Under the pieces are notes generated by a model that saw only the letters and a list, made by a program, of their open reading frames with translations, was not told the origin of the DNA and ran no database searches. A stretch of 64,000 nt of DNA from Cryptosporidium bovis (taxonomy: Eukaryota; Apicomplexa; Conoidasida; Eucoccidiorida; Cryptosporidiidae), in assembly GCA_009768925.2 (NCBI GenBank), contig VHIT02000027.1, positions 310,001 through 374,000 of the forward strand, given 5' to 3'. Of this stretch, positions 1 through 64,000 are shown one piece after another. The translations under genes and the position numbers were made by a program. Within the stretch, counting starts at the first letter, position 1; every line of letters begins with the position of its first letter.

Positions 1-26
1 TGTGCTAAATTGTCACTTCATTTTTT

Positions 27-1994
27 TTACTTATTGTTTATAGTATAAGAAATTTGACTAATAGTTTTCGGATCATGAATAATATCATTGCTGTTATCAC
101 TGGTGTCAATTTGAATAACTTGTTTCATTGCTAAAGAAGCTTCATACTGAAGCCTGACTGGCTCTTTATTAATATGCAAGTACAAAAGATAAGAGGAAAT
201 ATCGGAGTCGGCTTTTTGTTCAGTTTTGTCCCCACCTGGTTTTTGAATCTTGCTCACGGCGTGGACAGTTGTGTAATCAAGTTTACCTTGAGAATCAATG
301 TTTGGCCAGACAACAGCAAACCCTTTTTTTGGTTTAATTCTAATTCCAGCGTAAGGAAAGTCGAGCTCACCACCATTTTCCACATCCGAAAGGAATACAG
401 CGATTGTGTGTGTTCTAGTATCACCATCATGATGTTCTTTAATGTAGTCGTTGACTGAGTACTTATGTACCAAGATGGGTTCCATATGTTGCGTATTTGA
501 ATCGACTAAAAGTCCAAGTCTGCCTTCTATTTCTTTTATTAAACTAGTTTCTTCCGGATTTATACAAGCCGTAGTTGATCTACAAAATTCATCATCCATG
601 TCCTCTTCTGTTTTACACCCTTCGTTAGTATTACAGTTATTATCGTCCCCCTCACTGGGAGAATTAGGTTTTTCACTATTTCTCGAAATTGAGACTTTTG
701 ATGCTTCTAAGCGATCTCTTATAAGTTCTATGATATTATCACACTCTTCAAATGTAAGTGCATTTGGAACCACAAATATCTCTGGGTTTACCTTGCTTGC
801 CACTATCCTTTGTAATATACTCGGCTTCTTACTTTTTGAAAGTAAATCACCACCATTATAACTTGAGTCTATCGTAGCTTGAATACCGTGTTGTCTTAAT
901 AACTGAGCTGCTGCTGATAACTGATTATTCACATAATTTTCTTGGTATTGTTTAATCATTGCATCCACATTAGACATATTGCCTGTAATTGATTGTTGCA
1001 TAAGGTTTGATGTTACGCTTTGCAATAACTTTGCGTTTGCATCTTCACCTGTAACACCAATTCCTCCTCCGAATCCAGGTATCCCTCCCAAAATTCCGGG
1101 TGCTGCTCCAATTCCACCCGAAATTTGTCCAAATCCTTGTGCAGTCCCAGGTACTTGCAACCCCGCTGTTACTCCTGTTGTCGGAACTAAATTGGGATTA
1201 CCCAAAAAGGCTGCTAATTGTGGCGTAAGTTGGCTCTGAGTTGCAGAGGGAACTGCTGTTCCAGGGATAGAATTGTTTTGGGCATCAATTAATCTGTCGT
1301 GCTGGCCTTCCGTATTATTTAAACCCCCTGTTAGACCACCCTCTCCCTTGGTAAGATCACTCGATATTTGCTTATCTTGATTTTGTTGCATTTGAGAAAG
1401 TGCTAGAGCTATCTTTTGCTTTTGCATCCAAGCTGCCAAGTTTAAATCTTGCCCTTGAATACCACACAAATTAGGCACCCCTGCTTGCATGTTTGGAAAT
1501 TGAATTGGCTGTAATGTCGGTTTTTGAACATTTAAACCTAGAGATGCTAGAATATTAGGATCTAGTGCTCCAACAGGAGGTACCAAAGCACTTCCAGAAT
1601 TTTTCATCATTGTATCTATGGTATTTGTTTCATTGATACCCGGTACTTGAGTTCCAAATACTGTAGTTCCCAATCCCGTAGTTCCAAGTCCATTAACGCC
1701 TAACCCATTATTTTGACCCTTCGTATCATTAAGTCTCATTTTTGCCATAAATTGTTGAATTTGTTCCAGATTCATTGCAGATAACGGAAATTGAGAAGTC
1801 GGCACTGATCCATTTGAATATGCAGTTTGATTTGAAGTCGGTTGTTGCATGTTATCTAGTGGCTGCTGAGTCAAATTAGTGTCAGAAATAGGAACCATGT
1901 TAATGTATGTATTTACTACCTTTGGTTCTGGGGGTGTTACTCCCTTAATAACGTTTTTGGTCTTGTCATTAATATTTGACGAATTTTCAGACAT
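27..1994 (-). CDS. Prolyl-4-hydroxylase-like 2-oxoglutarate/Fe(II) oxygenase
   Basis: 655 aa. The C-terminal ~200 residues match the P4H-type double-stranded beta-helix. A Y-x3-H-x-D iron site lies near residues 512-518 (YIKEHHDGD), followed by a T...VFLSDVENGGELDFP segment. The distal histidine is in TVHAVS near residue 577, and a lysine in GGDK near 588 would bind 2-oxoglutarate. All catalytic ligands are present. The family hydroxylates prolines (collagen, Skp1, HIF, ribosomal proteins). The N-terminal ~370 residues are Gln/Asn/Gly/Pro-rich low complexity. I see no signal peptide or membrane segment, so a cytosolic or nuclear Skp1/PHD/Tpa1-type role is more likely than an ER collagen type; this is inference. 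The ATG at the 5' end has clean context and no better start lies upstream. Fold confidence is high; the substrate is unknown. Confidence 0.82.
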   Translation of the reverse strand: MSENSSNINDKTKNVIKGVTPPEPKVVNTYINMVPISDTNLTQQPLDNMQQPTSNQTAYSNGSVPTSQFPLSAMNLEQIQQFMAKMRLNDTKGQNNGLGVNGLGTTGLGTTVFGTQVPGINETNTIDTMMKNSGSALVPPVGALDPNILASLGLNVQKPTLQPIQFPNMQAGVPNLCGIQGQDLNLAAWMQKQKIALALSQMQQNQDKQISSDLTKGEGGLTGGLNNTEGQHDRLIDAQNNSIPGTAVPSATQSQLTPQLAAFLGNPNLVPTTGVTAGLQVPGTAQGFGQISGGIGAAPGILGGIPGFGGGIGVTGEDANAKLLQSVTSNLMQQSITGNMSNVDAMIKQYQENYVNNQLSAAAQLLRQHGIQATIDSSYNGGDLLSKSKKPSILQRIVASKVNPEIFVVPNALTFEECDNIIELIRDRLEASKVSISRNSEKPNSPSEGDDNNCNTNEGCKTEEDMDDEFCRSTTACINPEETSLIKEIEGRLGLLVDSNTQHMEPILVHKYSVNDYIKEHHDGDTRTHTIAVFLSDVENGGELDFPYAGIRIKPKKGFAVVWPNIDSQGKLDYTTVHAVSKIQKPGGDKTEQKADSDISSYLLYLHINKEPVRLQYEASLAMKQVIQIDTSDNSNDIIHDPKTISQISYTINNK

Positions 1995-2208
1995 TTTTTC
2001 ACCGTCTCAGCAATTACTAATTGTTATATTAATTTACCTTACCAATAAAACCAAAAATAAATACTATGGTGGTTGTGAAATACTAGAGTTAACTATATAC
2101 TTTCCAATTACTATTAATATTAATTAATTTCTATATGGAAAAAGGTAGAGAAAGAAACTAAGAAACAAATGACACTATACTTTCTTTCAGTTTCACACAC
2201 TTCCTTTG

Positions 2209-2221
2209 TCTCTCTCTCTCT
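2209..2221. repeat. Short TC dinucleotide repeat
   Basis: Six consecutive TC units sit about 220 bases upstream of the oxygenase ATG. On the transcribed (minus) strand this reads as a GA repeat, so it could be a promoter element or a simple microsatellite. Confidence 0.7.
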
Positions 2222-2530
2222 GTATATATAAGTTGAGTTGGAGTCAAATTTTAAATGGAAAACAATTAGCCACACAAAAATCTTAAATTGGAATATCTCA
2301 AGTACTATTTCTTTTGGTAAATCTCAAATTATTGTGTTTAAGTAATCAGTAAAACAATAATTACGCAATCCTTTTTTACTCCAGGTATAAAAAAGTTCAA
2401 CTTATTGTTAATACCTGATTTTTTTTATTTTACTCAAATTTAAAAGTTTGATGCTTTAGTTTACACTTTTGATTACAATCTATCGTTAACATGGATACCA
2501 CCCCTCAATATCATAAATAATGTTACATAA

Positions 2531-2540
2531 GCGCCAATTG
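2531..2540. promoter_or_regulatory. Partial E2F-like site (GCGCCAATT)
   Basis: On the opposite strand it reads AATTGGCGC, matching the TTGGCGC core. It lies about 540 bases upstream of the oxygenase start. It is a half-match only, so support is weak. Confidence 0.35.
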
Positions 2541-2757
2541 GATCAGCTTTAAATAAAAACAAACTCAACACCTCGGAAAAAAATGATAAAATAAGATATT
2601 AATGTATTTCATATTTAGAGATAATAACGCTATTTTCCTAAATCTAATGTTTTCTAATATAATGAATTTTTCTAGACGCGAATGAAAAACTATAACAAAA
2701 GTGTTGGCCTTTAACTAATATAATTCTAGTATTCGCATTTGTGTGTATAGTATTTAT

Positions 2758-4332
2758 TTATCTTACAAATTGTCTATTATCGTCTTTGTCTCTAACGCCA
2801 TATGGATTAGATGCAGAGAACTTGTGTCCTGATTTAAAATATGGATTACTAGACTTTATCTTTGATGACTTATTACCAGAATTATTCCTAGATGATTTTC
2901 CACCAGATTTAAGATTGAGGTCTACTTTAGGAGGAGTGTTAAAGCCAAAGCTGACAGCAATTTGCTGCAAATCGAGTGAGTACACATTAAAGGCGTCCTT
3001 AAGAGCATGCGATGCATAAGAATGTAGATAAGCTCTATATGCATCTCTAGCTGAGCAGTGTAAATGGTAGTTTTTTTCAATGAGTCTTTCAAGCTGATTT
3101 TGAACATTTGCAACTTTATTTTTACAGAACATATATTCATTTAAAGGTATCTTCATGTTTTTCAAATACTGCAGAAATGATATTTCCTCCGGTAGTAAAA
3201 ACAGCAAGGCCTTTCCAGTACCATTAGCACCACGCGCAGTTCTACCGACTCTATGAATATATTCCCTGGGATCGTCTGGTGGATCATATTGAATAATCCA
3301 ATCTACATTTGGAATGTCTAATCCCCTGGCAGCAACGTCAGTACACAATAACAAACCCTTTTTAGATGAACAAAAGTCATAGTATGTTTGCATTCTAGAC
3401 GTTTGTTTTTTTTTTCCATGTATAGATGAACACTCCAAATCAACATAATTAAATAATTCCTCATGAAATTTTGTTGACATACAACTGCTGAAAAATACCA
3501 TCATTTTCTTGTCTCTATTCTTTTTTAAGAATGTATATAACAACAAAAACCTTTGATTTGCTGGAGCAACTACGTATCCCTGTTCAAGGCCACTTACTGT
3601 TGCTACAGAAGATGTTTTAGTTTCAATTAAAACCGGATTCTTAAGTGAAAGTCTAACTAAGTCAGTGACTTTTGTCGTCTGTGTTGCTGAAAATAAGGAA
3701 GTTTGTCTTTCTTTAGGCAGCAACTTAATTATTTGATTCATTTCTTCCTCAAAACCTATTTCAAGTATTCTATCCGCTTCATCAATAACTAAACTAAGTA
3801 AGTTCTTATATAAAAATTGTTTCGTATTCTGCAAGTGATCTAAAAGTCTTCCTGGTGTTGCGACCAATATATTAATACCTTTAGAAAGTTTTTCTGCCTC
3901 CGTTCTTCTATTAGCTCCTCCCATTATCAGTCCGTGTGTTTGCGGAAGATATTTGCAAAGTTCACGGCATACTTCATATATTTGTAAACTCAGTTCCCTC
4001 GTAGGAGATATTATTATAACTCCTGTGCCATTCCTAGGGAGGAATTCAACTTTGTACAACAAATTTGCAGCTGGTATTAGAAATGCTAAAGTCTTTCCTG
4101 AACCGGTTTTTGCTGCTCCCAAAACATCTTTACCACACAATATCTTTGGTATTGATCTTGCTTGTATCTCTGTCATTGTTTCCATTCCCATTTCTTTTAG
4201 CGACTTTTTTAACTGATCACATATATTAGCTGATTCAAATTTTACGTTGCTAAAATATTCACCTTTGCTGTTTTCATTCTCATTTTTTTCCACCTCAAAC
4301 TCAACCTTTGATTTGTCATCTTTAGCACTCAT
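2758..4332 (-). CDS. HAS1: DEAD-box RNA helicase HAS1/DDX18 (pre-60S/pre-40S biogenesis)
   Basis: 524 aa. It has a Q-motif region, Walker [10 protein letters not shown] near residue 71, PTREL, DEAD near 181, SAT in LFSATQ, and the helicase C motifs TDVAARGLD and HRVGRTAR near 358. The subfamily call rests on the C-terminus: [10 protein letters not shown], then a [21 protein letters not shown]-like block (near residues 429-449) and [12 protein letters not shown] followed by PPKVDL, which are HAS1/DDX18 hallmarks. The protein acts in the nucleolus, remodelling snoRNA and pre-rRNA complexes. A short basic Ser/Asn/Lys tail follows. Length is close to the yeast protein (505 aa). It shares a divergent promoter region with ribosomal protein L27a. 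Confidence 0.93.
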
Positions 4333-4646
4333 TTTGCTAATAATTAAAGTAACACCCTCTTTCTGAAGTGCGAATATCTTAGCTCATATAATAATACAAA
4401 TAAATTGCTGAATTAATCTTATTATTATTCAAAGCTATTCAAATTTACTCTCTTATTTTTGAATATTGTATTAAATCCGCCAAATCAACTATTCATACAA
4501 TTAACTCGAAGAATTGACTACACTAGTTAAGATTCAACGCTTTCAAGCAATGTAAGTCTCAATATTCTTTTTTCCCTTTTTATTTGTTCTCCATTGATGT
4601 CACCACCTGACTCCACCTGAGCTAAAGGCTCTAAAAAAATACGGCT

Positions 4647-4656
4647 ATGGCGCCAT
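4647..4656. promoter_or_regulatory. E2F/DP-like palindrome ATGGCGCCAT
   Basis: A perfect 10-bp palindrome centred on GGCGCC, about 315 bases upstream of the HAS1 ATG. The sequence matches the TGGCGCCA motif class known from Cryptosporidium promoters; function here is inferred. Confidence 0.6.
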
Positions 4657-5150
4657 CTAAGTTTTGCTACAAAACAGATATTTTTGTTATTTAAATATAC
4701 TCGAACTCAATTAAGTATTTTAAAAAGTGTTCATATAAGGCTACAAAGTGAGCTTATTCTTAATTCATATCTGAATTTACTGCGGGTTTTTGTTGTAATA
4801 TGTTATTATCATTGCTCCAGTGTTGCTTTTCCTTAACTCATTAAATAAATGTATAGATAATAAAATGCTTGCATCAGAACATGACGGTAATGGTACCACT
4901 ATTATTATGGACAAAGTAACAGAGGTGCAGTCGGTTCATACTAAAACCACGTTTTTCTCACTACTTATTTATTCATCTTATGAGAATTCTAGCGGATACT
5001 AATTTGAAACTAGTTAATAATAGAATTCAATTAACACAAACACAACATACTGTTGATGATTTGGCACAAACTTTGGCCCGAAAAATACATTTACATTTTC
5101 TAATGTAAAGACCATGCAAAGTTAGTAGATAAAATTTATTTCAACAGTCA

Positions 5151-5160
5151 GGCGCCAAAT
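5151..5160. promoter_or_regulatory. E2F/DP-like site GGCGCCAAAT
   Basis: Reverse complement ATTTGGCGCC matches the E2F core TTTGGCGC exactly. It lies about 445 bases upstream of the L27a ATG. Confidence 0.55.
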
Positions 5161-5603
5161 CACCAACTAAATGAGACAGATGTCTCAGCAAATTAACTTA
5201 GTGTAGTTAGCTTATAAATCAATATTATAAAAGTAATAAATTATATTAATTTGTAAAGGGCAAAGCGGCACACTAATTGATTAATGGTAAATAAATACAT
5301 TATTTACTATTGAATAGTAAAACAAATAATAGTTAACAACAAGTGAATGGAAATAAGCTGTAGTAATATTTTTAAATAAGCAATTTATGTCTCAATTTGA
5401 TTAATAATAAATAGTAATGTATATAATATATTGATATTTTCTTTAAACTAAAATAGTATATATGTTGAGACCATAACCCGGTATTTTTTCTTTTTAATAT
5501 TAATATTGTCATTTCACTTATACACTTGAAGTTTAGGGGACTAACTTTGAGTAAGGAGGAACTAGAAACTCTGTAATTATTTTTTGTTAGTTTTTGGCAC
5601 AAT

Positions 5604-6241
5604 ATGACTACGAGGTAAGTTTGGAATCAACACAATGACTGAAATTATGTATCCAAATGATGGCTTCTGTAAATTTTCTACTTGATTATTTTGACTTTCA
5701 TTTGGGGATAATGATTTCATTCGTAAGAAAATCAACTAAATTTTATCTCAATGAATAACTACCAATTCCTCTGTCACTATCGTCTCTTTTTTATTTTAGA
5801 TTTAAGAAGAACAGAAAGAAGAGAGGACATGTCTCTGCAGGTCATGGTCGTGTAGGAAAACATAGGAAGCACCCAGGTGGTCGTGGTGCCTGTGGTGGTA
5901 TGACACATAAGAGAATTTGGTTCGACAAATACCATCCAGGTTATTTCGGTAAAGTGGGTATGAGATATTTTCACAAGAGAATGAATAAATTACACTGCCC
6001 AACTGTAAATGTTGAGAAGCTATGGAATTTAGTCTCAAAGAATACGCTGGAACATTATAAAAATAATGTTGGTAAAACCAATAAGGCTCCAGTTATAGAC
6101 TGCACTAAATCTGGAATCTTCAAAGTATTGGGAGGTGGTCATCTTCCGAATGTTCCAGTCGTAGTTAGAGCCAGACATTTCTCAAAAAAAGCAGAGAAGA
6201 AGATCAAGGAAGCTGGTGGTATTTGTGTGTTGAGTGGTTAG
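5604..6241 (+). CDS. RPL27A: 60S ribosomal protein L27a (uL15), two exons
   Basis: 150 aa after splicing. Exon 1 is 5604-5614 (ATG ACT ACG AG) and exon 2 is 5800-6241; the junction restores Arg4, giving [20 protein letters not shown]. The donor is GTAAGT and the acceptor is TTTTATTTTAG. The spliced N-terminus matches eukaryotic L27a (M-x-TR-x-KK...RGHVS[17 protein letters not shown]). The body carries [15 protein letters not shown], also characteristic, and the C-terminus ends as expected (AGG-x-C-x-LSG). Without the first exon the frame would lack a start codon, because no ATG precedes residue 38. It is a large-subunit protein near the exit-tunnel side. It is divergent from HAS1, another ribosome gene. 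Confidence 0.95.
5615..5799 (+). other. Spliceosomal intron of RPL27A (185 nt)
   Basis: GTAAGT donor and a pyrimidine-rich acceptor ending TTTTAG. It is longer than most introns in this window. It contains an 8-bp inverted repeat (CCAAATGA at 5653-5660, TCATTTGG at 5698-5705). Confidence 0.93.
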
Positions 6242-6480
6242 GCAAATTAATTCTATTTTATTCTAAAATAGTACATTGTATATATATATATCTTTACTTC
6301 TTATTCAGGAGTAAAAAATGTAAATACATTGTTTACCTTATGATTTTAATAACACACATTACTAACAATAGAGAAAGAAAGAGAATACTAGTTTCTATCG
6401 TTTTTTTTCTTTTTTTTTAATTTGCTTTGTATACGAATACTTAATTACTCTTTGTATTAGTAATATAGTAAATAGCAATT

Positions 6481-6730
6481 CACTTCCTGCAGCGAGTTGC
6501 TCGCGGAAGTGAAGAAGCCATTGAGAGAGAATGATTCTTGTTTTCACAGTGGATGTTCGGAGATAAATCAAGTATTTGATTACTTATTTATCAAATTACT
6601 TTCTGGTTGCACTTTTCAAACTGAAAATCAACTAATTGAACTTCTCCGACAAACCGTTGGACTTGTCTCGGCAAATTGTAGTCTAATAAGTGACAGTATG
6701 TTTGTGACGGATAAATCTTTGGGTTTTTTT
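6481..6730 (+). ncRNA. Candidate structured non-coding RNA ending in T7
   Basis: It begins with a strong hairpin at 6481-6511: CACTTCC pairs with GGAAGTG, and after a 4-nt bulge GCGAG pairs with CTCGC around a TTG loop, giving 12 bp in total. GC content to about 6710 is clearly above the flanks. A second small stem occurs at 6646-6671 (CCGA/TCGG). A run of seven T at 6724-6730 could be a pol III terminator on the plus strand. I could not match it to RNase P, MRP, SRP, U1, U2, U4, U5, U6 or U3 by eye. Boundaries and strand are tentative. Confidence 0.35.
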
Positions 6731-6785
6731 ATTGTCAGGCTTCCTTTGCATATTCATTGCCTTGATTTTGCTAAAGCATATTTTC

Positions 6786-6810
6786 ATGCATGCATAATTT
6801 GCATGCAAAT
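6786..6810. promoter_or_regulatory. Double AP2-type motif: ATGCATGCAT and ATTTGCATGCAAAT
   Basis: Two palindromes lie 1 base apart: 10 bp at 6786-6795 and 14 bp at 6797-6810. Both contain GCATGC, and the first contains the full TGCATGCA box bound by a conserved class of ApiAP2 factors in apicomplexans. The position is 3' of the candidate RNA and 1.6 kb upstream of the gene at 8402, so the target is unclear. Confidence 0.6.
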
Positions 6811-7449
6811 TATAGTTATCTACGCACATTTTAATTTTAGCCGTAGTATACTGTTACTCCCATTGTAGTATGTGCATATATTGTTTTCATTATAGACTTT
6901 TGATTTACTTTCATCCAATTACTTCCTGTTGGACCTCATCATACCTGTAATTTTGTTCGAAAATATCGAAAAATTATAGTAAATAAGGGTTTTTAGTTCT
7001 AGTTTATAAATTACAGACACCTGCAATGAGACATTTCTAGCTCAAAAACTTAATTGCGAACGACATACCCCGTACCCTATTCGCATTGAGAAAACAAACC
7101 AAACAAAACAAGGCACTTATATCATTTTGACGGGAAGTATTATCCAAAGCTTGAACCGAAAGGATTTGCGCTTGGTAATAAAAACTAAAGTTTAGGATAA
7201 ATCGCAAAGGTGCCAAAAGACGATTTAAAGTAAAATAAAACGTAAACACACAAATTTCAATGTAAATATAGGGGTAAGGATCGCAGAAAACAAACTACAA
7301 CATCTCATTTCATCTAGTTAACACCTCTCGTACCAATTAACATTATTAACCACTTTGTCATAATACATAATTATATATATTTCACATGATCTATTTATTT
7401 TCAAACGAAATATCTAGCGCGAACCTCTAATCCGAGGAAATGGCCATTA

Positions 7450-7457
7450 GGCGGGAA
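7450..7457. promoter_or_regulatory. E2F-like site GGCGGGAA
   Basis: Reverse complement TTCCCGCC matches the classical E2F core TTSSCGC. It is about 950 bases upstream of the ATG at 8402. Confidence 0.4.
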
Positions 7458-7560
7458 CTATCAGCAAATAATTTTATAAATACAAAATTAAATAAACAAA
7501 ATAACATTGTTGGTGAATGGTATATCAAATTTGACTTTAAGATTTCCAAATAATTCGGGT

Positions 7561-7645
7561 GTATGTATAAAAAATATACAAAATAATATATTTGTATATG
7601 TATGTTTATGTATATATATATTTAAATATATTACAATATATTTCT
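7561..7645. repeat. TA-rich microsatellite tract
   Basis: Alternating TATG/TATA/ATATAT units including a TATATATATA run. Simple low-complexity DNA. Confidence 0.6.
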
Positions 7646-8401
7646 ACTTGTAAGCTGACAAGTGTTATCAACGGTGAATATTAATATAAATAGGTATATG
7701 TTTATATGTTGTGTTGTTTAAATATCAATAATATAAAGACTTTTTAAAGAAAACAGTAAAATAAAAGTCGCTTTCTTTTGAGAGATAGTTTTGTCAAAGG
7801 GGCGGATATTGGGAAGAGAGAAGCAAACACACATTGTGAAATTTGCCTATTACGGACATACAATCTATTGCGAGAGATACAACTTTAGAATACAACAGAG
7901 TTTATCAATTTAAATCACTTACATACTGTAACAAAACTATTGGAGTTTTGTTTGTTAAATTAAGCAATATTCAACATTCAATTTAATTGGTATAATAATA
8001 CGAAAACAAGTGGGTGGTTTTCCCCTTTTAATTAATTACAAATAAAGCAAGAAAATAATATATAAACGTACGATTCTGTATTGATAATCTAGCAAGATTT
8101 ATTTCTTTTTATGTGAAAAGAAGTTAATCAAATAACTATAAGAATAACATATATATAGTGCATAGTATTTCACTCGAATACATTTATTTATATATGAAAA
8201 TAGTACTACTTCGCATATAATGCAAACATTCATTTAAAATAAAATAGATTATTAAGTTTCAAATTGAGTGGTTTTAAGAAAAGGTATTGACTGGGTAACA
8301 ATATATTTATATAACATATATGTAAATTGCATCAAGTATATTAAAGTAACTGTCAAGTATTTCATATATATTAACTTATAATAGCGAATTAGATATAAAA
8401 A

Positions 8402-9748
8402 ATGCATTCGACAAATGGAAATGTGTATAACAGACAAAAGTCCTATGGCACAATCCCAAATCATGTATATGGAGTTTCTTCTGGGCTTTCGATGCAGACC
8501 GTTCAAGATATGGCAGGGGTGTCTGGAGCCTATATGAACTTCAACACGTTCTCATCCAAAGAAAACTCTGAACCCATAATGTTTGATTCAAAGAAGTCCT
8601 TTTTTAACAGTGTGAAATACAGAAGATTTAAGAAGAGATATGCCAGTCTTTTGGGTTTGGTTGTGGTAATTTGTTTTTTAGGTGGAGTTTACTGGATACT
8701 ACATTCTAGGAGACACCATCATAGTTATAGGGATAACAATGCAACTGCAATTAATAAATCAAATGGCAATGTGTATGAAGACGAGGCACTAAGAATAACA
8801 AGCGATAATATTAATGAACAATTTATGAATAAACACCATGAACATATACATAGTTCCGATTATGACATACAAGGAAATGACTGGTCCGATTTTGAGGAGG
8901 ATTGGCTGGATGAGCACGACTTTTACGAGGAGGAGATAGATGATATTGAAGATGTTGAACATAATAGATCACACTACGCTAAATTAATCAATGAAGTGGA
9001 CTCACCTAAACAAGTAGAAGATTCTTCAACGAGTGATAAACCATTAATTAGTACTGATAATAATCAATTACCTTCTGAAGTTAAAGGTGAAATACCACCC
9101 AAACCATTGTCTGAAGCTCATGTATATGACGATTCTGTAGTTTATTTTCCGAAAACCATTCACCTACTTGGAAGAGTTGGTAGCAATTCTGAAGTCAATG
9201 GTAAATATACTATTATGATGCATCCTTATCACGAAGAAAGTCCTTGGGTACATGCAGGTAGACTTATATGGTATAAAATAGGAAAAGGAAATATTGGTAA
9301 TCACTATATATTTTACGAAAAAAAATTACACAATTGGGTTATAACTAATAAATTTGATTTACTTTCTCCCGATCCCATTGCCTTTTTACCTGACCATGGA
9401 GTAATGCCAGTTAAAGGGGTGGGAAAACATGGATGTAAAGCGCAACATTATTGGTACTTTAGGGAAAAAAATGATGACAATACACATAGACTTGTAATGG
9501 ACAGATCAGTTTTAGTTACAGATGATGGCATTCTCATTGATTCAATATCCCCTGATCATGGTGAAAACAAAAATCACGCTAATTTGAATTCTGGTTCATC
9601 TACCAATCAAGAAGTTATTGGTTTAAGGCTTCACAAGAACCAAATACACATTGATCATAAATACCACAGCAGCTCATACTCGTCTAATGACCCCCATGGA
9701 AAACACAATGAAATTGAAGATCCATATAACCGAATTGTAAATCAATAA
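8402..9748 (+). CDS. Single-pass membrane protein with acidic stalk and NG-Y/W-type domain
   Basis: 448 aa. One transmembrane helix at residues 81-101 (SLLGLVVVICFLGGVYWIL) follows a basic KYRRFKKRY stretch, suggesting type II topology with the N-terminus in the cytosol. A His-rich patch comes after the helix, then a strongly acidic region around residues 155-185. Residues ~245-380 form a compact folded-looking segment (GSNSEVNGKY, SPWVHAG, LIWYK, HNWVITN). It resembles, by memory only, the G-x-NG-x-Y...W-x-I repeats common in marine protist proteins. The C-terminal tail is His/Ser-rich. I do not recognise the family; it is likely lineage-specific. No signal peptide is apparent other than the anchor. 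Confidence 0.6.
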   Translation: MHSTNGNVYNRQKSYGTIPNHVYGVSSGLSMQTVQDMAGVSGAYMNFNTFSSKENSEPIMFDSKKSFFNSVKYRRFKKRYASLLGLVVVICFLGGVYWILHSRRHHHSYRDNNATAINKSNGNVYEDEALRITSDNINEQFMNKHHEHIHSSDYDIQGNDWSDFEEDWLDEHDFYEEEIDDIEDVEHNRSHYAKLINEVDSPKQVEDSSTSDKPLISTDNNQLPSEVKGEIPPKPLSEAHVYDDSVVYFPKTIHLLGRVGSNSEVNGKYTIMMHPYHEESPWVHAGRLIWYKIGKGNIGNHYIFYEKKLHNWVITNKFDLLSPDPIAFLPDHGVMPVKGVGKHGCKAQHYWYFREKNDDNTHRLVMDRSVLVTDDGILIDSISPDHGENKNHANLNSGSSTNQEVIGLRLHKNQIHIDHKYHSSSYSSNDPHGKHNEIEDPYNRIVNQ

Positions 9749-10527
9749 TTATATAACATGTTTTGTCTATAGACTGTTCATAATATGGAGAAGTATTTAT
9801 TAATTTATTTTATCTTCCCTTATATTAACGAATTTCTTTTGATGTTTTGACTAAATTATATGAATTTTAATTTTTTATACATATAGTAATGTTATTAATA
9901 TATATAAATATATATATATCCAATATCAGTCTATATATATGCATTTGTGTGGTGAAATTAATAAAAAAAAGAACCATTAGTTTATCTAACCGTTTATATT
10001 TACTACTCGTTTTTACATATTTTTGAATACAGTATCACCTCTAAATGTACATTTAGTATTCAAAACCTCTATACAACCATGGTGATTTGCGTGCGATGCA
10101 ATCCTGTTTGTAAGCAAAGTAATATTTACATCATCAAAGTTGGAGTGAATAAAATAGTGGTAAGATGAGAAACTACATCACAGCAAACTGTTGTAAGCAT
10201 ATATACAAGGTGTTTCACAATATTATTGGCAGTGCAATGATATGTTTGTTCCTAAATTAATAACCACATAGTTTTAAGTAGAACACAAACAGCGTAAAAG
10301 CAATAATCTACTAATTAACGTTTTATTATTTCATTTTTTATCTATAAAAGCTTTTTTTCCTAATTTACTTGAAATGAAGTGTGTATTTGTTCGGTTTCCT
10401 TTTTATTATATCCAAAACCTATAACTAACTTTGAAATCCGACTTTTTTTCTATATTTCAACTCAAAAACTAGATATATATTCAAAACACAAGATATGTAC
10501 ATATTTGAATGCACCAATTAGTCATAA
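9749..10527. other. Convergent intergenic region (3' ends of two genes)
   Basis: About 780 bases between converging genes. It contains a TA microsatellite near 9897-9919 and no ORF of note. Presumed 3' untranslated and terminator DNA. Confidence 0.6.
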
Positions 10528-11481
10528 TTAGCAACCGGCACCAATTAATAGATTTAAAAACTTAATTGCCTGGCTACAAGCAAATGAGTCTGGTGTCTTA
10601 TCTGAAGGAATAATTAAAAATTCACCATTTTCATCCTTAACGAAACCGCAAGATATAAGTAATTCAAGTGACCCCTCATATTTCAATACCTTTGATTCAA
10701 ATGTTGGATTACTTAAACGTATTTTTCTATATTTTTCTTCGTATGGGTTACTCAATATATTTGATATGTAAGTTTTAAGTAGTGAAAAACACTTTATTAT
10801 TCCACTACTATCTGTCGATTTGTACATATTATTCATTTTATTGCAATAATATCCCACCTTTTCTTTATTACCCTTAGGTATGTCTTTTTTCTCCTCTTCA
10901 GGATATGGGCAGCCGAATCTTTCCTCCCATTCCATCTTTAATAAATTTAACTGTCTTTGTCTTTCTTTTTCATGAAAGTCTTTTTCTTTAGCTATCATTT
11001 CTATATTTCTCTTCCTCTCGGATTCTTCCATTTTCCTTTGTGCCTCTAATAATTGTTTTGTAGATGCTATTCTTCTTCTTTCTTTTTCTATCTCCTCCTC
11101 CTTCTCCTTATTAATGCGAATCTCACGAGCTTTTTTTTGTAATTCTTTTGCCTTCTCCAATATCTCCTCGTCTGTTAATTTTGCAGTATCCACTTTATTT
11201 TCAAATTCACCTTCCTTATCTGGTGACGCCACAACCTCTACAATTGCATCCTTCAATGATGGGTCATTACTATTTTCCTCTATCCATGTTATTGCATTTT
11301 CGAGTCCTGAATTTCTAGTAAAAAATAGTGATTTTTCAGATTCCACCTCCCCAAAACCCATTGATAATAAAGAATTTAGATATTCCTTATTTACGTACTC
11401 TTTTATTTCCTTACAATTAACATTATTATCCAATTTTCCTTCAAAAGTATCTTTTTTATTCTCATCTTGAAATGAACTCAT
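10528..11481 (-). CDS. UBA and PUB domain protein (ubiquitin / p97 adaptor type)
   Basis: 317 aa. A UBA-like domain spans about residues 33-72 (LNSLLSMGFGEVESEKSLFFT, then AITWIEEN), with the MGF loop typical of ubiquitin binding. A long charged coiled coil follows (~100-205), including an EKERRR stretch. A PUB domain fills ~225-305 (CFSLLKTYISNIL, YRKIRLSNPTF, LLISCGF), with the NPYEEKYRKIRLSN core seen in PNGase and UBXN6. PUB domains bind the C-terminal tail of p97/Cdc48, and the UBA binds ubiquitin, so an adaptor role in ubiquitin-dependent extraction is likely. No UBX or transglutaminase domain is present. Domain calls are firm; the exact orthologue is not assigned. Confidence 0.82.
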   Translation of the reverse strand: MSSFQDENKKDTFEGKLDNNVNCKEIKEYVNKEYLNSLLSMGFGEVESEKSLFFTRNSGLENAITWIEENSNDPSLKDAIVEVVASPDKEGEFENKVDTAKLTDEEILEKAKELQKKAREIRINKEKEEEIEKERRRIASTKQLLEAQRKMEESERKRNIEMIAKEKDFHEKERQRQLNLLKMEWEERFGCPYPEEEKKDIPKGNKEKVGYYCNKMNNMYKSTDSSGIIKCFSLLKTYISNILSNPYEEKYRKIRLSNPTFESKVLKYEGSLELLISCGFVKDENGEFLIIPSDKTPDSFACSQAIKFLNLLIGAGC

Positions 11482-12135
11482 GTTAATTCAGATATTCGGT
11501 GTAGCTTGTTAATATATTAATAAATATTTGGTTTTAGTAAAATATTAACAGGTAGTAAATTGAACCAGTGGTTTACCCCTTTACCTATTTGATTTATGTA
11601 CTATTTTATACTGCTATTGATTGTACTGGTCAAAAAAAATCGAAAATGCCTTTTTTAGTTTAAATTCTTTTTTACCTCAAATTTTTCAATTTATTTTTTT
11701 TCTGCTTACGTGTCCTTTTTACCGGCATGTAAAATAATTAAAAAATATAGTACCGGTTTCCCCACTCTCAAAATGCAATTAAAATAAAAATAACAAAGAT
11801 TTAAAAATAGTTTAAACTGTATATAAAGAACGGAAATAAAAGTAAAATTTATTATTTTGTAAGATGTAATTATACAAAAGGAACAATAAGATACTAATTT
11901 GAATATTTACCTATAATTTGATTAGTTTTGAAAGAAAAAAACATCAACGATTCAAAATATACTAAATTATTACAGAGCAATACTTAACTTGAGTATAAAT
12001 TTGTAGGTATTTGATAAATTATCTTCATTTATTGGTGATATCTATTATGTATAGTGTTACTTCATAATGAATTTAACATTAATCTAAGTTAATATCTTTT
12101 AGTTTTAATAGTACTAATTCGTGTAAATAAAGGTT
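11482..12135. other. Divergent intergenic region between UBA-PUB gene and condensin H
   Basis: About 650 bases, very AT-rich. No ORF and no GGCGCC core seen. Confidence 0.6.
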
Positions 12136-14813
12136 ATGGTGAGATTATCAATATACCAAAAGAACAAGGAAAATTACCACAAAAAAGGGGGGGTAAGTTG
12201 ATTTATATTATCATTATTTAAATTAACATATAATGATGACTAGATTAAGGCACACAAAAGAAGATCAATACTTAACAGTGGTACAAATGGCATAGAAAAC
12301 TGTTTTCCAAATGAACAAGGCTCAAATGAAAAACTTTCTAGAAAGTCAGTAGGTATTAAAGATAAAATTGATCAAAATAAGAAATATATTTCAGACAGGC
12401 TTTCTAACCAACTTTCAAATGAATCGCTAAATCAGCTTTGTAATCAATGTTTAAATTTACTAAGGCAAAATAAGATATCGTCCAAAAATGCATTTGAAAT
12501 AGTATTAATAGACCACTTGAACGACATTGTAAATGTTAATTCAGATGAGTCATTTGATAGTGATTATAGTCAAAATATAGACAAGATTAACAATGAGACT
12601 AAAAATGTTGGAACAAATAGAACTAATTTAAGGAATGGGAATAGTACACACCTTTTAGTTGACAAAAACAAGGATTCTGAATCCAGTGTTGGTGAAGATA
12701 ATTTCCAAAAATTTCAAAGAGCTGCAGTTACATTAGAAGCTTCCGCAAGAATATATGGTTATAGAGTCGATTCTACATTTGATAATGCGTATAGAATACT
12801 TTCAAATATAAAAAGTGGCCAGGCTTTATCTAAAAATATTGATACTGATATGAATGAGGATCAAGACGAGAATGAAATAGATCTCAACGAAGAAAGTAAA
12901 GATGGGAACAAAAAAATAAGTAAAAAAGTTAATTTTGACTTGAATTGCAATGACAAAACTAACAGAACATTAGTGTCGAACCGTGACTCAATTACAATTA
13001 AAAATTTTGATAAATGCAGGGATATTACTTGTAAACCATACTTTGTAAAGTTATTGGAAAGCGAAATTAGACTAAATAGAACAAGATACGGAATGGAGGA
13101 GATAGGAAATATTGGTTCTATGTCATCAACGATGATGAACAATCTAGATTTAAATCAAACAATTAATATTAACGAAGACACAAATAATCATTACGTTTCA
13201 CTGAAATATAATGTTTCTGGCGATAAAATGATAACTAACAATCAAAGTGACTATTCAAATTATTGTAAATCACTAAAATATCCCCTCAAAGTGAACAAAA
13301 AGACTCTTGAATTACTATTATCACCACTAGATAATGACTTTAAAGAAGGTGATGACAATTTTAGGATTTGTCCAGAAATAGATAAGATAATTGATTCAAT
13401 TCAATATATTTCGAATGAAGATAATATAAAGAATCAAACAAAGGAACTTATTGAATTTAAGTGTTATGAGAAACCTTTTGACTTAAAAATTCAAGATTCG
13501 AATCAAAGTATTGTAATTGACACTGCTGAAGATCAGGAATTGAATGCTAAAAATAATGATGTATTAAATAGCGATTGTGACGAGCAAAACATAGATAATC
13601 ATTTCCAGGAATATATTGAAAATATTTATAATGACTCGGAGGTTAATTTGAAATTGTTTTCAAATCAGGAGAATAACATATATGAAATAAAGAATAATGA
13701 AAAAACTCATTTTAACATAGGCGAAGTTCTGGACTACCTGATTAAGAATTCGAAAACAAACAAAATAACTAATGAACGTAAAAAGAGGAATGTTACAAAA
13801 TTAAATAGTAAGGAAAACAATATATCTAAGATAAATATTGATGACTTTATTAAAACTGGAAACAATGGTTTTAACGGAATTGAATGGGTTAAAAGCCTAC
13901 CAAAGAATACCACTAATAATTTGTCTTTAGGGCCTAAGAAAAAACAAAAAAATTCTACTGTATGTTTTTCTGGATCTGGAGGTAAAGTGTTTGTTAATCA
14001 CGAAAACAAAACTAGCAGTATATTCAATTATAATCAAAATCATTTGTTTTGTTTGGCAAATATATCAAATACAAAAGTTAATTTTGAATACCTTCACAAA
14101 AGTAACAATGATGAAAATATTGATCAAAATAATTATTTTGTTGAAAATACTAATATTTGTGTAGAAAATAATGCAAATGAATGCTTTAGTCACGTTAACA
14201 ATCAAAATAATCCATATTCACAGCAAGATAATGCTAACTTCGATTTAATGAATAATCATAATGAAATAGAAGAATTTATATCTGAAGCAAACTCTGGGGG
14301 CGACTGTAATATTTCAAACTATGATAATATTGAAAAAAAACATATTATTGTTCCAACAAATAATTTTAATGTTAGTTCTTTATTAGAGAGAAGTTCAAAA
14401 ACAATTACTATTATTAATGAACAAAATGCGTTTTCACAAAAATTTGGAAAATTTTCTAACTATGTTGACATCGATTTTATTAAGGAAAATATTAAAAAAT
14501 CAATAGAAATATTAAATTCAAACAACAATACCCTCTCACTTTATAATATAATAAAAACTACGGTAAGTTGATTTATTGACCAAAAATTAAATTCGAAATA
14601 ACAATATTGTTTTAGAGAACATTGATTTCTGAAACTAGCATCTCTGTTTCACCTGGAATATTTTTCATCTGTGTTTTACATATTTGTAATGAAGAAAGAT
14701 ACTCACTTAGTTATTTGAATAACTCGAATTACCCGGAGAGAATATCTGAACTAGAAGATCATGTCGCTGATGAGTCCTCTTTAGATATTATATTGGAAAA
14801 GGAGGAAGATTAA
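12136..14813 (+). CDS. CAP-H: Condensin complex subunit 2 (CAP-H/Barren kleisin), three exons
   Basis: 857 aa by my model: exon 1 12136-12192, exon 2 12244-14562, exon 3 14616-14813. The N-terminal kleisin helices read LNQLCNQCLNLLRQNKISSK followed by NAFEIVLIDHLNDIV. The signature FQRAAVTLEASARIYGYRVD and DNAYRIL (near residue 174) is the conserved CAP-H core. Exon 3 supplies the conserved C-terminal block that binds the SMC head (ISVSPGIFFICVLHICNEE, then an acidic tail). Condensin compacts mitotic chromosomes. The middle is Asn-rich and poorly conserved. Both introns fall between codons. The acceptor of intron 1 could instead be 6 bases later (exon from 12250), removing two residues. The longest uninterrupted frame (12517-14571) starts at a TTG and misses both ends. 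Confidence 0.88.
12193..12243 (+). other. Intron 1 of condensin H (51 nt)
   Basis: GTAAGT donor after a G-run and acceptor CTAG. An alternative in-frame acceptor ends at 12249. It is in phase and contains a stop only in its last codon. Confidence 0.8.
14563..14615 (+). other. Intron 2 of condensin H (53 nt)
   Basis: GTAAGT donor and acceptor TTGTTTTAG. Removing it joins ...IIKTT to RTLISETSISVSPG, restoring the family C-terminus. Confidence 0.88.
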
Positions 14814-15467
14814 ATATATTGTTTGTAGTAAGAATACATGGCTTTAAAAATTTATTGAGAATAACGTTCTATCTTCTTAGTTAATGATATGAATTCCCGA
14901 CAGAAAACTCGTTCCTTTTTGATTCGGTAGTTAGTATGCACTATACTAAGGTTATCCCGTAACTTGTGTGCGAGTAAAATCGATACACACGAACTGTATA
15001 GCAGAAATGCTAAGTATAATCCGGCAGAATAACTTTGTTTGTACCCTAGCTCATTCACAAAATTTACAGAAGGAGAATAAACTAAATTCAAGTCCTATTT
15101 CATTCTAGTAGAAAAATTTTTAACACAATTATTGGCGCCAATTTCTTTAAAGTTTTAAATTGGTATAAAAGAGTAACAGTGATAACATTAATAAAAAATT
15201 AAACAGAATCATAGAGTAGGTGCAAAAATAATATTTCTTTCCTTTATAATTAAAAGAGGAGCTGTTCTAAGATCTATATATTTGTGACTTACAAGAAGTA
15301 AAATACATATTCACATTGGTTAACTACATCAAATGAAATCACTCTTATACCATATATAGGCCTCGATTGGAACAGTAGGGTTATAAGACGGGTATTTCCG
15401 TATATAAAGGCAGATTTAAATTACTCAATTTGTTTCATTCTGTACTTGACTATTGTCTGTCGCAAAG
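14814..15467. other. Intergenic: upstream region of MCTS1
   Basis: About 650 bases. The 79-codon minus frame at 14852-15091 is not convincing. It contains the E2F-like palindrome at 15132-15141 and TATA-like stretches (GTATAAAAG near 15162, TATATAAAGG near 15402). Confidence 0.6.
15132..15141. promoter_or_regulatory. E2F/DP-like palindrome TTGGCGCCAA
   Basis: A perfect 10-bp palindrome about 330 bases upstream of the MCTS1 ATG. Best-match form of the TTGGCGC core on both strands. Confidence 0.65.
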
Positions 15468-16007
15468 ATGATGAAGAAATTCTCTCAAGAGAGTATTTCT
15501 ACTCAAAATCAACTGAAGTCATCAGTTCAAAGATCAGTAAGAGCGAGCATATTATCGCAATACCCACTTTTAGAAGAAGTTATTGATGAAATATTGCCAA
15601 AAAAGGGAAACATAGTACTGGCAAAATGCTCGGGGCATATTCAATTTATAGTATTTGAATCAATACCACTCTTTTTTCAACAAAGAGATGGCCCTTGGTT
15701 TCCCACACTCCGTTTATTACATAAATATCCAGATATGATGCCCACAATGCAGGTTGATAAAGGAGCCATTAAATATGTATTAAAAGGATCAAATATAATG
15801 TGCCCTGGTTTAACTTCTCCTGGTGGAAAAATGGATAATGTTGGACAAAAACAAGTAGTTAAAATAGTTGGAGAAGGTTGCACAAACGCATGTTCTATAG
15901 GAATCACTATTATGAGTACAGCAGAGATAGAAGAAATAAACAAAGGAATTTGTATTGAAAATATTCACTACCTTAATGACGGACTATGGCAAGTAAATAA
16001 ATTTTGA
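15468..16007 (+). CDS. MCTS1: MCTS1/Tma20-like PUA-domain translation re-initiation factor
   Basis: 179 aa from the ATG at 15468, beginning MMKKFSQES, which aligns with the MFKKF start of animal MCT-1; the open frame extends five codons further only through a TTG. The N-terminal half contains ILPKKGNIVLAKC and QRDGPWFPTLRLLHKYP. The C-terminal PUA domain (~90-170) contains VDKGAIKYVLKGSNIMCPGL and ends GICIENIHYLNDGLWQV, almost the family consensus. With DENR the protein recycles 40S subunits and supports re-initiation and non-canonical initiation. Length equals the human protein (about 181 aa). It acts in the cytosol. Confidence 0.94.
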   Translation: MMKKFSQESISTQNQLKSSVQRSVRASILSQYPLLEEVIDEILPKKGNIVLAKCSGHIQFIVFESIPLFFQQRDGPWFPTLRLLHKYPDMMPTMQVDKGAIKYVLKGSNIMCPGLTSPGGKMDNVGQKQVVKIVGEGCTNACSIGITIMSTAEIEEINKGICIENIHYLNDGLWQVNKF

Positions 16008-16439
16008 CTGAAAAAATTAGTGATAATCCGTGCATTATTAGAAATGTAACACACTACATCAATATATGGTTTTGTGAAAGCCATTACCTTCCATTTAAGT
16101 TCACTTTTCACTTTAATGTTTCTCATCTTCCAGTGCTTTTCCGCCTTTGTTTTATTGCGTGTGCCCATATTTGTATTAATTATTATGTACCGGAAAGAGC
16201 GGTAATACTTATTGCCCCATAAATCTAGAAGATTATTTCCTCAAAAAGATTACGCCTTCATTGGAAAATGTGTCATTAGCTAACTATTTTTTGTAGGTGG
16301 CATAGAAAATTGTATGTATAAAGATTTTAGACTCTTTTATTTGCATTTGTAACTCAGGGAAATTATAATACAAGTTGTTTTTCTCGTTTTCTTGGTCAAT
16401 GGCAATTGCATGGAGCATTTATAGTTTGAAAAAAGAATA
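16008..16439. other. Intergenic region before the acidic protein gene
   Basis: About 430 bases with no supported gene; the short frames on both strands here look fortuitous. Confidence 0.6.
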
Positions 16440-18332
16440 ATGAAAATAGAAGATGAGACAAATACCTTAAAAAATTCTGAAATTTTTGAAAAAACTAAGA
16501 GTTTGTCTTATATTATAGAGAATGATGAGGACTATGGTTCCAAACTAACTGAACTACTTTCTCATAATTCAAAAGGAGTACCTGTGCTAAGTATAAGTAA
16601 AATAGGCCTATCAAACAGTATAAATACTGTTGATAATAAGGAGATAGAGTCTCTAATCGATGTATTGTTTTCTAATTCTGAAGTAATCAACGCCTCTGAA
16701 GTTAAATTTGATCATTACTCCGACTCTGATGATTTTTTTGACGAGTACAATAGTAATCGAGAGAGTATAAGTGAAACTAAAAGTGAAGAGGATCAAATAA
16801 ACAATTACATTGCAGTTCCGGAAGAGAAAAATGACTCCTTAATCAGTTCAAATAAATTAAGCTCATACTTTGAAAATATGTACGGTGAGTGTGATAAAGT
16901 AATAGATGATGGATTGGAATTTGACATTGAACAAAAAGAAGTGGAACTAACTGAAGCTGAATATGCTTGTGGGGGTGAGGAGTTTTTAATAGATAAACTA
17001 GACTCAGACTCGATAAACGAATGTTTTGAACAAAATGAGCTTAAGCATGAGAAAGAAGAACTGTCATGTGAGAATAGTGAAAAATATATGCGAAATACTG
17101 TTGAGACAGTAAGTATTGAACAAGCATCTGAAAATGAGGCAAGTAATGCCTATTACAAGGATTCCGACAAATTGGATTTTGATGGTATAGATGTCAATAA
17201 TCTTGCAATGAGTGGAAAAGCTGTGAATGAAGAGTTAAAAGAAGACGAATTACACGGAGTAAATTTAGGTCAAGACCGTTATTGGGACCACTTTAACTCG
17301 AATATAGGCATTGAAGCAAAAGCTGATCGAAGACAAGGGATGTCTTTGACGGAGACATTTAATTTAGATAACGCTGAAAGTCAAGATAACATTATAAAGT
17401 GGAAGCTTAAAATATCGAATTTAATGAGAACTGATAATGAATATAACAAATTTAGCAATAATAGAAGCAGCTACATGGAAGAAGCGAACATCAAAAGTAA
17501 CACTTATTTTTATGGTACTAGCCATCATACAAGTACAGAGGATGAAATTCAAACTAATAACTATGATGGAGGTCTATCTGCTTTAATGGCAACCTCAAAA
17601 AAGGATTTAAAGAGCGATGTTATAAGTGAAATAGAAAATGAGCTTAAGAACTGTAGATTATCTTTGGATATCAATTCAAATAGAGCAAAAAACTACATTG
17701 GTATTGGCTCAAGCGATCTGAATCTTGCACTTGACGATCTGTTTATGGATTGCAGCGAATACACTACCAAATATGATTCGGAAACCAGCATTTTTAATGA
17801 CAACAAACACTATTTAACTAGTTCTCCGATAAACAAAAGCAATATCGAGAAAAATAATGAAGACAAAAATACAAGTTCTGATCTAAAGAATTCAATTCTG
17901 TCTTCTACTTTAAATGTTAGCAAAATGAACGAATGTGAAAGTACTGTTGATAATAATAGTTCATCCACATTAAATGTTAAATTGTACCCACGCAATAAAA
18001 TTGAAAAAAATACCGAAATTGATTTTTCTGAAACACTGAATTTAACCCACTACTCGGTCGGAAGTGGGGATTTTTGTCTTGAAAACACTTTAAGGCTAAA
18101 CAGCAGTGGTGGTAATAATAGACATAAAAACTCTAAATATAATAGAAATGAGGATTTGGAGGAGGCGGAATCAGCTAACACAAAAATTAGAGGTTTGGGT
18201 AACAGTAACGCAGTGTCATTCCAGCCAGCAACACCTGATCCCAATGACATTGTTGTGGCTATAAAACTTTTAGCATTAGTTAAGGATGTGAAGAAGCAAA
18301 TAAGTCTAATTAAAAGTAAGAGGTTTGTTTAA
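16440..18332 (+). CDS. Acidic Ser/Asn/Glu-rich protein of unknown function
   Basis: 630 aa, unbroken, ATG in good context. It is rich in Ser, Asn, Asp and Glu throughout, with no membrane segment and no recognisable fold. Short repeated phrases of the form SxTLN occur late (SSTLNVSK, SSTLNVKL, SETLNLTH, ENTLRLN; an earlier one is TETFNLDN near residue 303). They look like a degenerate short linear motif, S/E-x-T-L/F-N. The last ~35 residues (PDPNDIVVAIKLLALVKDVK and a basic tail) are better ordered and could be a helical binding segment. It is followed after 102 bases by the UBE3D-like gene on the same strand. Probably a lineage-specific, disordered nuclear or scaffold protein; no function assigned. 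Confidence 0.6.
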   Translation: MKIEDETNTLKNSEIFEKTKSLSYIIENDEDYGSKLTELLSHNSKGVPVLSISKIGLSNSINTVDNKEIESLIDVLFSNSEVINASEVKFDHYSDSDDFFDEYNSNRESISETKSEEDQINNYIAVPEEKNDSLISSNKLSSYFENMYGECDKVIDDGLEFDIEQKEVELTEAEYACGGEEFLIDKLDSDSINECFEQNELKHEKEELSCENSEKYMRNTVETVSIEQASENEASNAYYKDSDKLDFDGIDVNNLAMSGKAVNEELKEDELHGVNLGQDRYWDHFNSNIGIEAKADRRQGMSLTETFNLDNAESQDNIIKWKLKISNLMRTDNEYNKFSNNRSSYMEEANIKSNTYFYGTSHHTSTEDEIQTNNYDGGLSALMATSKKDLKSDVISEIENELKNCRLSLDINSNRAKNYIGIGSSDLNLALDDLFMDCSEYTTKYDSETSIFNDNKHYLTSSPINKSNIEKNNEDKNTSSDLKNSILSSTLNVSKMNECESTVDNNSSSTLNVKLYPRNKIEKNTEIDFSETLNLTHYSVGSGDFCLENTLRLNSSGGNNRHKNSKYNRNEDLEEAESANTKIRGLGNSNAVSFQPATPDPNDIVVAIKLLALVKDVKKQISLIKSKRFV

Positions 18333-18434
18333 AAAGGATCAAAAGCGCGGGCTAAAGTATTGCTTACAATTAACATTACAAGTAATCAGGTTATGTAATT
18401 TCTGACTTTCTGTCTAAATGTTGAAATTATTTGC

Positions 18435-20030
18435 ATGATGTGCAGTTACCATGTTGTATTTGAGCTGGACGGTTACATCAACAATAGAATTTTAACGCTA
18501 TTTTACTTTGAAAGAAAAATCCTGGAATTGTTAACTAAAAAAGTAGGTGAAGGTAATTTGAACAGTAAAATAATAACAAATTTACTGACAAAGGATGAAG
18601 ACCAGTATTGGATTGAACTGAGAAGCAACACTTCCGAAAATATTGAAGTTTGCCAGAAATCTGAGTTAATTTTTGCCTTTTTCATTAACGTGCCAAAAAG
18701 CATTGAATTAATTGATATTTTCAAAGTAAATTATTATAGTGAAAATGAGCATTATGGGAATGACTTTACGGAGAACAACAGAGACTTAATACTGCTTTTT
18801 AGAGTAGTATTCAATTCCAAAAAGAAATACAGTCTCAAGACAAGTTTAGTTTCAAATGGTATTTTGGAAGACTTGCGCAAATACATATACAATAATACTA
18901 TTGAAATTGGAGGCAACGAGACCTTGAATATGGATACCGAAAATGCCATTTTAAGTAAGTATACTGAGGGAAGTAATTCAAGATTAGTGGAGGGGACTAC
19001 ATTCAGTATTCGTTGCAATAAATGTGCCAATTTGATTTCAAAATACATCGACACTTGTGTAGTGGCACCTTTACCTAGTGAAATGTTGATACATGGCTCA
19101 GAAGTTTTGGCATGTGACAACTGTTACCCCCTACTCAGTAAAAGTACTGCGGCGAACAACTATAGTTTCTACGCGAGAAACAACTGGATTTGTTTGGGTC
19201 AGTACCATATTTCACTTAATTCGGAAAATGTACTTGGGATTGAAAAAGATACGTCTAAAGTTTGCAAAAGTACGAATCATCTTTTTATTAAAGATATGAA
19301 TGATGTCTATTACGACAGTGACAGAGACTACAACCTTATTAACTGCTCCAATTGTAAAAATATTCTCGGTTGGATGAACAGTACAGATAATAACTACAAT
19401 ATTATGAAATCCAGTGTGCTACTTTTGATTTCGAACAATAACCTAGGTGTAACATTATTTAACAATTATCCATCAATTTCCTCATTGTTATATTACATCG
19501 AGAGGTACGTGAGACAACACTCAAACATTATTGTCTTCAATGTGGATAATGAGAAAGAATACATGAACTTATATATCATTAAGAAGAATTGTTTCAAAGT
19601 AAAATTCTCAGGTAAAATTAGTAAATATGACGAGCATTTTGATACAGGTTTAAGTGATAATTCCATGAATAATGAAATCCAAAATTCAACCTCGAATATT
19701 AGTGGGTCTAGATTTTTCCTCTATAGTAGAATCTTGTTTACTTATAGAGCGAGTGAAAGTGGTAGTGTTGTTTTTAACGAAACTAGTGGCTATGCGAACA
19801 ATGTCGCTGCCAGTGTGGAATATGAGGGTAAAGCCACCACTAAGAGAAGTGAATCGGCAACCAAAAGCTTCCTCAATAAAACAGAAAATCCGGATGCCAA
19901 ATCCCATATAGTGTATATTGAGAAAGCAGAGTATGAGTTCCTAAAGGTTCAAGTTGTAAGAAACACACTGTTTCTAAACCACTCCTTCCTTGAAGTCCCG
20001 ATTTTCTCCGACGACTTGGCATTTAATTAG
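18435..20030 (+). CDS. UBE3D-like (HECT_2 family) E2-binding protein
   Basis: 531 aa. Two CxxC pairs with the spacing and neighbours of the UBE3D/HECT_2 family are visible. The first is IRCNKCANLISK, followed by a PLPSEMLIHGSE block and C-D-N-C. The second is INCSNCKNILGWM, matching the family C-x2-C-x3-LG motif near residue 310. In other eukaryotes the family binds E2 enzymes such as UBE2C and may act as an atypical E3. The N- and C-terminal parts are divergent, and a Ser/Thr-rich insert lies around residues 455-500. The start could be either of two consecutive ATGs. The assignment rests on motif pattern, so moderate confidence. Confidence 0.6.
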   Translation: MMCSYHVVFELDGYINNRILTLFYFERKILELLTKKVGEGNLNSKIITNLLTKDEDQYWIELRSNTSENIEVCQKSELIFAFFINVPKSIELIDIFKVNYYSENEHYGNDFTENNRDLILLFRVVFNSKKKYSLKTSLVSNGILEDLRKYIYNNTIEIGGNETLNMDTENAILSKYTEGSNSRLVEGTTFSIRCNKCANLISKYIDTCVVAPLPSEMLIHGSEVLACDNCYPLLSKSTAANNYSFYARNNWICLGQYHISLNSENVLGIEKDTSKVCKSTNHLFIKDMNDVYYDSDRDYNLINCSNCKNILGWMNSTDNNYNIMKSSVLLLISNNNLGVTLFNNYPSISSLLYYIERYVRQHSNIIVFNVDNEKEYMNLYIIKKNCFKVKFSGKISKYDEHFDTGLSDNSMNNEIQNSTSNISGSRFFLYSRILFTYRASESGSVVFNETSGYANNVAASVEYEGKATTKRSESATKSFLNKTENPDAKSHIVYIEKAEYEFLKVQVVRNTLFLNHSFLEVPIFSDDLAFN

Positions 20031-20447
20031 ATAATAGACCAAATAAACCGGATAACTTAACAGAAGATTAATTGTTATATTTAGGCACTAAGTTCAATTC
20101 ATCGGTACAATTCTATTTAAAACAATAATAGCAACGCCATTTCTAGTTAATATTACAACCTATTTACTTGTAGACCAACGCATCGTCCATTAGTGTTACT
20201 TTCACCATTTTCACCACTTTTATTTATGTTCAAAAAGCTCATGAATCAAAATTATTTGAGAATTACCTAGTTTACATTGCCGTCTTCTATGCAATCAAAT
20301 TAGGTTGTAAACCTAGAACTAGATAAACGACAAAGAGAGCGGGCCAGGTTGAAACAATAACAAGGGCATGTTCCTAAGTGATACATAAAGTGGAAGGAAA
20401 AGCAGTCTAAATTGAGTTGTTTTTTGTTTGAATCAAAATTCCGATTA
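20031..20447. other. Convergent intergenic region
   Basis: About 415 bases between the 3' ends of the UBE3D-like and CacyBP genes. A small inverted repeat (TAGGTT-x2-AACCTA type) lies near 20302. Nothing else seen. Confidence 0.5.
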
Positions 20448-21293
20448 TTATGGCATATTTAATGTCTTACTTTGGGCCTCTGTCCAAGCCTTTGCAATAG
20501 TTCTTTTCATTTCATCATCACCTTCCTCATACATTCTTCTCATTAAGTTTTGGATTCCGGACATTGGGTTCTCCATTGAAGAAGGATCAAGTCCCATTCC
20601 CCCTAATCCACCAGGCGAAGCGAATCCGCCACCCATATCATTTCCAATATTATCAGACTTCGATGACTTTTTCAGTGGACTATCTTTGTATGACAATCTT
20701 GGCCACTTCACACTGGAGTTAGCTTTTTTCAATGTTATTATAACCATGTCTTTCTTGACTTTGTGACTGCATTCCTTAGAAGTAATTTCGTCGTGAAGTT
20801 TAACAGTAAATATGTAGAATTTGTTGTCGAAATTTTTGACCAACAACTCAATGTTATCTTTACCAAATTTTAATTCCAAACAGTCTGGTTTACTCTGAAT
20901 TCCAAGCAATTCTATATATATCTTAACATTTTTCTCCGTTTGATCCCAGCTATACTTTGTAATAGGTGTGTAGGCCTCAATTGGAATTGTGTCATTTGCA
21001 GCAGTGTTATTATTGCTTCCGGAACTATGAGTTATTTTTCTATCTGAATGATCCATTTCATCGTAACTACTCTGCAAACCAGTGTTAGTAGTGTTGTTCA
21101 AAATGTTTGCACTGTTACTTCCGGTATTCTCAAAGTTTCTCCTGCCACTGTCAGATATTGACATATTTCTCTGTTTTTCCTCAAGTAACCTAATCTGGTT
21201 ACTCAAAATCATTTTAACGCCATCCCTCTTACACTGACTCTTTAAAGTCTTCAATTCATTTAAATCTCCCTGGATAATACTTATGTTACTCAT
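20448..21293 (-). CDS. CACYBP: Calcyclin-binding protein / Siah-interacting protein (CacyBP/SIP)
   Basis: 281 aa. Residues 1-50 form a charged helical N-terminus of the Siah-interacting type. A CS (p23/Sgt1-like) domain spans ~110-195 (ITKYSWDQTEKNVKIYIEL, FTVKLHDEI, VKKDMVIITLKK). The C-terminal SGS region ends NLMRRMYEEGDDEMKRTIAKAW, nearly the family consensus. In animals CacyBP bridges Siah1 and Skp1 in an SCF-like E3 complex and also acts with Hsp90-type chaperones. A Ser/Asn-rich linker separates the N-terminal helix and CS domain. It is somewhat longer than the human protein (228 aa) because of that linker. Confidence 0.9.
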   Translation of the reverse strand: MSNISIIQGDLNELKTLKSQCKRDGVKMILSNQIRLLEEKQRNMSISDSGRRNFENTGSNSANILNNTTNTGLQSSYDEMDHSDRKITHSSGSNNNTAANDTIPIEAYTPITKYSWDQTEKNVKIYIELLGIQSKPDCLELKFGKDNIELLVKNFDNKFYIFTVKLHDEITSKECSHKVKKDMVIITLKKANSSVKWPRLSYKDSPLKKSSKSDNIGNDMGGGFASPGGLGGMGLDPSSMENPMSGIQNLMRRMYEEGDDEMKRTIAKAWTEAQSKTLNMP

Positions 21294-22204
21294 CCTTTAT
21301 CTAATTCAAATCAATGCCAACAGAATAGATTTTCTTGTTTTGTCACCCAGTGTAACAAGAAACCACGAACCTATCGATAAAATGCTACCCACTGCGTACT
21401 GTTTGTCCTAACAAATTCTCCAGTACCAAGTTACTTTTTTTCAATACCTTATTCTCTTCTGAGACGGAATAATAACCTGTATATTTTGTCTCTATTGTTT
21501 GGCGCCAACTATTCTTTTTCTTGCTTATCAACAGGTTGATTTGCTGGTAGCTCAAAATGGGCGGTAGCCTAGAGTATAAAATTTGGTTGATCTAAACAAA
21601 AAGTGTGCATAGTTAAGAATAAGTATCTAATCGTTTTTTTAGATCTATTCCGTATTTTACATTTTAATCCATCACACTTCTAGTATAAATAGAATCGAGA
21701 CCGAAGACAATATGTAGATGAGGCTGTTGCTATTTCAGCAACCAATTGACGTGAATAATTAATTTTAATCATGAGACTTTATTTTTTTTATAGGAAACCT
21801 TGTTAAGTCTTTATTTCAAACACAGTAAGAACTCGTTTAAATGACAAATATTGACTTTTTATTTTTTGTTCGATGTTTTACATCATTAGAAAACCACCAA
21901 GGTATATATATTTGTTTCTTCATATACACTAAAGTGTAGATTTAATCAACTAAAGTATGCCTTTATGTACTCATTAAAAGTGAAATGATCTTCCAGCATA
22001 AAAGCCATTTGCTTATTGACCTATTTCACATATAATTGACGTGACTAATTGGATTTAAAAGACACACACTTTAGGATGTAAATGTATATAGTAAACAAAG
22101 AGCATAATAGTTAAAATAGTGAGTGATAATTAATAACATAATAAATAAGAAAGTGGTTAAAGAAATTACAATTAGAGAGAGAAAGATGATATATTAATTT
22201 CTTC
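21294..22204. other. Intergenic: promoter side of CacyBP, 3' side of eIF3k
   Basis: About 910 bases. Holds one strong E2F-like palindrome at 21498-21508. No ORF of note. Confidence 0.6.
21498..21508. promoter_or_regulatory. E2F/DP-like palindrome TTTGGCGCCAA
   Basis: Exact TTTGGCGC core, palindromic with TTGGCGCC on the other strand, about 205 bases upstream of the CacyBP ATG. Confidence 0.7.
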
Positions 22205-22897
22205 TTAAATACTGTTTAGTATAGTAAGATAGTTTCTAATGATATTCTCATTTGTCTCTAAAGGTTTATTTTTAGTAATATTTGATTCTATACTATTGTC
22301 AACTGGGTTTTCTAAGACCGGTATTTTGACGATTTCCCAAGATGGATCAGTAATCCAGTTGTTCTTCTCAATTATCTCCTTAATTTCAGTAGAATCCTTT
22401 GAGAAGTTAACTGACTCACTTAAAACCTGAATACTTATGCAACTATGGGAACAACCAATACTTTGAACAATGATATCACGTACAGAATTATAAAAATTGT
22501 CTATTCTTTCAACTTTGCTCCTTAAAGTACTATTATTTTTCAAGAGAGTCCACATATCAGAAAATCTACAACTTGTAAGAAGCTCGTTAAATTGAATTAT
22601 TTCTTTAATTGGAGGCTCGTTTTGTACTGGAAGTGAAATCTGATAAGTGCATGCCATAAAGTCTGGCGAAATTGGACCTCTTATCATTGAAAGTAATAGA
22701 ATATCTTGAACAATTTCTAAATCGACTCTATTTGGATGAATCGTATATAGGAGTAAGACTGCCAGGTTATTTACTAGACTGTATTGTCCTTTATTTACCT
22801 GGTCTCTAACGCAATTTTCGTACTTTTCCAAGAAGCATATGTCATATCTGGACGCGGAATTCAGTAATTTTTGAATCTCTGAATCTATTTCGGTCAT
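22205..22897 (-). CDS. EIF3K: Eukaryotic translation initiation factor 3 subunit K
   Basis: 230 aa, close to the human length (218). The HEAT-like N-terminal half has LEKYENCVRDQ and LVNNLAVLLLYTIHP, matching LEANLAVLKLYQFNP in animals. LLLSMIRGPISPDFMACTYQI follows, then the PCI/winged-helix part with LLTSCRFSDMWTLL and RDIIVQSIGCSH. eIF3k is a non-core, peripheral eIF3 subunit that pairs with eIF3l. The C-terminal tail (~195-230) is divergent and Asn-rich. It shares a divergent promoter with the Lifeguard gene. Confidence 0.88.
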   Translation of the reverse strand: MTEIDSEIQKLLNSASRYDICFLEKYENCVRDQVNKGQYSLVNNLAVLLLYTIHPNRVDLEIVQDILLLSMIRGPISPDFMACTYQISLPVQNEPPIKEIIQFNELLTSCRFSDMWTLLKNNSTLRSKVERIDNFYNSVRDIIVQSIGCSHSCISIQVLSESVNFSKDSTEIKEIIEKNNWITDPSWEIVKIPVLENPVDNSIESNITKNKPLETNENIIRNYLTILNSI

Positions 22898-23977
22898 TCT
22901 TTTAATAATTTATTAATAACCCTATATATCTGTACACTAACTGTGTATTTTTCTATGTTTCCAGTACACGCCCTACTATTCTTGTGGTAAAGCAGAACTT
23001 CTTTTAATGAACAAACAAGTTGTTTTGTCCCTTCGGTCTTGAAATATAAATTGAACTTGAAATCAAACAGTTATAAAAGCTCGTTATTATTGTCAATTTG
23101 ATGCTACTTATTGCTGCTATACAGAATAAAACCCTCTCTTTAAGCAATATTAAGCATTAATGTGCTATTCTTATTTTCCTCGTCTAATAATGAAATCATT
23201 CACTGTTTCACAAAAACTAGGCACTGGCGGCGGTATACAAAACTCTAACGTACCGCCTCCACTAGTCATAATGAACATTTTATTTCAATATCTACATTGA
23301 TTAAAAGGTGAAAATTTCACATTGCTTACATTATAGAAAGTTAACGGACTTAAAACAAAATATCTATTAATTAAAAAAACTTAAAGAAAACAAAATAAAA
23401 AGTGTATCTAATCTATACTATTTTAACCAATTCCCACAACGGCAAGAATAAAAACTGATCACTAAGATGCAACCCACAAATATATATGTATATCAATACG
23501 CCTCTACTCCCACTTATCTTAATGGGTAAATTGTCTGTGTAACATTTTTGCCCAAGATTATATTTTTTATTTTAAAAAAATAATTCTAAACAATGTATTG
23601 TCTTTTATATAACCTGTTTATTTCACAAATAAATAATGCATGGCGCCTCTTGGTAATATTGAGGGCAATGGCGGGAAATTTATATAGACTTACATGAATT
23701 ACAGGATAGAAATTTTTCCAATAAATTGAGTTTATGATACTAAAGTGAAGCGAATTGGTAAATTAGGTATTTTTGAGGTGAATTTTGAATATTTTTTTGG
23801 GAAAATAGCAACTTTATGTACAGTGGCTTATATTTACCTCTAAAGTAACAGTTTGAGTTATCATTGGATTTACTCACTTGTATTATTTGAATAAATCATA
23901 TCAGTTAAATTGCTAAAGGAGACAAACACTGCCTTTTGTGCCTTAATAATTTGGGAATCGAGTGAAAGAGTATAATA
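22898..23977. other. Divergent intergenic region between eIF3k and Lifeguard protein
   Basis: About 1.08 kb. Two E2F-type sites cluster at 23641-23678, roughly 300 bases from the Lifeguard ATG. No gene seen. Confidence 0.6.
23641..23678. promoter_or_regulatory. Pair of E2F-type sites TGGCGCC and TGGCGGGAAA
   Basis: TGGCGCC at 23641-23647 and TGGCGGGAAA at 23669-23678; the latter is the reverse complement of the classical TTTCCCGCC E2F site. TGCA directly precedes the first site, forming TGCATGG. Confidence 0.65.
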
Positions 23978-24730
23978 ATGCAGACATCATATTATCAAGA
24001 TTGTGAAAATGATGATTTGGATGGTTTAGAAGGGCAGTATGGGGAATATTCATTAAACTTGAGAATGGGTTTTATTAGAAGGGTTTATGGCTTGATTTTA
24101 TTTCAAATCCTTGTAGACATTGCTTTGACATCCATATTTATCTATTACAAACCTCAAATATTCTCATTCTTATTGGAAAATAAGCTGTTGCTTTCTGCAC
24201 CATTAACTATAATGTTTTTAACTATGATTTTGCACTTTATTTCGTACTTCGTTCCAAGTTTATTAACGAGTTATCCAGCAAATATGATATTTTTCATGGC
24301 AGTAACAATATTTGAGGCATTTACTATTGCATTCTTCTGCTTCCTTGTGAACCAGAGATACATACTATTGGCGCTGGTGATTACTTCTGTATCGGTTATT
24401 GGTCTTACAATATTTGCATTCCAAACAAAGCATGATTTTACATCATACTACATGTACATTTTCTATGGTATTATTGCCCTCTTTGTATTTTCATTAATCT
24501 ACCTTTTCTTCCCGACTTCAAGGATAGTCGAACTTATTATATCACCTATTGGTGCTATATTCTTCTCATTTTCTCTTGTTTCGACGACACAGTCTGTAAT
24601 AGGTGATAAAAAGAATGTTTTCTATGAAGATAGCTATGTCTCAGCAGCATTGACAATACATAGCCAAATTATCAATATCTTTATTTATGTACTTAGATTT
24701 ATAATGGCAATAAATCAAGATACTAGATGA
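23978..24730 (+). CDS. BAX inhibitor-1 / Lifeguard (TMBIM) family membrane protein
   Basis: 250 aa. About seven hydrophobic helices follow a short acidic N-terminus. RMGFIRRVYGLILFQI matches the family R-x-F-I-R-K-V-Y start, and the ending LTIHSQIINIFIYVLRF corresponds to the LYLDIINLFLYILRI C-terminal helix. Lifeguard proteins sit in ER or Golgi membranes, leak Ca2+ and moderate cell death. The usual C-terminal acidic pair of the pore region is less obvious here. Length is typical. Confidence 0.88.
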   Translation: MQTSYYQDCENDDLDGLEGQYGEYSLNLRMGFIRRVYGLILFQILVDIALTSIFIYYKPQIFSFLLENKLLLSAPLTIMFLTMILHFISYFVPSLLTSYPANMIFFMAVTIFEAFTIAFFCFLVNQRYILLALVITSVSVIGLTIFAFQTKHDFTSYYMYIFYGIIALFVFSLIYLFFPTSRIVELIISPIGAIFFSFSLVSTTQSVIGDKKNVFYEDSYVSAALTIHSQIINIFIYVLRFIMAINQDTR

Positions 24731-25523
24731 ATAATTCCGTGATATTTTAGAGATTTAACAATTATATTAAAATAATTTGTAGCTAAAACATATAGTACTA
24801 CTTATATATAGAGTTTTCCACATTTCATCAGCGAGATTTTGGTTGTTTTTGCTTAAGTATAAAGAAACCACCACTTAATTGGATGTCTAAGCCATCCCGG
24901 TATTTTGATTATTTTTTTGTAGATAAATAAGATTAGGTGTACTTTTAGAGAGGCTTGAGTTAGTGGAAGCTGACATGTGGGGACACTAATTCTAGAGGTG
25001 GCGTTAAAATCAAATTGTTTTACCTAGAGAGGGGGAGGGTCACACCATAAAATTTGAAGAATTACAGTAAAGAAAATATTATATTGAATTATTCATTTTA
25101 CTCATTTTCCCACTTGTTACAGCTTTTTTGTTTTCTTTTCTAGTTGCATTTAGGACAAAAAATTTTACTCTGGCGCCATAGAACTAACGTTGTGTGTTAC
25201 CGCCATTATTACCAAGCCATCTTTTCTCGCTGTGAAAGAGTTCTACTTATTTCCTTAATACTAGCCGAAGATTCGGATAGGATTTGTGATTTAAAGAGCC
25301 TCAATTAATTGATTTATTTTGAGCTCTTTAAAGGTAGTATATTAGTTTTAGTCCCTATATATTAGGTCTTTCAGAAGTTTTTTTCTGTACTCTTTCAGTC
25401 GATATTACTTACTGTGGAAACTACCAGTAAATTTGTACTTTTTAACCTTTTCTACAAAGGAATAAGTATTAAGGCAGATAAACAAAACTAGATTAAAAGA
25501 GTCTTTTTAAATTAAAATGATAA
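24731..25523. other. Intergenic region before the proline-rich membrane gene
   Basis: About 790 bases. Contains a purine-rich G tract (GAGAGGGGGAGGG near 25027) and the E2F-like site at 25171-25178. No ORF of note. Confidence 0.6.
25171..25178. promoter_or_regulatory. E2F/DP-like site TGGCGCCA
   Basis: Perfect 8-bp palindrome about 350 bases upstream of the ATG at 25524. Confidence 0.65.
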
Positions 25524-26318
25524 ATGAGTGAACTTGAAGTATATAACACAAATACAGCCGTTGATGGCGATTCTGGAACAGTTATTACAACTAATGTAAG
25601 TTTAAATGTCAGTGATTTATCTAAATGAATTATGTTTAACTTTAATTAATCCACTCGTTGTTTTTTAATAAAGGATGGAGAGGTACCACTTTGGGCAATT
25701 GTTACTACGGCAGTTTTATCATCACTAGTGGTCTGTGCTTTGATTGCATTTGTTATAATTTATTTTAGGGAGAGGGAAAGAACAAAAACAAGGGAGAGAA
25801 TTGAAAGACAATTTAGAATAGCAGAATCAAAAAAGTTGAAAAGGTATTTACAGGTGTTGAGAGAAAGAATGATGACTAGAAACCATAACACACAGCAAAA
25901 TGTTAATCCCAATCAAGTTTTATCCGCAAATTCTGGGTATATAGGTAATCCCACAATGGTCTACCCACCCTCCCCACCTCCACTATTTCCTCAAGCTCCA
26001 CCACCTCCTCCGGGGCACGGATATCCGGTCCCTCCTCAAGGTCAAATTAAACAACCTCTATATAATAATCCTCAAGGGCTAGCATTCCCTCCCATTATTC
26101 CCACTCAAGGTCAACAAACTCGTTATATGGCGCAAAATCCACTTCCAGTTCAATCAAACCTAAATTTACAGACTAATAATCATATGGATAGCAATATTAA
26201 ATATGGAACAATGTCCTTAAATATTAATGATCCATCTCTGATTCCGGAAGGACCACCTCCCATTCCTCCACCAGGTTTTGTAACTGTTCCTATTGTATTA
26301 TCTTCACAGAACGAATAA
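25524..26318 (+). CDS. Single-pass membrane protein with proline-rich cytosolic tail, two exons
   Basis: 238 aa after splicing: exon 1 25524-25595 (24 codons, MSELEVYNTNTAVDGDSG...), exon 2 25674-26318. The N-terminus is short and polar and lacks a signal peptide. One helix spans ~29-52 (LWAIVTTAVLSSLVVCALIA, then FVIIYF). A basic RERERTKTRERIERQF juxtamembrane stretch predicts that the C-terminus is cytosolic (type III topology). The tail is Pro/Gln/Asn-rich, with PPSPPPLFP, PPPPPG and PPPIPPPGF motifs that could bind SH3, WW or profilin-type partners. The frame has no early ATG without exon 1; it would begin inside the helix. The family is not recognised. Confidence 0.7.
25596..25673 (+). 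other. Intron of the proline-rich membrane gene (78 nt)
   Basis: GTAAGT donor and TTAATAAAG acceptor; phase 0. Splicing joins ...VITTN to DGEVPLWAIV and completes the transmembrane helix. Confidence 0.85.
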
Positions 26319-27130
26319 CAGTGGAACAAGTTTGTTTCGGGTTCTGCTTTTTATTAGTTTGTGCGTAAAGTTATATTAAGTTATTCTCATATATACCGTT
26401 CTCATATTAATCAAGTTTTTTGTGCTTTAATATTTATTAGATTTGATGTCATGGAGTGTCTGTACCCACTTCCAAGCGACTCCCCATCTTGTTGTTTCTA
26501 GTGAATATATAGGAGTATAAGTATGCGATTAATTTGTGGGTTAATATATTATTCTAATTTGTCCACATGCAAATTTGTCAGAATTTGAATATTCAATACC
26601 GATATATTGTTACTAATGGCGGCAAAAATATTACAGAAAAGGTCAAAATGTGCATGCAACAGCAAAAAATAGTGAAGATTTGTCATTTGGCATTTTTTTC
26701 CTAAAATAACACATAATATGATAATTTAAGCCTCTAAGGTGCACTGGCTTGGAGGCTTATTGTCAGTTTTTTGTTAAATTTGTATTCAATTAAAACTTGT
26801 TTTAGTGGGATAAAGTATAATTAAACCAGCTTTATTAAAAAAGAAAAAATTAAACAATTAAAGGTTTGAACTTGTATGTGAATGACTCAGTTAAAAATTT
26901 ATATCTTAATTAATTGACAATTGAAATATTTAAGTTCTAACTTAAGAATTAAATATATCCATAAAGGTAGAAAGCCAAGCACTAATTAAAATAACTTTGG
27001 TGTAAAATAGGTGACTATATTCTCAAAAGCAAATATTGAAAGGGCGGAGAATAATTGTTTTAACTTGTTCAAAGAAATTAAATAAACTATAATTGTTGCA
27101 AAAGGTAATTAACTATAACACAATCGTATT
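26319..27130. other. Intergenic: upstream region of the cyclin gene
   Basis: About 810 bases. A patch of higher GC lies at about 26446-26505, and a TGCATGCA box at 26651-26658. No ORF. Confidence 0.6.
26651..26658. promoter_or_regulatory. AP2-type box TGCATGCA
   Basis: Perfect palindrome about 475 bases upstream of the cyclin ATG; matches the conserved ApiAP2 target TGCATGCA. Confidence 0.55.
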
Positions 27131-28147
27131 ATGAATATATCTAAAAGGACTAAGAAGGCACAAAAAGAAGATAGATATAGAAATAGTGATAACATAGGAA
27201 ACAACGGTAAATTAAACAAAACTAATGATCTCAAAAAGCCTATAATAGGTAACAATGAGATACAAAAAAGTAATAATATAAATAAGCTGTTTGAGTGGAG
27301 AAATAATTATAATAAAAAATTAATAGAATGTGGATTGAATATTGTATGTAGAGTAATTGTGCTTGATTGGTTAATAGGTGTTCACAGGAAATTTCAATTT
27401 AGACCGGCAACTATTCACATTGGAATAGCACTATTTGATAGGTTTATAGAGAAAAATAGCAATTGTAAGCTCATTAACTGCGATAATTTGCAATTAGTGG
27501 GAGCAACTTGTTTGCATATAGCATCAAAATATGAGGATATAAATCCAGCAGTTTTGCTTGATTATTGTATAATGAGTAACTCTGAATTTAAACCAAGTGA
27601 TATGATAAATATGGAAGCAGAAATACTAAATACATTGCAATTCAAAATATCTGATGAAAAAACGATTGCTGATTATTTGGATCCGTTTTTCAATGATGAA
27701 TTCATAAGAAAAGCAGATAAAAAGAAACTTCCAAAATATTTTTATTCAAGTGCAATGTATATTTCAGAATTAACATTACTACATCAAACTATTACATTCG
27801 TAAATCCTAAACTACTTTCCGCCTCAATATTGATATTATTGTGTATAATATTTGAAAAAGAGGAGAAAAGTAATGAAAATTTAGATGTGTTAAAGGAATT
27901 CAAATGCAAAGTAAAAAAATATTCAAAAATTAATTACTTAGTTGATGATGTTAAATTAATTATCAAGTACTTGATTGGAATTTTAAATGAACAATTTTTT
28001 TTAGAAAGAAAATACATAACTAATAATGAAAAATTAATTGAACTTAATTCAGAGGAGTTGTCATTTATTTATTTGAAGGATCTAACAAATAAATGGAGAA
28101 ACTCTTATAGTTATTTATGTAATAGCTTTATTAATATAAAGTCATGA
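27131..28147 (+). CDS. A/B-type cyclin
   Basis: 338 aa. The cyclin box at ~55-185 begins CRVIVLDWLIGVHRKFQFRP, corresponding to the MRAIL helix (M-R-x-I-L-x-DWL) with Arg and the DWL retained. It continues LQLVGATCLHIASKYEDINP, matching the KYEE/ED core, then MEAEILNTLQFKIS. The second box (~190-300) is divergent. Lys and Glu positions that contact a CDK are present. No destruction box is evident in the short basic N-terminus. Likely a CDK partner in the cell cycle or schizogony; the exact class (A, B or apicomplexan CYC) is not certain. Confidence 0.85.
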   Translation: MNISKRTKKAQKEDRYRNSDNIGNNGKLNKTNDLKKPIIGNNEIQKSNNINKLFEWRNNYNKKLIECGLNIVCRVIVLDWLIGVHRKFQFRPATIHIGIALFDRFIEKNSNCKLINCDNLQLVGATCLHIASKYEDINPAVLLDYCIMSNSEFKPSDMINMEAEILNTLQFKISDEKTIADYLDPFFNDEFIRKADKKKLPKYFYSSAMYISELTLLHQTITFVNPKLLSASILILLCIIFEKEEKSNENLDVLKEFKCKVKKYSKINYLVDDVKLIIKYLIGILNEQFFLERKYITNNEKLIELNSEELSFIYLKDLTNKWRNSYSYLCNSFINIKS

Positions 28148-28592
28148 TAAATTAGTAGTTCTTTTCAAAAGAAAAAAACCAAATAATTAGTGATCAAAAT
28201 TAAGAATTTAGTATCAATTCTAACTTTTTTCTACAAATAAAGAGTAATTCATTGTTTTAAGATCACTTACTTTTGCATATAATGATAATGAACAATGATT
28301 ATTTGTCATAATATTTATTGTCCTGGGCTACTTAAATACTGATTAATATTGGCGGAAAGAATAAAGGTAAATAATTACTTATTTGGAGTTTCATGGAAAA
28401 CTGGTAAATTGTGATATAAATTGTATAGAAAAAGAAATAATAATCTTTTAACTATTAGAGAAAGTTCAGAAATACAAAGTATTCTAATGGGAATATTGTG
28501 TAATAGAGCGTCGCGATAAAAGGAAATTAGCAATATAATATTAATTATTTTTTAAAAAAATAATAAAAATAGTTTAAAATCGAATGATTTAG
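28148..28592. other. Intergenic region between cyclin and HIRA-like genes
   Basis: About 445 AT-rich bases with an E2F-like site at 28349-28358. Confidence 0.6.
28349..28358. promoter_or_regulatory. E2F-like site TTGGCGGAAA
   Basis: Reverse complement TTTCCGCCAA matches the E2F core with one change. It is 235 bases upstream of the HIRA-like ATG. Confidence 0.45.
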
Positions 28593-31500
28593 ATGAAAAT
28601 AGAAAAAGTAGATAATATTAAAGCCCCTGGAGACGGAATCCTTTCAGTTTCGTTTCAACCACATCCAATAGATCACAAATGGAATTTTGAAAGGATATCA
28701 ATATGTGGTGAAAAGGGGGTTTCAATATGGTCATTTGATTATAATGGCAATCATCGCAAACTATCCTTTATTGAGAGCATTACAAATTCAATAATTAAAT
28801 TGTGTAGATGGAGCAGCGATGGGAAATATTTAGCAGTAGTAGATATGGAGCAAGTATCAATATACTATAAAAATGATGAAAATACATGTTATAGCAGTAA
28901 TAATTTCAAGAGTTATAACTCAAGAAACGATGATGAAACAGTGATATCAGATGATAAATCGGAGCAACCACTAGAGAACTGGGCAATATATACCTCCTTT
29001 CCAAGTAGTGATATAAATGAATGTACAGATATATGTTGGCTTAAAGGGTCTAAAATACTTATAAATGGGACTGTTTCTGGAAACTTATTAGTTTATAATA
29101 TAGAAGAAAAGTGTCAATCTTGTAATCTTTTTGTAAAAGATATTATTGAAATGGGATTGAAAAATAGAAACATTAAACAAAATGTTCACGAAGTAGGTCA
29201 TGTATCTGGTTTAAATACAGACAATAGAGGATTATTTTTAGCATGTCAAATGAGTAACAAGAGACTGTATATATTCGAGATAATGTATAATTACAAGGAA
29301 AATGATAAAAAGAATTTTTCTAAAAGAAACTGTATACAATTATCATACTTATTAGAAGAGGACAGATTAATATCAAATTCACCGTGTATTTTTACATTTA
29401 TAAGAAGACCTATATTTGATCCAGTAACATGTTTAATTGGTTGTCCATATGGTGAAGTTAGAACTTCTTATTTCTCATGTTTATACCCATTTAGAGATGT
29501 ATCTGATAGTTATCCATTTGGATGGATGAAATTAAAAAAAAATTCAAATAATAATTCTGATAAAATGGAAGATGTATGGAGCCTAAATAGTATAAGTAAT
29601 ATATCATCAATTAATGGTAAATTGGAATTTCCAGAAGCTTATAGACTAAGAGGTCATCAAAGAAGAATAAGATTATTTGAATTTTCATCAACAATTATAA
29701 CGGGAAATGATGAATTGTTTACTTTTTGTGCACAAAGTTCACAAGATGGATCAGTTAGTTTCTGGAAGGTGATATATGACTTAAGTAATGTCGACAAAAT
29801 TAAGTCAATTGAATGTTTTTTGGTTTTATCCAATTTTATGGATGAACAAGCGAGTGTAACTGGCATATCATTTAATAATATGAATAATACAATATTAATA
29901 GGTTCAGATGACAATAAATTAACATTAATTAACTTTGAATTTGATGAGTTTTCATTATTAAAATCATCAATAATAAATTCTTCAAATATATATGACTCTA
30001 ATTGGAACGTTTGGAACTATGATTACATACCAGAAAAACCTTCAGTAGACATATTAAATAGTACAATTAATCAGAACGACATTCAAGATAATACACAAAA
30101 GGTAAAAGTACCGATAATAACAGTAAATGAAATAATAAAACATCAAGAAAGAACAGAGGAATCAAAAATTACAAGTAAAGGTACAAAAATAAGGAGAATA
30201 CAACCAATAAATTTATCATTGATACAAAAAAATGAAGATACTTCCTCAACAATACATAATAATGGTAATGTGGAAAATGAAGTTAATAAAAGTAATGAAG
30301 ATGATATTGATATTGTTAAGACGACTAATTACGGTCTGAAAATAACAAATAATGATGATAAAAGAAATGGTATTAGTGAAGATGTACTTTCAAATATTGA
30401 TGAAAACACTAAAATTAATAGTAATATCGATTCTTCTGAAATACAAATAAACAATAGTGTAAATGCGAATAATAAATACAAGGAAAATAATTCAAATAAC
30501 GATTTAAACACAAATAATAACACAGGAACTTGCAAGGATTCATTAAAGTTATTGGAAAAATCAAGCGATGAAAGTAACAATAACGACATTAATGTTGATT
30601 TCTATTTAGGTTTATTTATGAGAGAATGGGTAAATAATATAAAGTATCCAAAAAGGTTGTCTGTAAATTTCGATACTATAATAGATGAAAAAACATATAA
30701 GATGTGTATATTTGTTGATAACAGAAAAGTTTTAGAAAACATAAATAAAAGCAGAGAAATAAAGACAGAAATTATATGTGTCAAACAAGAAAAAAACAAT
30801 AATGATGATACTTTAGATAACATAAAAAAAGATGTACAGTGGTTTAAACCGATAAGTAATAACAATATTGTCACAAATTTAATAAGAATAAGGGATATAT
30901 TACTAATTTTTTATTCGAACTATGTTGATAAAAACAATAGCTTATTTATTAATACAAATATAGATATATTAAATGCCAAGACTGGAACAAATATAATTAC
31001 AGGAATAACGATACCATATGTATTAAAATTAACATTATGTAGTAGCTTAGATATGATATTGTTGGTGACAATAAATGGCAAGTTAAAATTACTTGAATTA
31101 CCATCGACAACAACATGTAATTATAAAAGTGTTCAAATAAACATTGATTGGATACTGGATGCAGATTGGTCATATTTAAATAATTCCAAATTGAGCAGAG
31201 TTGATTTGTTTTCACATAAAAATAGAAATATTGATGTGTTTCGAAAAAACACTAGTAGCGACATTATTAAAAGACCAACTATTGTATTGTATTATGATGA
31301 TGGAAAAGTATTTACATACTCATTCAGTTTGTCAAATTTTATTAGAATAGACGATTTACAATATTATAAATCAGATTATTGGTCGATGATTTTTCAAAAA
31401 ACAGCATTGGAATATACAAAAAATGGTGATAAAAGATTCTCAATAATTGAAGATTTATCGGTATCAGCTTCTGATGAATATGACGAATATGAAAGTGAAG

Positions 31501-32402
31501 TTTGTAATATAACTACTGACATAAATGAAGATAAAAATGATGACATGGACACAAATCAATATGAATGCGATGAAAAGATAAAAAAACAAGATTATTTTTC
31601 TCATAATTCCTTTTTACTAAGGGAGATACAAAAAACCTCACGCTTTGTGCACTTAGGTAGCCAAATAAGAAAAGATCCTCATGAAAAAATATTTACATTG
31701 TTTGGTCATATAATAGGAAAATTATTAAGTACCGAAAAAACATGTCCAAATGAGAGTGAACATATAGATGACGCATATGAAATACATAAAAGAAGAAGTA
31801 TTATGTGTACAAGAATGCATATCGAACACCAAATGACATCATCACTCGTAGTGAAATCTAGAAATGAGTTCAAATATTGGTTTAAGGTATACTTAAAACA
31901 CACACTTGAATCCTTTGAATACGATTTATTAAAAGAAATAGTAAATCACTGTATTGAAATGATTAAAGAAAGTATCTTAGCAAGTCCCTGTAGTAAATAT
32001 ATTAAAAATACACTTGCAATACCTGTATGGCACAATTACAGTATGCTCGAAATATTAGATTTGGATCCAATACAGTTGCTATTAAATGACGTAATCCCAT
32101 TTATAGATGAATATATAAATATTTTAGAAACTCCTGAAGATATATCAAACTTAACGAAATTGTATGATGATAAAGTAAACACTATTGAAAATATTAGACA
32201 ATACAGGAGCGAATTAGTTGGCATTAAAGCTGAAATATCGTCTAGAATCAAAAAAATAACTGAAGAGTACGAAGAAAACAAGTCCCTGAAGTTAAATTGT
32301 TATAACACACAAAGCAACTATTCGTCTCAAAGTTCGAATACAAATAACAATAACAGCAACGACTATCATTCAAGATTGGATTTTTTAAATTCTATTTTTT
32401 AA
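28593..32402 (+). CDS. HIRA: HIRA-like histone chaperone (WD40 protein)
   Basis: 1269 aa. The N-terminal ~470 residues form a WD40 propeller, with visible blades such as ICGEKGVSIWSFDYNG, LRGHQRRIRLFEFS with SSQDGSVSFWKV, and ASVTGISF. A B-domain-like motif TKIRRIQPINL lies near residue 532, matching the R-R-I-x-P core that binds ASF1 in HIRA. The C-terminal HIRA region reads TNIDILNAKTGTNIITGITI, LVTINGKLKLLELP and RPTIVLYYDDGKVFTYSFSL, followed by a helical tail. HIRA deposits H3.3 outside S phase. The linkers are long and Asn-rich. WD40 plus the B-domain motif plus the C-terminal domain make HIRA much likelier than CAF-1 p60. Confidence 0.75.
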   Translation: MKIEKVDNIKAPGDGILSVSFQPHPIDHKWNFERISICGEKGVSIWSFDYNGNHRKLSFIESITNSIIKLCRWSSDGKYLAVVDMEQVSIYYKNDENTCYSSNNFKSYNSRNDDETVISDDKSEQPLENWAIYTSFPSSDINECTDICWLKGSKILINGTVSGNLLVYNIEEKCQSCNLFVKDIIEMGLKNRNIKQNVHEVGHVSGLNTDNRGLFLACQMSNKRLYIFEIMYNYKENDKKNFSKRNCIQLSYLLEEDRLISNSPCIFTFIRRPIFDPVTCLIGCPYGEVRTSYFSCLYPFRDVSDSYPFGWMKLKKNSNNNSDKMEDVWSLNSISNISSINGKLEFPEAYRLRGHQRRIRLFEFSSTIITGNDELFTFCAQSSQDGSVSFWKVIYDLSNVDKIKSIECFLVLSNFMDEQASVTGISFNNMNNTILIGSDDNKLTLINFEFDEFSLLKSSIINSSNIYDSNWNVWNYDYIPEKPSVDILNSTINQNDIQDNTQKVKVPIITVNEIIKHQERTEESKITSKGTKIRRIQPINLSLIQKNEDTSSTIHNNGNVENEVNKSNEDDIDIVKTTNYGLKITNNDDKRNGISEDVLSNIDENTKINSNIDSSEIQINNSVNANNKYKENNSNNDLNTNNNTGTCKDSLKLLEKSSDESNNNDINVDFYLGLFMREWVNNIKYPKRLSVNFDTIIDEKTYKMCIFVDNRKVLENINKSREIKTEIICVKQEKNNNDDTLDNIKKDVQWFKPISNNNIVTNLIRIRDILLIFYSNYVDKNNSLFINTNIDILNAKTGTNIITGITIPYVLKLTLCSSLDMILLVTINGKLKLLELPSTTTCNYKSVQINIDWILDADWSYLNNSKLSRVDLFSHKNRNIDVFRKNTSSDIIKRPTIVLYYDDGKVFTYSFSLSNFIRIDDLQYYKSDYWSMIFQKTALEYTKNGDKRFSIIEDLSVSASDEYDEYESEVCNITTDINEDKNDDMDTNQYECDEKIKKQDYFSHNSFLLREIQKTSRFVHLGSQIRKDPHEKIFTLFGHIIGKLLSTEKTCPNESEHIDDAYEIHKRRSIMCTRMHIEHQMTSSLVVKSRNEFKYWFKVYLKHTLESFEYDLLKEIVNHCIEMIKESILASPCSKYIKNTLAIPVWHNYSMLEILDLDPIQLLLNDVIPFIDEYINILETPEDISNLTKLYDDKVNTIENIRQYRSELVGIKAEISSRIKKITEEYEENKSLKLNCYNTQSNYSSQSSNTNNNNSNDYHSRLDFLNSIF

Positions 32403-32965
32403 TAATTTTTATATAGCGCTCAGAGACAAGTAAATATTAGACCCAAAGTGTTACCGCCTTTAAATTATCATTAGTTACTGACAATTTGACAAAATTAAAT
32501 GTAACACAAACGGTAATGAAAAACAACTAAAACTGGGATAAAAAAGTGGCAAGTAAATATAAACAGTACTAATATTGATTATTAGAGTTAGTGTAAATGT
32601 TGTTATTTAAATTATAATAACATTAATAAAATTAATCAGAGGGTAAATATTTATTAGATTTATTTAGACTAAGCAACTATTATATGCGTTGATTTATTTG
32701 TTTGTTTTTTTGTAAATAATAATCAAGTAATAAATAAATCTTAAGGAAAGTATTTAAATTTGATACTGGTGTATTGGTTTTTTGATTACTAAATATTTGT
32801 ATTTGTACACTTTATGTATGTGTATACAGCAAAGCATAATAAGAATTTAACTAGTACTTTCAACAAGCATTACTTTACTCGAGAGAATATTCCTTATTGA
32901 ATAATTACAAGTATATAGGCAAATTTGAATTAAGTGAATAAGTCATACAATCATATATAGCGAAG
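32403..32965. other. Intergenic region before the sugar transporter gene
   Basis: About 560 AT-rich bases; no ORF or strong motif. Confidence 0.55.
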
Positions 32966-34414
32966 ATGCCTAGTTACTATAGTTTGAAACTATGTATAAT
33001 AGCTTTGAGCGTGCCCCTGTTGTTTGGTATGAACATTTCTATACTAAACTTTACTGATCCATATATAATATTGGATTATGGATTATGTGGAAATAAAGGT
33101 TCGTTTATAGAAAGAACGAGTTGTGAGGCAGGATCATATGCAATGTACAGAGTCACATTGTCCTTCTTTTCAGCGTCGTTATTGGCTTCATTTACATTAA
33201 AACATCTGATTAATAAGAGCCGAGTATTCGGTTTGAAAATGGCACTATTTCCTTATTTGATAGGTGGCATTGTAACGGCCTTGGCACCAAACTTTAAGGT
33301 ATTTTGCATAGGAAGATTCATAAGCGGTTTTCCACTTGGCATCTCAACTGCAGCAGTTGTGTTCATTTCGGAAATGTCACCTAAAGACAGGAGAGGTTTG
33401 TATTCAACGCTTTATGGTATATGTATCCCTGCTGGACAAACTATAATATACGCGACGGGATTGTACCTTCCTCCAATGACAAAACTGGTGGAGTCTGACT
33501 TACAAAAGTACTTGGTGTACTGCAGAATTACATTTTTGATTCAGTCAATTATCTCGTTTATTGCAATCGTTGGAGTGACTATATTTTGCAGAAATGAAAC
33601 TCCATGTTTATTAATTTCAGAAGGAAGAACATCTGAGGCGGAACAAGTACTTATGAAAATATATAATGATCGTTCGATTGTAGATACTGAAATGGAGTCT
33701 TTGTTGTTAAGTAATCAAAGAATGATTGAGGAAAGCAAGAATAGCGAGAGTGCTTCATTTTCAACACTTTTGAGTAGAAAGTACTTCCTTCCGACGTTTA
33801 TTTCTGTTGTTATTACTGCCGCTGTTAGTGGAAGTGGTATTGGTATATTTATACAAAAAATGAGTTCACTTATAGGTTCAGCTTCTGGCTTACCTGGCGA
33901 AAAGATTATTTACATTATTATTGCAATTTCATCTATAGAAACATTATCGTGTTTCTGTGGTGGTAAGTTAATTGAGCGTTATGGGAGAAGAATTGTGGGT
34001 ATTGCAGGTACTGCTGTCATTTCAATATCACTGTTATTTTTGGCGTTTTTTACCATATTCAAAGATCATTTCTCGATTTTTGTTGTTCAGGCAGTCCCTA
34101 TTGTCGTATTTACTACATTTTTGGTTTCATTCCAAGTTGCATTGGCTCCGGTATCTATTGCTTTTGTTCCTGAGGCACTACCTACTAAAGTGCGTTCAAC
34201 CGGTATGGGAATCTGTGCTTTTGTAAACTGGCTTATTAGTTCTGTTTACATTCCTTTATCTTACATCATTTCTGACTTGACTGTCTACTTTTTATCATCC
34301 GCATGTTGTGGTATCGTATCAATATTGTGCTACTTCTATATGAAGGAGACAAAAGGGTGTTCTATCTCCCCATATGAGTTGGAATATTCCTCGGTCAAGA
34401 CTTCTGAGATTTAA
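32966..34414 (+). CDS. MFS sugar-transporter family protein
   Basis: 482 aa with about twelve hydrophobic helices. Family signatures: GRFISGFPLGISTAAVVFIS then EMSPKDRRG at the helix 4/5 region, KLIERYGRRIVGI at the 8/9 loop, and PEALPTKVRSTGMG near helix 10/11. These correspond to the GRFLxGxGxG, ExSPxxxRG, DRxGRR and PExxPxxxRS motifs of the glucose/hexose transporter family. A first extracellular loop with paired Cys (CGNKGSFIERTSC) is present, as in animal and apicomplexan transporters. Probably a plasma-membrane transporter for hexose or a related small solute; the substrate cannot be read from sequence. Confidence 0.85.
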   Translation: MPSYYSLKLCIIALSVPLLFGMNISILNFTDPYIILDYGLCGNKGSFIERTSCEAGSYAMYRVTLSFFSASLLASFTLKHLINKSRVFGLKMALFPYLIGGIVTALAPNFKVFCIGRFISGFPLGISTAAVVFISEMSPKDRRGLYSTLYGICIPAGQTIIYATGLYLPPMTKLVESDLQKYLVYCRITFLIQSIISFIAIVGVTIFCRNETPCLLISEGRTSEAEQVLMKIYNDRSIVDTEMESLLLSNQRMIEESKNSESASFSTLLSRKYFLPTFISVVITAAVSGSGIGIFIQKMSSLIGSASGLPGEKIIYIIIAISSIETLSCFCGGKLIERYGRRIVGIAGTAVISISLLFLAFFTIFKDHFSIFVVQAVPIVVFTTFLVSFQVALAPVSIAFVPEALPTKVRSTGMGICAFVNWLISSVYIPLSYIISDLTVYFLSSACCGIVSILCYFYMKETKGCSISPYELEYSSVKTSEI

Positions 34415-35760
34415 GTGGACTGAATTCTTAAACAAGCTTAAAAGGAATGAACGAATATATACTAAAATTACAAGAAAATGTGGTAATTCTAACAAAGATA
34501 GAGTGAAAAGTGTCTATTAATGTGGATGTTATTTCTACAAATATTCTATTTTTAGTGAGGAGAATAGATTAAGTGGATAATAAAACATCAAAAATTCTAA
34601 ATCTACATCTTTTTTAATTTACTGGTTAAAGTTACACGTACATTTTAATTGTGATATTAGTCCGTCTTTATTTTGTAACATAATATGGGCTATATTTAAC
34701 TTGGTTTTTTATTGGAGTGAAACAACACAGTTTTTCACTTTCTGTTAGAAATATTTTTTTAATATCGGTATTCAAATTGGTAATCATATGGTCATAGCTT
34801 CTCTACCTAGTCAAAAGCTTTAACTGTTTGCATATGTTTTTGTTGGTAATAGTAATAATAGTGATTACATAATTACCTTCTATACTTGATTTGAAATTGC
34901 AGTCATCTTACTTATGGGAGCGGTTGTTGGTATTTGGAGACAAGTCAGAACAGCGATTAAGTGGGGATTTTGGACGTGGGATGTGGGAAAACGAAATATG
35001 AACAAGTTGGGTTCGAGTCTAAATATGAGACAACTCTCAATTCGCGATTTTCCCAGTTTTAAATTGAAATGAAAAATGAATTGTTTCAAATATACTTTCT
35101 TACCTATTACATCTAACATATCTATAATTTCATAACTTAACAATGTTCTCCAGTGAATTATAGTTTCTGCTAGTTTTAGTTCTAGCAATAGCAATATCAA
35201 TATAAATAGCTCCTCAAAACACCACATATGTTTTTTTCTCTCTTCAGGGTTACTAAAGGAGGGAACTATGTCTACACGAGATTCAGAAACATCCGTTTTT
35301 TACTTTCCTCCTTCATTTCGAGTACCGAAATTCTAACTTTTCACATTTGCAGTTACTTGTGCAATGTGAACGTCCACTACTAATTGTATTTGCAGTGGCG
35401 TTTATTTCATTTATCTGGGATGTAAGTGGCACGTATTCCTATTTGTCGTTCTTTGGGTGTTTTTACATATGGAGTTTCCCTCTCTATACATCTTGTGGAC
35501 ATTTATTCGCTTTGGTGTTTGTGTGATAACACTAATTTTCTCATTATACTTGTTTGGCACGTTGCATACAGGAGATTGAATTAGTTAATTGTATACTAAC
35601 ACTGAAAAATACAGAATTGTTTATTGCTATGATATCCATCCTTTAACAATAATCCAAACTAGGTTGCGTTAAGTAAATATAAATGTTAAAAGTGATCTTT
35701 AACTACACGGCAGCTATTTGCTATTTTTGTGTCATTTATTTTCTCATATAACCTAGAATG
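34415..35760. other. Convergent intergenic region with a GC-elevated patch
   Basis: About 1.35 kb. Bases ~34900-35570 are noticeably richer in G/C than surrounding non-coding DNA and contain splice-like signals on the plus strand. A 115-codon minus frame (34880-35227) begins with a hydrophobic stretch. No gene model is convincing; see findings. Confidence 0.4.
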
Positions 35761-36846
35761 TTAGACTTTTGTATTGTTTTTCTCAGAGTTTTTCCTTTTC
35801 ATCCTCTCCATGTGTAGCATGGCTAGTTCTGAATTCATCCTTGGAACCTGGATCTCCCCTGTATTTGACAGAGATGAGGATTCATTGGTGTTTTTGTTGT
35901 TCAAATTATCAACATTAGTATTACTACTATTATCAGACGCACTGGTAGCAGCGAGACCAGACAATGTCCGATATTTTTGTGGTTTATCATTGTTTAATTT
36001 TGCATCTGAAGAACGATCAAATGCACCCAAAGATGTGCTACTATAACTGTAACTATTTGTAGCACTTTGTTCGTCATTTGATATTCTATCTATAGTTTTA
36101 ATTGTACTGTCGGATTCTAAAAATTCAATTATTTCAGAAGATGCGGTAATAGAGTCAAAAAACGATTTAGCAACATCCCAGACCTTAACTTGTCTTCCAG
36201 TTCTTGGATCAATGACAGAAACATGTGGAAGTTTTGAAATATTATAAACATTTATCCACTCAATACCTTGTGGTGTATTACTACTTCTTTGCCAAAATAT
36301 AAAATGTTCTTTTATAAACTCAATGATTAACGAATCATTCCATATATCCCTGTTTAATATCATTGAAGAGAATTCTGTAGGATTTTGTATGTTTACTAGT
36401 ATTAATTTTTTCATGCTTTTTGCTTTTTCTTTTGCCATTTCAAATGAATCATTAAACATTATTGAATCTGGTGGCGAAAACATTTGCGTTGAAAAGTCTT
36501 CCGTTAGGGAAAATGAATCCGAATTTAAGTCGCTTCTATTATAAAAGGAATAATGAGACACACTATTCACGCTATCCTGGTGGTGATCTTGAATTAACTG
36601 GTCATTAAATGAAGGTATTGGAGTTCTAACATTATCTTCTTGATCGTAGTTAAATTGGCCATCGTCTCGTGCTAAGTTGTTCGTACTATTTGAGCTCGAC
36701 TCATTCCCAATATTTGAGAAATACTCATTTATTGCGTTATTCATATCACCAGGAAACATTTCCAAGTATCTCTTTGCCAACTGTTCATCTTCACAACCTG
36801 ATATAACTTTAAAATTCTCTATATCTTCAACACTAACCATTTTCAT
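35761..36846 (-). CDS. UBA-like and UAS (thioredoxin-like) domain protein, UBXN7/Ubx5 type without UBX
   Basis: 361 aa. A UBA-like domain occupies residues ~5-45 (NFKVISGCEDEQLAKRYLEM, AINEYF). A UAS thioredoxin-like fold fills ~130-250 (FEMAKEKAKSMKKLILVNIQ, ILNRDIWNDSLIIEFIKEHF, ISKLPHVSVIDPRTGR). This order matches UBXN7/Ubx5 and related p97 cofactors, where the UBA binds ubiquitin and UBX binds Cdc48. No UBX domain follows; the tail is Ser/Asn-rich and ends in a charged helix (ELAMLHMERMKRKNSE). p97 contact would have to be lost or use another motif. The domain architecture call is firm. Confidence 0.8.
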   Translation of the reverse strand: MKMVSVEDIENFKVISGCEDEQLAKRYLEMFPGDMNNAINEYFSNIGNESSSNSTNNLARDDGQFNYDQEDNVRTPIPSFNDQLIQDHHQDSVNSVSHYSFYNRSDLNSDSFSLTEDFSTQMFSPPDSIMFNDSFEMAKEKAKSMKKLILVNIQNPTEFSSMILNRDIWNDSLIIEFIKEHFIFWQRSSNTPQGIEWINVYNISKLPHVSVIDPRTGRQVKVWDVAKSFFDSITASSEIIEFLESDSTIKTIDRISNDEQSATNSYSYSSTSLGAFDRSSDAKLNNDKPQKYRTLSGLAATSASDNSSNTNVDNLNNKNTNESSSLSNTGEIQVPRMNSELAMLHMERMKRKNSEKNNTKV

Positions 36847-37351
36847 TAATTCATTTAAGAATAATAAACAGAGTTATGCTATTGTCCCTATTTTAAATTA
36901 AAGTTATTATTATTTTTCCTCTGGTAAATTTTTCAATTATACTTGGGTGAACAAAAAAATACAATTTATTTCCAGGTTGAGAGATAAAAACCCCGGAAAA
37001 AAAATAATTAATGCATACTATGATTTTTATTGATCCATACGATCACTTTAAGCATTATTAAAATTATTTAAAGAATTATGAATTGTCTAAAATTTGTGTT
37101 TTAAGCAAACATAACTGGACATTTATTTTGTTGTCGTACTGAATCGTTTTGCTCGGAGATATCAGTCCATGATTTCAAACAACATTCTCCAATAAAAGCA
37201 GTCTACGTACATGATAAAGCATATTCAGGACACAAAATAAATGGAAATAGCGATTTATTTGCATGGCTAAGTAACAAACAGAAGTGGCTTTGCCACAGTC
37301 GCTATAACTGTAACTGTTGAAAGCATTAGTTACACTTGAATTAAAGTACAA
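36847..37351. other. Intergenic: 3' side of UBR ligase, 5' side of UAS gene
   Basis: About 505 bases. A higher-GC patch at ~37131-37330 includes a small GTGGC-TTT-GCCAC hairpin near 37284-37296. No ORF. Confidence 0.5.
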
Positions 37352-40300
37352 CTAGTCAGGAAAATAATTTAATGAATCATTATTTTGAAAAGGATACCAA
37401 TTAATGCTGCTGTCTCTTTTGATTAAGTATTTTTGTATGCTGTTTTGCAACTTAGAAAGCCTGTATCTACACAAAGTTAGAGGCTTCCCTCTAGACAAAA
37501 ATCTATCCTCTTCTCCGTATTCGTCAATATATAGAGTAGAAAACTCACAGGCTCTGTACAAGTAAATATAAAATTTTTCAGGTTCTATCCAATTAAAAAT
37601 GTTGTTTGAGCCAGCATTTTTTGTAGATGCAATATCAATTCTAAAACATATAACAATAGAGGATGATATATGGAGGAAAAAGGAGAGACCATTTCCACAC
37701 CTGGTGATATGATCTTTAATAGGGATTGAAGTAAACGACATGTTTAAGCCAGTTCCATATGGAATAGAGTAACACGAATGTTTGTTTATATCACTGTTAT
37801 TATTATCGTCTTTGCGGCAATAATAGTATGATCTTAGAAATAGCGAAGAGTTTACTGAATTCACTTCTGACTCATTGCAACAAGAATAATCTGTGCATAA
37901 AACAGCTCCACAAGATAGGCAAAGTAACAGCTGGTTAATATTCGGCTTTTTGCTTCCACTCCAGTGTCTGATTTGATTAGAAATCAACTTATTATACAAT
38001 GTATGGTACATCTTCGGCAATGCTATATTATTTTGATTATAACTATTGATCAGGATAATATTATCGGTAAAATTACTAATACATAAATATTTGTCGTTGA
38101 AATAACTGAATTTTTTGCAAATAAAGTCAAGTTCACTATTGTTTATAACTCTATAGTATGTATTTATGTTCTTATTTAATAATTGAGTTTCCGTATTATA
38201 GTTTTCACTATGAACAAGTACATCAAGTGTCGTTAGTGGCAGAAAAACTCTTTTTAATGGAAGAATTTTTATGAACAGTATATTATTTACTATTGAATTA
38301 ACCAATTCATTTGCTTGTTCGCATTCAGTGTTGTAGTTATTTCTATTATCGTGCTCAAAATTAACTAATAATTCAATAATATTCATAAAGACATTACATT
38401 TGAAATTTAACTTGTTAGATATCTTCTCAGTATAATAGATAACGGTATCTTTTACACTCAATTGCTCCATTTCGAGTTTAATGCTAGCCAAATTTGCATC
38501 ATCATCCCCGTTATATTCATCTAAAAATATATCTTGAAATTTAGATAAACATTTAAGCCAAGGTAATATTCCGTAATATACAATATCAGGAAGCTTTTCA
38601 ATGTTTTCTAGTTTAAACATTTTATTTAGTGAAATATCGTCTATTCTAAGGTCACATTCAGATGTTATATTATAATTTGGAAATATTTGCTCGTTCAAAA
38701 TGTAACTAATTTTGTCTAAACTAATTAACTCATCATTAATTACATCACTAAATTGGTAATATGTCTTGTTGTCCCTAATATACTCTTTCTCAAAATTAAA
38801 ACCACGATCACCAACATTATATTCGTATTTGTCACCTTTCTTACCATCATTGTGACTTACCCCACCAGTAATGGATTTATCATAACAGCCGTCGATTTGA
38901 AAGTTCCTATGTAGGTCTTTTGCTCCATATTTCAAATTTAACTCATCGTTTAAAAAATGCTCCGGTATACTTTCATCAAAAGTATCACATTCATCGTTTT
39001 TGTAATCTATGAAAAGTGCGTCATCGCTCTCACATTGTTGGTCCATCTGTTCACTCTCCGAAAAGTCATTAAACGACGTTACAAAGCTATCATCAGGATT
39101 CTCTCGTTTAGCGAATACTCTAAATGGCTTGGATATTTGTATAGGAATAGATCCGTAAGAATTTGTAAATATTCTTGTTTTGTTTATCGAATTAACTCTG
39201 GTCGCTCTGTACTCAACTTTACCTTTTCTCTTGTGTTTAATAATCATATTAAAATTGCATCCGTTCAACAACTCATTACAGAAATTTAATACTGAAAACT
39301 CATCCTTATTTAAGAAGCAATTGCTAATAACCTTACTTTTGTCCCTGTTTGAATGCTTTAGTATCAAATCAACAATTACATTACCCCTTTTACCTGTGTT
39401 ATTTAGTTCTCGAAACTTTTCATTCCAATCACTGTTCCAAAATGTCCATACTAATGAAAACACCTCAATTACTAACATAATTGTAATTATGCTTGACATA
39501 TCCAAGTAATTTTGTTTTCCTTCTTTGCCGTCTTTTTCACCAACAAATTCAGTTAATATAATGTAATTTAATAAAAATTGGAATCTAGAAGAAGGAGACT
39601 GCAGCGAAACAAAGTCCCAAATGTCCATATTTGAATTGCTATTATTTAAAACCGGTGATAAACGTCTAAGCAAAGACTCTCCTAGAGTTGGAAATGATTT
39701 AATCAAATTTTTAATTGAATCAATTATTATTGAGTAAAACAATGGCTTGTAACAGTTATTATCTTTAAATGAAATATTGTCTATAATTATATTATCACTC
39801 AAAATTTTAACAAAAATACTTATTGGGTTTACATTTAACACACTATTGATGTATATTTTGTTGCTAATTAAATTGTGAGGTAATAGATAGTTAAATGAAT
39901 TTAATATTGAAAGTATTTGTTGAAGTGTTGGGTACTTTTTAAGGCTAACATTTAAATGTTCGAAATAAAACATATAGTTCGTGCTATCTTTATTTAAAGA
40001 TAAGTCTTTTAATGTGTTCAATGTCCTCTCCAGCAACTCACTTAAACCATCATTTTCGTCTTTTTTTTCACCATTCTCGCATCCCACGGCTTTCCTTCCT
40101 CCTAAAATGCATGATTTAAACGGTAGTATTATATTGGAGTTGGTTTTACAGTATGGACAATATAAATTAGTGTAATGGTAAAAACAACCTTCAGTTTTAT
40201 AATCCAAAACTCTACTTTTTAAATCCTCGTTACTTTCATCCAGTTTGACAGAGCTCAATTCGTGAATCACGGCGTCATCCCCATATGTGTCAACCAAAAC

Positions 40301-43300
40301 TCTTATCATTCCTCTATCTGGTATTATTGGAACGTTTCCGTAAAGGGAATTGTATTTGTATTCAATGCTTTTGCTTGATTCTGAGTCAGAATTACTACTA
40401 GTGTCAAGATCGGAGCTCGAACTCGAACTGGAATTTGAATTTGAACCGGAATCTGAATAGTTTTCGTCTCCGTTCAGATTGTAATGGTTGATGTTGTTAT
40501 CTCGTAGAAATTGAGTAATTGTCAAGTTTTCGGTTGTGAAAAAGTTATTCTCAATAAATGATTTGTAATATTGTCCAATACAACTATAGTGAATAATATG
40601 ACCACATATGGTTGTTAACATAGAGGTGTAGTTCGGCAATGAATAAGAACCATTAATGCTAGAGAATGATTTAACATTCTTCCTTGAATTCATCGAAATA
40701 GTTTGCAAATCAAGGTATCCAAAAGTTGCCAAGTCGTCGATGTTGTCTGAAGATAATATATTTATTTCTTCATGACAAAATACGCAATATTCGGCTTTAC
40801 TATTCATATTTGAGGTTTCAGATTCATCATTATTTTCAAATGTTTGTCTGTGATTCTTCATAAACTCTTTCTGTTTATTCAAATATCTCTGCATTATACT
40901 TGCCTGTTGTGATAAAATATCTTTGTTGTTATTTTTTTGATCAGAAACTTTTCTCTTTTCCTGTTTGTATCCCAAGTAAATGCTGTCTAAATATTTGTTT
41001 ATGTACTCACGAATTTCTGGACTGGCTTCTTTTCCAATAGATAACCCCCATTCCAAAAAATAACAAGCCTCTAGAGATATATCATTCAGTAAGTCCCTAT
41101 TTACAAACCTAAATTTGGAATCAGGATTTTCCTTGTTCAAAAACAACTGGTCGTCACTCTCCTTTGTCCTAATTGAATATATCGCCTCAATCAATATATC
41201 CATCAAACAAAACTCTCTTTTTTCACCACCTTCAGTTATTTTTACTTGACTCATTTCTACCCCTTCCACTTCTACCTGTTCCTTTATTCCTTTTAAATCA
41301 ATCTTGATTGGAACAGTAAGTAGATTGAATATATTCTCTATTTGATTAGCCTTAAGCTGTTCTGAAATACGATCAATATTTAACTCTTTAATGATTAATG
41401 TGTTATCTAGTCCTGCTTTTCTTAAATCTGACTTTTTTCCGAAATTGTCATACACAAGATTGCACAAATAAGGACTCACCAACAGATAGTTGTAGTAATC
41501 ATTTTCCATTTCTTCTGTGTAACCCATAATTGTTATTTTTTGTTTATTTTCAAAATCATCATTATCTTCCTTTGAAATTCCAAAATAGTTCTCCACTAAA
41601 TCGACATTTATACATCTTGGATTTAATTCTTTTACTGTTGTTTTTTCACTATGTAAAACGCTATTGTTGCTCAAAAAATGCGTATTTATGTCCTTGTATT
41701 CGAAAATGTCATCTAGTTGAGATAAATTAACATTGTTAAAATCACTTTCTTTTTTCCTAAGTGAATTCACAAACTTAATTATCTCAATATTAATCAAGTT
41801 AAATATTAATATAAAGGAATACTGAATTGTTCTCGGGTCTGCAATAACAGTCTCGTTTTTGTTTATACCTAATAACTTTGGCAAGTATAAATGAACAACG
41901 CTTGAAAACAAAGCAGACAGTATATATACATTATTGTTGTTGTAGTTAAATAGTGAAACAAAGTGATTAGCTTCTGAAATATGACACAATTTCATTGGAA
42001 ATTTTACGAATTTATTGTCTATAAACACTTTGTCCGCATCTTTATGTAATTTCTCAATGGAGTCTACTTTGCCTAAACCAACACCATTTGTTTGATTATT
42101 CATATACCCACTTTTATTTATCAAGTTTTCTTGTACCAAAGTCTTATTGTTTTCGTACCAATTGCACATTTTGTTGACCATAAACTTGGTGAAACTCAAT
42201 GAACTTTTTTCATTTGAAAAGTTTATTGGAAGTACAGGATCATAAAGCATCCAACCAAGTGGTTGTTTTATTTTGTAGAGTATTGGTTTCTTGTCATTAG
42301 CAGGAATAGCATCGCAGAATGAGCATAGTATTTCATCAACAATTAAATTAGGATTGGAAGAATTAATCGATTGAATAAATTGTCCATAATATAAGGAGGC
42401 AGAACTTGATATTGGAACGCCATCCTGAATCTCAGATCTAGATCTTTCTTTTCTTATTAAATATTGCAACAATAGATATCTATATATTGATTTGTTAAAA
42501 GTAAGTGATACTGGAATGTCTACTGAATTAATTTTTGTTAATATATCCATAATAAAATGCATACAAGAAGCCATCTTACTGTTGAATTTCATCCCTATAT
42601 TAAATATATTAATATTCTCAAGTGCAAACTCGTATTTAAATTTGCTCTCTTCGCTTAAACTTGAATCCTTTTCCGATTTTTTCTCCACTTCACCAATATT
42701 ATTGTTTTCTCTAATAACGGAAAATTCATTCCCAAGATCTTCACTTATGCATCCATTCATGCTTATGCTCTTTCTTTTGTCCATTGTTAGTTTATTTTTC
42801 ACGTCAAAATGCGTCAAAATTGAGTTAAATAATAGTAAGATATACCTTTCATCGTCTAAAATATTGACATAAAATCTGATTGATATAAGATCCGTAATCA
42901 TGTACAATATTGACCAGTGAGATTTCCTGTAAAACTGAGACTCGCCTGTTCTGTTTGACCCATTTCTTATTGAAAATTGTTGGTTAAAGTAGTATGTTTG
43001 GAAGAAAAAACAATAAGATCTAATTGGATGCTCAATCAGTAGTATTTTAAGCAAATCACTATTCAAGCCTATATTAGACAATAAGTTTTTAATATAGTCT
43101 AAATCTTTATTTAAGTTATATTTGTTAAAGTAACCCAGATATATAAATACTATTTGAGTAGTTATTCTATGAAGAGGAATGTGAATTGACACTGAATTGT
43201 CCATTACACAGTGATCATGTAAAAAATAGTCAGCATAGTTGGTCACTTCTTGTGTTAATTCAAATAGCAAAAAGTGCTTAACCGGCTGATATTCACTTTT

Positions 43301-46300
43301 TATATAATCAAGTTTCGCTACATTTTCTATAAAAGAATATTTTAGATTCCACTTTTCTTTTATAGTTGTTATGTAGAACCACTGAACTAAGGACTGAAAT
43401 GTATTAATTGTAATTCTATAGACTCCGAAAGAGTTGGTATTGTCGTAACTATCTAGTTCTGAATCTGAACTTAAATTGTATGAAAAATAGTAAATATCCC
43501 TCCCACTATCGCCTATAAGTATATACATTATTTGTAATAATATATCTACAGTAGATTGTATATCACAGGAAAGCAAAAGACTAGAACGCCACCTAATATC
43601 TTCCAAGTAACGATTCACTCTTCTCGTAAAGTAATAGTCACCGTTTACATTGTTATCATTTGCATTCGCACTATCATCATTTAAATCATAAACATTAACA
43701 TTTGAATTTAAATTTCCGTTATCTGCATTGTACATTCTATATTTAATATTGTTTTGGTCATTATGTGGATTAATGCATTGAACCAGTCTGAGCAAGGCAA
43801 GCCAACCATTATGCCACAAATCCATATAATACTTCTGGCTCAGAGTGTAGTAGTCTTCTTTTTCAGCCTTCCTTTTAATTAACTCTTTTTGCATTTTCAC
43901 AGTGCACTTGTTCAAGAATATGAATGCAATTAGGTCTATAGATTGAAGAATATATTTGTAGTCGTGCATTGGATATATGTATCTTCTATTTATTATTGAA
44001 TTATTTCCATATGAGTGTATGGTTGGAAGAATGTAATTAGTCAATATACTATGGTAACTTGTTCTATTGCAAAATTTTGAACTTTTATCTGAAACAAGCT
44101 CAGATATTTCTCCATTTAACACAGTTTCTGTATTAAATAAATTGTCATTACAATCATAGTAACCTATGCAATTTCCCAGTATTTGAAAAGTTGTATAGAA
44201 AATTATTTTAATTAAATCACAGTCAAACGTCATTTCAACCAACAATTTGTCTATTGTAAAAAGTTGCACTGCTATTCTAGTTAGAACCTTTTCTTGTCTC
44301 ATAACCAATTCGTTATAGTTTCTCATAAATATAATTGGAAATATAACCTCTTTAAACTCTTTGTCAAACATTAATATAAGCAGTAAATCTGTAAGATCGT
44401 TTTGTCTATTTAATTTGTCAATAAAATTACTATATTCATCGTTTAATGTATCTTGAGACCATTTCATCCAAAATACATCCAGATATGTTACCATATCTTT
44501 ATTTCTAACTCTTTTTAAATTACTAAAGTTTTCTTCTTGATTAAAATCATCTATCACTGAATTAATATGAAATGGTATATAAGAAGATACCCTATTTACT
44601 GTAAATTCTGGATGTAAATATGACAACAATTCCCTTATGCTTCCGTTATTTAACAACTTTTTGTCCTTGCCAAAACGATTTTCTACCAAATTTATAAGTA
44701 TTTTAGATATATTCCTGTTTTCTTTATTTCTTTCATAGAAAAACAAACTGCTAACTTCTGAACCAAGCAGTTCTCCCAATAATGGAAGGAACACAGACTG
44801 ATAGTTTTCAGTTAGACAAATAAACCACTGAAAAAAGTATGAATCCATTTGAAAACTTTTCTCTTGCTTAAGAACAAAAACTACTGGATAATTCCTGGCA
44901 TTTTCCAGACCAATATTAGCATTGGTATTATTATTTTCATCATTATTACCGACGTTTATTTCATCATTGCTTGCACCATTATTTGCTTCTGTACTTGTAT
45001 TGTGATTACCATTACTATTATTATTGTCATTGTTACTGTCACTATTGTTTCCGCTACCGTTAACGTCATTTCTGTTATCATAACTGATGGAATCCCCATT
45101 AATATTAACATTGAAGTTACCGTCACCACTTGCATTATTATTGAACTCATCTCCAACTAAATTTGGAGTACTTCCAATCCTAAATTCACCAAGTCTCTGT
45201 AAATCGATATTTTGAACTTGAAATTGAATCCTAACCTGTACTTGATTCCTATCCTGATCCACATTGTCTTGATTTTGATGTTGGATTTGATTAATAATGT
45301 TTCCAGTATTAAAAGCGTTTTGATTAACATTATTATTAATGTTGTCCACATTATTGTTTATATTATTGTGAATGGTGTTGTTTTCAGAATCCTGAAGCAA
45401 CTCACCTTCCAAAAGAAAATGAGTCCCTTCAACCCCCTCTTCAGTTACATCACTCTTATTCTTTTCAATCACATTTGAAATAAGTTTTGAATGAAAAGGA
45501 AGGAAAAGTTCCCTTGTATCTGGTATTGTACAATGCAATCTAGACAGTAATATAATGTGACAAAGTATTCCATGAAAAAGTCCTTTTAATCTTCTAATGA
45601 CAACATCGTCTACACTATATCTACCATTTCTACAATTTAAGCCAGAGCTGTCTACATTTTCACTATGCTCTTTGCAAAATCCATTTTTGTCCCAGGCTTG
45701 TTCATCACCGCAATCACAACAACCTCCATAGTCCGATTTGTAAATATAATAATCATGATCCTCATGATTGCCATTTTGGAAACAATCCACACATATACAA
45801 GACGACGTTGTTATTCCACATGTTAAACACCTATAAGCAATATGTTGTCCACTCCATATTTGTGAGCATCTACTTAACTTTTGATAATCACTTCCAAGCC
45901 TTATTTTAGATAATATTATAGGATCGCATTCAATATACTTGAATAAAATATTATGATCATTATATTTTGGGTTTATTAACAATTCAAATATTGATATTAT
46001 TACAAAATCTAAAAAATGATTCACGGGGTTCAACGAATTTGAATAGTCAAACTCTCCATTTCCTGATTTGGACCTATTTCTCTTAAATAAATTATTATAA
46101 AATGCTAACATCGCACTGTTTTCATTGTTATTTAAACTACTGTTACAATCACCAACCATGATGTAATTTACTTGATTATTGTTAATATTTCCATTGTAAT
46201 AATAATCATTTTTACTATTATCGTTTGAAATAGTATTTAAGAAACCGCTATCTTTACTGCGATAAATAATATTACTATTGTTACAACTTTTACTAGTGTC

Positions 46301-46891
46301 ACCACTTTTATAATCCAGTACCTTTTTCACCCATCCTATTCTTTTGTTATCTGGAAGGGTATATTCAGTATTGTTATTACATTCATTTATTGTAATATAC
46401 CAAAATGCTTTCTCATCTTCCAAAGAATATCCCATTGAAAACAACTCTATCCCTAGAAAAGTAATCCATTCAATGTTATCTTTTTCATTATCATTTGAAT
46501 CATCCATTAAATAGCAAAATAAATACATTATATCTCCTATTATTCCATTATTATCGTACCTTAGTTGATTTTCATTTATAAAAAGCTGTTGATATTCATC
46601 GTAATCTAAATTTATATCAAATGTTGAATAGTTTCTAATTCTATCTGGAACATTTCTTCCATTCTTGTAAACATACAGTCTCAAACAAAGTAGTCTAAAT
46701 CTCAACGCCAATAACGAAGAATAACATGTACTATTTATTGAAAACCACTCTCGCATAATATCATCTCTAAGCACAATTCTAGGGAGCTTTAACACATCTA
46801 CTGAATCATTGTTATTGTTCACAACTTTTACTGTGTGGTCATTGTTCTCACATTCCCCACTGTCGTTACTGCCATGCATTATTGCCTGCAT
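37352..46891 (-). CDS. Giant UBR-type E3 ubiquitin ligase (N-recognin-like)
   Basis: 3179 aa from the first ATG (46891); the open frame extends ten more codons upstream only to a TTG. A UBR box lies at ~340-410 (HIAYRCLTCG, CICVDCFQNGNHEDHDY, CCDCGDEQAW, FCKEH), with the Cys/His zinc ligands and acidic residues that bind basic N-terminal residues. A RING-H2 starts CVFCHEEINIL near 2033, continues CGHIIHYSC near 2093, and ends CPYC near 2243 after a long Ser/Asn-rich insert. The C-terminal UBR1-type Cys-rich domain is present (CLSCGAVLC near 2989, ITRCGNGLSFFL, YIDEYGEEDRFLSRGKPLTL near 3120). No ClpS-like domain is visible after the UBR box. The family marks N-degron proteins for the proteasome. 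Asn-rich inserts explain much of the unusual length. Confidence 0.9.
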   Translation of the reverse strand: MQAIMHGSNDSGECENNDHTVKVVNNNNDSVDVLKLPRIVLRDDIMREWFSINSTCYSSLLALRFRLLCLRLYVYKNGRNVPDRIRNYSTFDINLDYDEYQQLFINENQLRYDNNGIIGDIMYLFCYLMDDSNDNEKDNIEWITFLGIELFSMGYSLEDEKAFWYITINECNNNTEYTLPDNKRIGWVKKVLDYKSGDTSKSCNNSNIIYRSKDSGFLNTISNDNSKNDYYYNGNINNNQVNYIMVGDCNSSLNNNENSAMLAFYNNLFKRNRSKSGNGEFDYSNSLNPVNHFLDFVIISIFELLINPKYNDHNILFKYIECDPIILSKIRLGSDYQKLSRCSQIWSGQHIAYRCLTCGITTSSCICVDCFQNGNHEDHDYYIYKSDYGGCCDCGDEQAWDKNGFCKEHSENVDSSGLNCRNGRYSVDDVVIRRLKGLFHGILCHIILLSRLHCTIPDTRELFLPFHSKLISNVIEKNKSDVTEEGVEGTHFLLEGELLQDSENNTIHNNINNNVDNINNNVNQNAFNTGNIINQIQHQNQDNVDQDRNQVQVRIQFQVQNIDLQRLGEFRIGSTPNLVGDEFNNNASGDGNFNVNINGDSISYDNRNDVNGSGNNSDSNNDNNNSNGNHNTSTEANNGASNDEINVGNNDENNNTNANIGLENARNYPVVFVLKQEKSFQMDSYFFQWFICLTENYQSVFLPLLGELLGSEVSSLFFYERNKENRNISKILINLVENRFGKDKKLLNNGSIRELLSYLHPEFTVNRVSSYIPFHINSVIDDFNQEENFSNLKRVRNKDMVTYLDVFWMKWSQDTLNDEYSNFIDKLNRQNDLTDLLLILMFDKEFKEVIFPIIFMRNYNELVMRQEKVLTRIAVQLFTIDKLLVEMTFDCDLIKIIFYTTFQILGNCIGYYDCNDNLFNTETVLNGEISELVSDKSSKFCNRTSYHSILTNYILPTIHSYGNNSIINRRYIYPMHDYKYILQSIDLIAFIFLNKCTVKMQKELIKRKAEKEDYYTLSQKYYMDLWHNGWLALLRLVQCINPHNDQNNIKYRMYNADNGNLNSNVNVYDLNDDSANANDNNVNGDYYFTRRVNRYLEDIRWRSSLLLSCDIQSTVDILLQIMYILIGDSGRDIYYFSYNLSSDSELDSYDNTNSFGVYRITINTFQSLVQWFYITTIKEKWNLKYSFIENVAKLDYIKSEYQPVKHFLLFELTQEVTNYADYFLHDHCVMDNSVSIHIPLHRITTQIVFIYLGYFNKYNLNKDLDYIKNLLSNIGLNSDLLKILLIEHPIRSYCFFFQTYYFNQQFSIRNGSNRTGESQFYRKSHWSILYMITDLISIRFYVNILDDERYILLLFNSILTHFDVKNKLTMDKRKSISMNGCISEDLGNEFSVIRENNNIGEVEKKSEKDSSLSEESKFKYEFALENINIFNIGMKFNSKMASCMHFIMDILTKINSVDIPVSLTFNKSIYRYLLLQYLIRKERSRSEIQDGVPISSSASLYYGQFIQSINSSNPNLIVDEILCSFCDAIPANDKKPILYKIKQPLGWMLYDPVLPINFSNEKSSLSFTKFMVNKMCNWYENNKTLVQENLINKSGYMNNQTNGVGLGKVDSIEKLHKDADKVFIDNKFVKFPMKLCHISEANHFVSLFNYNNNNVYILSALFSSVVHLYLPKLLGINKNETVIADPRTIQYSFILIFNLINIEIIKFVNSLRKKESDFNNVNLSQLDDIFEYKDINTHFLSNNSVLHSEKTTVKELNPRCINVDLVENYFGISKEDNDDFENKQKITIMGYTEEMENDYYNYLLVSPYLCNLVYDNFGKKSDLRKAGLDNTLIIKELNIDRISEQLKANQIENIFNLLTVPIKIDLKGIKEQVEVEGVEMSQVKITEGGEKREFCLMDILIEAIYSIRTKESDDQLFLNKENPDSKFRFVNRDLLNDISLEACYFLEWGLSIGKEASPEIREYINKYLDSIYLGYKQEKRKVSDQKNNNKDILSQQASIMQRYLNKQKEFMKNHRQTFENNDESETSNMNSKAEYCVFCHEEINILSSDNIDDLATFGYLDLQTISMNSRKNVKSFSSINGSYSLPNYTSMLTTICGHIIHYSCIGQYYKSFIENNFFTTENLTITQFLRDNNINHYNLNGDENYSDSGSNSNSSSSSSSDLDTSSNSDSESSKSIEYKYNSLYGNVPIIPDRGMIRVLVDTYGDDAVIHELSSVKLDESNEDLKSRVLDYKTEGCFYHYTNLYCPYCKTNSNIILPFKSCILGGRKAVGCENGEKKDENDGLSELLERTLNTLKDLSLNKDSTNYMFYFEHLNVSLKKYPTLQQILSILNSFNYLLPHNLISNKIYINSVLNVNPISIFVKILSDNIIIDNISFKDNNCYKPLFYSIIIDSIKNLIKSFPTLGESLLRRLSPVLNNSNSNMDIWDFVSLQSPSSRFQFLLNYIILTEFVGEKDGKEGKQNYLDMSSIITIMLVIEVFSLVWTFWNSDWNEKFRELNNTGKRGNVIVDLILKHSNRDKSKVISNCFLNKDEFSVLNFCNELLNGCNFNMIIKHKRKGKVEYRATRVNSINKTRIFTNSYGSIPIQISKPFRVFAKRENPDDSFVTSFNDFSESEQMDQQCESDDALFIDYKNDECDTFDESIPEHFLNDELNLKYGAKDLHRNFQIDGCYDKSITGGVSHNDGKKGDKYEYNVGDRGFNFEKEYIRDNKTYYQFSDVINDELISLDKISYILNEQIFPNYNITSECDLRIDDISLNKMFKLENIEKLPDIVYYGILPWLKCLSKFQDIFLDEYNGDDDANLASIKLEMEQLSVKDTVIYYTEKISNKLNFKCNVFMNIIELLVNFEHDNRNNYNTECEQANELVNSIVNNILFIKILPLKRVFLPLTTLDVLVHSENYNTETQLLNKNINTYYRVINNSELDFICKKFSYFNDKYLCISNFTDNIILINSYNQNNIALPKMYHTLYNKLISNQIRHWSGSKKPNINQLLLCLSCGAVLCTDYSCCNESEVNSVNSSLFLRSYYYCRKDDNNNSDINKHSCYSIPYGTGLNMSFTSIPIKDHITRCGNGLSFFLHISSSIVICFRIDIASTKNAGSNNIFNWIEPEKFYIYLYRACEFSTLYIDEYGEEDRFLSRGKPLTLCRYRLSKLQNSIQKYLIKRDSSINWYPFQNNDSLNYFPD
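44930..45470. repeat. Asn/Asp-rich low-complexity insert within the UBR ligase
   Basis: Repeated AAC/AAT/GAT codons on the minus strand encode Asn-rich runs (NNNVDNINNN, SDSNNDNNNSNGN). Simple-sequence expansion inside a coding region. Confidence 0.75.
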
Positions 46892-47368
46892 TACGCAACT
46901 ATTCTCTCTCGTATTGATCAAATAAATATGTTTCTCACACTTTTACTTTCATGTATATTATTTATACTCAATATTTATCCTTTTCGACTTAGTATTCTTA
47001 CTTTACATCTAATTTATTCTCTTTAATTCAAAAAGGATTTGCTTATTTTCCCCCGAATACGCGCGTGTAACTTGAAGGGTACCGAAAATCACGTCATGGC
47101 GCCGTTTCGCGGCGCCATGTCGTATTTTATTGTATTTAGGGTAAGGCCACCACCATTCCTAATTTTAAACAGAAACATAAGATAGTAGTTATCTCGTATA
47201 CGGCACAAGAAGGCATAATTATTTGTTCTCTGGGCACTGAAACGCTAACAAAGAACCTAAATTTTACTCCATTGAATTGGGAATATCGTAATAATATACA
47301 TTGTATTAACAATAAGAGTTTGGATAACAAGGTAGAATTACGATCGAGGGTGTACAAGTACGCTAAAA
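46892..47368. other. Divergent promoter region between UBR ligase and NSA2
   Basis: 477 bases with a paired GGCGCC inverted repeat at 47095-47119 roughly midway between the two ATGs, and a GC-rich patch (ACGCGCG near 47059). Confidence 0.7.
47095..47119. promoter_or_regulatory. Paired E2F-like sites in a perfect inverted repeat
   Basis: CATGGCGCCG (47095-47104) and CGGCGCCATG (47110-47119) are perfect inverted arms around a 5-nt spacer. Each arm contains a GGCGCC palindrome. They lie 204 bases from the UBR ligase start and 250 bases from the NSA2 start. Confidence 0.75.
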
Positions 47369-48148
47369 ATGCCTCAAAACGAGTACATAGAACTACACAG
47401 AAAAAGATATGGATATAGATTTGATCACTTTGAAAAGAAAAGGAAATTTGAGTCTAGAAAGGTACATAAAGCTTCTCAATACGCACAAAAAGTCAGAGGA
47501 ATAAAGGCAAAACTATATAACAAGAAGAGATACGCTGAGAAAGCAACGCTTAGAAAATTGGTTAAAGCAAATGAGGAGAAGGATGCTTTTGAAAAGGAGC
47601 CGGAAGTGCAGAAAGGTGCAGTGCCTTCTTATTTATTAGATCGTGAATGTGTAAACAGAACGAAAATATTGAGTAATATGATTAAACAGAAAAGAAAGGA
47701 GAAGTCTGCAAAATGGCAAGTACCTATACCTAAAATAAAGGCATTAAATGAGGACGAAATGTTTAAAATACTGCGTAGTGGTAAAAGACAAAAAAAATCG
47801 TGGAAAAGAATTGTAAATAAAGTATGTTTTGTTGGTAATGATTTTACCAGAAAACCACCTAAATTAGAAAGATATATTAGACCAACTGGTCTTAGATTCA
47901 AAAAGGCTCATGTTACTCACCCTGAACTTAAAACTACTTTCTATCTGGATATTGTTTCAATTAAAAAAAATCCGCAGAGTCAATTATACACTTCTCTTGG
48001 TGTTATAACTAAAGGTACTATTATTGAGGTTAATGTTAGTGAATTAGGTTTAGTTACGCAAACAGGTAAAGTTGTTTGGGCTAAGTATGCCCAAGTGACA
48101 AACAATCCAGAGATAGATGGCTGTATAAATGCAGTTTTGTTGGTTTAA
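47369..48148 (+). CDS. NSA2: Ribosome biogenesis protein NSA2 (TINP1)
   Basis: 259 aa, essentially the family length (260-261). [17 protein letters not shown] and the next residues, DHFEKKRK, are the conserved N-terminus, followed by the basic helical region. The S8e-like C-terminal beta domain has [37 protein letters not shown] and ends CINAVLLV, as in yeast and human. NSA2 is a nucleolar/nuclear factor needed for 27S pre-rRNA processing in pre-60S particles. The ATG context AAAATG fits. No introns. Confidence 0.96.
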
Positions 48149-48418
48149 AGACAAAGGACCCACTTATTTTTTTAAGTAGCATTTTTTATATTTGTAATAT
48201 ATTTCCCAGTTATTCAAACTTTTTTATGTTGCTGTATTTTATGTTTTTTATTCTATATATTTTTAATTTAGATTATTAAAATAAAACGTACCGGCAAACG
48301 AATAAACCTCGCAATAAAGTGAAATATTGTGGGTGTAAAAAGCACAATTGAATATTAGAAAATAAGATAAAATTGAGTATATTCAAGTAGAATGTAGTTA
48401 ATTAATTGGATTTACAGG

Positions 48419-50521
48419 ATGTTTCCAAATCTGGAGTGCAGACTTTATCTGAAAACGAACAAGTATCTGCCAGAAATTCCAAGTAATTGGTTGGAAAATG
48501 ATCATTTTCCAATATTTAATGAACATGGTGACATAGTTTGTACTGAAAATTCCAATCTTGAGGAACAAAAAGGTGACATTCAAAATATATTGAGTAATCC
48601 TTTTATTTCAGCAAACTACAGTGAAGACGGTGAGGTTATTGTTGTAATTAGTTTAAATGGAATATATTTGTTGGGAGCATATACAAGAACATGTTTTTCT
48701 GCTGTCTCGTACTCGAAAATAGAAAACTGTACTGGGACAAAAGAGAAAATAATGTTTTGTAAGGATGCTTGTGTTTTTGGATACAAAAATCAATTTTTAT
48801 TTGGAGTTTTTAATCGTTTTGTTTGTTTTTGGGACGTTTCTTTCCGAAACTGCATTGTTGACAGCGATAATAAAAATAATACTGGTTATTCTAAATTTGT
48901 CACTCCGACTTATATTGGAAGTTTTTCTTTTGAAGATGTAATTAACTCTTACATTGAAGATTTAATGTACATGAATGATGACATTATGAGAAACAACGTT
49001 ATACTTTCAATACAGGGTATAAGAGTTTATTATAACGAAAGCAGCGTTGATATTGAATTTTTAGTCGAGTTCTCACATTTTGTTCCTTTATTAGTTAAAG
49101 TTTCACATTCCTATGCTCTAATTAACTGTAACAATGAGAATAACAACATTAAAATAACTAACTTATGTTCGGTTTTTCCAAACAAACTATTTAATATTGT
49201 TTATCCCACAGTAAAAGATATTGAACATAAAGGAAATATAAATGAAAACAGAGTATTATCGATCTCTGTTAATAATAATGAGGAAAATAGAATTTACTCA
49301 GTAGTATTTTACTTTAATGATAAACATTACATATGTCTATTTAGAAACAAGGAGAATATTATTGGTTTAAAATCAATACCAAATTACGGAAAAAGACAAG
49401 TTAAGTTTTTAAGAAATTGCAAGACAATGTTTAATCAAATTGGTGACTTGTTTATAATACAATTTCCTGATAGATTTTCAATTTACAATATAACGTGTAA
49501 AGGTATTAATGAAAAGGGCGAGTACGAATTTAAAAATTGTCTAAATGAGGATGATGACACTGAGAATGATGATTATAGTGAATTTGGACTTGAAACAGGT
49601 AAACTCGAATATAACTTTACGTTGCTTTATACATATACGCAAATAATTCAAAAAGAATGGATAACTTCAATCGCAATATATAAGGATAAAGCTAGTACAG
49701 CAAGCAAAGAAACTTTTTACGGCCCGGTGAATAAGCTGTATCCATGTGGTATAATATCTGTATCAACAATATCATCAAATGGCCAGTGTTTTTACTACAT
49801 TATGAAAGTGTGTTCTTATTCCGATGAAAGAAGTTACATTGGTGAAGACATTTACTTACCCTGCAAACACCATTGCAAGGATAATACAGGTTCTAATATG
49901 ATTATATGGAAGATTGAATTGACTAAGTTGAATGGAATTAGAAAGTTAGTTTGGCAACCAGGAGAGTCTTCCTGTCTAGCAATTCAATTTATTGATAGAC
50001 TTAAAAACACCAAACTTCATTATGACGATTTTATTGAACTATGTAACTTTAATGAAGATAATTTAAATAAAAATTCAATTCACCAACCTTTTTTTGGTAA
50101 TATATTTTTCTTAGAGTCAAACAATGCAAATGATGATATGTTGCTTTGGTCTAGATTAATGACAGATTTTACTGCTATCTACAAAAACAGAGAGTACATT
50201 GAAAAAGATGATGAATTTGACGTCGTTTCCAGTGGTTCTTTCGATGAAGAATGTTCTTATAACAATGACTTTAAGAATTATAAATTAATTCTAAACTCAA
50301 ACAAGTACTTTTTAGACAATTCTGCATTTTACAGAAACACAAAGAGAATTCACTATAAACAAGTAGTCAACATGAGAAGTCAAATAAAAAGTCTAACGCG
50401 TTTTGTAGAAGATAATGAAGATTTATGTAATAATAATGGTTATAGCAAAACAAGTATCGAATGGATAACCAAAAATGAGGATACTAGAAAGCAATACATT
50501 TTGAATTTTGACTTGCACTAA
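48419..50521 (+). CDS. Unknown 700 aa protein, possible beta-propeller
   Basis: 700 aa, unbroken, ATG at 48419 with an in-frame stop shortly upstream. No family recognised. Parts of the N-terminal ~450 residues have short beta-strand patterns suggestive of WD40-like blades (SEDGEVIVVISLNGIYLLGA, FNRFVCFWDVS, GDLFIIQFPDRFSIYNITC, KLVWQPGESS), but no clear repeat registers. No membrane segment. The C-terminus is charged and Asn-rich. It ends 44 bases from the 3' end of the converging TAF10-like gene. Could be a divergent propeller scaffold; this is inference only. Confidence 0.55.
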   Translation: MFPNLECRLYLKTNKYLPEIPSNWLENDHFPIFNEHGDIVCTENSNLEEQKGDIQNILSNPFISANYSEDGEVIVVISLNGIYLLGAYTRTCFSAVSYSKIENCTGTKEKIMFCKDACVFGYKNQFLFGVFNRFVCFWDVSFRNCIVDSDNKNNTGYSKFVTPTYIGSFSFEDVINSYIEDLMYMNDDIMRNNVILSIQGIRVYYNESSVDIEFLVEFSHFVPLLVKVSHSYALINCNNENNNIKITNLCSVFPNKLFNIVYPTVKDIEHKGNINENRVLSISVNNNEENRIYSVVFYFNDKHYICLFRNKENIIGLKSIPNYGKRQVKFLRNCKTMFNQIGDLFIIQFPDRFSIYNITCKGINEKGEYEFKNCLNEDDDTENDDYSEFGLETGKLEYNFTLLYTYTQIIQKEWITSIAIYKDKASTASKETFYGPVNKLYPCGIISVSTISSNGQCFYYIMKVCSYSDERSYIGEDIYLPCKHHCKDNTGSNMIIWKIELTKLNGIRKLVWQPGESSCLAIQFIDRLKNTKLHYDDFIELCNFNEDNLNKNSIHQPFFGNIFFLESNNANDDMLLWSRLMTDFTAIYKNREYIEKDDEFDVVSSGSFDEECSYNNDFKNYKLILNSNKYFLDNSAFYRNTKRIHYKQVVNMRSQIKSLTRFVEDNEDLCNNNGYSKTSIEWITKNEDTRKQYILNFDLH

Positions 50522-50565
50522 TTAAAATTTTTTAATTATGATTTATTTATTGATTTACTATTTTA

Positions 50566-50889
50566 TTATTTAGAATTCTCACATTCTTTGTATCTTCTGT
50601 TTGACATTAAGAAGAGGTTGAAATCATTCACAATAGTACTATTTGAATTCTCCATTCTTATAAAATTTCGCAAATTATCGCTTTTAATCACAAACTTTCC
50701 ATTACTCGTTTCTATACTTTTCTTTAAACACTCTTCTATGTATTTTTGTCCTGCTAAACTGACAACTTTAAATACATCCTTGTCGTTAGACTTGGCTCCT
50801 TGTTTATTCATTATGTACTCAACATACTCACTCGGAAATACAAGGCAATCCGAATCATTTATTTCGTCATTCTTATGGTCGTTTACCAT
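50566..50889 (-). CDS. TAF10: TAF10-like histone-fold protein (TFIID/SAGA)
   Basis: 107 aa. The core FPSEYVEYIMNKQGAKSNDK followed by VFKVVSLAGQKYIEECLK matches the TAF10 pattern (I/FP-x3-V-x2-YYLN-x2-G...D-x-R-I/V-x2-L-I/VSLAAQKFI). A third helix with FVIKSDNLRNFIRM follows, corresponding to the LTMEDL segment. In yeast and animals TAF10 pairs with TAF3/TAF8 or SPT7 through this fold. The protein lacks the long N-terminal extension. The small size makes the assignment moderate, but helix spacing supports it. Confidence 0.68.
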   Translation of the reverse strand: MVNDHKNDEINDSDCLVFPSEYVEYIMNKQGAKSNDKDVFKVVSLAGQKYIEECLKKSIETSNGKFVIKSDNLRNFIRMENSNSTIVNDFNLFLMSNRRYKECENSK

Positions 50890-51516
50890 TTTTTACAAAA
50901 CCAGCATCCGCAATAAGTAATTAGTAACTAATATTTGATCTATTTTATTGTGACACCAATTTCATTACACATAAATCTACAATGTGTGGTACTTGTTTAA
51001 ACCTAATGGAGAAGAATTTAGTAAATTAATTATCCCTTGTACGCTAGCAACTTTTCTGTCATTAATTAAAATTACTATTGTCAACTAATATTAGACACAT
51101 GGCGCCTTTTGTTCGGCGCCTATGTTCGCAATTTTAATTTATTATTGAGGGGTGAAAAAGGCATGTGATTAAAAAAGGAAATAATGAAAATCTAGTAATA
51201 AAATAAGAAATTAGAGTACAGACTGTTAAATTTGTAAGTAAAAAATCTTTAAAAGAAATAAAGTAAATAATAACAATTAGTAATATGTTAAGTCATTGCT
51301 GAAGTTGCTCCGAATTTTTTAAATGTACGATTGTGTTAATGCAACATTGTTCTGCGAAGGTTTTATTGTTTAAATACAACATAAATAGAGGGGGTAATAA
51401 GTGGTTTATTGGTTTTAAAGTATAATTAATTGTATAATAATACCGACTGGTGAAACTGATTTTCTTTACTTGGACAAAAAACGGGTACCTTCGCATTGAG
51501 TGTATAAAATAAAACA
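50890..51516. other. Divergent promoter region between TAF10-like gene and APC4
   Basis: About 630 AT-rich bases with one paired GGCGCC element at 51098-51124. Confidence 0.65.
51098..51124. promoter_or_regulatory. Paired E2F-like sites, near-perfect inverted repeat
   Basis: CATGGCGCC (51098-51106) and GGCGCCTATG (51115-51124); the arms are inverted copies apart from one extra T. The two GGCGCC cores start 14 bases apart, against 13 in the pair at 47095. It lies 209 bases upstream of the TAF10-like start and about 390 from APC4. Confidence 0.75.
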
Positions 51517-54253
51517 ATGACATGCATATTGTATAGAAAAGAGCACGTTAGATGTGGATTAATACATCCTAATGGGAAGTTGATAGTTTTGTTAGTATCT
51601 TCAAATGTGAATACTGTTGAATTATATAGAATAGACAGTGCAAATAGGCCAATAAAACTTTTATGGTCGTATCAAATAAAACACGTCCCTAATTGCTTGG
51701 ATTGGTGTAATGATGACAAAAGTATATGTATAGGAGATTCAAATGGCAATATAACAATAATAGATATGAATGGTACCATTAAAAATCAAAATGGTATACA
51801 TACACAATATAATGAGGTTACAATAGTAAAGAGTAAGAGTATAAATATAGAATATAAAAACAGTGAGAATAAAGGAATATACCCCAAGTATTTGGTTGAA
51901 TTGATTAATATAGAGCCTTATATAATAAGTTTGAGGGATTTTGTATCCAATGACTTTTCTTTGAATGGCATCGTACAAAATTTTATAGATAATGTGAATT
52001 TCAAAGAGGATAACAATGATAGTACAGAGGATTATATTGATGACATCGAATCGCATAATACAGAGTATATGAATTTAAATAGCAGATCATTGAACGGTGA
52101 GTTATTGAATGATAGGAATATCATGTTGCATGACGGTGTTAATCAAAATACAAGTGAAATAATAAATAGGAAAGAAATACCCAAGCTCATTCCGGATTTC
52201 TCTGGTTCAGAAAAGGAAATATCAATATTTGTATCATTAGATAATAACAACAATATGATATGTTCAATAGGAGGTCACACTCCTATATGGAATTACAAGA
52301 TAAATGGTTCAAATAATAATAAAGTTAGCAACATAAATATATATAAGAATTATATCGTTATAATGTACAATAAAATAGATGATAATCTGAATTATAAGTT
52401 TGAGGTAATAGATGTTAAATATTTTTTAGAGTCATTTAATTCAATATTTTCGGTATTTGGTTACATTCAGTATATAAGACAATTAACGTTTTATCTTAAA
52501 GGAGTGATAAAACAAATTTACTCGGTATGGAAAATAGGTATTGTTCCATTTAGGCAATTTATTAATGGTGAGAATAATATTAAAAAAAATAGTCCTTTTA
52601 TAATTATATATTCAATAGTTTTTGGTTTACCATTAAACACATATATTACGAAGGATATATTAACATACGATTTAAATATAACAATAGATCAGCTTGTAGT
52701 TATTTGTCAAAATATAGATGATTCAGTCAGATACATGTTGTATGTGTTATCTAATACAGTGCATCCAATATTGGAACATATATCAATTATATGGGATATA
52801 ATGAAAAGTTCAGATATTATAATTGAAATGAACAACTTTGAAGATTTAGAAAAACAAATAGATGAATTGCTGGTTTATTACAAAAATATAATAAGAGAAT
52901 TGGGAATAGTCTGTCCCATAATAAATGTGTTTATTCATATATTAAGCATAGTGAAAACATACATGGAGTCACCAAATGACTTTGGGTTTGACGAGATTGG
53001 GCTTCCAAGAATAATATCATCTAACAACTCTAATTTAATATCTGATAAATTTCACATTAATGAGAGAGATTATCAAACTCTAAAAGAATTTATAATTGAA
53101 AAAGATATCAAGTTGGATAATAATGACTTAAATATTGATAAAATGGACGATAATTCAAAAACAAGTATTTTCTTTGATTATATTGAGTTCAAGAACATAG
53201 ATGAATTGTTAATAGATGAAACTCGTTCTGAATTCTCAATTAATCAAATGAATTTAATATTGGATAGGTTTTATAAATTGTTAGTTGAATATACAACTGA
53301 AAAATACATTATTAACAATGTTTTATTTGACTTTAATATCGAGTTAAATTCAAATACATTTTCAAATATTGGAATCAACAACAGTTTAAATATAAATATT
53401 GTTGATAATAATAGTGTAATGTTCATAACATTATTTAGCAGATTAAAAGATTTAAATGAGATTGATCACCAAAATGCCATTGTTAAAGTAATGGTTGAAT
53501 TTGGCAATGACGAGGTTTGTGGATTATTTGAATTCGATAATAAACAAGGATCAAACAATAACTCACTGAATAATGTTAATAACAATATTATTATTAATTA
53601 TAAAAGCAACATATACTCTTCATTTAAAGCAAAATTTTCTCTATACGCGTCTATAATATCACTACCTAATAGTTATTCGAATTACAAAATACTTGATATA
53701 ATTTGGACAAACCACTCTGAGGTATTAGTATTGATTAAAAATGGAAGTAAATCTTCGTACCTTATAAATTTTAACTTAGATTTACTTAATTTTTGTAGTA
53801 TATCACCGTTTAATATTGACATTGGCAATCACTCTCAAGACGAGATATATTATAATTACATGTATAACATCTCAAAATGCATAAACGATAGTAATTACTA
53901 TCATTCGATTTCCAATATATTTCATCATTTAAAGGATGTTTCAAGGATACATCGTCCACAAAAAACTAAAAGGTTTCTCATTGACACTACGGAAAATTCA
54001 AATTGTGAAAATTCAGACTGCAATAACAAAACCGATAACGAAAATCATATTTCTAATTTTGATTCAAATACTCAACACAATTCTACCGAAATTATTAATT
54101 TCTATTCTAAAAACAACATGGTAAGTTAATTTATATCAATTAATCTAATCTACACTTTAGTTCTGTTTATCTTATTTATGTTTACATTTATAGAAATTTT
54201 TCATCATTTCTGACAAAAAGGCCGGGAGAATTGCAATTGGAACTGTTGAATGA
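51517..54253 (+). CDS. APC4: Anaphase-promoting complex subunit 4, two exons
   Basis: 887 aa: exon 1 51517-54120, exon 2 54194-54253 (KFFIISDKKAGRIAIGTVE, stop). The N-terminal propeller-type segment has LIHPNGKLIVLLVSSNVNTVEL and CLDWCNDDKSICIGDSNGNITII. The helical APC4_WD40/APC4 central domain is visible (YYKNIIRELGIVCPIINVFI and the LDxFxxYYxxL-type helix before it). APC4 is a scaffold subunit of the APC/C cyclosome that links APC5 and APC1. Without splicing the frame would end two codons past the donor (VS). The spliced tail fits better than the alternative acceptor near 54161. Asn-rich inserts are present. Promoter pair of E2F-like sites upstream. Confidence 0.78.
54121..54193 (+). other. 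Intron of APC4 (73 nt)
   Basis: GTAAGT donor after the ACATG codon boundary and TTTATAG acceptor; phase 0. Confidence 0.8.
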
Positions 54254-54515
54254 ACCAAAATCACCGTTATGTGACTATTTGCAAATTGCAATATAAATTC
54301 AAGTGCAAAAATGTAAAACATGCATTATTTAGTAGATAAATTTTACTTCTCATTTACTAAATATTGAGATCATTTTTACTTATCATTTTCTCGTTCCCCT
54401 CTTACGAAGTTTTCTGTTGTAATACAAATTTATTAGCTACGCTATCACCGCTATTCACTGAAAACCCAACATCTATTCTAAGTTTGTACGGACGCTATCA
54501 TTCATTATTACTTGG

Positions 54516-54520
54516 AAAAA
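54516..54520 (-). terminator. Putative pol III terminator (T5)
   Basis: First run of four or more T on the minus strand downstream of the tRNA; 93 bases beyond the tRNA 3' end. Confidence 0.55.
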
Positions 54521-54611
54521 GTGCACTTTACCTACGTGACTCTTGTTACCCCACCCCAACTGTGACAACGCGCCACAGAGCGGGCCAGCCTCTGAATACT
54601 TGTAACAAGAG
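54516..54611 (-). ncRNA. Candidate structured RNA co-transcribed 3' of tRNA-Met
   Basis: On the minus strand the element follows the tRNA by one base. Its outer stem is a perfect 10-bp inverted repeat (CTCTTGTTAC at 54540-54549, GTAACAAGAG at 54602-54611, plus-strand coordinates) enclosing 52 bases. Hand-counted GC is 40/72 (about 56%), far above the flanks. Inner arms CTGTG/CACAG (54560-54578) and CAGAG/CTCTG (54576-54594) overlap by 3 bases and would compete. No T4 run occurs after the tRNA until TTTTT at 54520-54516. The family is unknown. Confidence 0.5.
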
Positions 54612-54612
54612 A

Positions 54613-54685
54613 GGAGCTGACGGGACTCGAACCCGTGACCTCGAGGGTATGAATCTCGCGCACTAGCCAACTATGCGACAGCTCC
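54613..54685 (-). tRNA. tRNA-Met (anticodon CAU)
   Basis: 73 nt. Acceptor stem GGAGCTG/CAGCTCC gives 7 perfect pairs; the D-arm is GCAT/GTGC with a 9-nt loop containing GG; the T-arm is ACGGG/CCCGT with loop TTCGAGT. The anticodon loop TTCATAC places CAT at 34-36. The last pair of the anticodon stem is an A-C mismatch (31/39), leaving four good pairs. The first pair is G-C and the anticodon stem lacks three consecutive G-C pairs, so this is the elongator rather than the initiator type. No intron. CCA is not encoded. Confidence 0.93.
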
Positions 54686-55618
54686 ACACTAGTGGCCGGG
54701 CAAAGACTTTAGGTATTATTGATTTAGAAAATTGTTTAAATTAGTCAAAAGAAAAGGATCTCGGAAAAATTAAATCAGATAACTAGATTTATATAATTAC
54801 ATAAATAAAACATACAATTAATCAATATAAACTGTACATTTTTTAACTGAAATTAATACAAAATATGAAACCAATGGATTTCATATCTATTCCTGCATTT
54901 AACCATGTTCGCTGTCCATTGTCGAATTTCTGTTTAGAAAAAAAGAAACTACTACTTCATTTTCATTCTCCATCTTTTATCTTATTGTTTATTCACTTAT
55001 TTTTCTTTATCTTCCAATTAATAATCAATTACTTACAATACAGATACCCCCTCTTTCCTACCTCTCGGATAAGAAATATCGTCGCATACCTATAAGGGTA
55101 AAGCAGACTCAAAAAGGTTTCATTAAGTTTGACTTATTTTTAGACACTAAATCAACTAGTGCGAATACTAACAAAATTCGCAAAAACAACAAACATTACC
55201 AAAACTCTGTAAAAAAAAAGCGCATATACTAATACATTTGCTTCAATGTTAATATACATACATGTTACATACTGGATGCAAATAATATACCTTTAAGAAG
55301 TGATGGTAAATTCATATATACAATGTCATCAGGTTGAAAAAAAATATTAAAGACTAATTTGCTTATGTTTCAAAAATGGCTTATAACAATAGTTACTAAG
55401 TCCTATATAACTTAAAAAATAAAACGCTTGAAAATTTAATATTTTCCCAATAACAAAAATAACAAATATATCATCTTGTTAAATTATCGTTTTTCAAAAT
55501 ATTAACATTAAATTCAATTATTTACTTTCAAATATTGTTCATAAAATCATTAATTCCAAGAAACCTTATTTCCGCATTACAAAGGCCCAAAACAGCATTA
55601 AAAGTATGTATTTAAGAA
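54686..55618. other. Intergenic region between tRNA-Met and the P5 ATPase 3' end
   Basis: About 930 very AT-rich bases; the 76-codon frame at 54865-55095 has no recognisable content. Presumed tRNA upstream and ATPase 3' DNA. Confidence 0.6.
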
Positions 55619-58600
55619 CTAAATGTTCTTTTTTACTGATGTTTTACATTCTTCCTTGTGTCTTGTAATTAGCGAAAATAATAAAAATGTAAAGAAAGAT
55701 GTAATTAGTGATATTAAACAAAACTCAATTCTCCAACTAAATGGCATGACATTTGAGTCTATTGGTCCAGAGAATGGTCTTGATGACGGATTTATTATTG
55801 TAATACCAAATAACTTAATCACGGACCTCTTAATATTATCAACGTCGCAATTAACTCTAAACATACATGTAAATGGATTCGGTCCCGTGAAGATAAGTAC
55901 TGAATAAACAACAATATTAATTGAAATTGAAATAAAAATAATAGGGTTCTTGTAAAATGGTCTCCTAAATTGGGATCCCATTGTATAACATAAGGCTGTC
56001 GTCAAAATTTGGATGGAGCTGTATACCCAACAAGAAACGAATTCAATATTGTCCATTCTCATAAACCAATTTTGGGCAGGAATTTGCATGTTGTATTCAA
56101 ATGAAGACACAAACCACGATTTTGAACTAAGACTATATGACATAACAATGTAACCAACCAAATAGACTGTTATTGGTACCAATAACAAAAGAATAAATCT
56201 CAGACTTGCAATGCTTCCAAATGGCCTGGCAGCCGCAAGTCTCCTGCACGGTGATGAGAAAATATACCCAACTAAAAGCATTGTGTGAGTGAAAAAAGCA
56301 ACGAATGAGCTGGCAATGTCTGGAATCGCAGAATAAGCAAAGTGGGTAAGCAAAGTTTCATTCAGTCCCGTAGAAATTCCATAATAAATTAAGTAAAGTA
56401 AGAAGGACATCGCAGTTGCCAGACTGCTCCTTCCTTCTCTTATTATTTCCAAAACCGAATTTAAGTCCGAATTTGTTGAGTTAAATGGGGCAACCAAAGA
56501 TGCATCGCCTTTTGAAAATGAAAGGCCGACATGTGCCATCCTTAGAGCGCCACAGTCGTTACCACCATCACCAACCATTCCTGTAACTAATCCTCTTCTC
56601 ATAAAGAAACTAACAATTTCAACTTTATCATTCGGAGACATTCTTGCGTAAACATTAACTTTTTTCAATATTCGCTCCAATCTACTTTCTTTGTTCATTA
56701 ATAAACTTACTTCATCATCCATCAGTTTTCCTTTTTCAATATCTAAATTGGAGGGGGCGCGCGTGTAATGTTCCCTAAGAAGAACACGAAGACAATCCCC
56801 AGTGAGCACGAGATTTGAGAATTTGTTCGGAGATGCTTCAGTGTAAATCTCTGAATCTGGAATAATTCTTAATGTTTCTGTGCAACGCCATACAACAGTT
56901 CCCTCTGGATCAGACCCATCCTTATGCTTCAACTCTGACAAGGCGGTACCTGTGCCATTACTATTGACCATGCCAAGCTTCGTAGCAGTGCTGAGACCTG
57001 TTAGTGGAGAATCTCCAGTGACCATAAGTGGGAGCACGTCTGCCTTAACTAGTTGCGAGAGGACACTTGGAGCTTCATCTCTAATGCTGTTTTCAAAAAC
57101 AAGTATGCCTAAAGGTGTGAGTTCGTTTTCCAGTTCGCCTCTGCCTAGAGTGAGATAAGGCCCAACCAAATTCGAATCTATTTTTTTATAGGCAGAAAAA
57201 ATAAGATAGTAACCTCGGGAAGAGAGGGAGTTTATTCTTTTTTTAAGTTCGTTGCTTGTATTGTCTGCTAAAAGAGTAATAATGGACTCTGGAGCTCCTT
57301 TTGTGAAAAGGTAATACTTTTCGGTGGTCCTGCATTTAACAAGAACACTCATGAGTCTTCTGTTGTAATCAAATGGAAAAACTCTGAGAATTTCCAGAGT
57401 ACTGAAAACCGGATTTGAATTCTCTTTGCAGGCATTTTTCTCAAAAATTGATTTTATAAGTACCTTCTCCGACCCAGATATCTTTTCAAAGTAACTTCCT
57501 GTTACAGAAAACAAGGCTTTGTCAGTATCGTTTCCATTCAGTTTCGAGTAATAAATCTTTTGATTTGACACCTCTTCATGGGAAAGACCGAAGTTGGAGG
57601 GAGAATGGCTTAATGTAGTACAGCTTCTGATTGAAAGAAAAGCTAGCTGATAATTCTTTTTCATCTCTTCTACAGAAACTATTTCATTTGAAGATGAATG
57701 ATAAACAATGTTGCTGGCTTCGCCATTTACATTATAAACTTGTCTACTCTTTAAAGTGTTTTCTCCTGCCTCTCCTTTCACTAATTCACCCTTATAGTCG
57801 TTCAAAGTCTCAATCGGGGAAAGGCCAATGAAATCCAGGTGGTCATTAGTTAACGTACCTGTTTTATCAAAACACATTACCCTCAACTTTCCCCCCAATA
57901 TTATTCTTGTTGGGACAAGGGCCTTAACCTTGAATCTACTGAAAAGACGCCTACAAGCCACATTCTGCGATAAAGTGCTTAGAACTCCTAAATATAGAGG
58001 GTAGATTGAGTTCATTGTTCCAAGTGCAAAAAAGAATGTGAAGAGACTCCAATTGTATGATCTTCCTTGTTTCACTATGAAAACTATAACCAACACAGTT
58101 AAACACAGCCAAGTGATCGGAAGTTGATCAAACATATCAAAATTGAATTTGCTCGGATATAGAATAGACCTTATAATGCGCCCTCTAAGTGTGGAGATTC
58201 CTGTTCTTATTACAAGAGCTGTGGTTCCACCACTTTGATTGTTGTTACGCTCACGATTCAGATCTTGTTGTTCAGTTGAGTCAACTGAAGTCATATTTCC
58301 AAAAGAATCGGTTGATCTCGTTGATGCAGTTGGAATGCCTTGAAGACAGATAGGTGAAGAGGAACAACTACCTCCAAAAAGCAGTCCTTTTCCAACATTT
58401 CCATAAACAGCAGTAATATTCGTGCCAGCATACAAAAAATGCTTTTTTGTGGAAAAAGGTCCATCTTCAGGGGATATTTTGTCGCTTTCAGATTCAGAAA
58501 CTGGCATCTTAATAACTTCAGCAGACTCACCTGTAAGCATTGACTCGTTCACAACCGCAGATCCAGAAAGCAACAACAGGTCGCATGGAGCAATTGTATT

Positions 58601-59881
58601 CTCATCCAGATATACAACATCACCAGGTACGAGATCATGTGGTTCAATTGAAACTATTCTACCGTCTCTGATAGTCTTTATTGAATCTGTTGATTTCATT
58701 TCCGCCAACTTTCTTACATTCCTTACACTTACAAAATGAGTCCTTATGTTTGCTATTATGCTTATGATCATCATAGGTACCCATTTAACAGCGAAAAATA
58801 TGTATCCTTGGAAAGTATATGATGAAACTATCAACAGCTGAAAAATAGTTAAGGGGTCCATAATTTCGTTTATTAGTCCGTATATTAAAGAAGGCACCTC
58901 GATTGTTATCTCATTTCTTCCATAAGATTGTTTCTGTTCAAATACTGTTTTAGAGTCCAGACCCCTTATTTGTGATATATTGTTGTCAGATGAGAATGGT
59001 GTTTCAATAGTTCTGTCACGGCCATTCATCATTGATTTCTCATTCGAACACAAATTTGGTCTAAATTGTAAAAGTTCCATAACATTACTGACACTGTATA
59101 TATCGTTTCCCAAGGAACCCGTATTGTTTATCATTCCCTCTCCATCAGTACCATCAGAATCACCGTTGGATTCTTCCATGCAAGTAAATCTTTCAAGTTT
59201 CTCAGAGTACCAGTACCTAACACAAAGCAATTCAAAATAAGACTTTTCACCTGAATTATCACCCTTATTAACACGAACAGTATATAGGTTATATCCAGAA
59301 AAATCATTGTTTAAAAAAGCTGAAAGTTTGTTAAATGGCCTAAGTATTGTGTCTAGAAATGTTTTTAACCTTGAATTCTTGCTATTAATCGTATTATTGG
59401 TGAGATCAAGATTACCCGAAGCTTTTTGCCATATACAAACATAGTCGGCATCTTTCAATTCACTTGGAACCAAAAAGAACTGTTTAAAAAATGTCTTTGT
59501 AATTCTATAGAAAAAGCAAATGGCAAAACACTCAAGCCATAAACATATAAATGTTATTGCTCTCGTGTTCCAATAAAGAGCCAATTGTCTCCTGTCGCAT
59601 CCTGCTGTATCATAAGTATGTATCATTATGAACAAAAATGGAAGAAAAGTGGAAATTATTACAGACAATTTCAATAAACTCCCAATTGCAGAGTTTTTGT
59701 ATCCTCTTTGAGCTCCATCAAACGACTCACCACGATTTCCCTTGTTAAATTTACATGTTGCTCTTTTATTTCTATAAAAAGACCAAAAATAACCCATTAT
59801 CCCCGCAATCAGTAAATTGTATATTGTTATCTTCCCAACATCCCAACTTATTATTGGTTCTGAAGGATTGTGTAGTTCCAT
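55619..59881 (-). CDS. P5B-type ATPase (ATP13A family) cation/polyamine transporter
   Basis: 1420 aa from ATG at 59881; the open frame runs 25 codons further but begins at TTG. P-type hallmarks: TGES near 447, phosphorylation motif DKTGTLTNDHLDF near 670, KGAPESI, and the hinge GDGGNDCGALRMAHVGLSFS near 1102, with Gly in place of the usual Ala of GDGAND. The run after it (KGDASLVAPFNS) and EIIREGRSSLATA match the P5 group. M4 has YPLYLG where P5B proteins carry PPALP and P5A carry PPELP. About ten to twelve helices in all. P5B members sit in late endosome or lysosome-like membranes and export polyamines; P5A acts in the ER. P5B is favoured, but the M4 motif is degenerate. Confidence 0.85.
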   Translation of the reverse strand: MELHNPSEPIISWDVGKITIYNLLIAGIMGYFWSFYRNKRATCKFNKGNRGESFDGAQRGYKNSAIGSLLKLSVIISTFLPFLFIMIHTYDTAGCDRRQLALYWNTRAITFICLWLECFAICFFYRITKTFFKQFFLVPSELKDADYVCIWQKASGNLDLTNNTINSKNSRLKTFLDTILRPFNKLSAFLNNDFSGYNLYTVRVNKGDNSGEKSYFELLCVRYWYSEKLERFTCMEESNGDSDGTDGEGMINNTGSLGNDIYSVSNVMELLQFRPNLCSNEKSMMNGRDRTIETPFSSDNNISQIRGLDSKTVFEQKQSYGRNEITIEVPSLIYGLINEIMDPLTIFQLLIVSSYTFQGYIFFAVKWVPMMIISIIANIRTHFVSVRNVRKLAEMKSTDSIKTIRDGRIVSIEPHDLVPGDVVYLDENTIAPCDLLLLSGSAVVNESMLTGESAEVIKMPVSESESDKISPEDGPFSTKKHFLYAGTNITAVYGNVGKGLLFGGSCSSSPICLQGIPTASTRSTDSFGNMTSVDSTEQQDLNRERNNNQSGGTTALVIRTGISTLRGRIIRSILYPSKFNFDMFDQLPITWLCLTVLVIVFIVKQGRSYNWSLFTFFFALGTMNSIYPLYLGVLSTLSQNVACRRLFSRFKVKALVPTRIILGGKLRVMCFDKTGTLTNDHLDFIGLSPIETLNDYKGELVKGEAGENTLKSRQVYNVNGEASNIVYHSSSNEIVSVEEMKKNYQLAFLSIRSCTTLSHSPSNFGLSHEEVSNQKIYYSKLNGNDTDKALFSVTGSYFEKISGSEKVLIKSIFEKNACKENSNPVFSTLEILRVFPFDYNRRLMSVLVKCRTTEKYYLFTKGAPESIITLLADNTSNELKKRINSLSSRGYYLIFSAYKKIDSNLVGPYLTLGRGELENELTPLGILVFENSIRDEAPSVLSQLVKADVLPLMVTGDSPLTGLSTATKLGMVNSNGTGTALSELKHKDGSDPEGTVVWRCTETLRIIPDSEIYTEASPNKFSNLVLTGDCLRVLLREHYTRAPSNLDIEKGKLMDDEVSLLMNKESRLERILKKVNVYARMSPNDKVEIVSFFMRRGLVTGMVGDGGNDCGALRMAHVGLSFSKGDASLVAPFNSTNSDLNSVLEIIREGRSSLATAMSFLLYLIYYGISTGLNETLLTHFAYSAIPDIASSFVAFFTHTMLLVGYIFSSPCRRLAAARPFGSIASLRFILLLLVPITVYLVGYIVMSYSLSSKSWFVSSFEYNMQIPAQNWFMRMDNIEFVSCWVYSSIQILTTALCYTMGSQFRRPFYKNPIIFISISINIVVYSVLIFTGPNPFTCMFRVNCDVDNIKRSVIKLFGITIINPSSRPFSGPIDSNVMPFSWRIEFCLISLITSFFTFLLFSLITRHKEECKTSVKKNI

Positions 59882-61175
59882 TTTACTTATTGCTTTCTTG
59901 TTTAAACAATCCAATATACAAGTTCTATTTTTAAAACAACTAATCTTTTGTTTCAAGCAATTTCACTTCTAAACTATTAATTATCTAAGACAATATGATA
60001 AATATCACTCTTTAGTTCACAAAAAGTTTTCCTTCTACAAAGTCGTAACAAGATCAAAGTCGCATATGTATAAATACCAATATCGACTTTATATGTACAC
60101 TTACACTCTCCCCGAGCAGTTCGGCCCCCTATTCCTGACTGGAACCTTTCTTATCCTTTTGTTCTATTGTTGAGTTATGTGGGTACAAAAAGTGGCTAGT
60201 GCCCTATTTTCGTCTTATTACTAAACTTTGAATTATTATCGCTTGTCCTCAATTATTTTCCCCATATACCCCTTGTTTCTTAATACAAAACCCTGGCAAT
60301 TAATCATATATATACATAACTATGTTGTGCCCGCAACTTTAAATACCACTTGTATATGTATATTTATGCGCCACACTATTCTTTTCTTTTATTATTTACT
60401 TATTCATTGTGCCCGCTCAAATTAATGGTACCAGTACTTATTTACAATTGAAATTCATGTTTATGCGACAAGTGTATCCTGCTGCCAATAGCATTGTTTT
60501 TTATTTGTTTGTTTTCTGTTCGCTGGTACTGTAGCAATTCTGGTTCCTATTTGTTAGTGTTCACAGCAGTGAGAGTGGCGTTAAACACATATGAGGAGAA
60601 TAGTGTCTTTCACACCGCTCAGCTAACGCCACCCCCTTTTTCATTCCATGAAATTATTGGTCTCCCAAAAACCTTTAAGAATTATTTTTTCCCTCTAAAA
60701 TCACATAAGTTGCTCTCTCTCCCACTTAGTGTGTTCAAACATTGAGAAGCACCTACTTTCTGCATTCATACGTGTATATTACAAGAAGCAAATAGTATTC
60801 GAGGCAAATATTAATAATTCTATTTTAATCATACAGATAATATCCCGTATTTTGTACACAATAAGGAAATGACACACGTAAAAAAGTTGTTCTTTCGCTT
60901 AGACATATAAAATAAAGAGTGGAGAAGGTTTAAATTAAATATTATACAAGGGTACTTTAAAAGTCTAAATTTGTTATTTTGTCACAATATTAAGCTAATT
61001 AAGTTTCACCACTATCTATTTTCATCTATTCATACATACACACATTTACCTATGTTCTATGCTAATTTTATTATCCCAACCCTTGTATATAAAAACTACC
61101 ACTTGTATTCTATTCTTCTATCTTCCTTCATTGTCGCAACAGTAGTTCTTTTTCTAAATTTCTTCCAATAAAGAA
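59882..61175. other. Intergenic: promoter side of P5 ATPase, 3' side of nucleolin-like gene
   Basis: About 1.3 kb, T-rich on the plus strand. Short hydrophobic frames here (for example 60494-60745) are typical of T-rich DNA and not supported. No GGCGCC core found. Confidence 0.55.
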
Positions 61176-63625
61176 TCAGTTGCTGTCATCATCAAATGTG
61201 ATACTCTTACCCTGGAATGTAGTAGAAGATGAACCATTCTTAAATCCTCCAGGCTTATTGTTTCTTTGTCCACCCCTATTACCACTCCCGCCTCCACTTG
61301 AATTATTCTTTCCAAGAGCTACCTCGATTTTAACTTCTCTTCCATCCATTGAAGTACCAGAAAGTTGTATTGCTTTTTGTATTTGTTCTTCATTTTCAAA
61401 TTCAACCATGGCAAAACCCCTCATTTTACCAGAATCAGAATACCTTGGAATTGATACCCTTTTAACTACACCACAATCCTTAAAGAAAGATTTAATTGAC
61501 TCGTCGTCACTAGAAAACGGTATGTTTCTTACAATCACAGATGGACCATAGCTAGTACTTGTTAAACTACCAGGCTGAGGCTTATCTGCAGACATATTTA
61601 TTCTGAGCATTCTTCCTTTATATTCAGTTTGATTCCACTCAATTGCTGATTTGGCACCTTTTTCATCTTCAAATGTTATAAATGCACAACCCTTTTCTGA
61701 TAATACAGATACTCTTTCTATTGAACCGCATTCTTCAAATAAACCTCTTATTTCATCCTCCGTGCATGAGTACGGTAAATTGCCACAATAAACTTCTCTT
61801 TTATCTTTATCTCTATTTGAATTTGTATTTTGTCTCTTTCTGTTCTGACTTCCAACACTATCCTCATTATCATCCAGTGATACAGAGCTCGCACGCTTTG
61901 AATTCGATAATTTTGCTTGTTTACTTTCCTTATTACCAGATAACTCAGAATTTGCCTTTCTTTTAGTCTCAGTCTTAGCATCTTTTTCTGAATCAGATGT
62001 TGAACTAGCATCCGTTGAATTCTTTTCCGTAGACTCTAATTTTGATGTACTCTTTTTTTTTGTCTTTACTTCTGAATCTGAGGAAGATGATAAGTTTTTG
62101 GTAACAGTATTGCTTTTTGTTTTACTCTTCTCATTTTCTGATTCAGATGATGAATCTGAAGATGAAGAAGATGAATCTGATGATGATGAAGATGATAGAT
62201 TCGTCTTTGAAACTATATTCTTTTTCATTGGTTTTGTTTTTGTTATATTTTTCTTTACCTCAATCTCCGATTCTGATGACGAAGAATCTGAATCTGAATC
62301 AGAGTCCGAGTCTGATGAAGATGATGAAGACTTCGAAACAATATTCTTCTTAGTTGGTTTTTTTGATCTTAATTTTTCGTCTTCCGAAGACGAAGAAGAG
62401 GATAATGTTTTTAAAACAATACTTTTTTTTGCTTTACTCTTCTCATTTTCTGATTCAGAAGATGAATCTGAAGAAGATGAATCGGAAGATGAAGAAGATG
62501 AAGATTTAGAAATAATTTCATTCTTTTTGATTTGTGTTGCCTTTTTGATCTCCTTATTGTTAGCACCTAATTCCAGAGACGAATCAAAATTCTTCTTCAT
62601 TGTTGTCATTTTAATATTCTTTCTTGAAACCACCTCTGATTCAGATGATGAATCTGAAGATGAAGAAGATGAATCTGATGATGAAGAAGATGAATCTGAT
62701 GATGATGAAGATGATGGATTCGTCTTTGAAACTATATTCTTTTTCATTGGTTTTGTTTTTGTTATATTTTTCTTTACCTCAATCTCCGATTCTGATGACG
62801 AAGAATCTGAATCTGAATCAGAGTCAGAGTCTGATGAAGATGATGAAGACTTCGAAACAATATTCTTCTTAGTTAGTTTTTTTGATCTTAATTTTTCGTC
62901 TTCCGAAGACGAAGAAGAGGATGATGTTTTTAAAACAATACTTTTTTTTACTTTACTCTTCTCATTTTCTGATTCAGAAGATGAATCTGAAGATGATGAA
63001 TCTGATGATGATGATGATGATGAAGATGAAACAACATTCTTCTTAACTGGTATTGGTTTTGCTGCATTTTTTTTAACCTCTGAATCTGAAGAGGATTCAC
63101 TACTACTACTATCACTTGTATTATTTTTATTCGACACGAGATTCTTTACTGGATTGATAATCTTTTCGTTGTTCTTCCTCTCATTAGAATCTGAATCTGA
63201 AGAATCAGACGTTAAATCGGTAGATGAATCCTGCACCTTTGCTGGTTTCTGTAATATTTTATCTAAATCATTATTCTTGCTACCCTCTAAACCTTTGTTA
63301 TTCTTTTGCGATTTATCTTTTTTGTCGTTCATCTTTTTAACTGCTTTTTTAACCATTACAAAACTCGATGTATCTGAATCATCACTTGATGTATCAGTTG
63401 AATTGTTTCTTACTTTTGAAGTTTCAATTGGTTTTTTAGCTACTTTCGATTTCTAACAAGGCGAGTTAATTAGTTAGCATTACAAGTAATTAAATTATTT
63501 TTTTTAATTTTGAAAAAATTTTATTCACATTGCATTTATTCAAAAATCAAAAAAAAAGATGCTTATATAAGGAAGCAAGCCATTACATAATCATCCAATG
63601 CTCAAACAAGTGAACTTACCGACAT
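61176..63625 (-). CDS. Nucleolin/NSR1/Gar2-like protein, two exons, acidic Ser-rich domain plus two RRMs
   Basis: 760 aa by my model: exon 1 63620-63625 (ATG TCG), exon 2 61176-63452. The spliced start MSKSKVAKKPIETSK is followed by basic/acidic Ser-rich repeats (SSSSDSDSDSDS type) to ~residue 500. RRM1 lies at ~550-620 (VYCGNL, KGCAFITF) and RRM2 at ~638-712 (VIVRNI, RGFAMVEF), with a Gly/Arg/Asn-rich tail (GGGSGNRGGQRNNK). This is the architecture of yeast Nsr1, fission yeast Gar2 and nucleolin, which act in pre-rRNA processing. The unspliced frame starts at an internal ATG (63356), but coding-like sequence continues 32 codons upstream to an AG acceptor. The large antisense frame over the repeats is a by-product of Ser/Asp codons. 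Confidence 0.85.
62139..62473. repeat. Internal duplication copy A in nucleolin-like gene
   Basis: About 335 bases nearly identical to copy B (62638-62991). It encodes the sequence from a Ser-rich run through SEIEVKKNITKTKPMKKNIV. Confidence 0.85.
62638..62991. repeat. Internal duplication copy B in nucleolin-like gene
   Basis: About 354 bases; differs from copy A by an 18-base extra unit in the Ser/Asp run and a few substitutions (for example KTNL for KTNP, KKPTKK for KKLTKK). Confidence 0.85.
63453..63619 (-). other. Intron of nucleolin-like gene (167 nt)
   Basis: GTAAGT donor directly after ATG TCG, acceptor TTGTTAG, and a branch-point-like TGCTAACTAAT about 25 bases before the acceptor. 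Phase 0. Confidence 0.85.
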
Positions 63626-64000
63626 ATTGAATCAAGAATTCGTTACCTGTGCTCTATTTTTCTTTTTAAATTATTTTATTAGAAAAAATAAGTTACTCTA
63701 TGTCAGATTTTGACAAATACTGTTTTCCCTGACGAAAATTTTTTATTTATATTATCTACCTGCGAGACAAGTATGAGACGGAATGATTTCCCGGTACCTT
63801 ATATATTATTATATTGAAAATTTTTACTACAAAGAAAAATTTATTTAATCAAATAATAGTATTAATAGATTTATGAACCAAAAAGCATCTGAAAAAGAAA
63901 AGTATACAACAATTAAGAGATTAATTTGTAACTAAAAAAAGAACAATCCCTTTCAACATCAGTTTAATCACCATTATGTTTTTAATGGAACCAAGTGTAT
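63626..64000. other. Upstream region of nucleolin-like gene; window end
   Basis: About 375 AT-rich bases with no supported gene. An ATG at 63976 opens a frame that runs off the window, but 25 bases are too few to judge. Confidence 0.5.

Follow-up and report, generated by a model that had tools for sequence, protein, structure and literature searches.

The window, i.e. the whole 64,000-nucleotide stretch of Cryptosporidium bovis DNA that was analysed, carries on its minus strand a gene for tRNA-Met(CAT) of the non-initiator type at positions 54612–54685 (Rfam RF00005, 59.5 bits; T-loop TTCGAGT), followed in the direction of transcription by a 72-nt hairpin element at 54540–54611 (minus strand). 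The tRNA bounds given by ARAGORN are 54611–54685 (minus), those given by Rfam 54612–54685; the acceptor stem ends at 54613, base 73 is a T at 54612, and the element begins at 54611. It is closed by a perfect 10-bp stem, whose 5′ arm CTCTTGTTAC (54602–54611, minus) stands directly after base 73 and whose 3′ arm GTAACAAGAG occupies 54540–54549 (minus). Beyond the element lies a T5 at 54516–54520 (minus), the first run of three or more T past the tRNA and presumably the terminator for Pol III; the whole predicted trailer, which tRNase Z would be expected to release, comes to as much as 96 nt (54516–54611, minus). An open reading frame at 55619–59881 (minus), which lies upstream of the tRNA gene at a distance of about 0.9 kb, was recognized with Pfam as a P-type ATPase, residues 560–1000 of which share 94% identity with a protein of C. 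xiaoi, 72% with C. ryanae and 54% with C. parvum; matches in C. ubiquitum and C. andersoni were obtained as well. A 107-residue open reading frame at 50566–50889 (minus) matches TAF10.

A tRNA family search of the genome (9.06 Mb in 43 contigs; 63 of 557 first-look candidates were scored) yielded 45 tRNA genes with 44 anticodons, CAT being the sole one present twice. The second CAT gene (locus L023) has A1:T72 and the T-loop ATCGAAA in place of TTCGAGT, features which we take to be the marks of initiator tRNA, so that it is read as initiator-type. On these presumed marks, the gene at 54612–54685 is the sole elongation-type (non-initiator) tRNA-Met among the 45 genes found. Position 73 is a T in each of the two tRNA-Met genes, the eukaryotic state in tRNA-Met being A73, and the last pair of the anticodon stem in the 54612–54685 gene appears in the Rfam alignment to be an A–C mismatch. 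A 22-nt piece of this tRNA-Met has matches in 10 viral contigs.

The sequence-only reading of this DNA had pointed to a perfect 10-bp inverted repeat one base past the 3′ end of the tRNA, and the arms CTCTTGTTAC and GTAACAAGAG, together with the single base 54612 between acceptor stem and element, bear it out. The element folds with a minimum free energy of −30.8 kcal/mol and a z of −3.55, one of 200 shuffles being as good. The z of the Met trailer varies with the piece chosen: other cuts give −2.91 for the first 70 nt counted from the ARAGORN end of the tRNA, −2.13 for the 90-nt stretch that reaches to the T5 and −1.53 for tRNA-Met plus trailer (170 nt), for which 16 of 200 shuffles were as good. 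Of 20,000 dinucleotide shuffles of the Met trailer, 0.015% gave a perfect inverted repeat of at least 10 bp that began within the first 4 nt, and 0.165% gave one at any place in 100 nt. When the 3′ flanks of the 45 tRNA genes were shuffled 500 times each, the expected number of such stems came to 0.02 at the start of a flank and 0.18 at any place. The Met stem is the longest perfect one in these flanks, the next having 8 bp. The repeat is nevertheless less special than that reading had held, because the 64-kb window contains 12 perfect inverted repeats of at least 10 bp with a span of 24–80, most of them AT-rich. The GC-richest of the 12 is a perfect hairpin at 47095–47119 with the arms CATGGCGCCG.

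It had likewise been stated that no run of four or more T separates tRNA and element, and the position proves to be stronger than that, as even a run of three is missing until the T5, which starts at +90 and is separated from the element by 19 bases. All 45 tRNA flanks were scanned for such runs, the distances being counted from the tRNA ends given by ARAGORN. In 37 genes a run of at least four T starts no more than 8 nt past the tRNA; it is absent there in the remaining eight, where the first run of this kind is met at 24 nt (Pro-AGG), 38 nt (Val-CAC), 54 nt (Cys-GCA), 66 nt (Glu-TTC), 69 nt (Arg-CCT), 70 nt (Val-AAC), 90 nt (Met-CAT, 54612–54685) and 280 nt (Gly-GCC). At one locus, a distance of about 100 nt separates two tandem tRNA-Arg genes (TCT and ACG), both of which have a T-run of their own. 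Among the Pol III controls, the single U6 gene has a T-run at its end, and the four 5S genes have a T5 within 4 nt of theirs. Given 90 nt with no run of three T, against a run of four or more within 8 nt in 37 of the 45 genes, co-transcription of the element is well supported; since the gene is also the sole elongation-type tRNA-Met found, transcription of the element appears nearly forced. The hairpin element is, to judge from these sequence features, very probably transcribed together with tRNA-Met as a Pol III trailer. Non-canonical terminators are known from human tRNA genes, and termination of this kind may also occur at tRNA-Met, which counts against the explanation preferred below.

The first run of four or more T is a T5 in six of the seven long-trailer genes that reach one within 200 nt, as compared with 43% of background runs having at least five T (binomial p 0.029). 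Over their first 70 nt, the eight long-trailer flanks have a mean fold z of −1.13, whereas the 37 ordinary flanks average +0.11 over the 70 nt past their T-run (Mann–Whitney p 0.0095 between the two sets), and 45 control stretches at +300 to +370 average −0.11; the eight genes were chosen by their missing T-runs, a choice that by itself favours GC-rich sequence. The association of long trailers with folding is moderate, as singly only Met, Cys and Glu fall below −2 among the eight, and the flank of an ordinary gene, Gln-CTG, attains −3.79 in the 70 nt past its T5. The Cys and Glu trailers, strongly folding, likewise reach a T5. The Met trailer is real, unusually structured and almost certainly transcribed, and belongs with seven others to the long-trailer group within this set of 45 tRNA genes.

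The element had further been described as about 56% GC in an AT-rich setting. Its composition, counted by eye, is indeed 40 G+C in 72, but this is not special to it, for tRNA genes of this genome share a GC-rich 3′ halo. Averaged over the 45 loci, GC is 0.41 at 0 to 20, 0.46 at +20 to +40 and 0.44 at +40 to +60 in the 3′ flanks, falling to about 0.30 or less beyond +200; upstream, it is 0.23 at −40 to −20 and 0.56 at −20 to 0. For the 45 genes as a group, the halo extends over some 80–100 nt downstream and 20 nt upstream and persists past the ordinary T-run. In the 37 ordinary genes, GC in the 70 nt past the T-run amounts to 0.42, compared with 0.30 at +300 to +370 (Wilcoxon p 1.5e-5), and four of these 37 flanks equal or exceed the Met element in GC over the same interval. 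The upstream profile, with a low of 0.17–0.18 at −40 to −30 and a rise between −20 and −15, would fit a start site preceded by a TATA-like box. At the four 5S genes, GC is 0.5–0.6 at −20 to 0 and just 0.28–0.42 at 0 to 60, so that downstream these genes show a faint halo at best.

In the thermodynamic model, the trailer stem of the released Met trailer has a pairing probability of 0.96, and in a precursor with no leader the acceptor helix of tRNA-Met stands at 0.98 with the trailer versus 1.00 bare. Under the same condition, addition of the trailer lowers the acceptor helix from 0.71 to 0.00 in Val-CAC, from 0.96 to 0.31 in Pro-AGG and from 0.94 to 0.57 in Val-AAC. The modelled values suggest that a self-folding trailer shields tRNA-Met; such shielding is not specific to Met, as the acceptor helices of the Arg, Cys, Gly and Glu long-trailer genes also stay at 0.91 or above with their trailers. 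The outcome depends on the leader: the Met acceptor helix is predicted at 0.37 with a leader of 10 nt and at 0.002 from 12 nt onwards, and the trailer stem at 0.52 with 15 nt and 0.002 with 18 nt. According to the model, which also disrupts ordinary tRNAs, the Met trailer folds apart from the tRNA when there is no leader and with leaders of up to 8 nt, and does not do so with 15–20 nt. Since the same model, given an 18-nt leader and the trailer, breaks up the acceptor helix of 16 among the 37 ordinary tRNA genes (values under 0.1), leader-dependent refolding is weak evidence either way; the predicted refolding of the Met precursor with such a leader counts against a self-folding trailer, at little weight.

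An Rfam covariance search of the element, which the sequence-only reading had proposed as a check, returned no family for it. Between 53500 and 55700, the tRNA alone reaches the cut-off; a search of 54490–54612 up to E 10 gave one match (E 9.2, plus strand), and none of the Rfam matches to the element is a snoRNA. At 11 of the 45 tRNA loci (the seven other long-trailer genes and four ordinary ones), 27 matches up to E 1 were obtained, of which the 11 tRNAs alone lie above the cut-off. By eye, neither TGATGA nor CTGA is present in 54516–54611 (minus), in agreement with the earlier remark that no C/D or H/ACA boxes were recognised. Assignment as an H/ACA RNA, which would call for a two-sided internal pocket and an unpaired ACA placed three bases from the 3′ end, was tried and dropped: the ACA near the 3′ end, as judged by eye, sits inside the 10-bp stem and is not unpaired, and the large internal loop of the element, a candidate for the pocket, is one-sided (13 nt versus 0). 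No ATG-started open reading frame of at least 60 codons crosses the element. The 170-nt unit of tRNA and trailer has no second copy in the genome by a search that skips very common words, and exact searches of viral_contigs and genome_contigs with a 23-nt piece of the element found nothing.

The 13-mer TGTTACAAGTATT (54595–54607) is present three times in exact form across the genome; two of these copies lie in tRNA 3′ flanks, namely those of Met and tRNA-Ser(CGA). With up to one mismatch it is found at 84 places, compared with 42 for its reversed control, and CAAGTA, among the over-represented words, is present in seven of 45 tRNA flanks where 1.27 are expected. Neither TGTTACAAGTATT nor these words was judged strong enough to constitute a common motif of tRNA flanks.

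The most probable explanation, at roughly 0.58, is that the element constitutes a long self-folding 3′ trailer of the sole non-initiator tRNA-Met found, released by tRNase Z. Pol III would start at the tRNA promoter, meet no T-run at the 3′ end of the tRNA and continue to the T5 at 54516–54520. By the general pathway, tRNase Z would then cut after base 73 and set free a hairpin RNA that ends in a U tail and measures at most 96 nt. The hairpin, which begins with the first base of the trailer, would pair with itself and not with the tRNA, and its most likely role would be to stop a trailer that is long and rich in GC from intruding on the acceptor stem ahead of the cut. Once released, the hairpin RNA would more likely be degraded than kept. 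At the Met locus, a distal T-run is the first possible terminator, as a long structured trailer would have it. In this context one should consider the 3′-extended pre-tRNAs of yeast, where, in excerpts of the report (PMC4937561), Pol III likewise passes the tRNA end to a distal T-run and RNase Z can release the extension; in that system, however, a canonical terminator is read through and steady-state levels are low, whereas the Met locus has no proximal terminator and has a strong hairpin as its trailer.

The sequence-only reading had gone further and seen a tRNA–ncRNA unit. Its first half, co-transcription, stands by the reasoning given above; its second, a separate functional ncRNA, has no support from an Rfam family, snoRNA boxes or a second copy. 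A dicistronic gene in the full sense, whose second product would be a stable, conserved hairpin RNA with a job of its own, freed by tRNase Z, is a minority reading with perhaps one chance in a few. The perfect stem from trailer base 1, the strong fold and the nearly forced transcription all agree with it. Plants reportedly have dicistronic tRNA–snoRNA genes, which Kruszka is said to have described in 2003, transcribed as one Pol III unit and cut by RNase Z; there, too, a second structured RNA follows close behind the tRNA, and at the Met locus, as there, no T-run intervenes, but the snoRNA boxes of the plant genes are not seen. A viral precedent is provided by the TMERs of MHV68 (PMC4838037), which, as far as excerpts of that paper go, are Pol III units of a tRNA-like part and hairpins cut by tRNase Z; they differ from the Met unit in being viral, in having two hairpins and in being matured by Dicer. 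Dicer and Argonaute are reported absent from C. parvum (PMC12246861), and the titles and abstracts of the literature matches listed include no description of a tRNA-linked ncRNA in Cryptosporidium. Against a dicistronic gene speak the lack of an Rfam match, of TGATGA, CTGA or an unpaired 3′ ACA and of a second copy in the genome. Moreover, GC-richness and a missing proximal T-run are common to other tRNA genes, and since both belong to a wider pattern in this genome, a dedicated ncRNA gene is less likely than a mere trailer that is long and structured.

On the other hand, the locus could be a product of chance: a tRNA flank rich in GC would have lost its proximal T-run and come to carry an inverted repeat by accident. 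The group-wide GC halo, the 12 comparable repeats in the window and a z of merely −1.53 for tRNA plus trailer are what such an accident would look like; it is improbable all the same in view of the element's own z and of the 0.02 stems expected at trailer starts over 45 genes (0.18 anywhere). Scarcely better placed, and if anything a shade less so, is the idea that the hairpin belongs to the terminator and assists the T5. According to excerpts of a yeast study (PMC9278858), a nascent-RNA hairpin upstream of a weak T-run stimulates Pol III termination when it adjoins the run or lies 7 nt off, and is ineffective at 18 nt. A gap of 1 nt in Pro-AGG, Cys-GCA and Val-AAC, and of 2 nt in Glu-TTC, separates the end of a predicted stem from the T5, but at Met 19 nt intervene, and because of this gap the mechanism is rejected for Met. 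The palindrome AAAGTGCACTTT at 54518–54529 overlaps the T5, yet its hairpin is absent from the predicted fold of the trailer. Least credible by far is a MITE-like small inverted-repeat insertion into the terminator: its terminal 10-bp inverted repeats would suit one, but a single copy was found in the genome (by the search that skips very common words), and no target-site duplication is seen on reading the sequence.

A broader proposal is that tRNA-hosted small RNAs form a set in Cryptosporidium: some eight of 45 tRNA genes would have given up their proximal terminator for a different downstream structured RNA each, promoterless and released by tRNase Z. This is doubtful, more so than a dedicated RNA at the Met locus and less so than an accident of sequence; if true, the RNAs would be made in step with tRNA, in a lineage reported to be without Dicer and Argonaute. 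Should the trailers be stable RNAs, they would let Cryptosporidium, a genus with few listed snoRNAs (for C. parvum, PMC12246861 gives four of the H/ACA and five of the C/D type), produce small RNAs from its tRNA genes in a compact way. Even if they are plain trailers, eight of 45 tRNA genes without a near T-run, together with the GC halo, would allow testable predictions on how Pol III terminates and how pre-tRNA is processed in apicomplexans.
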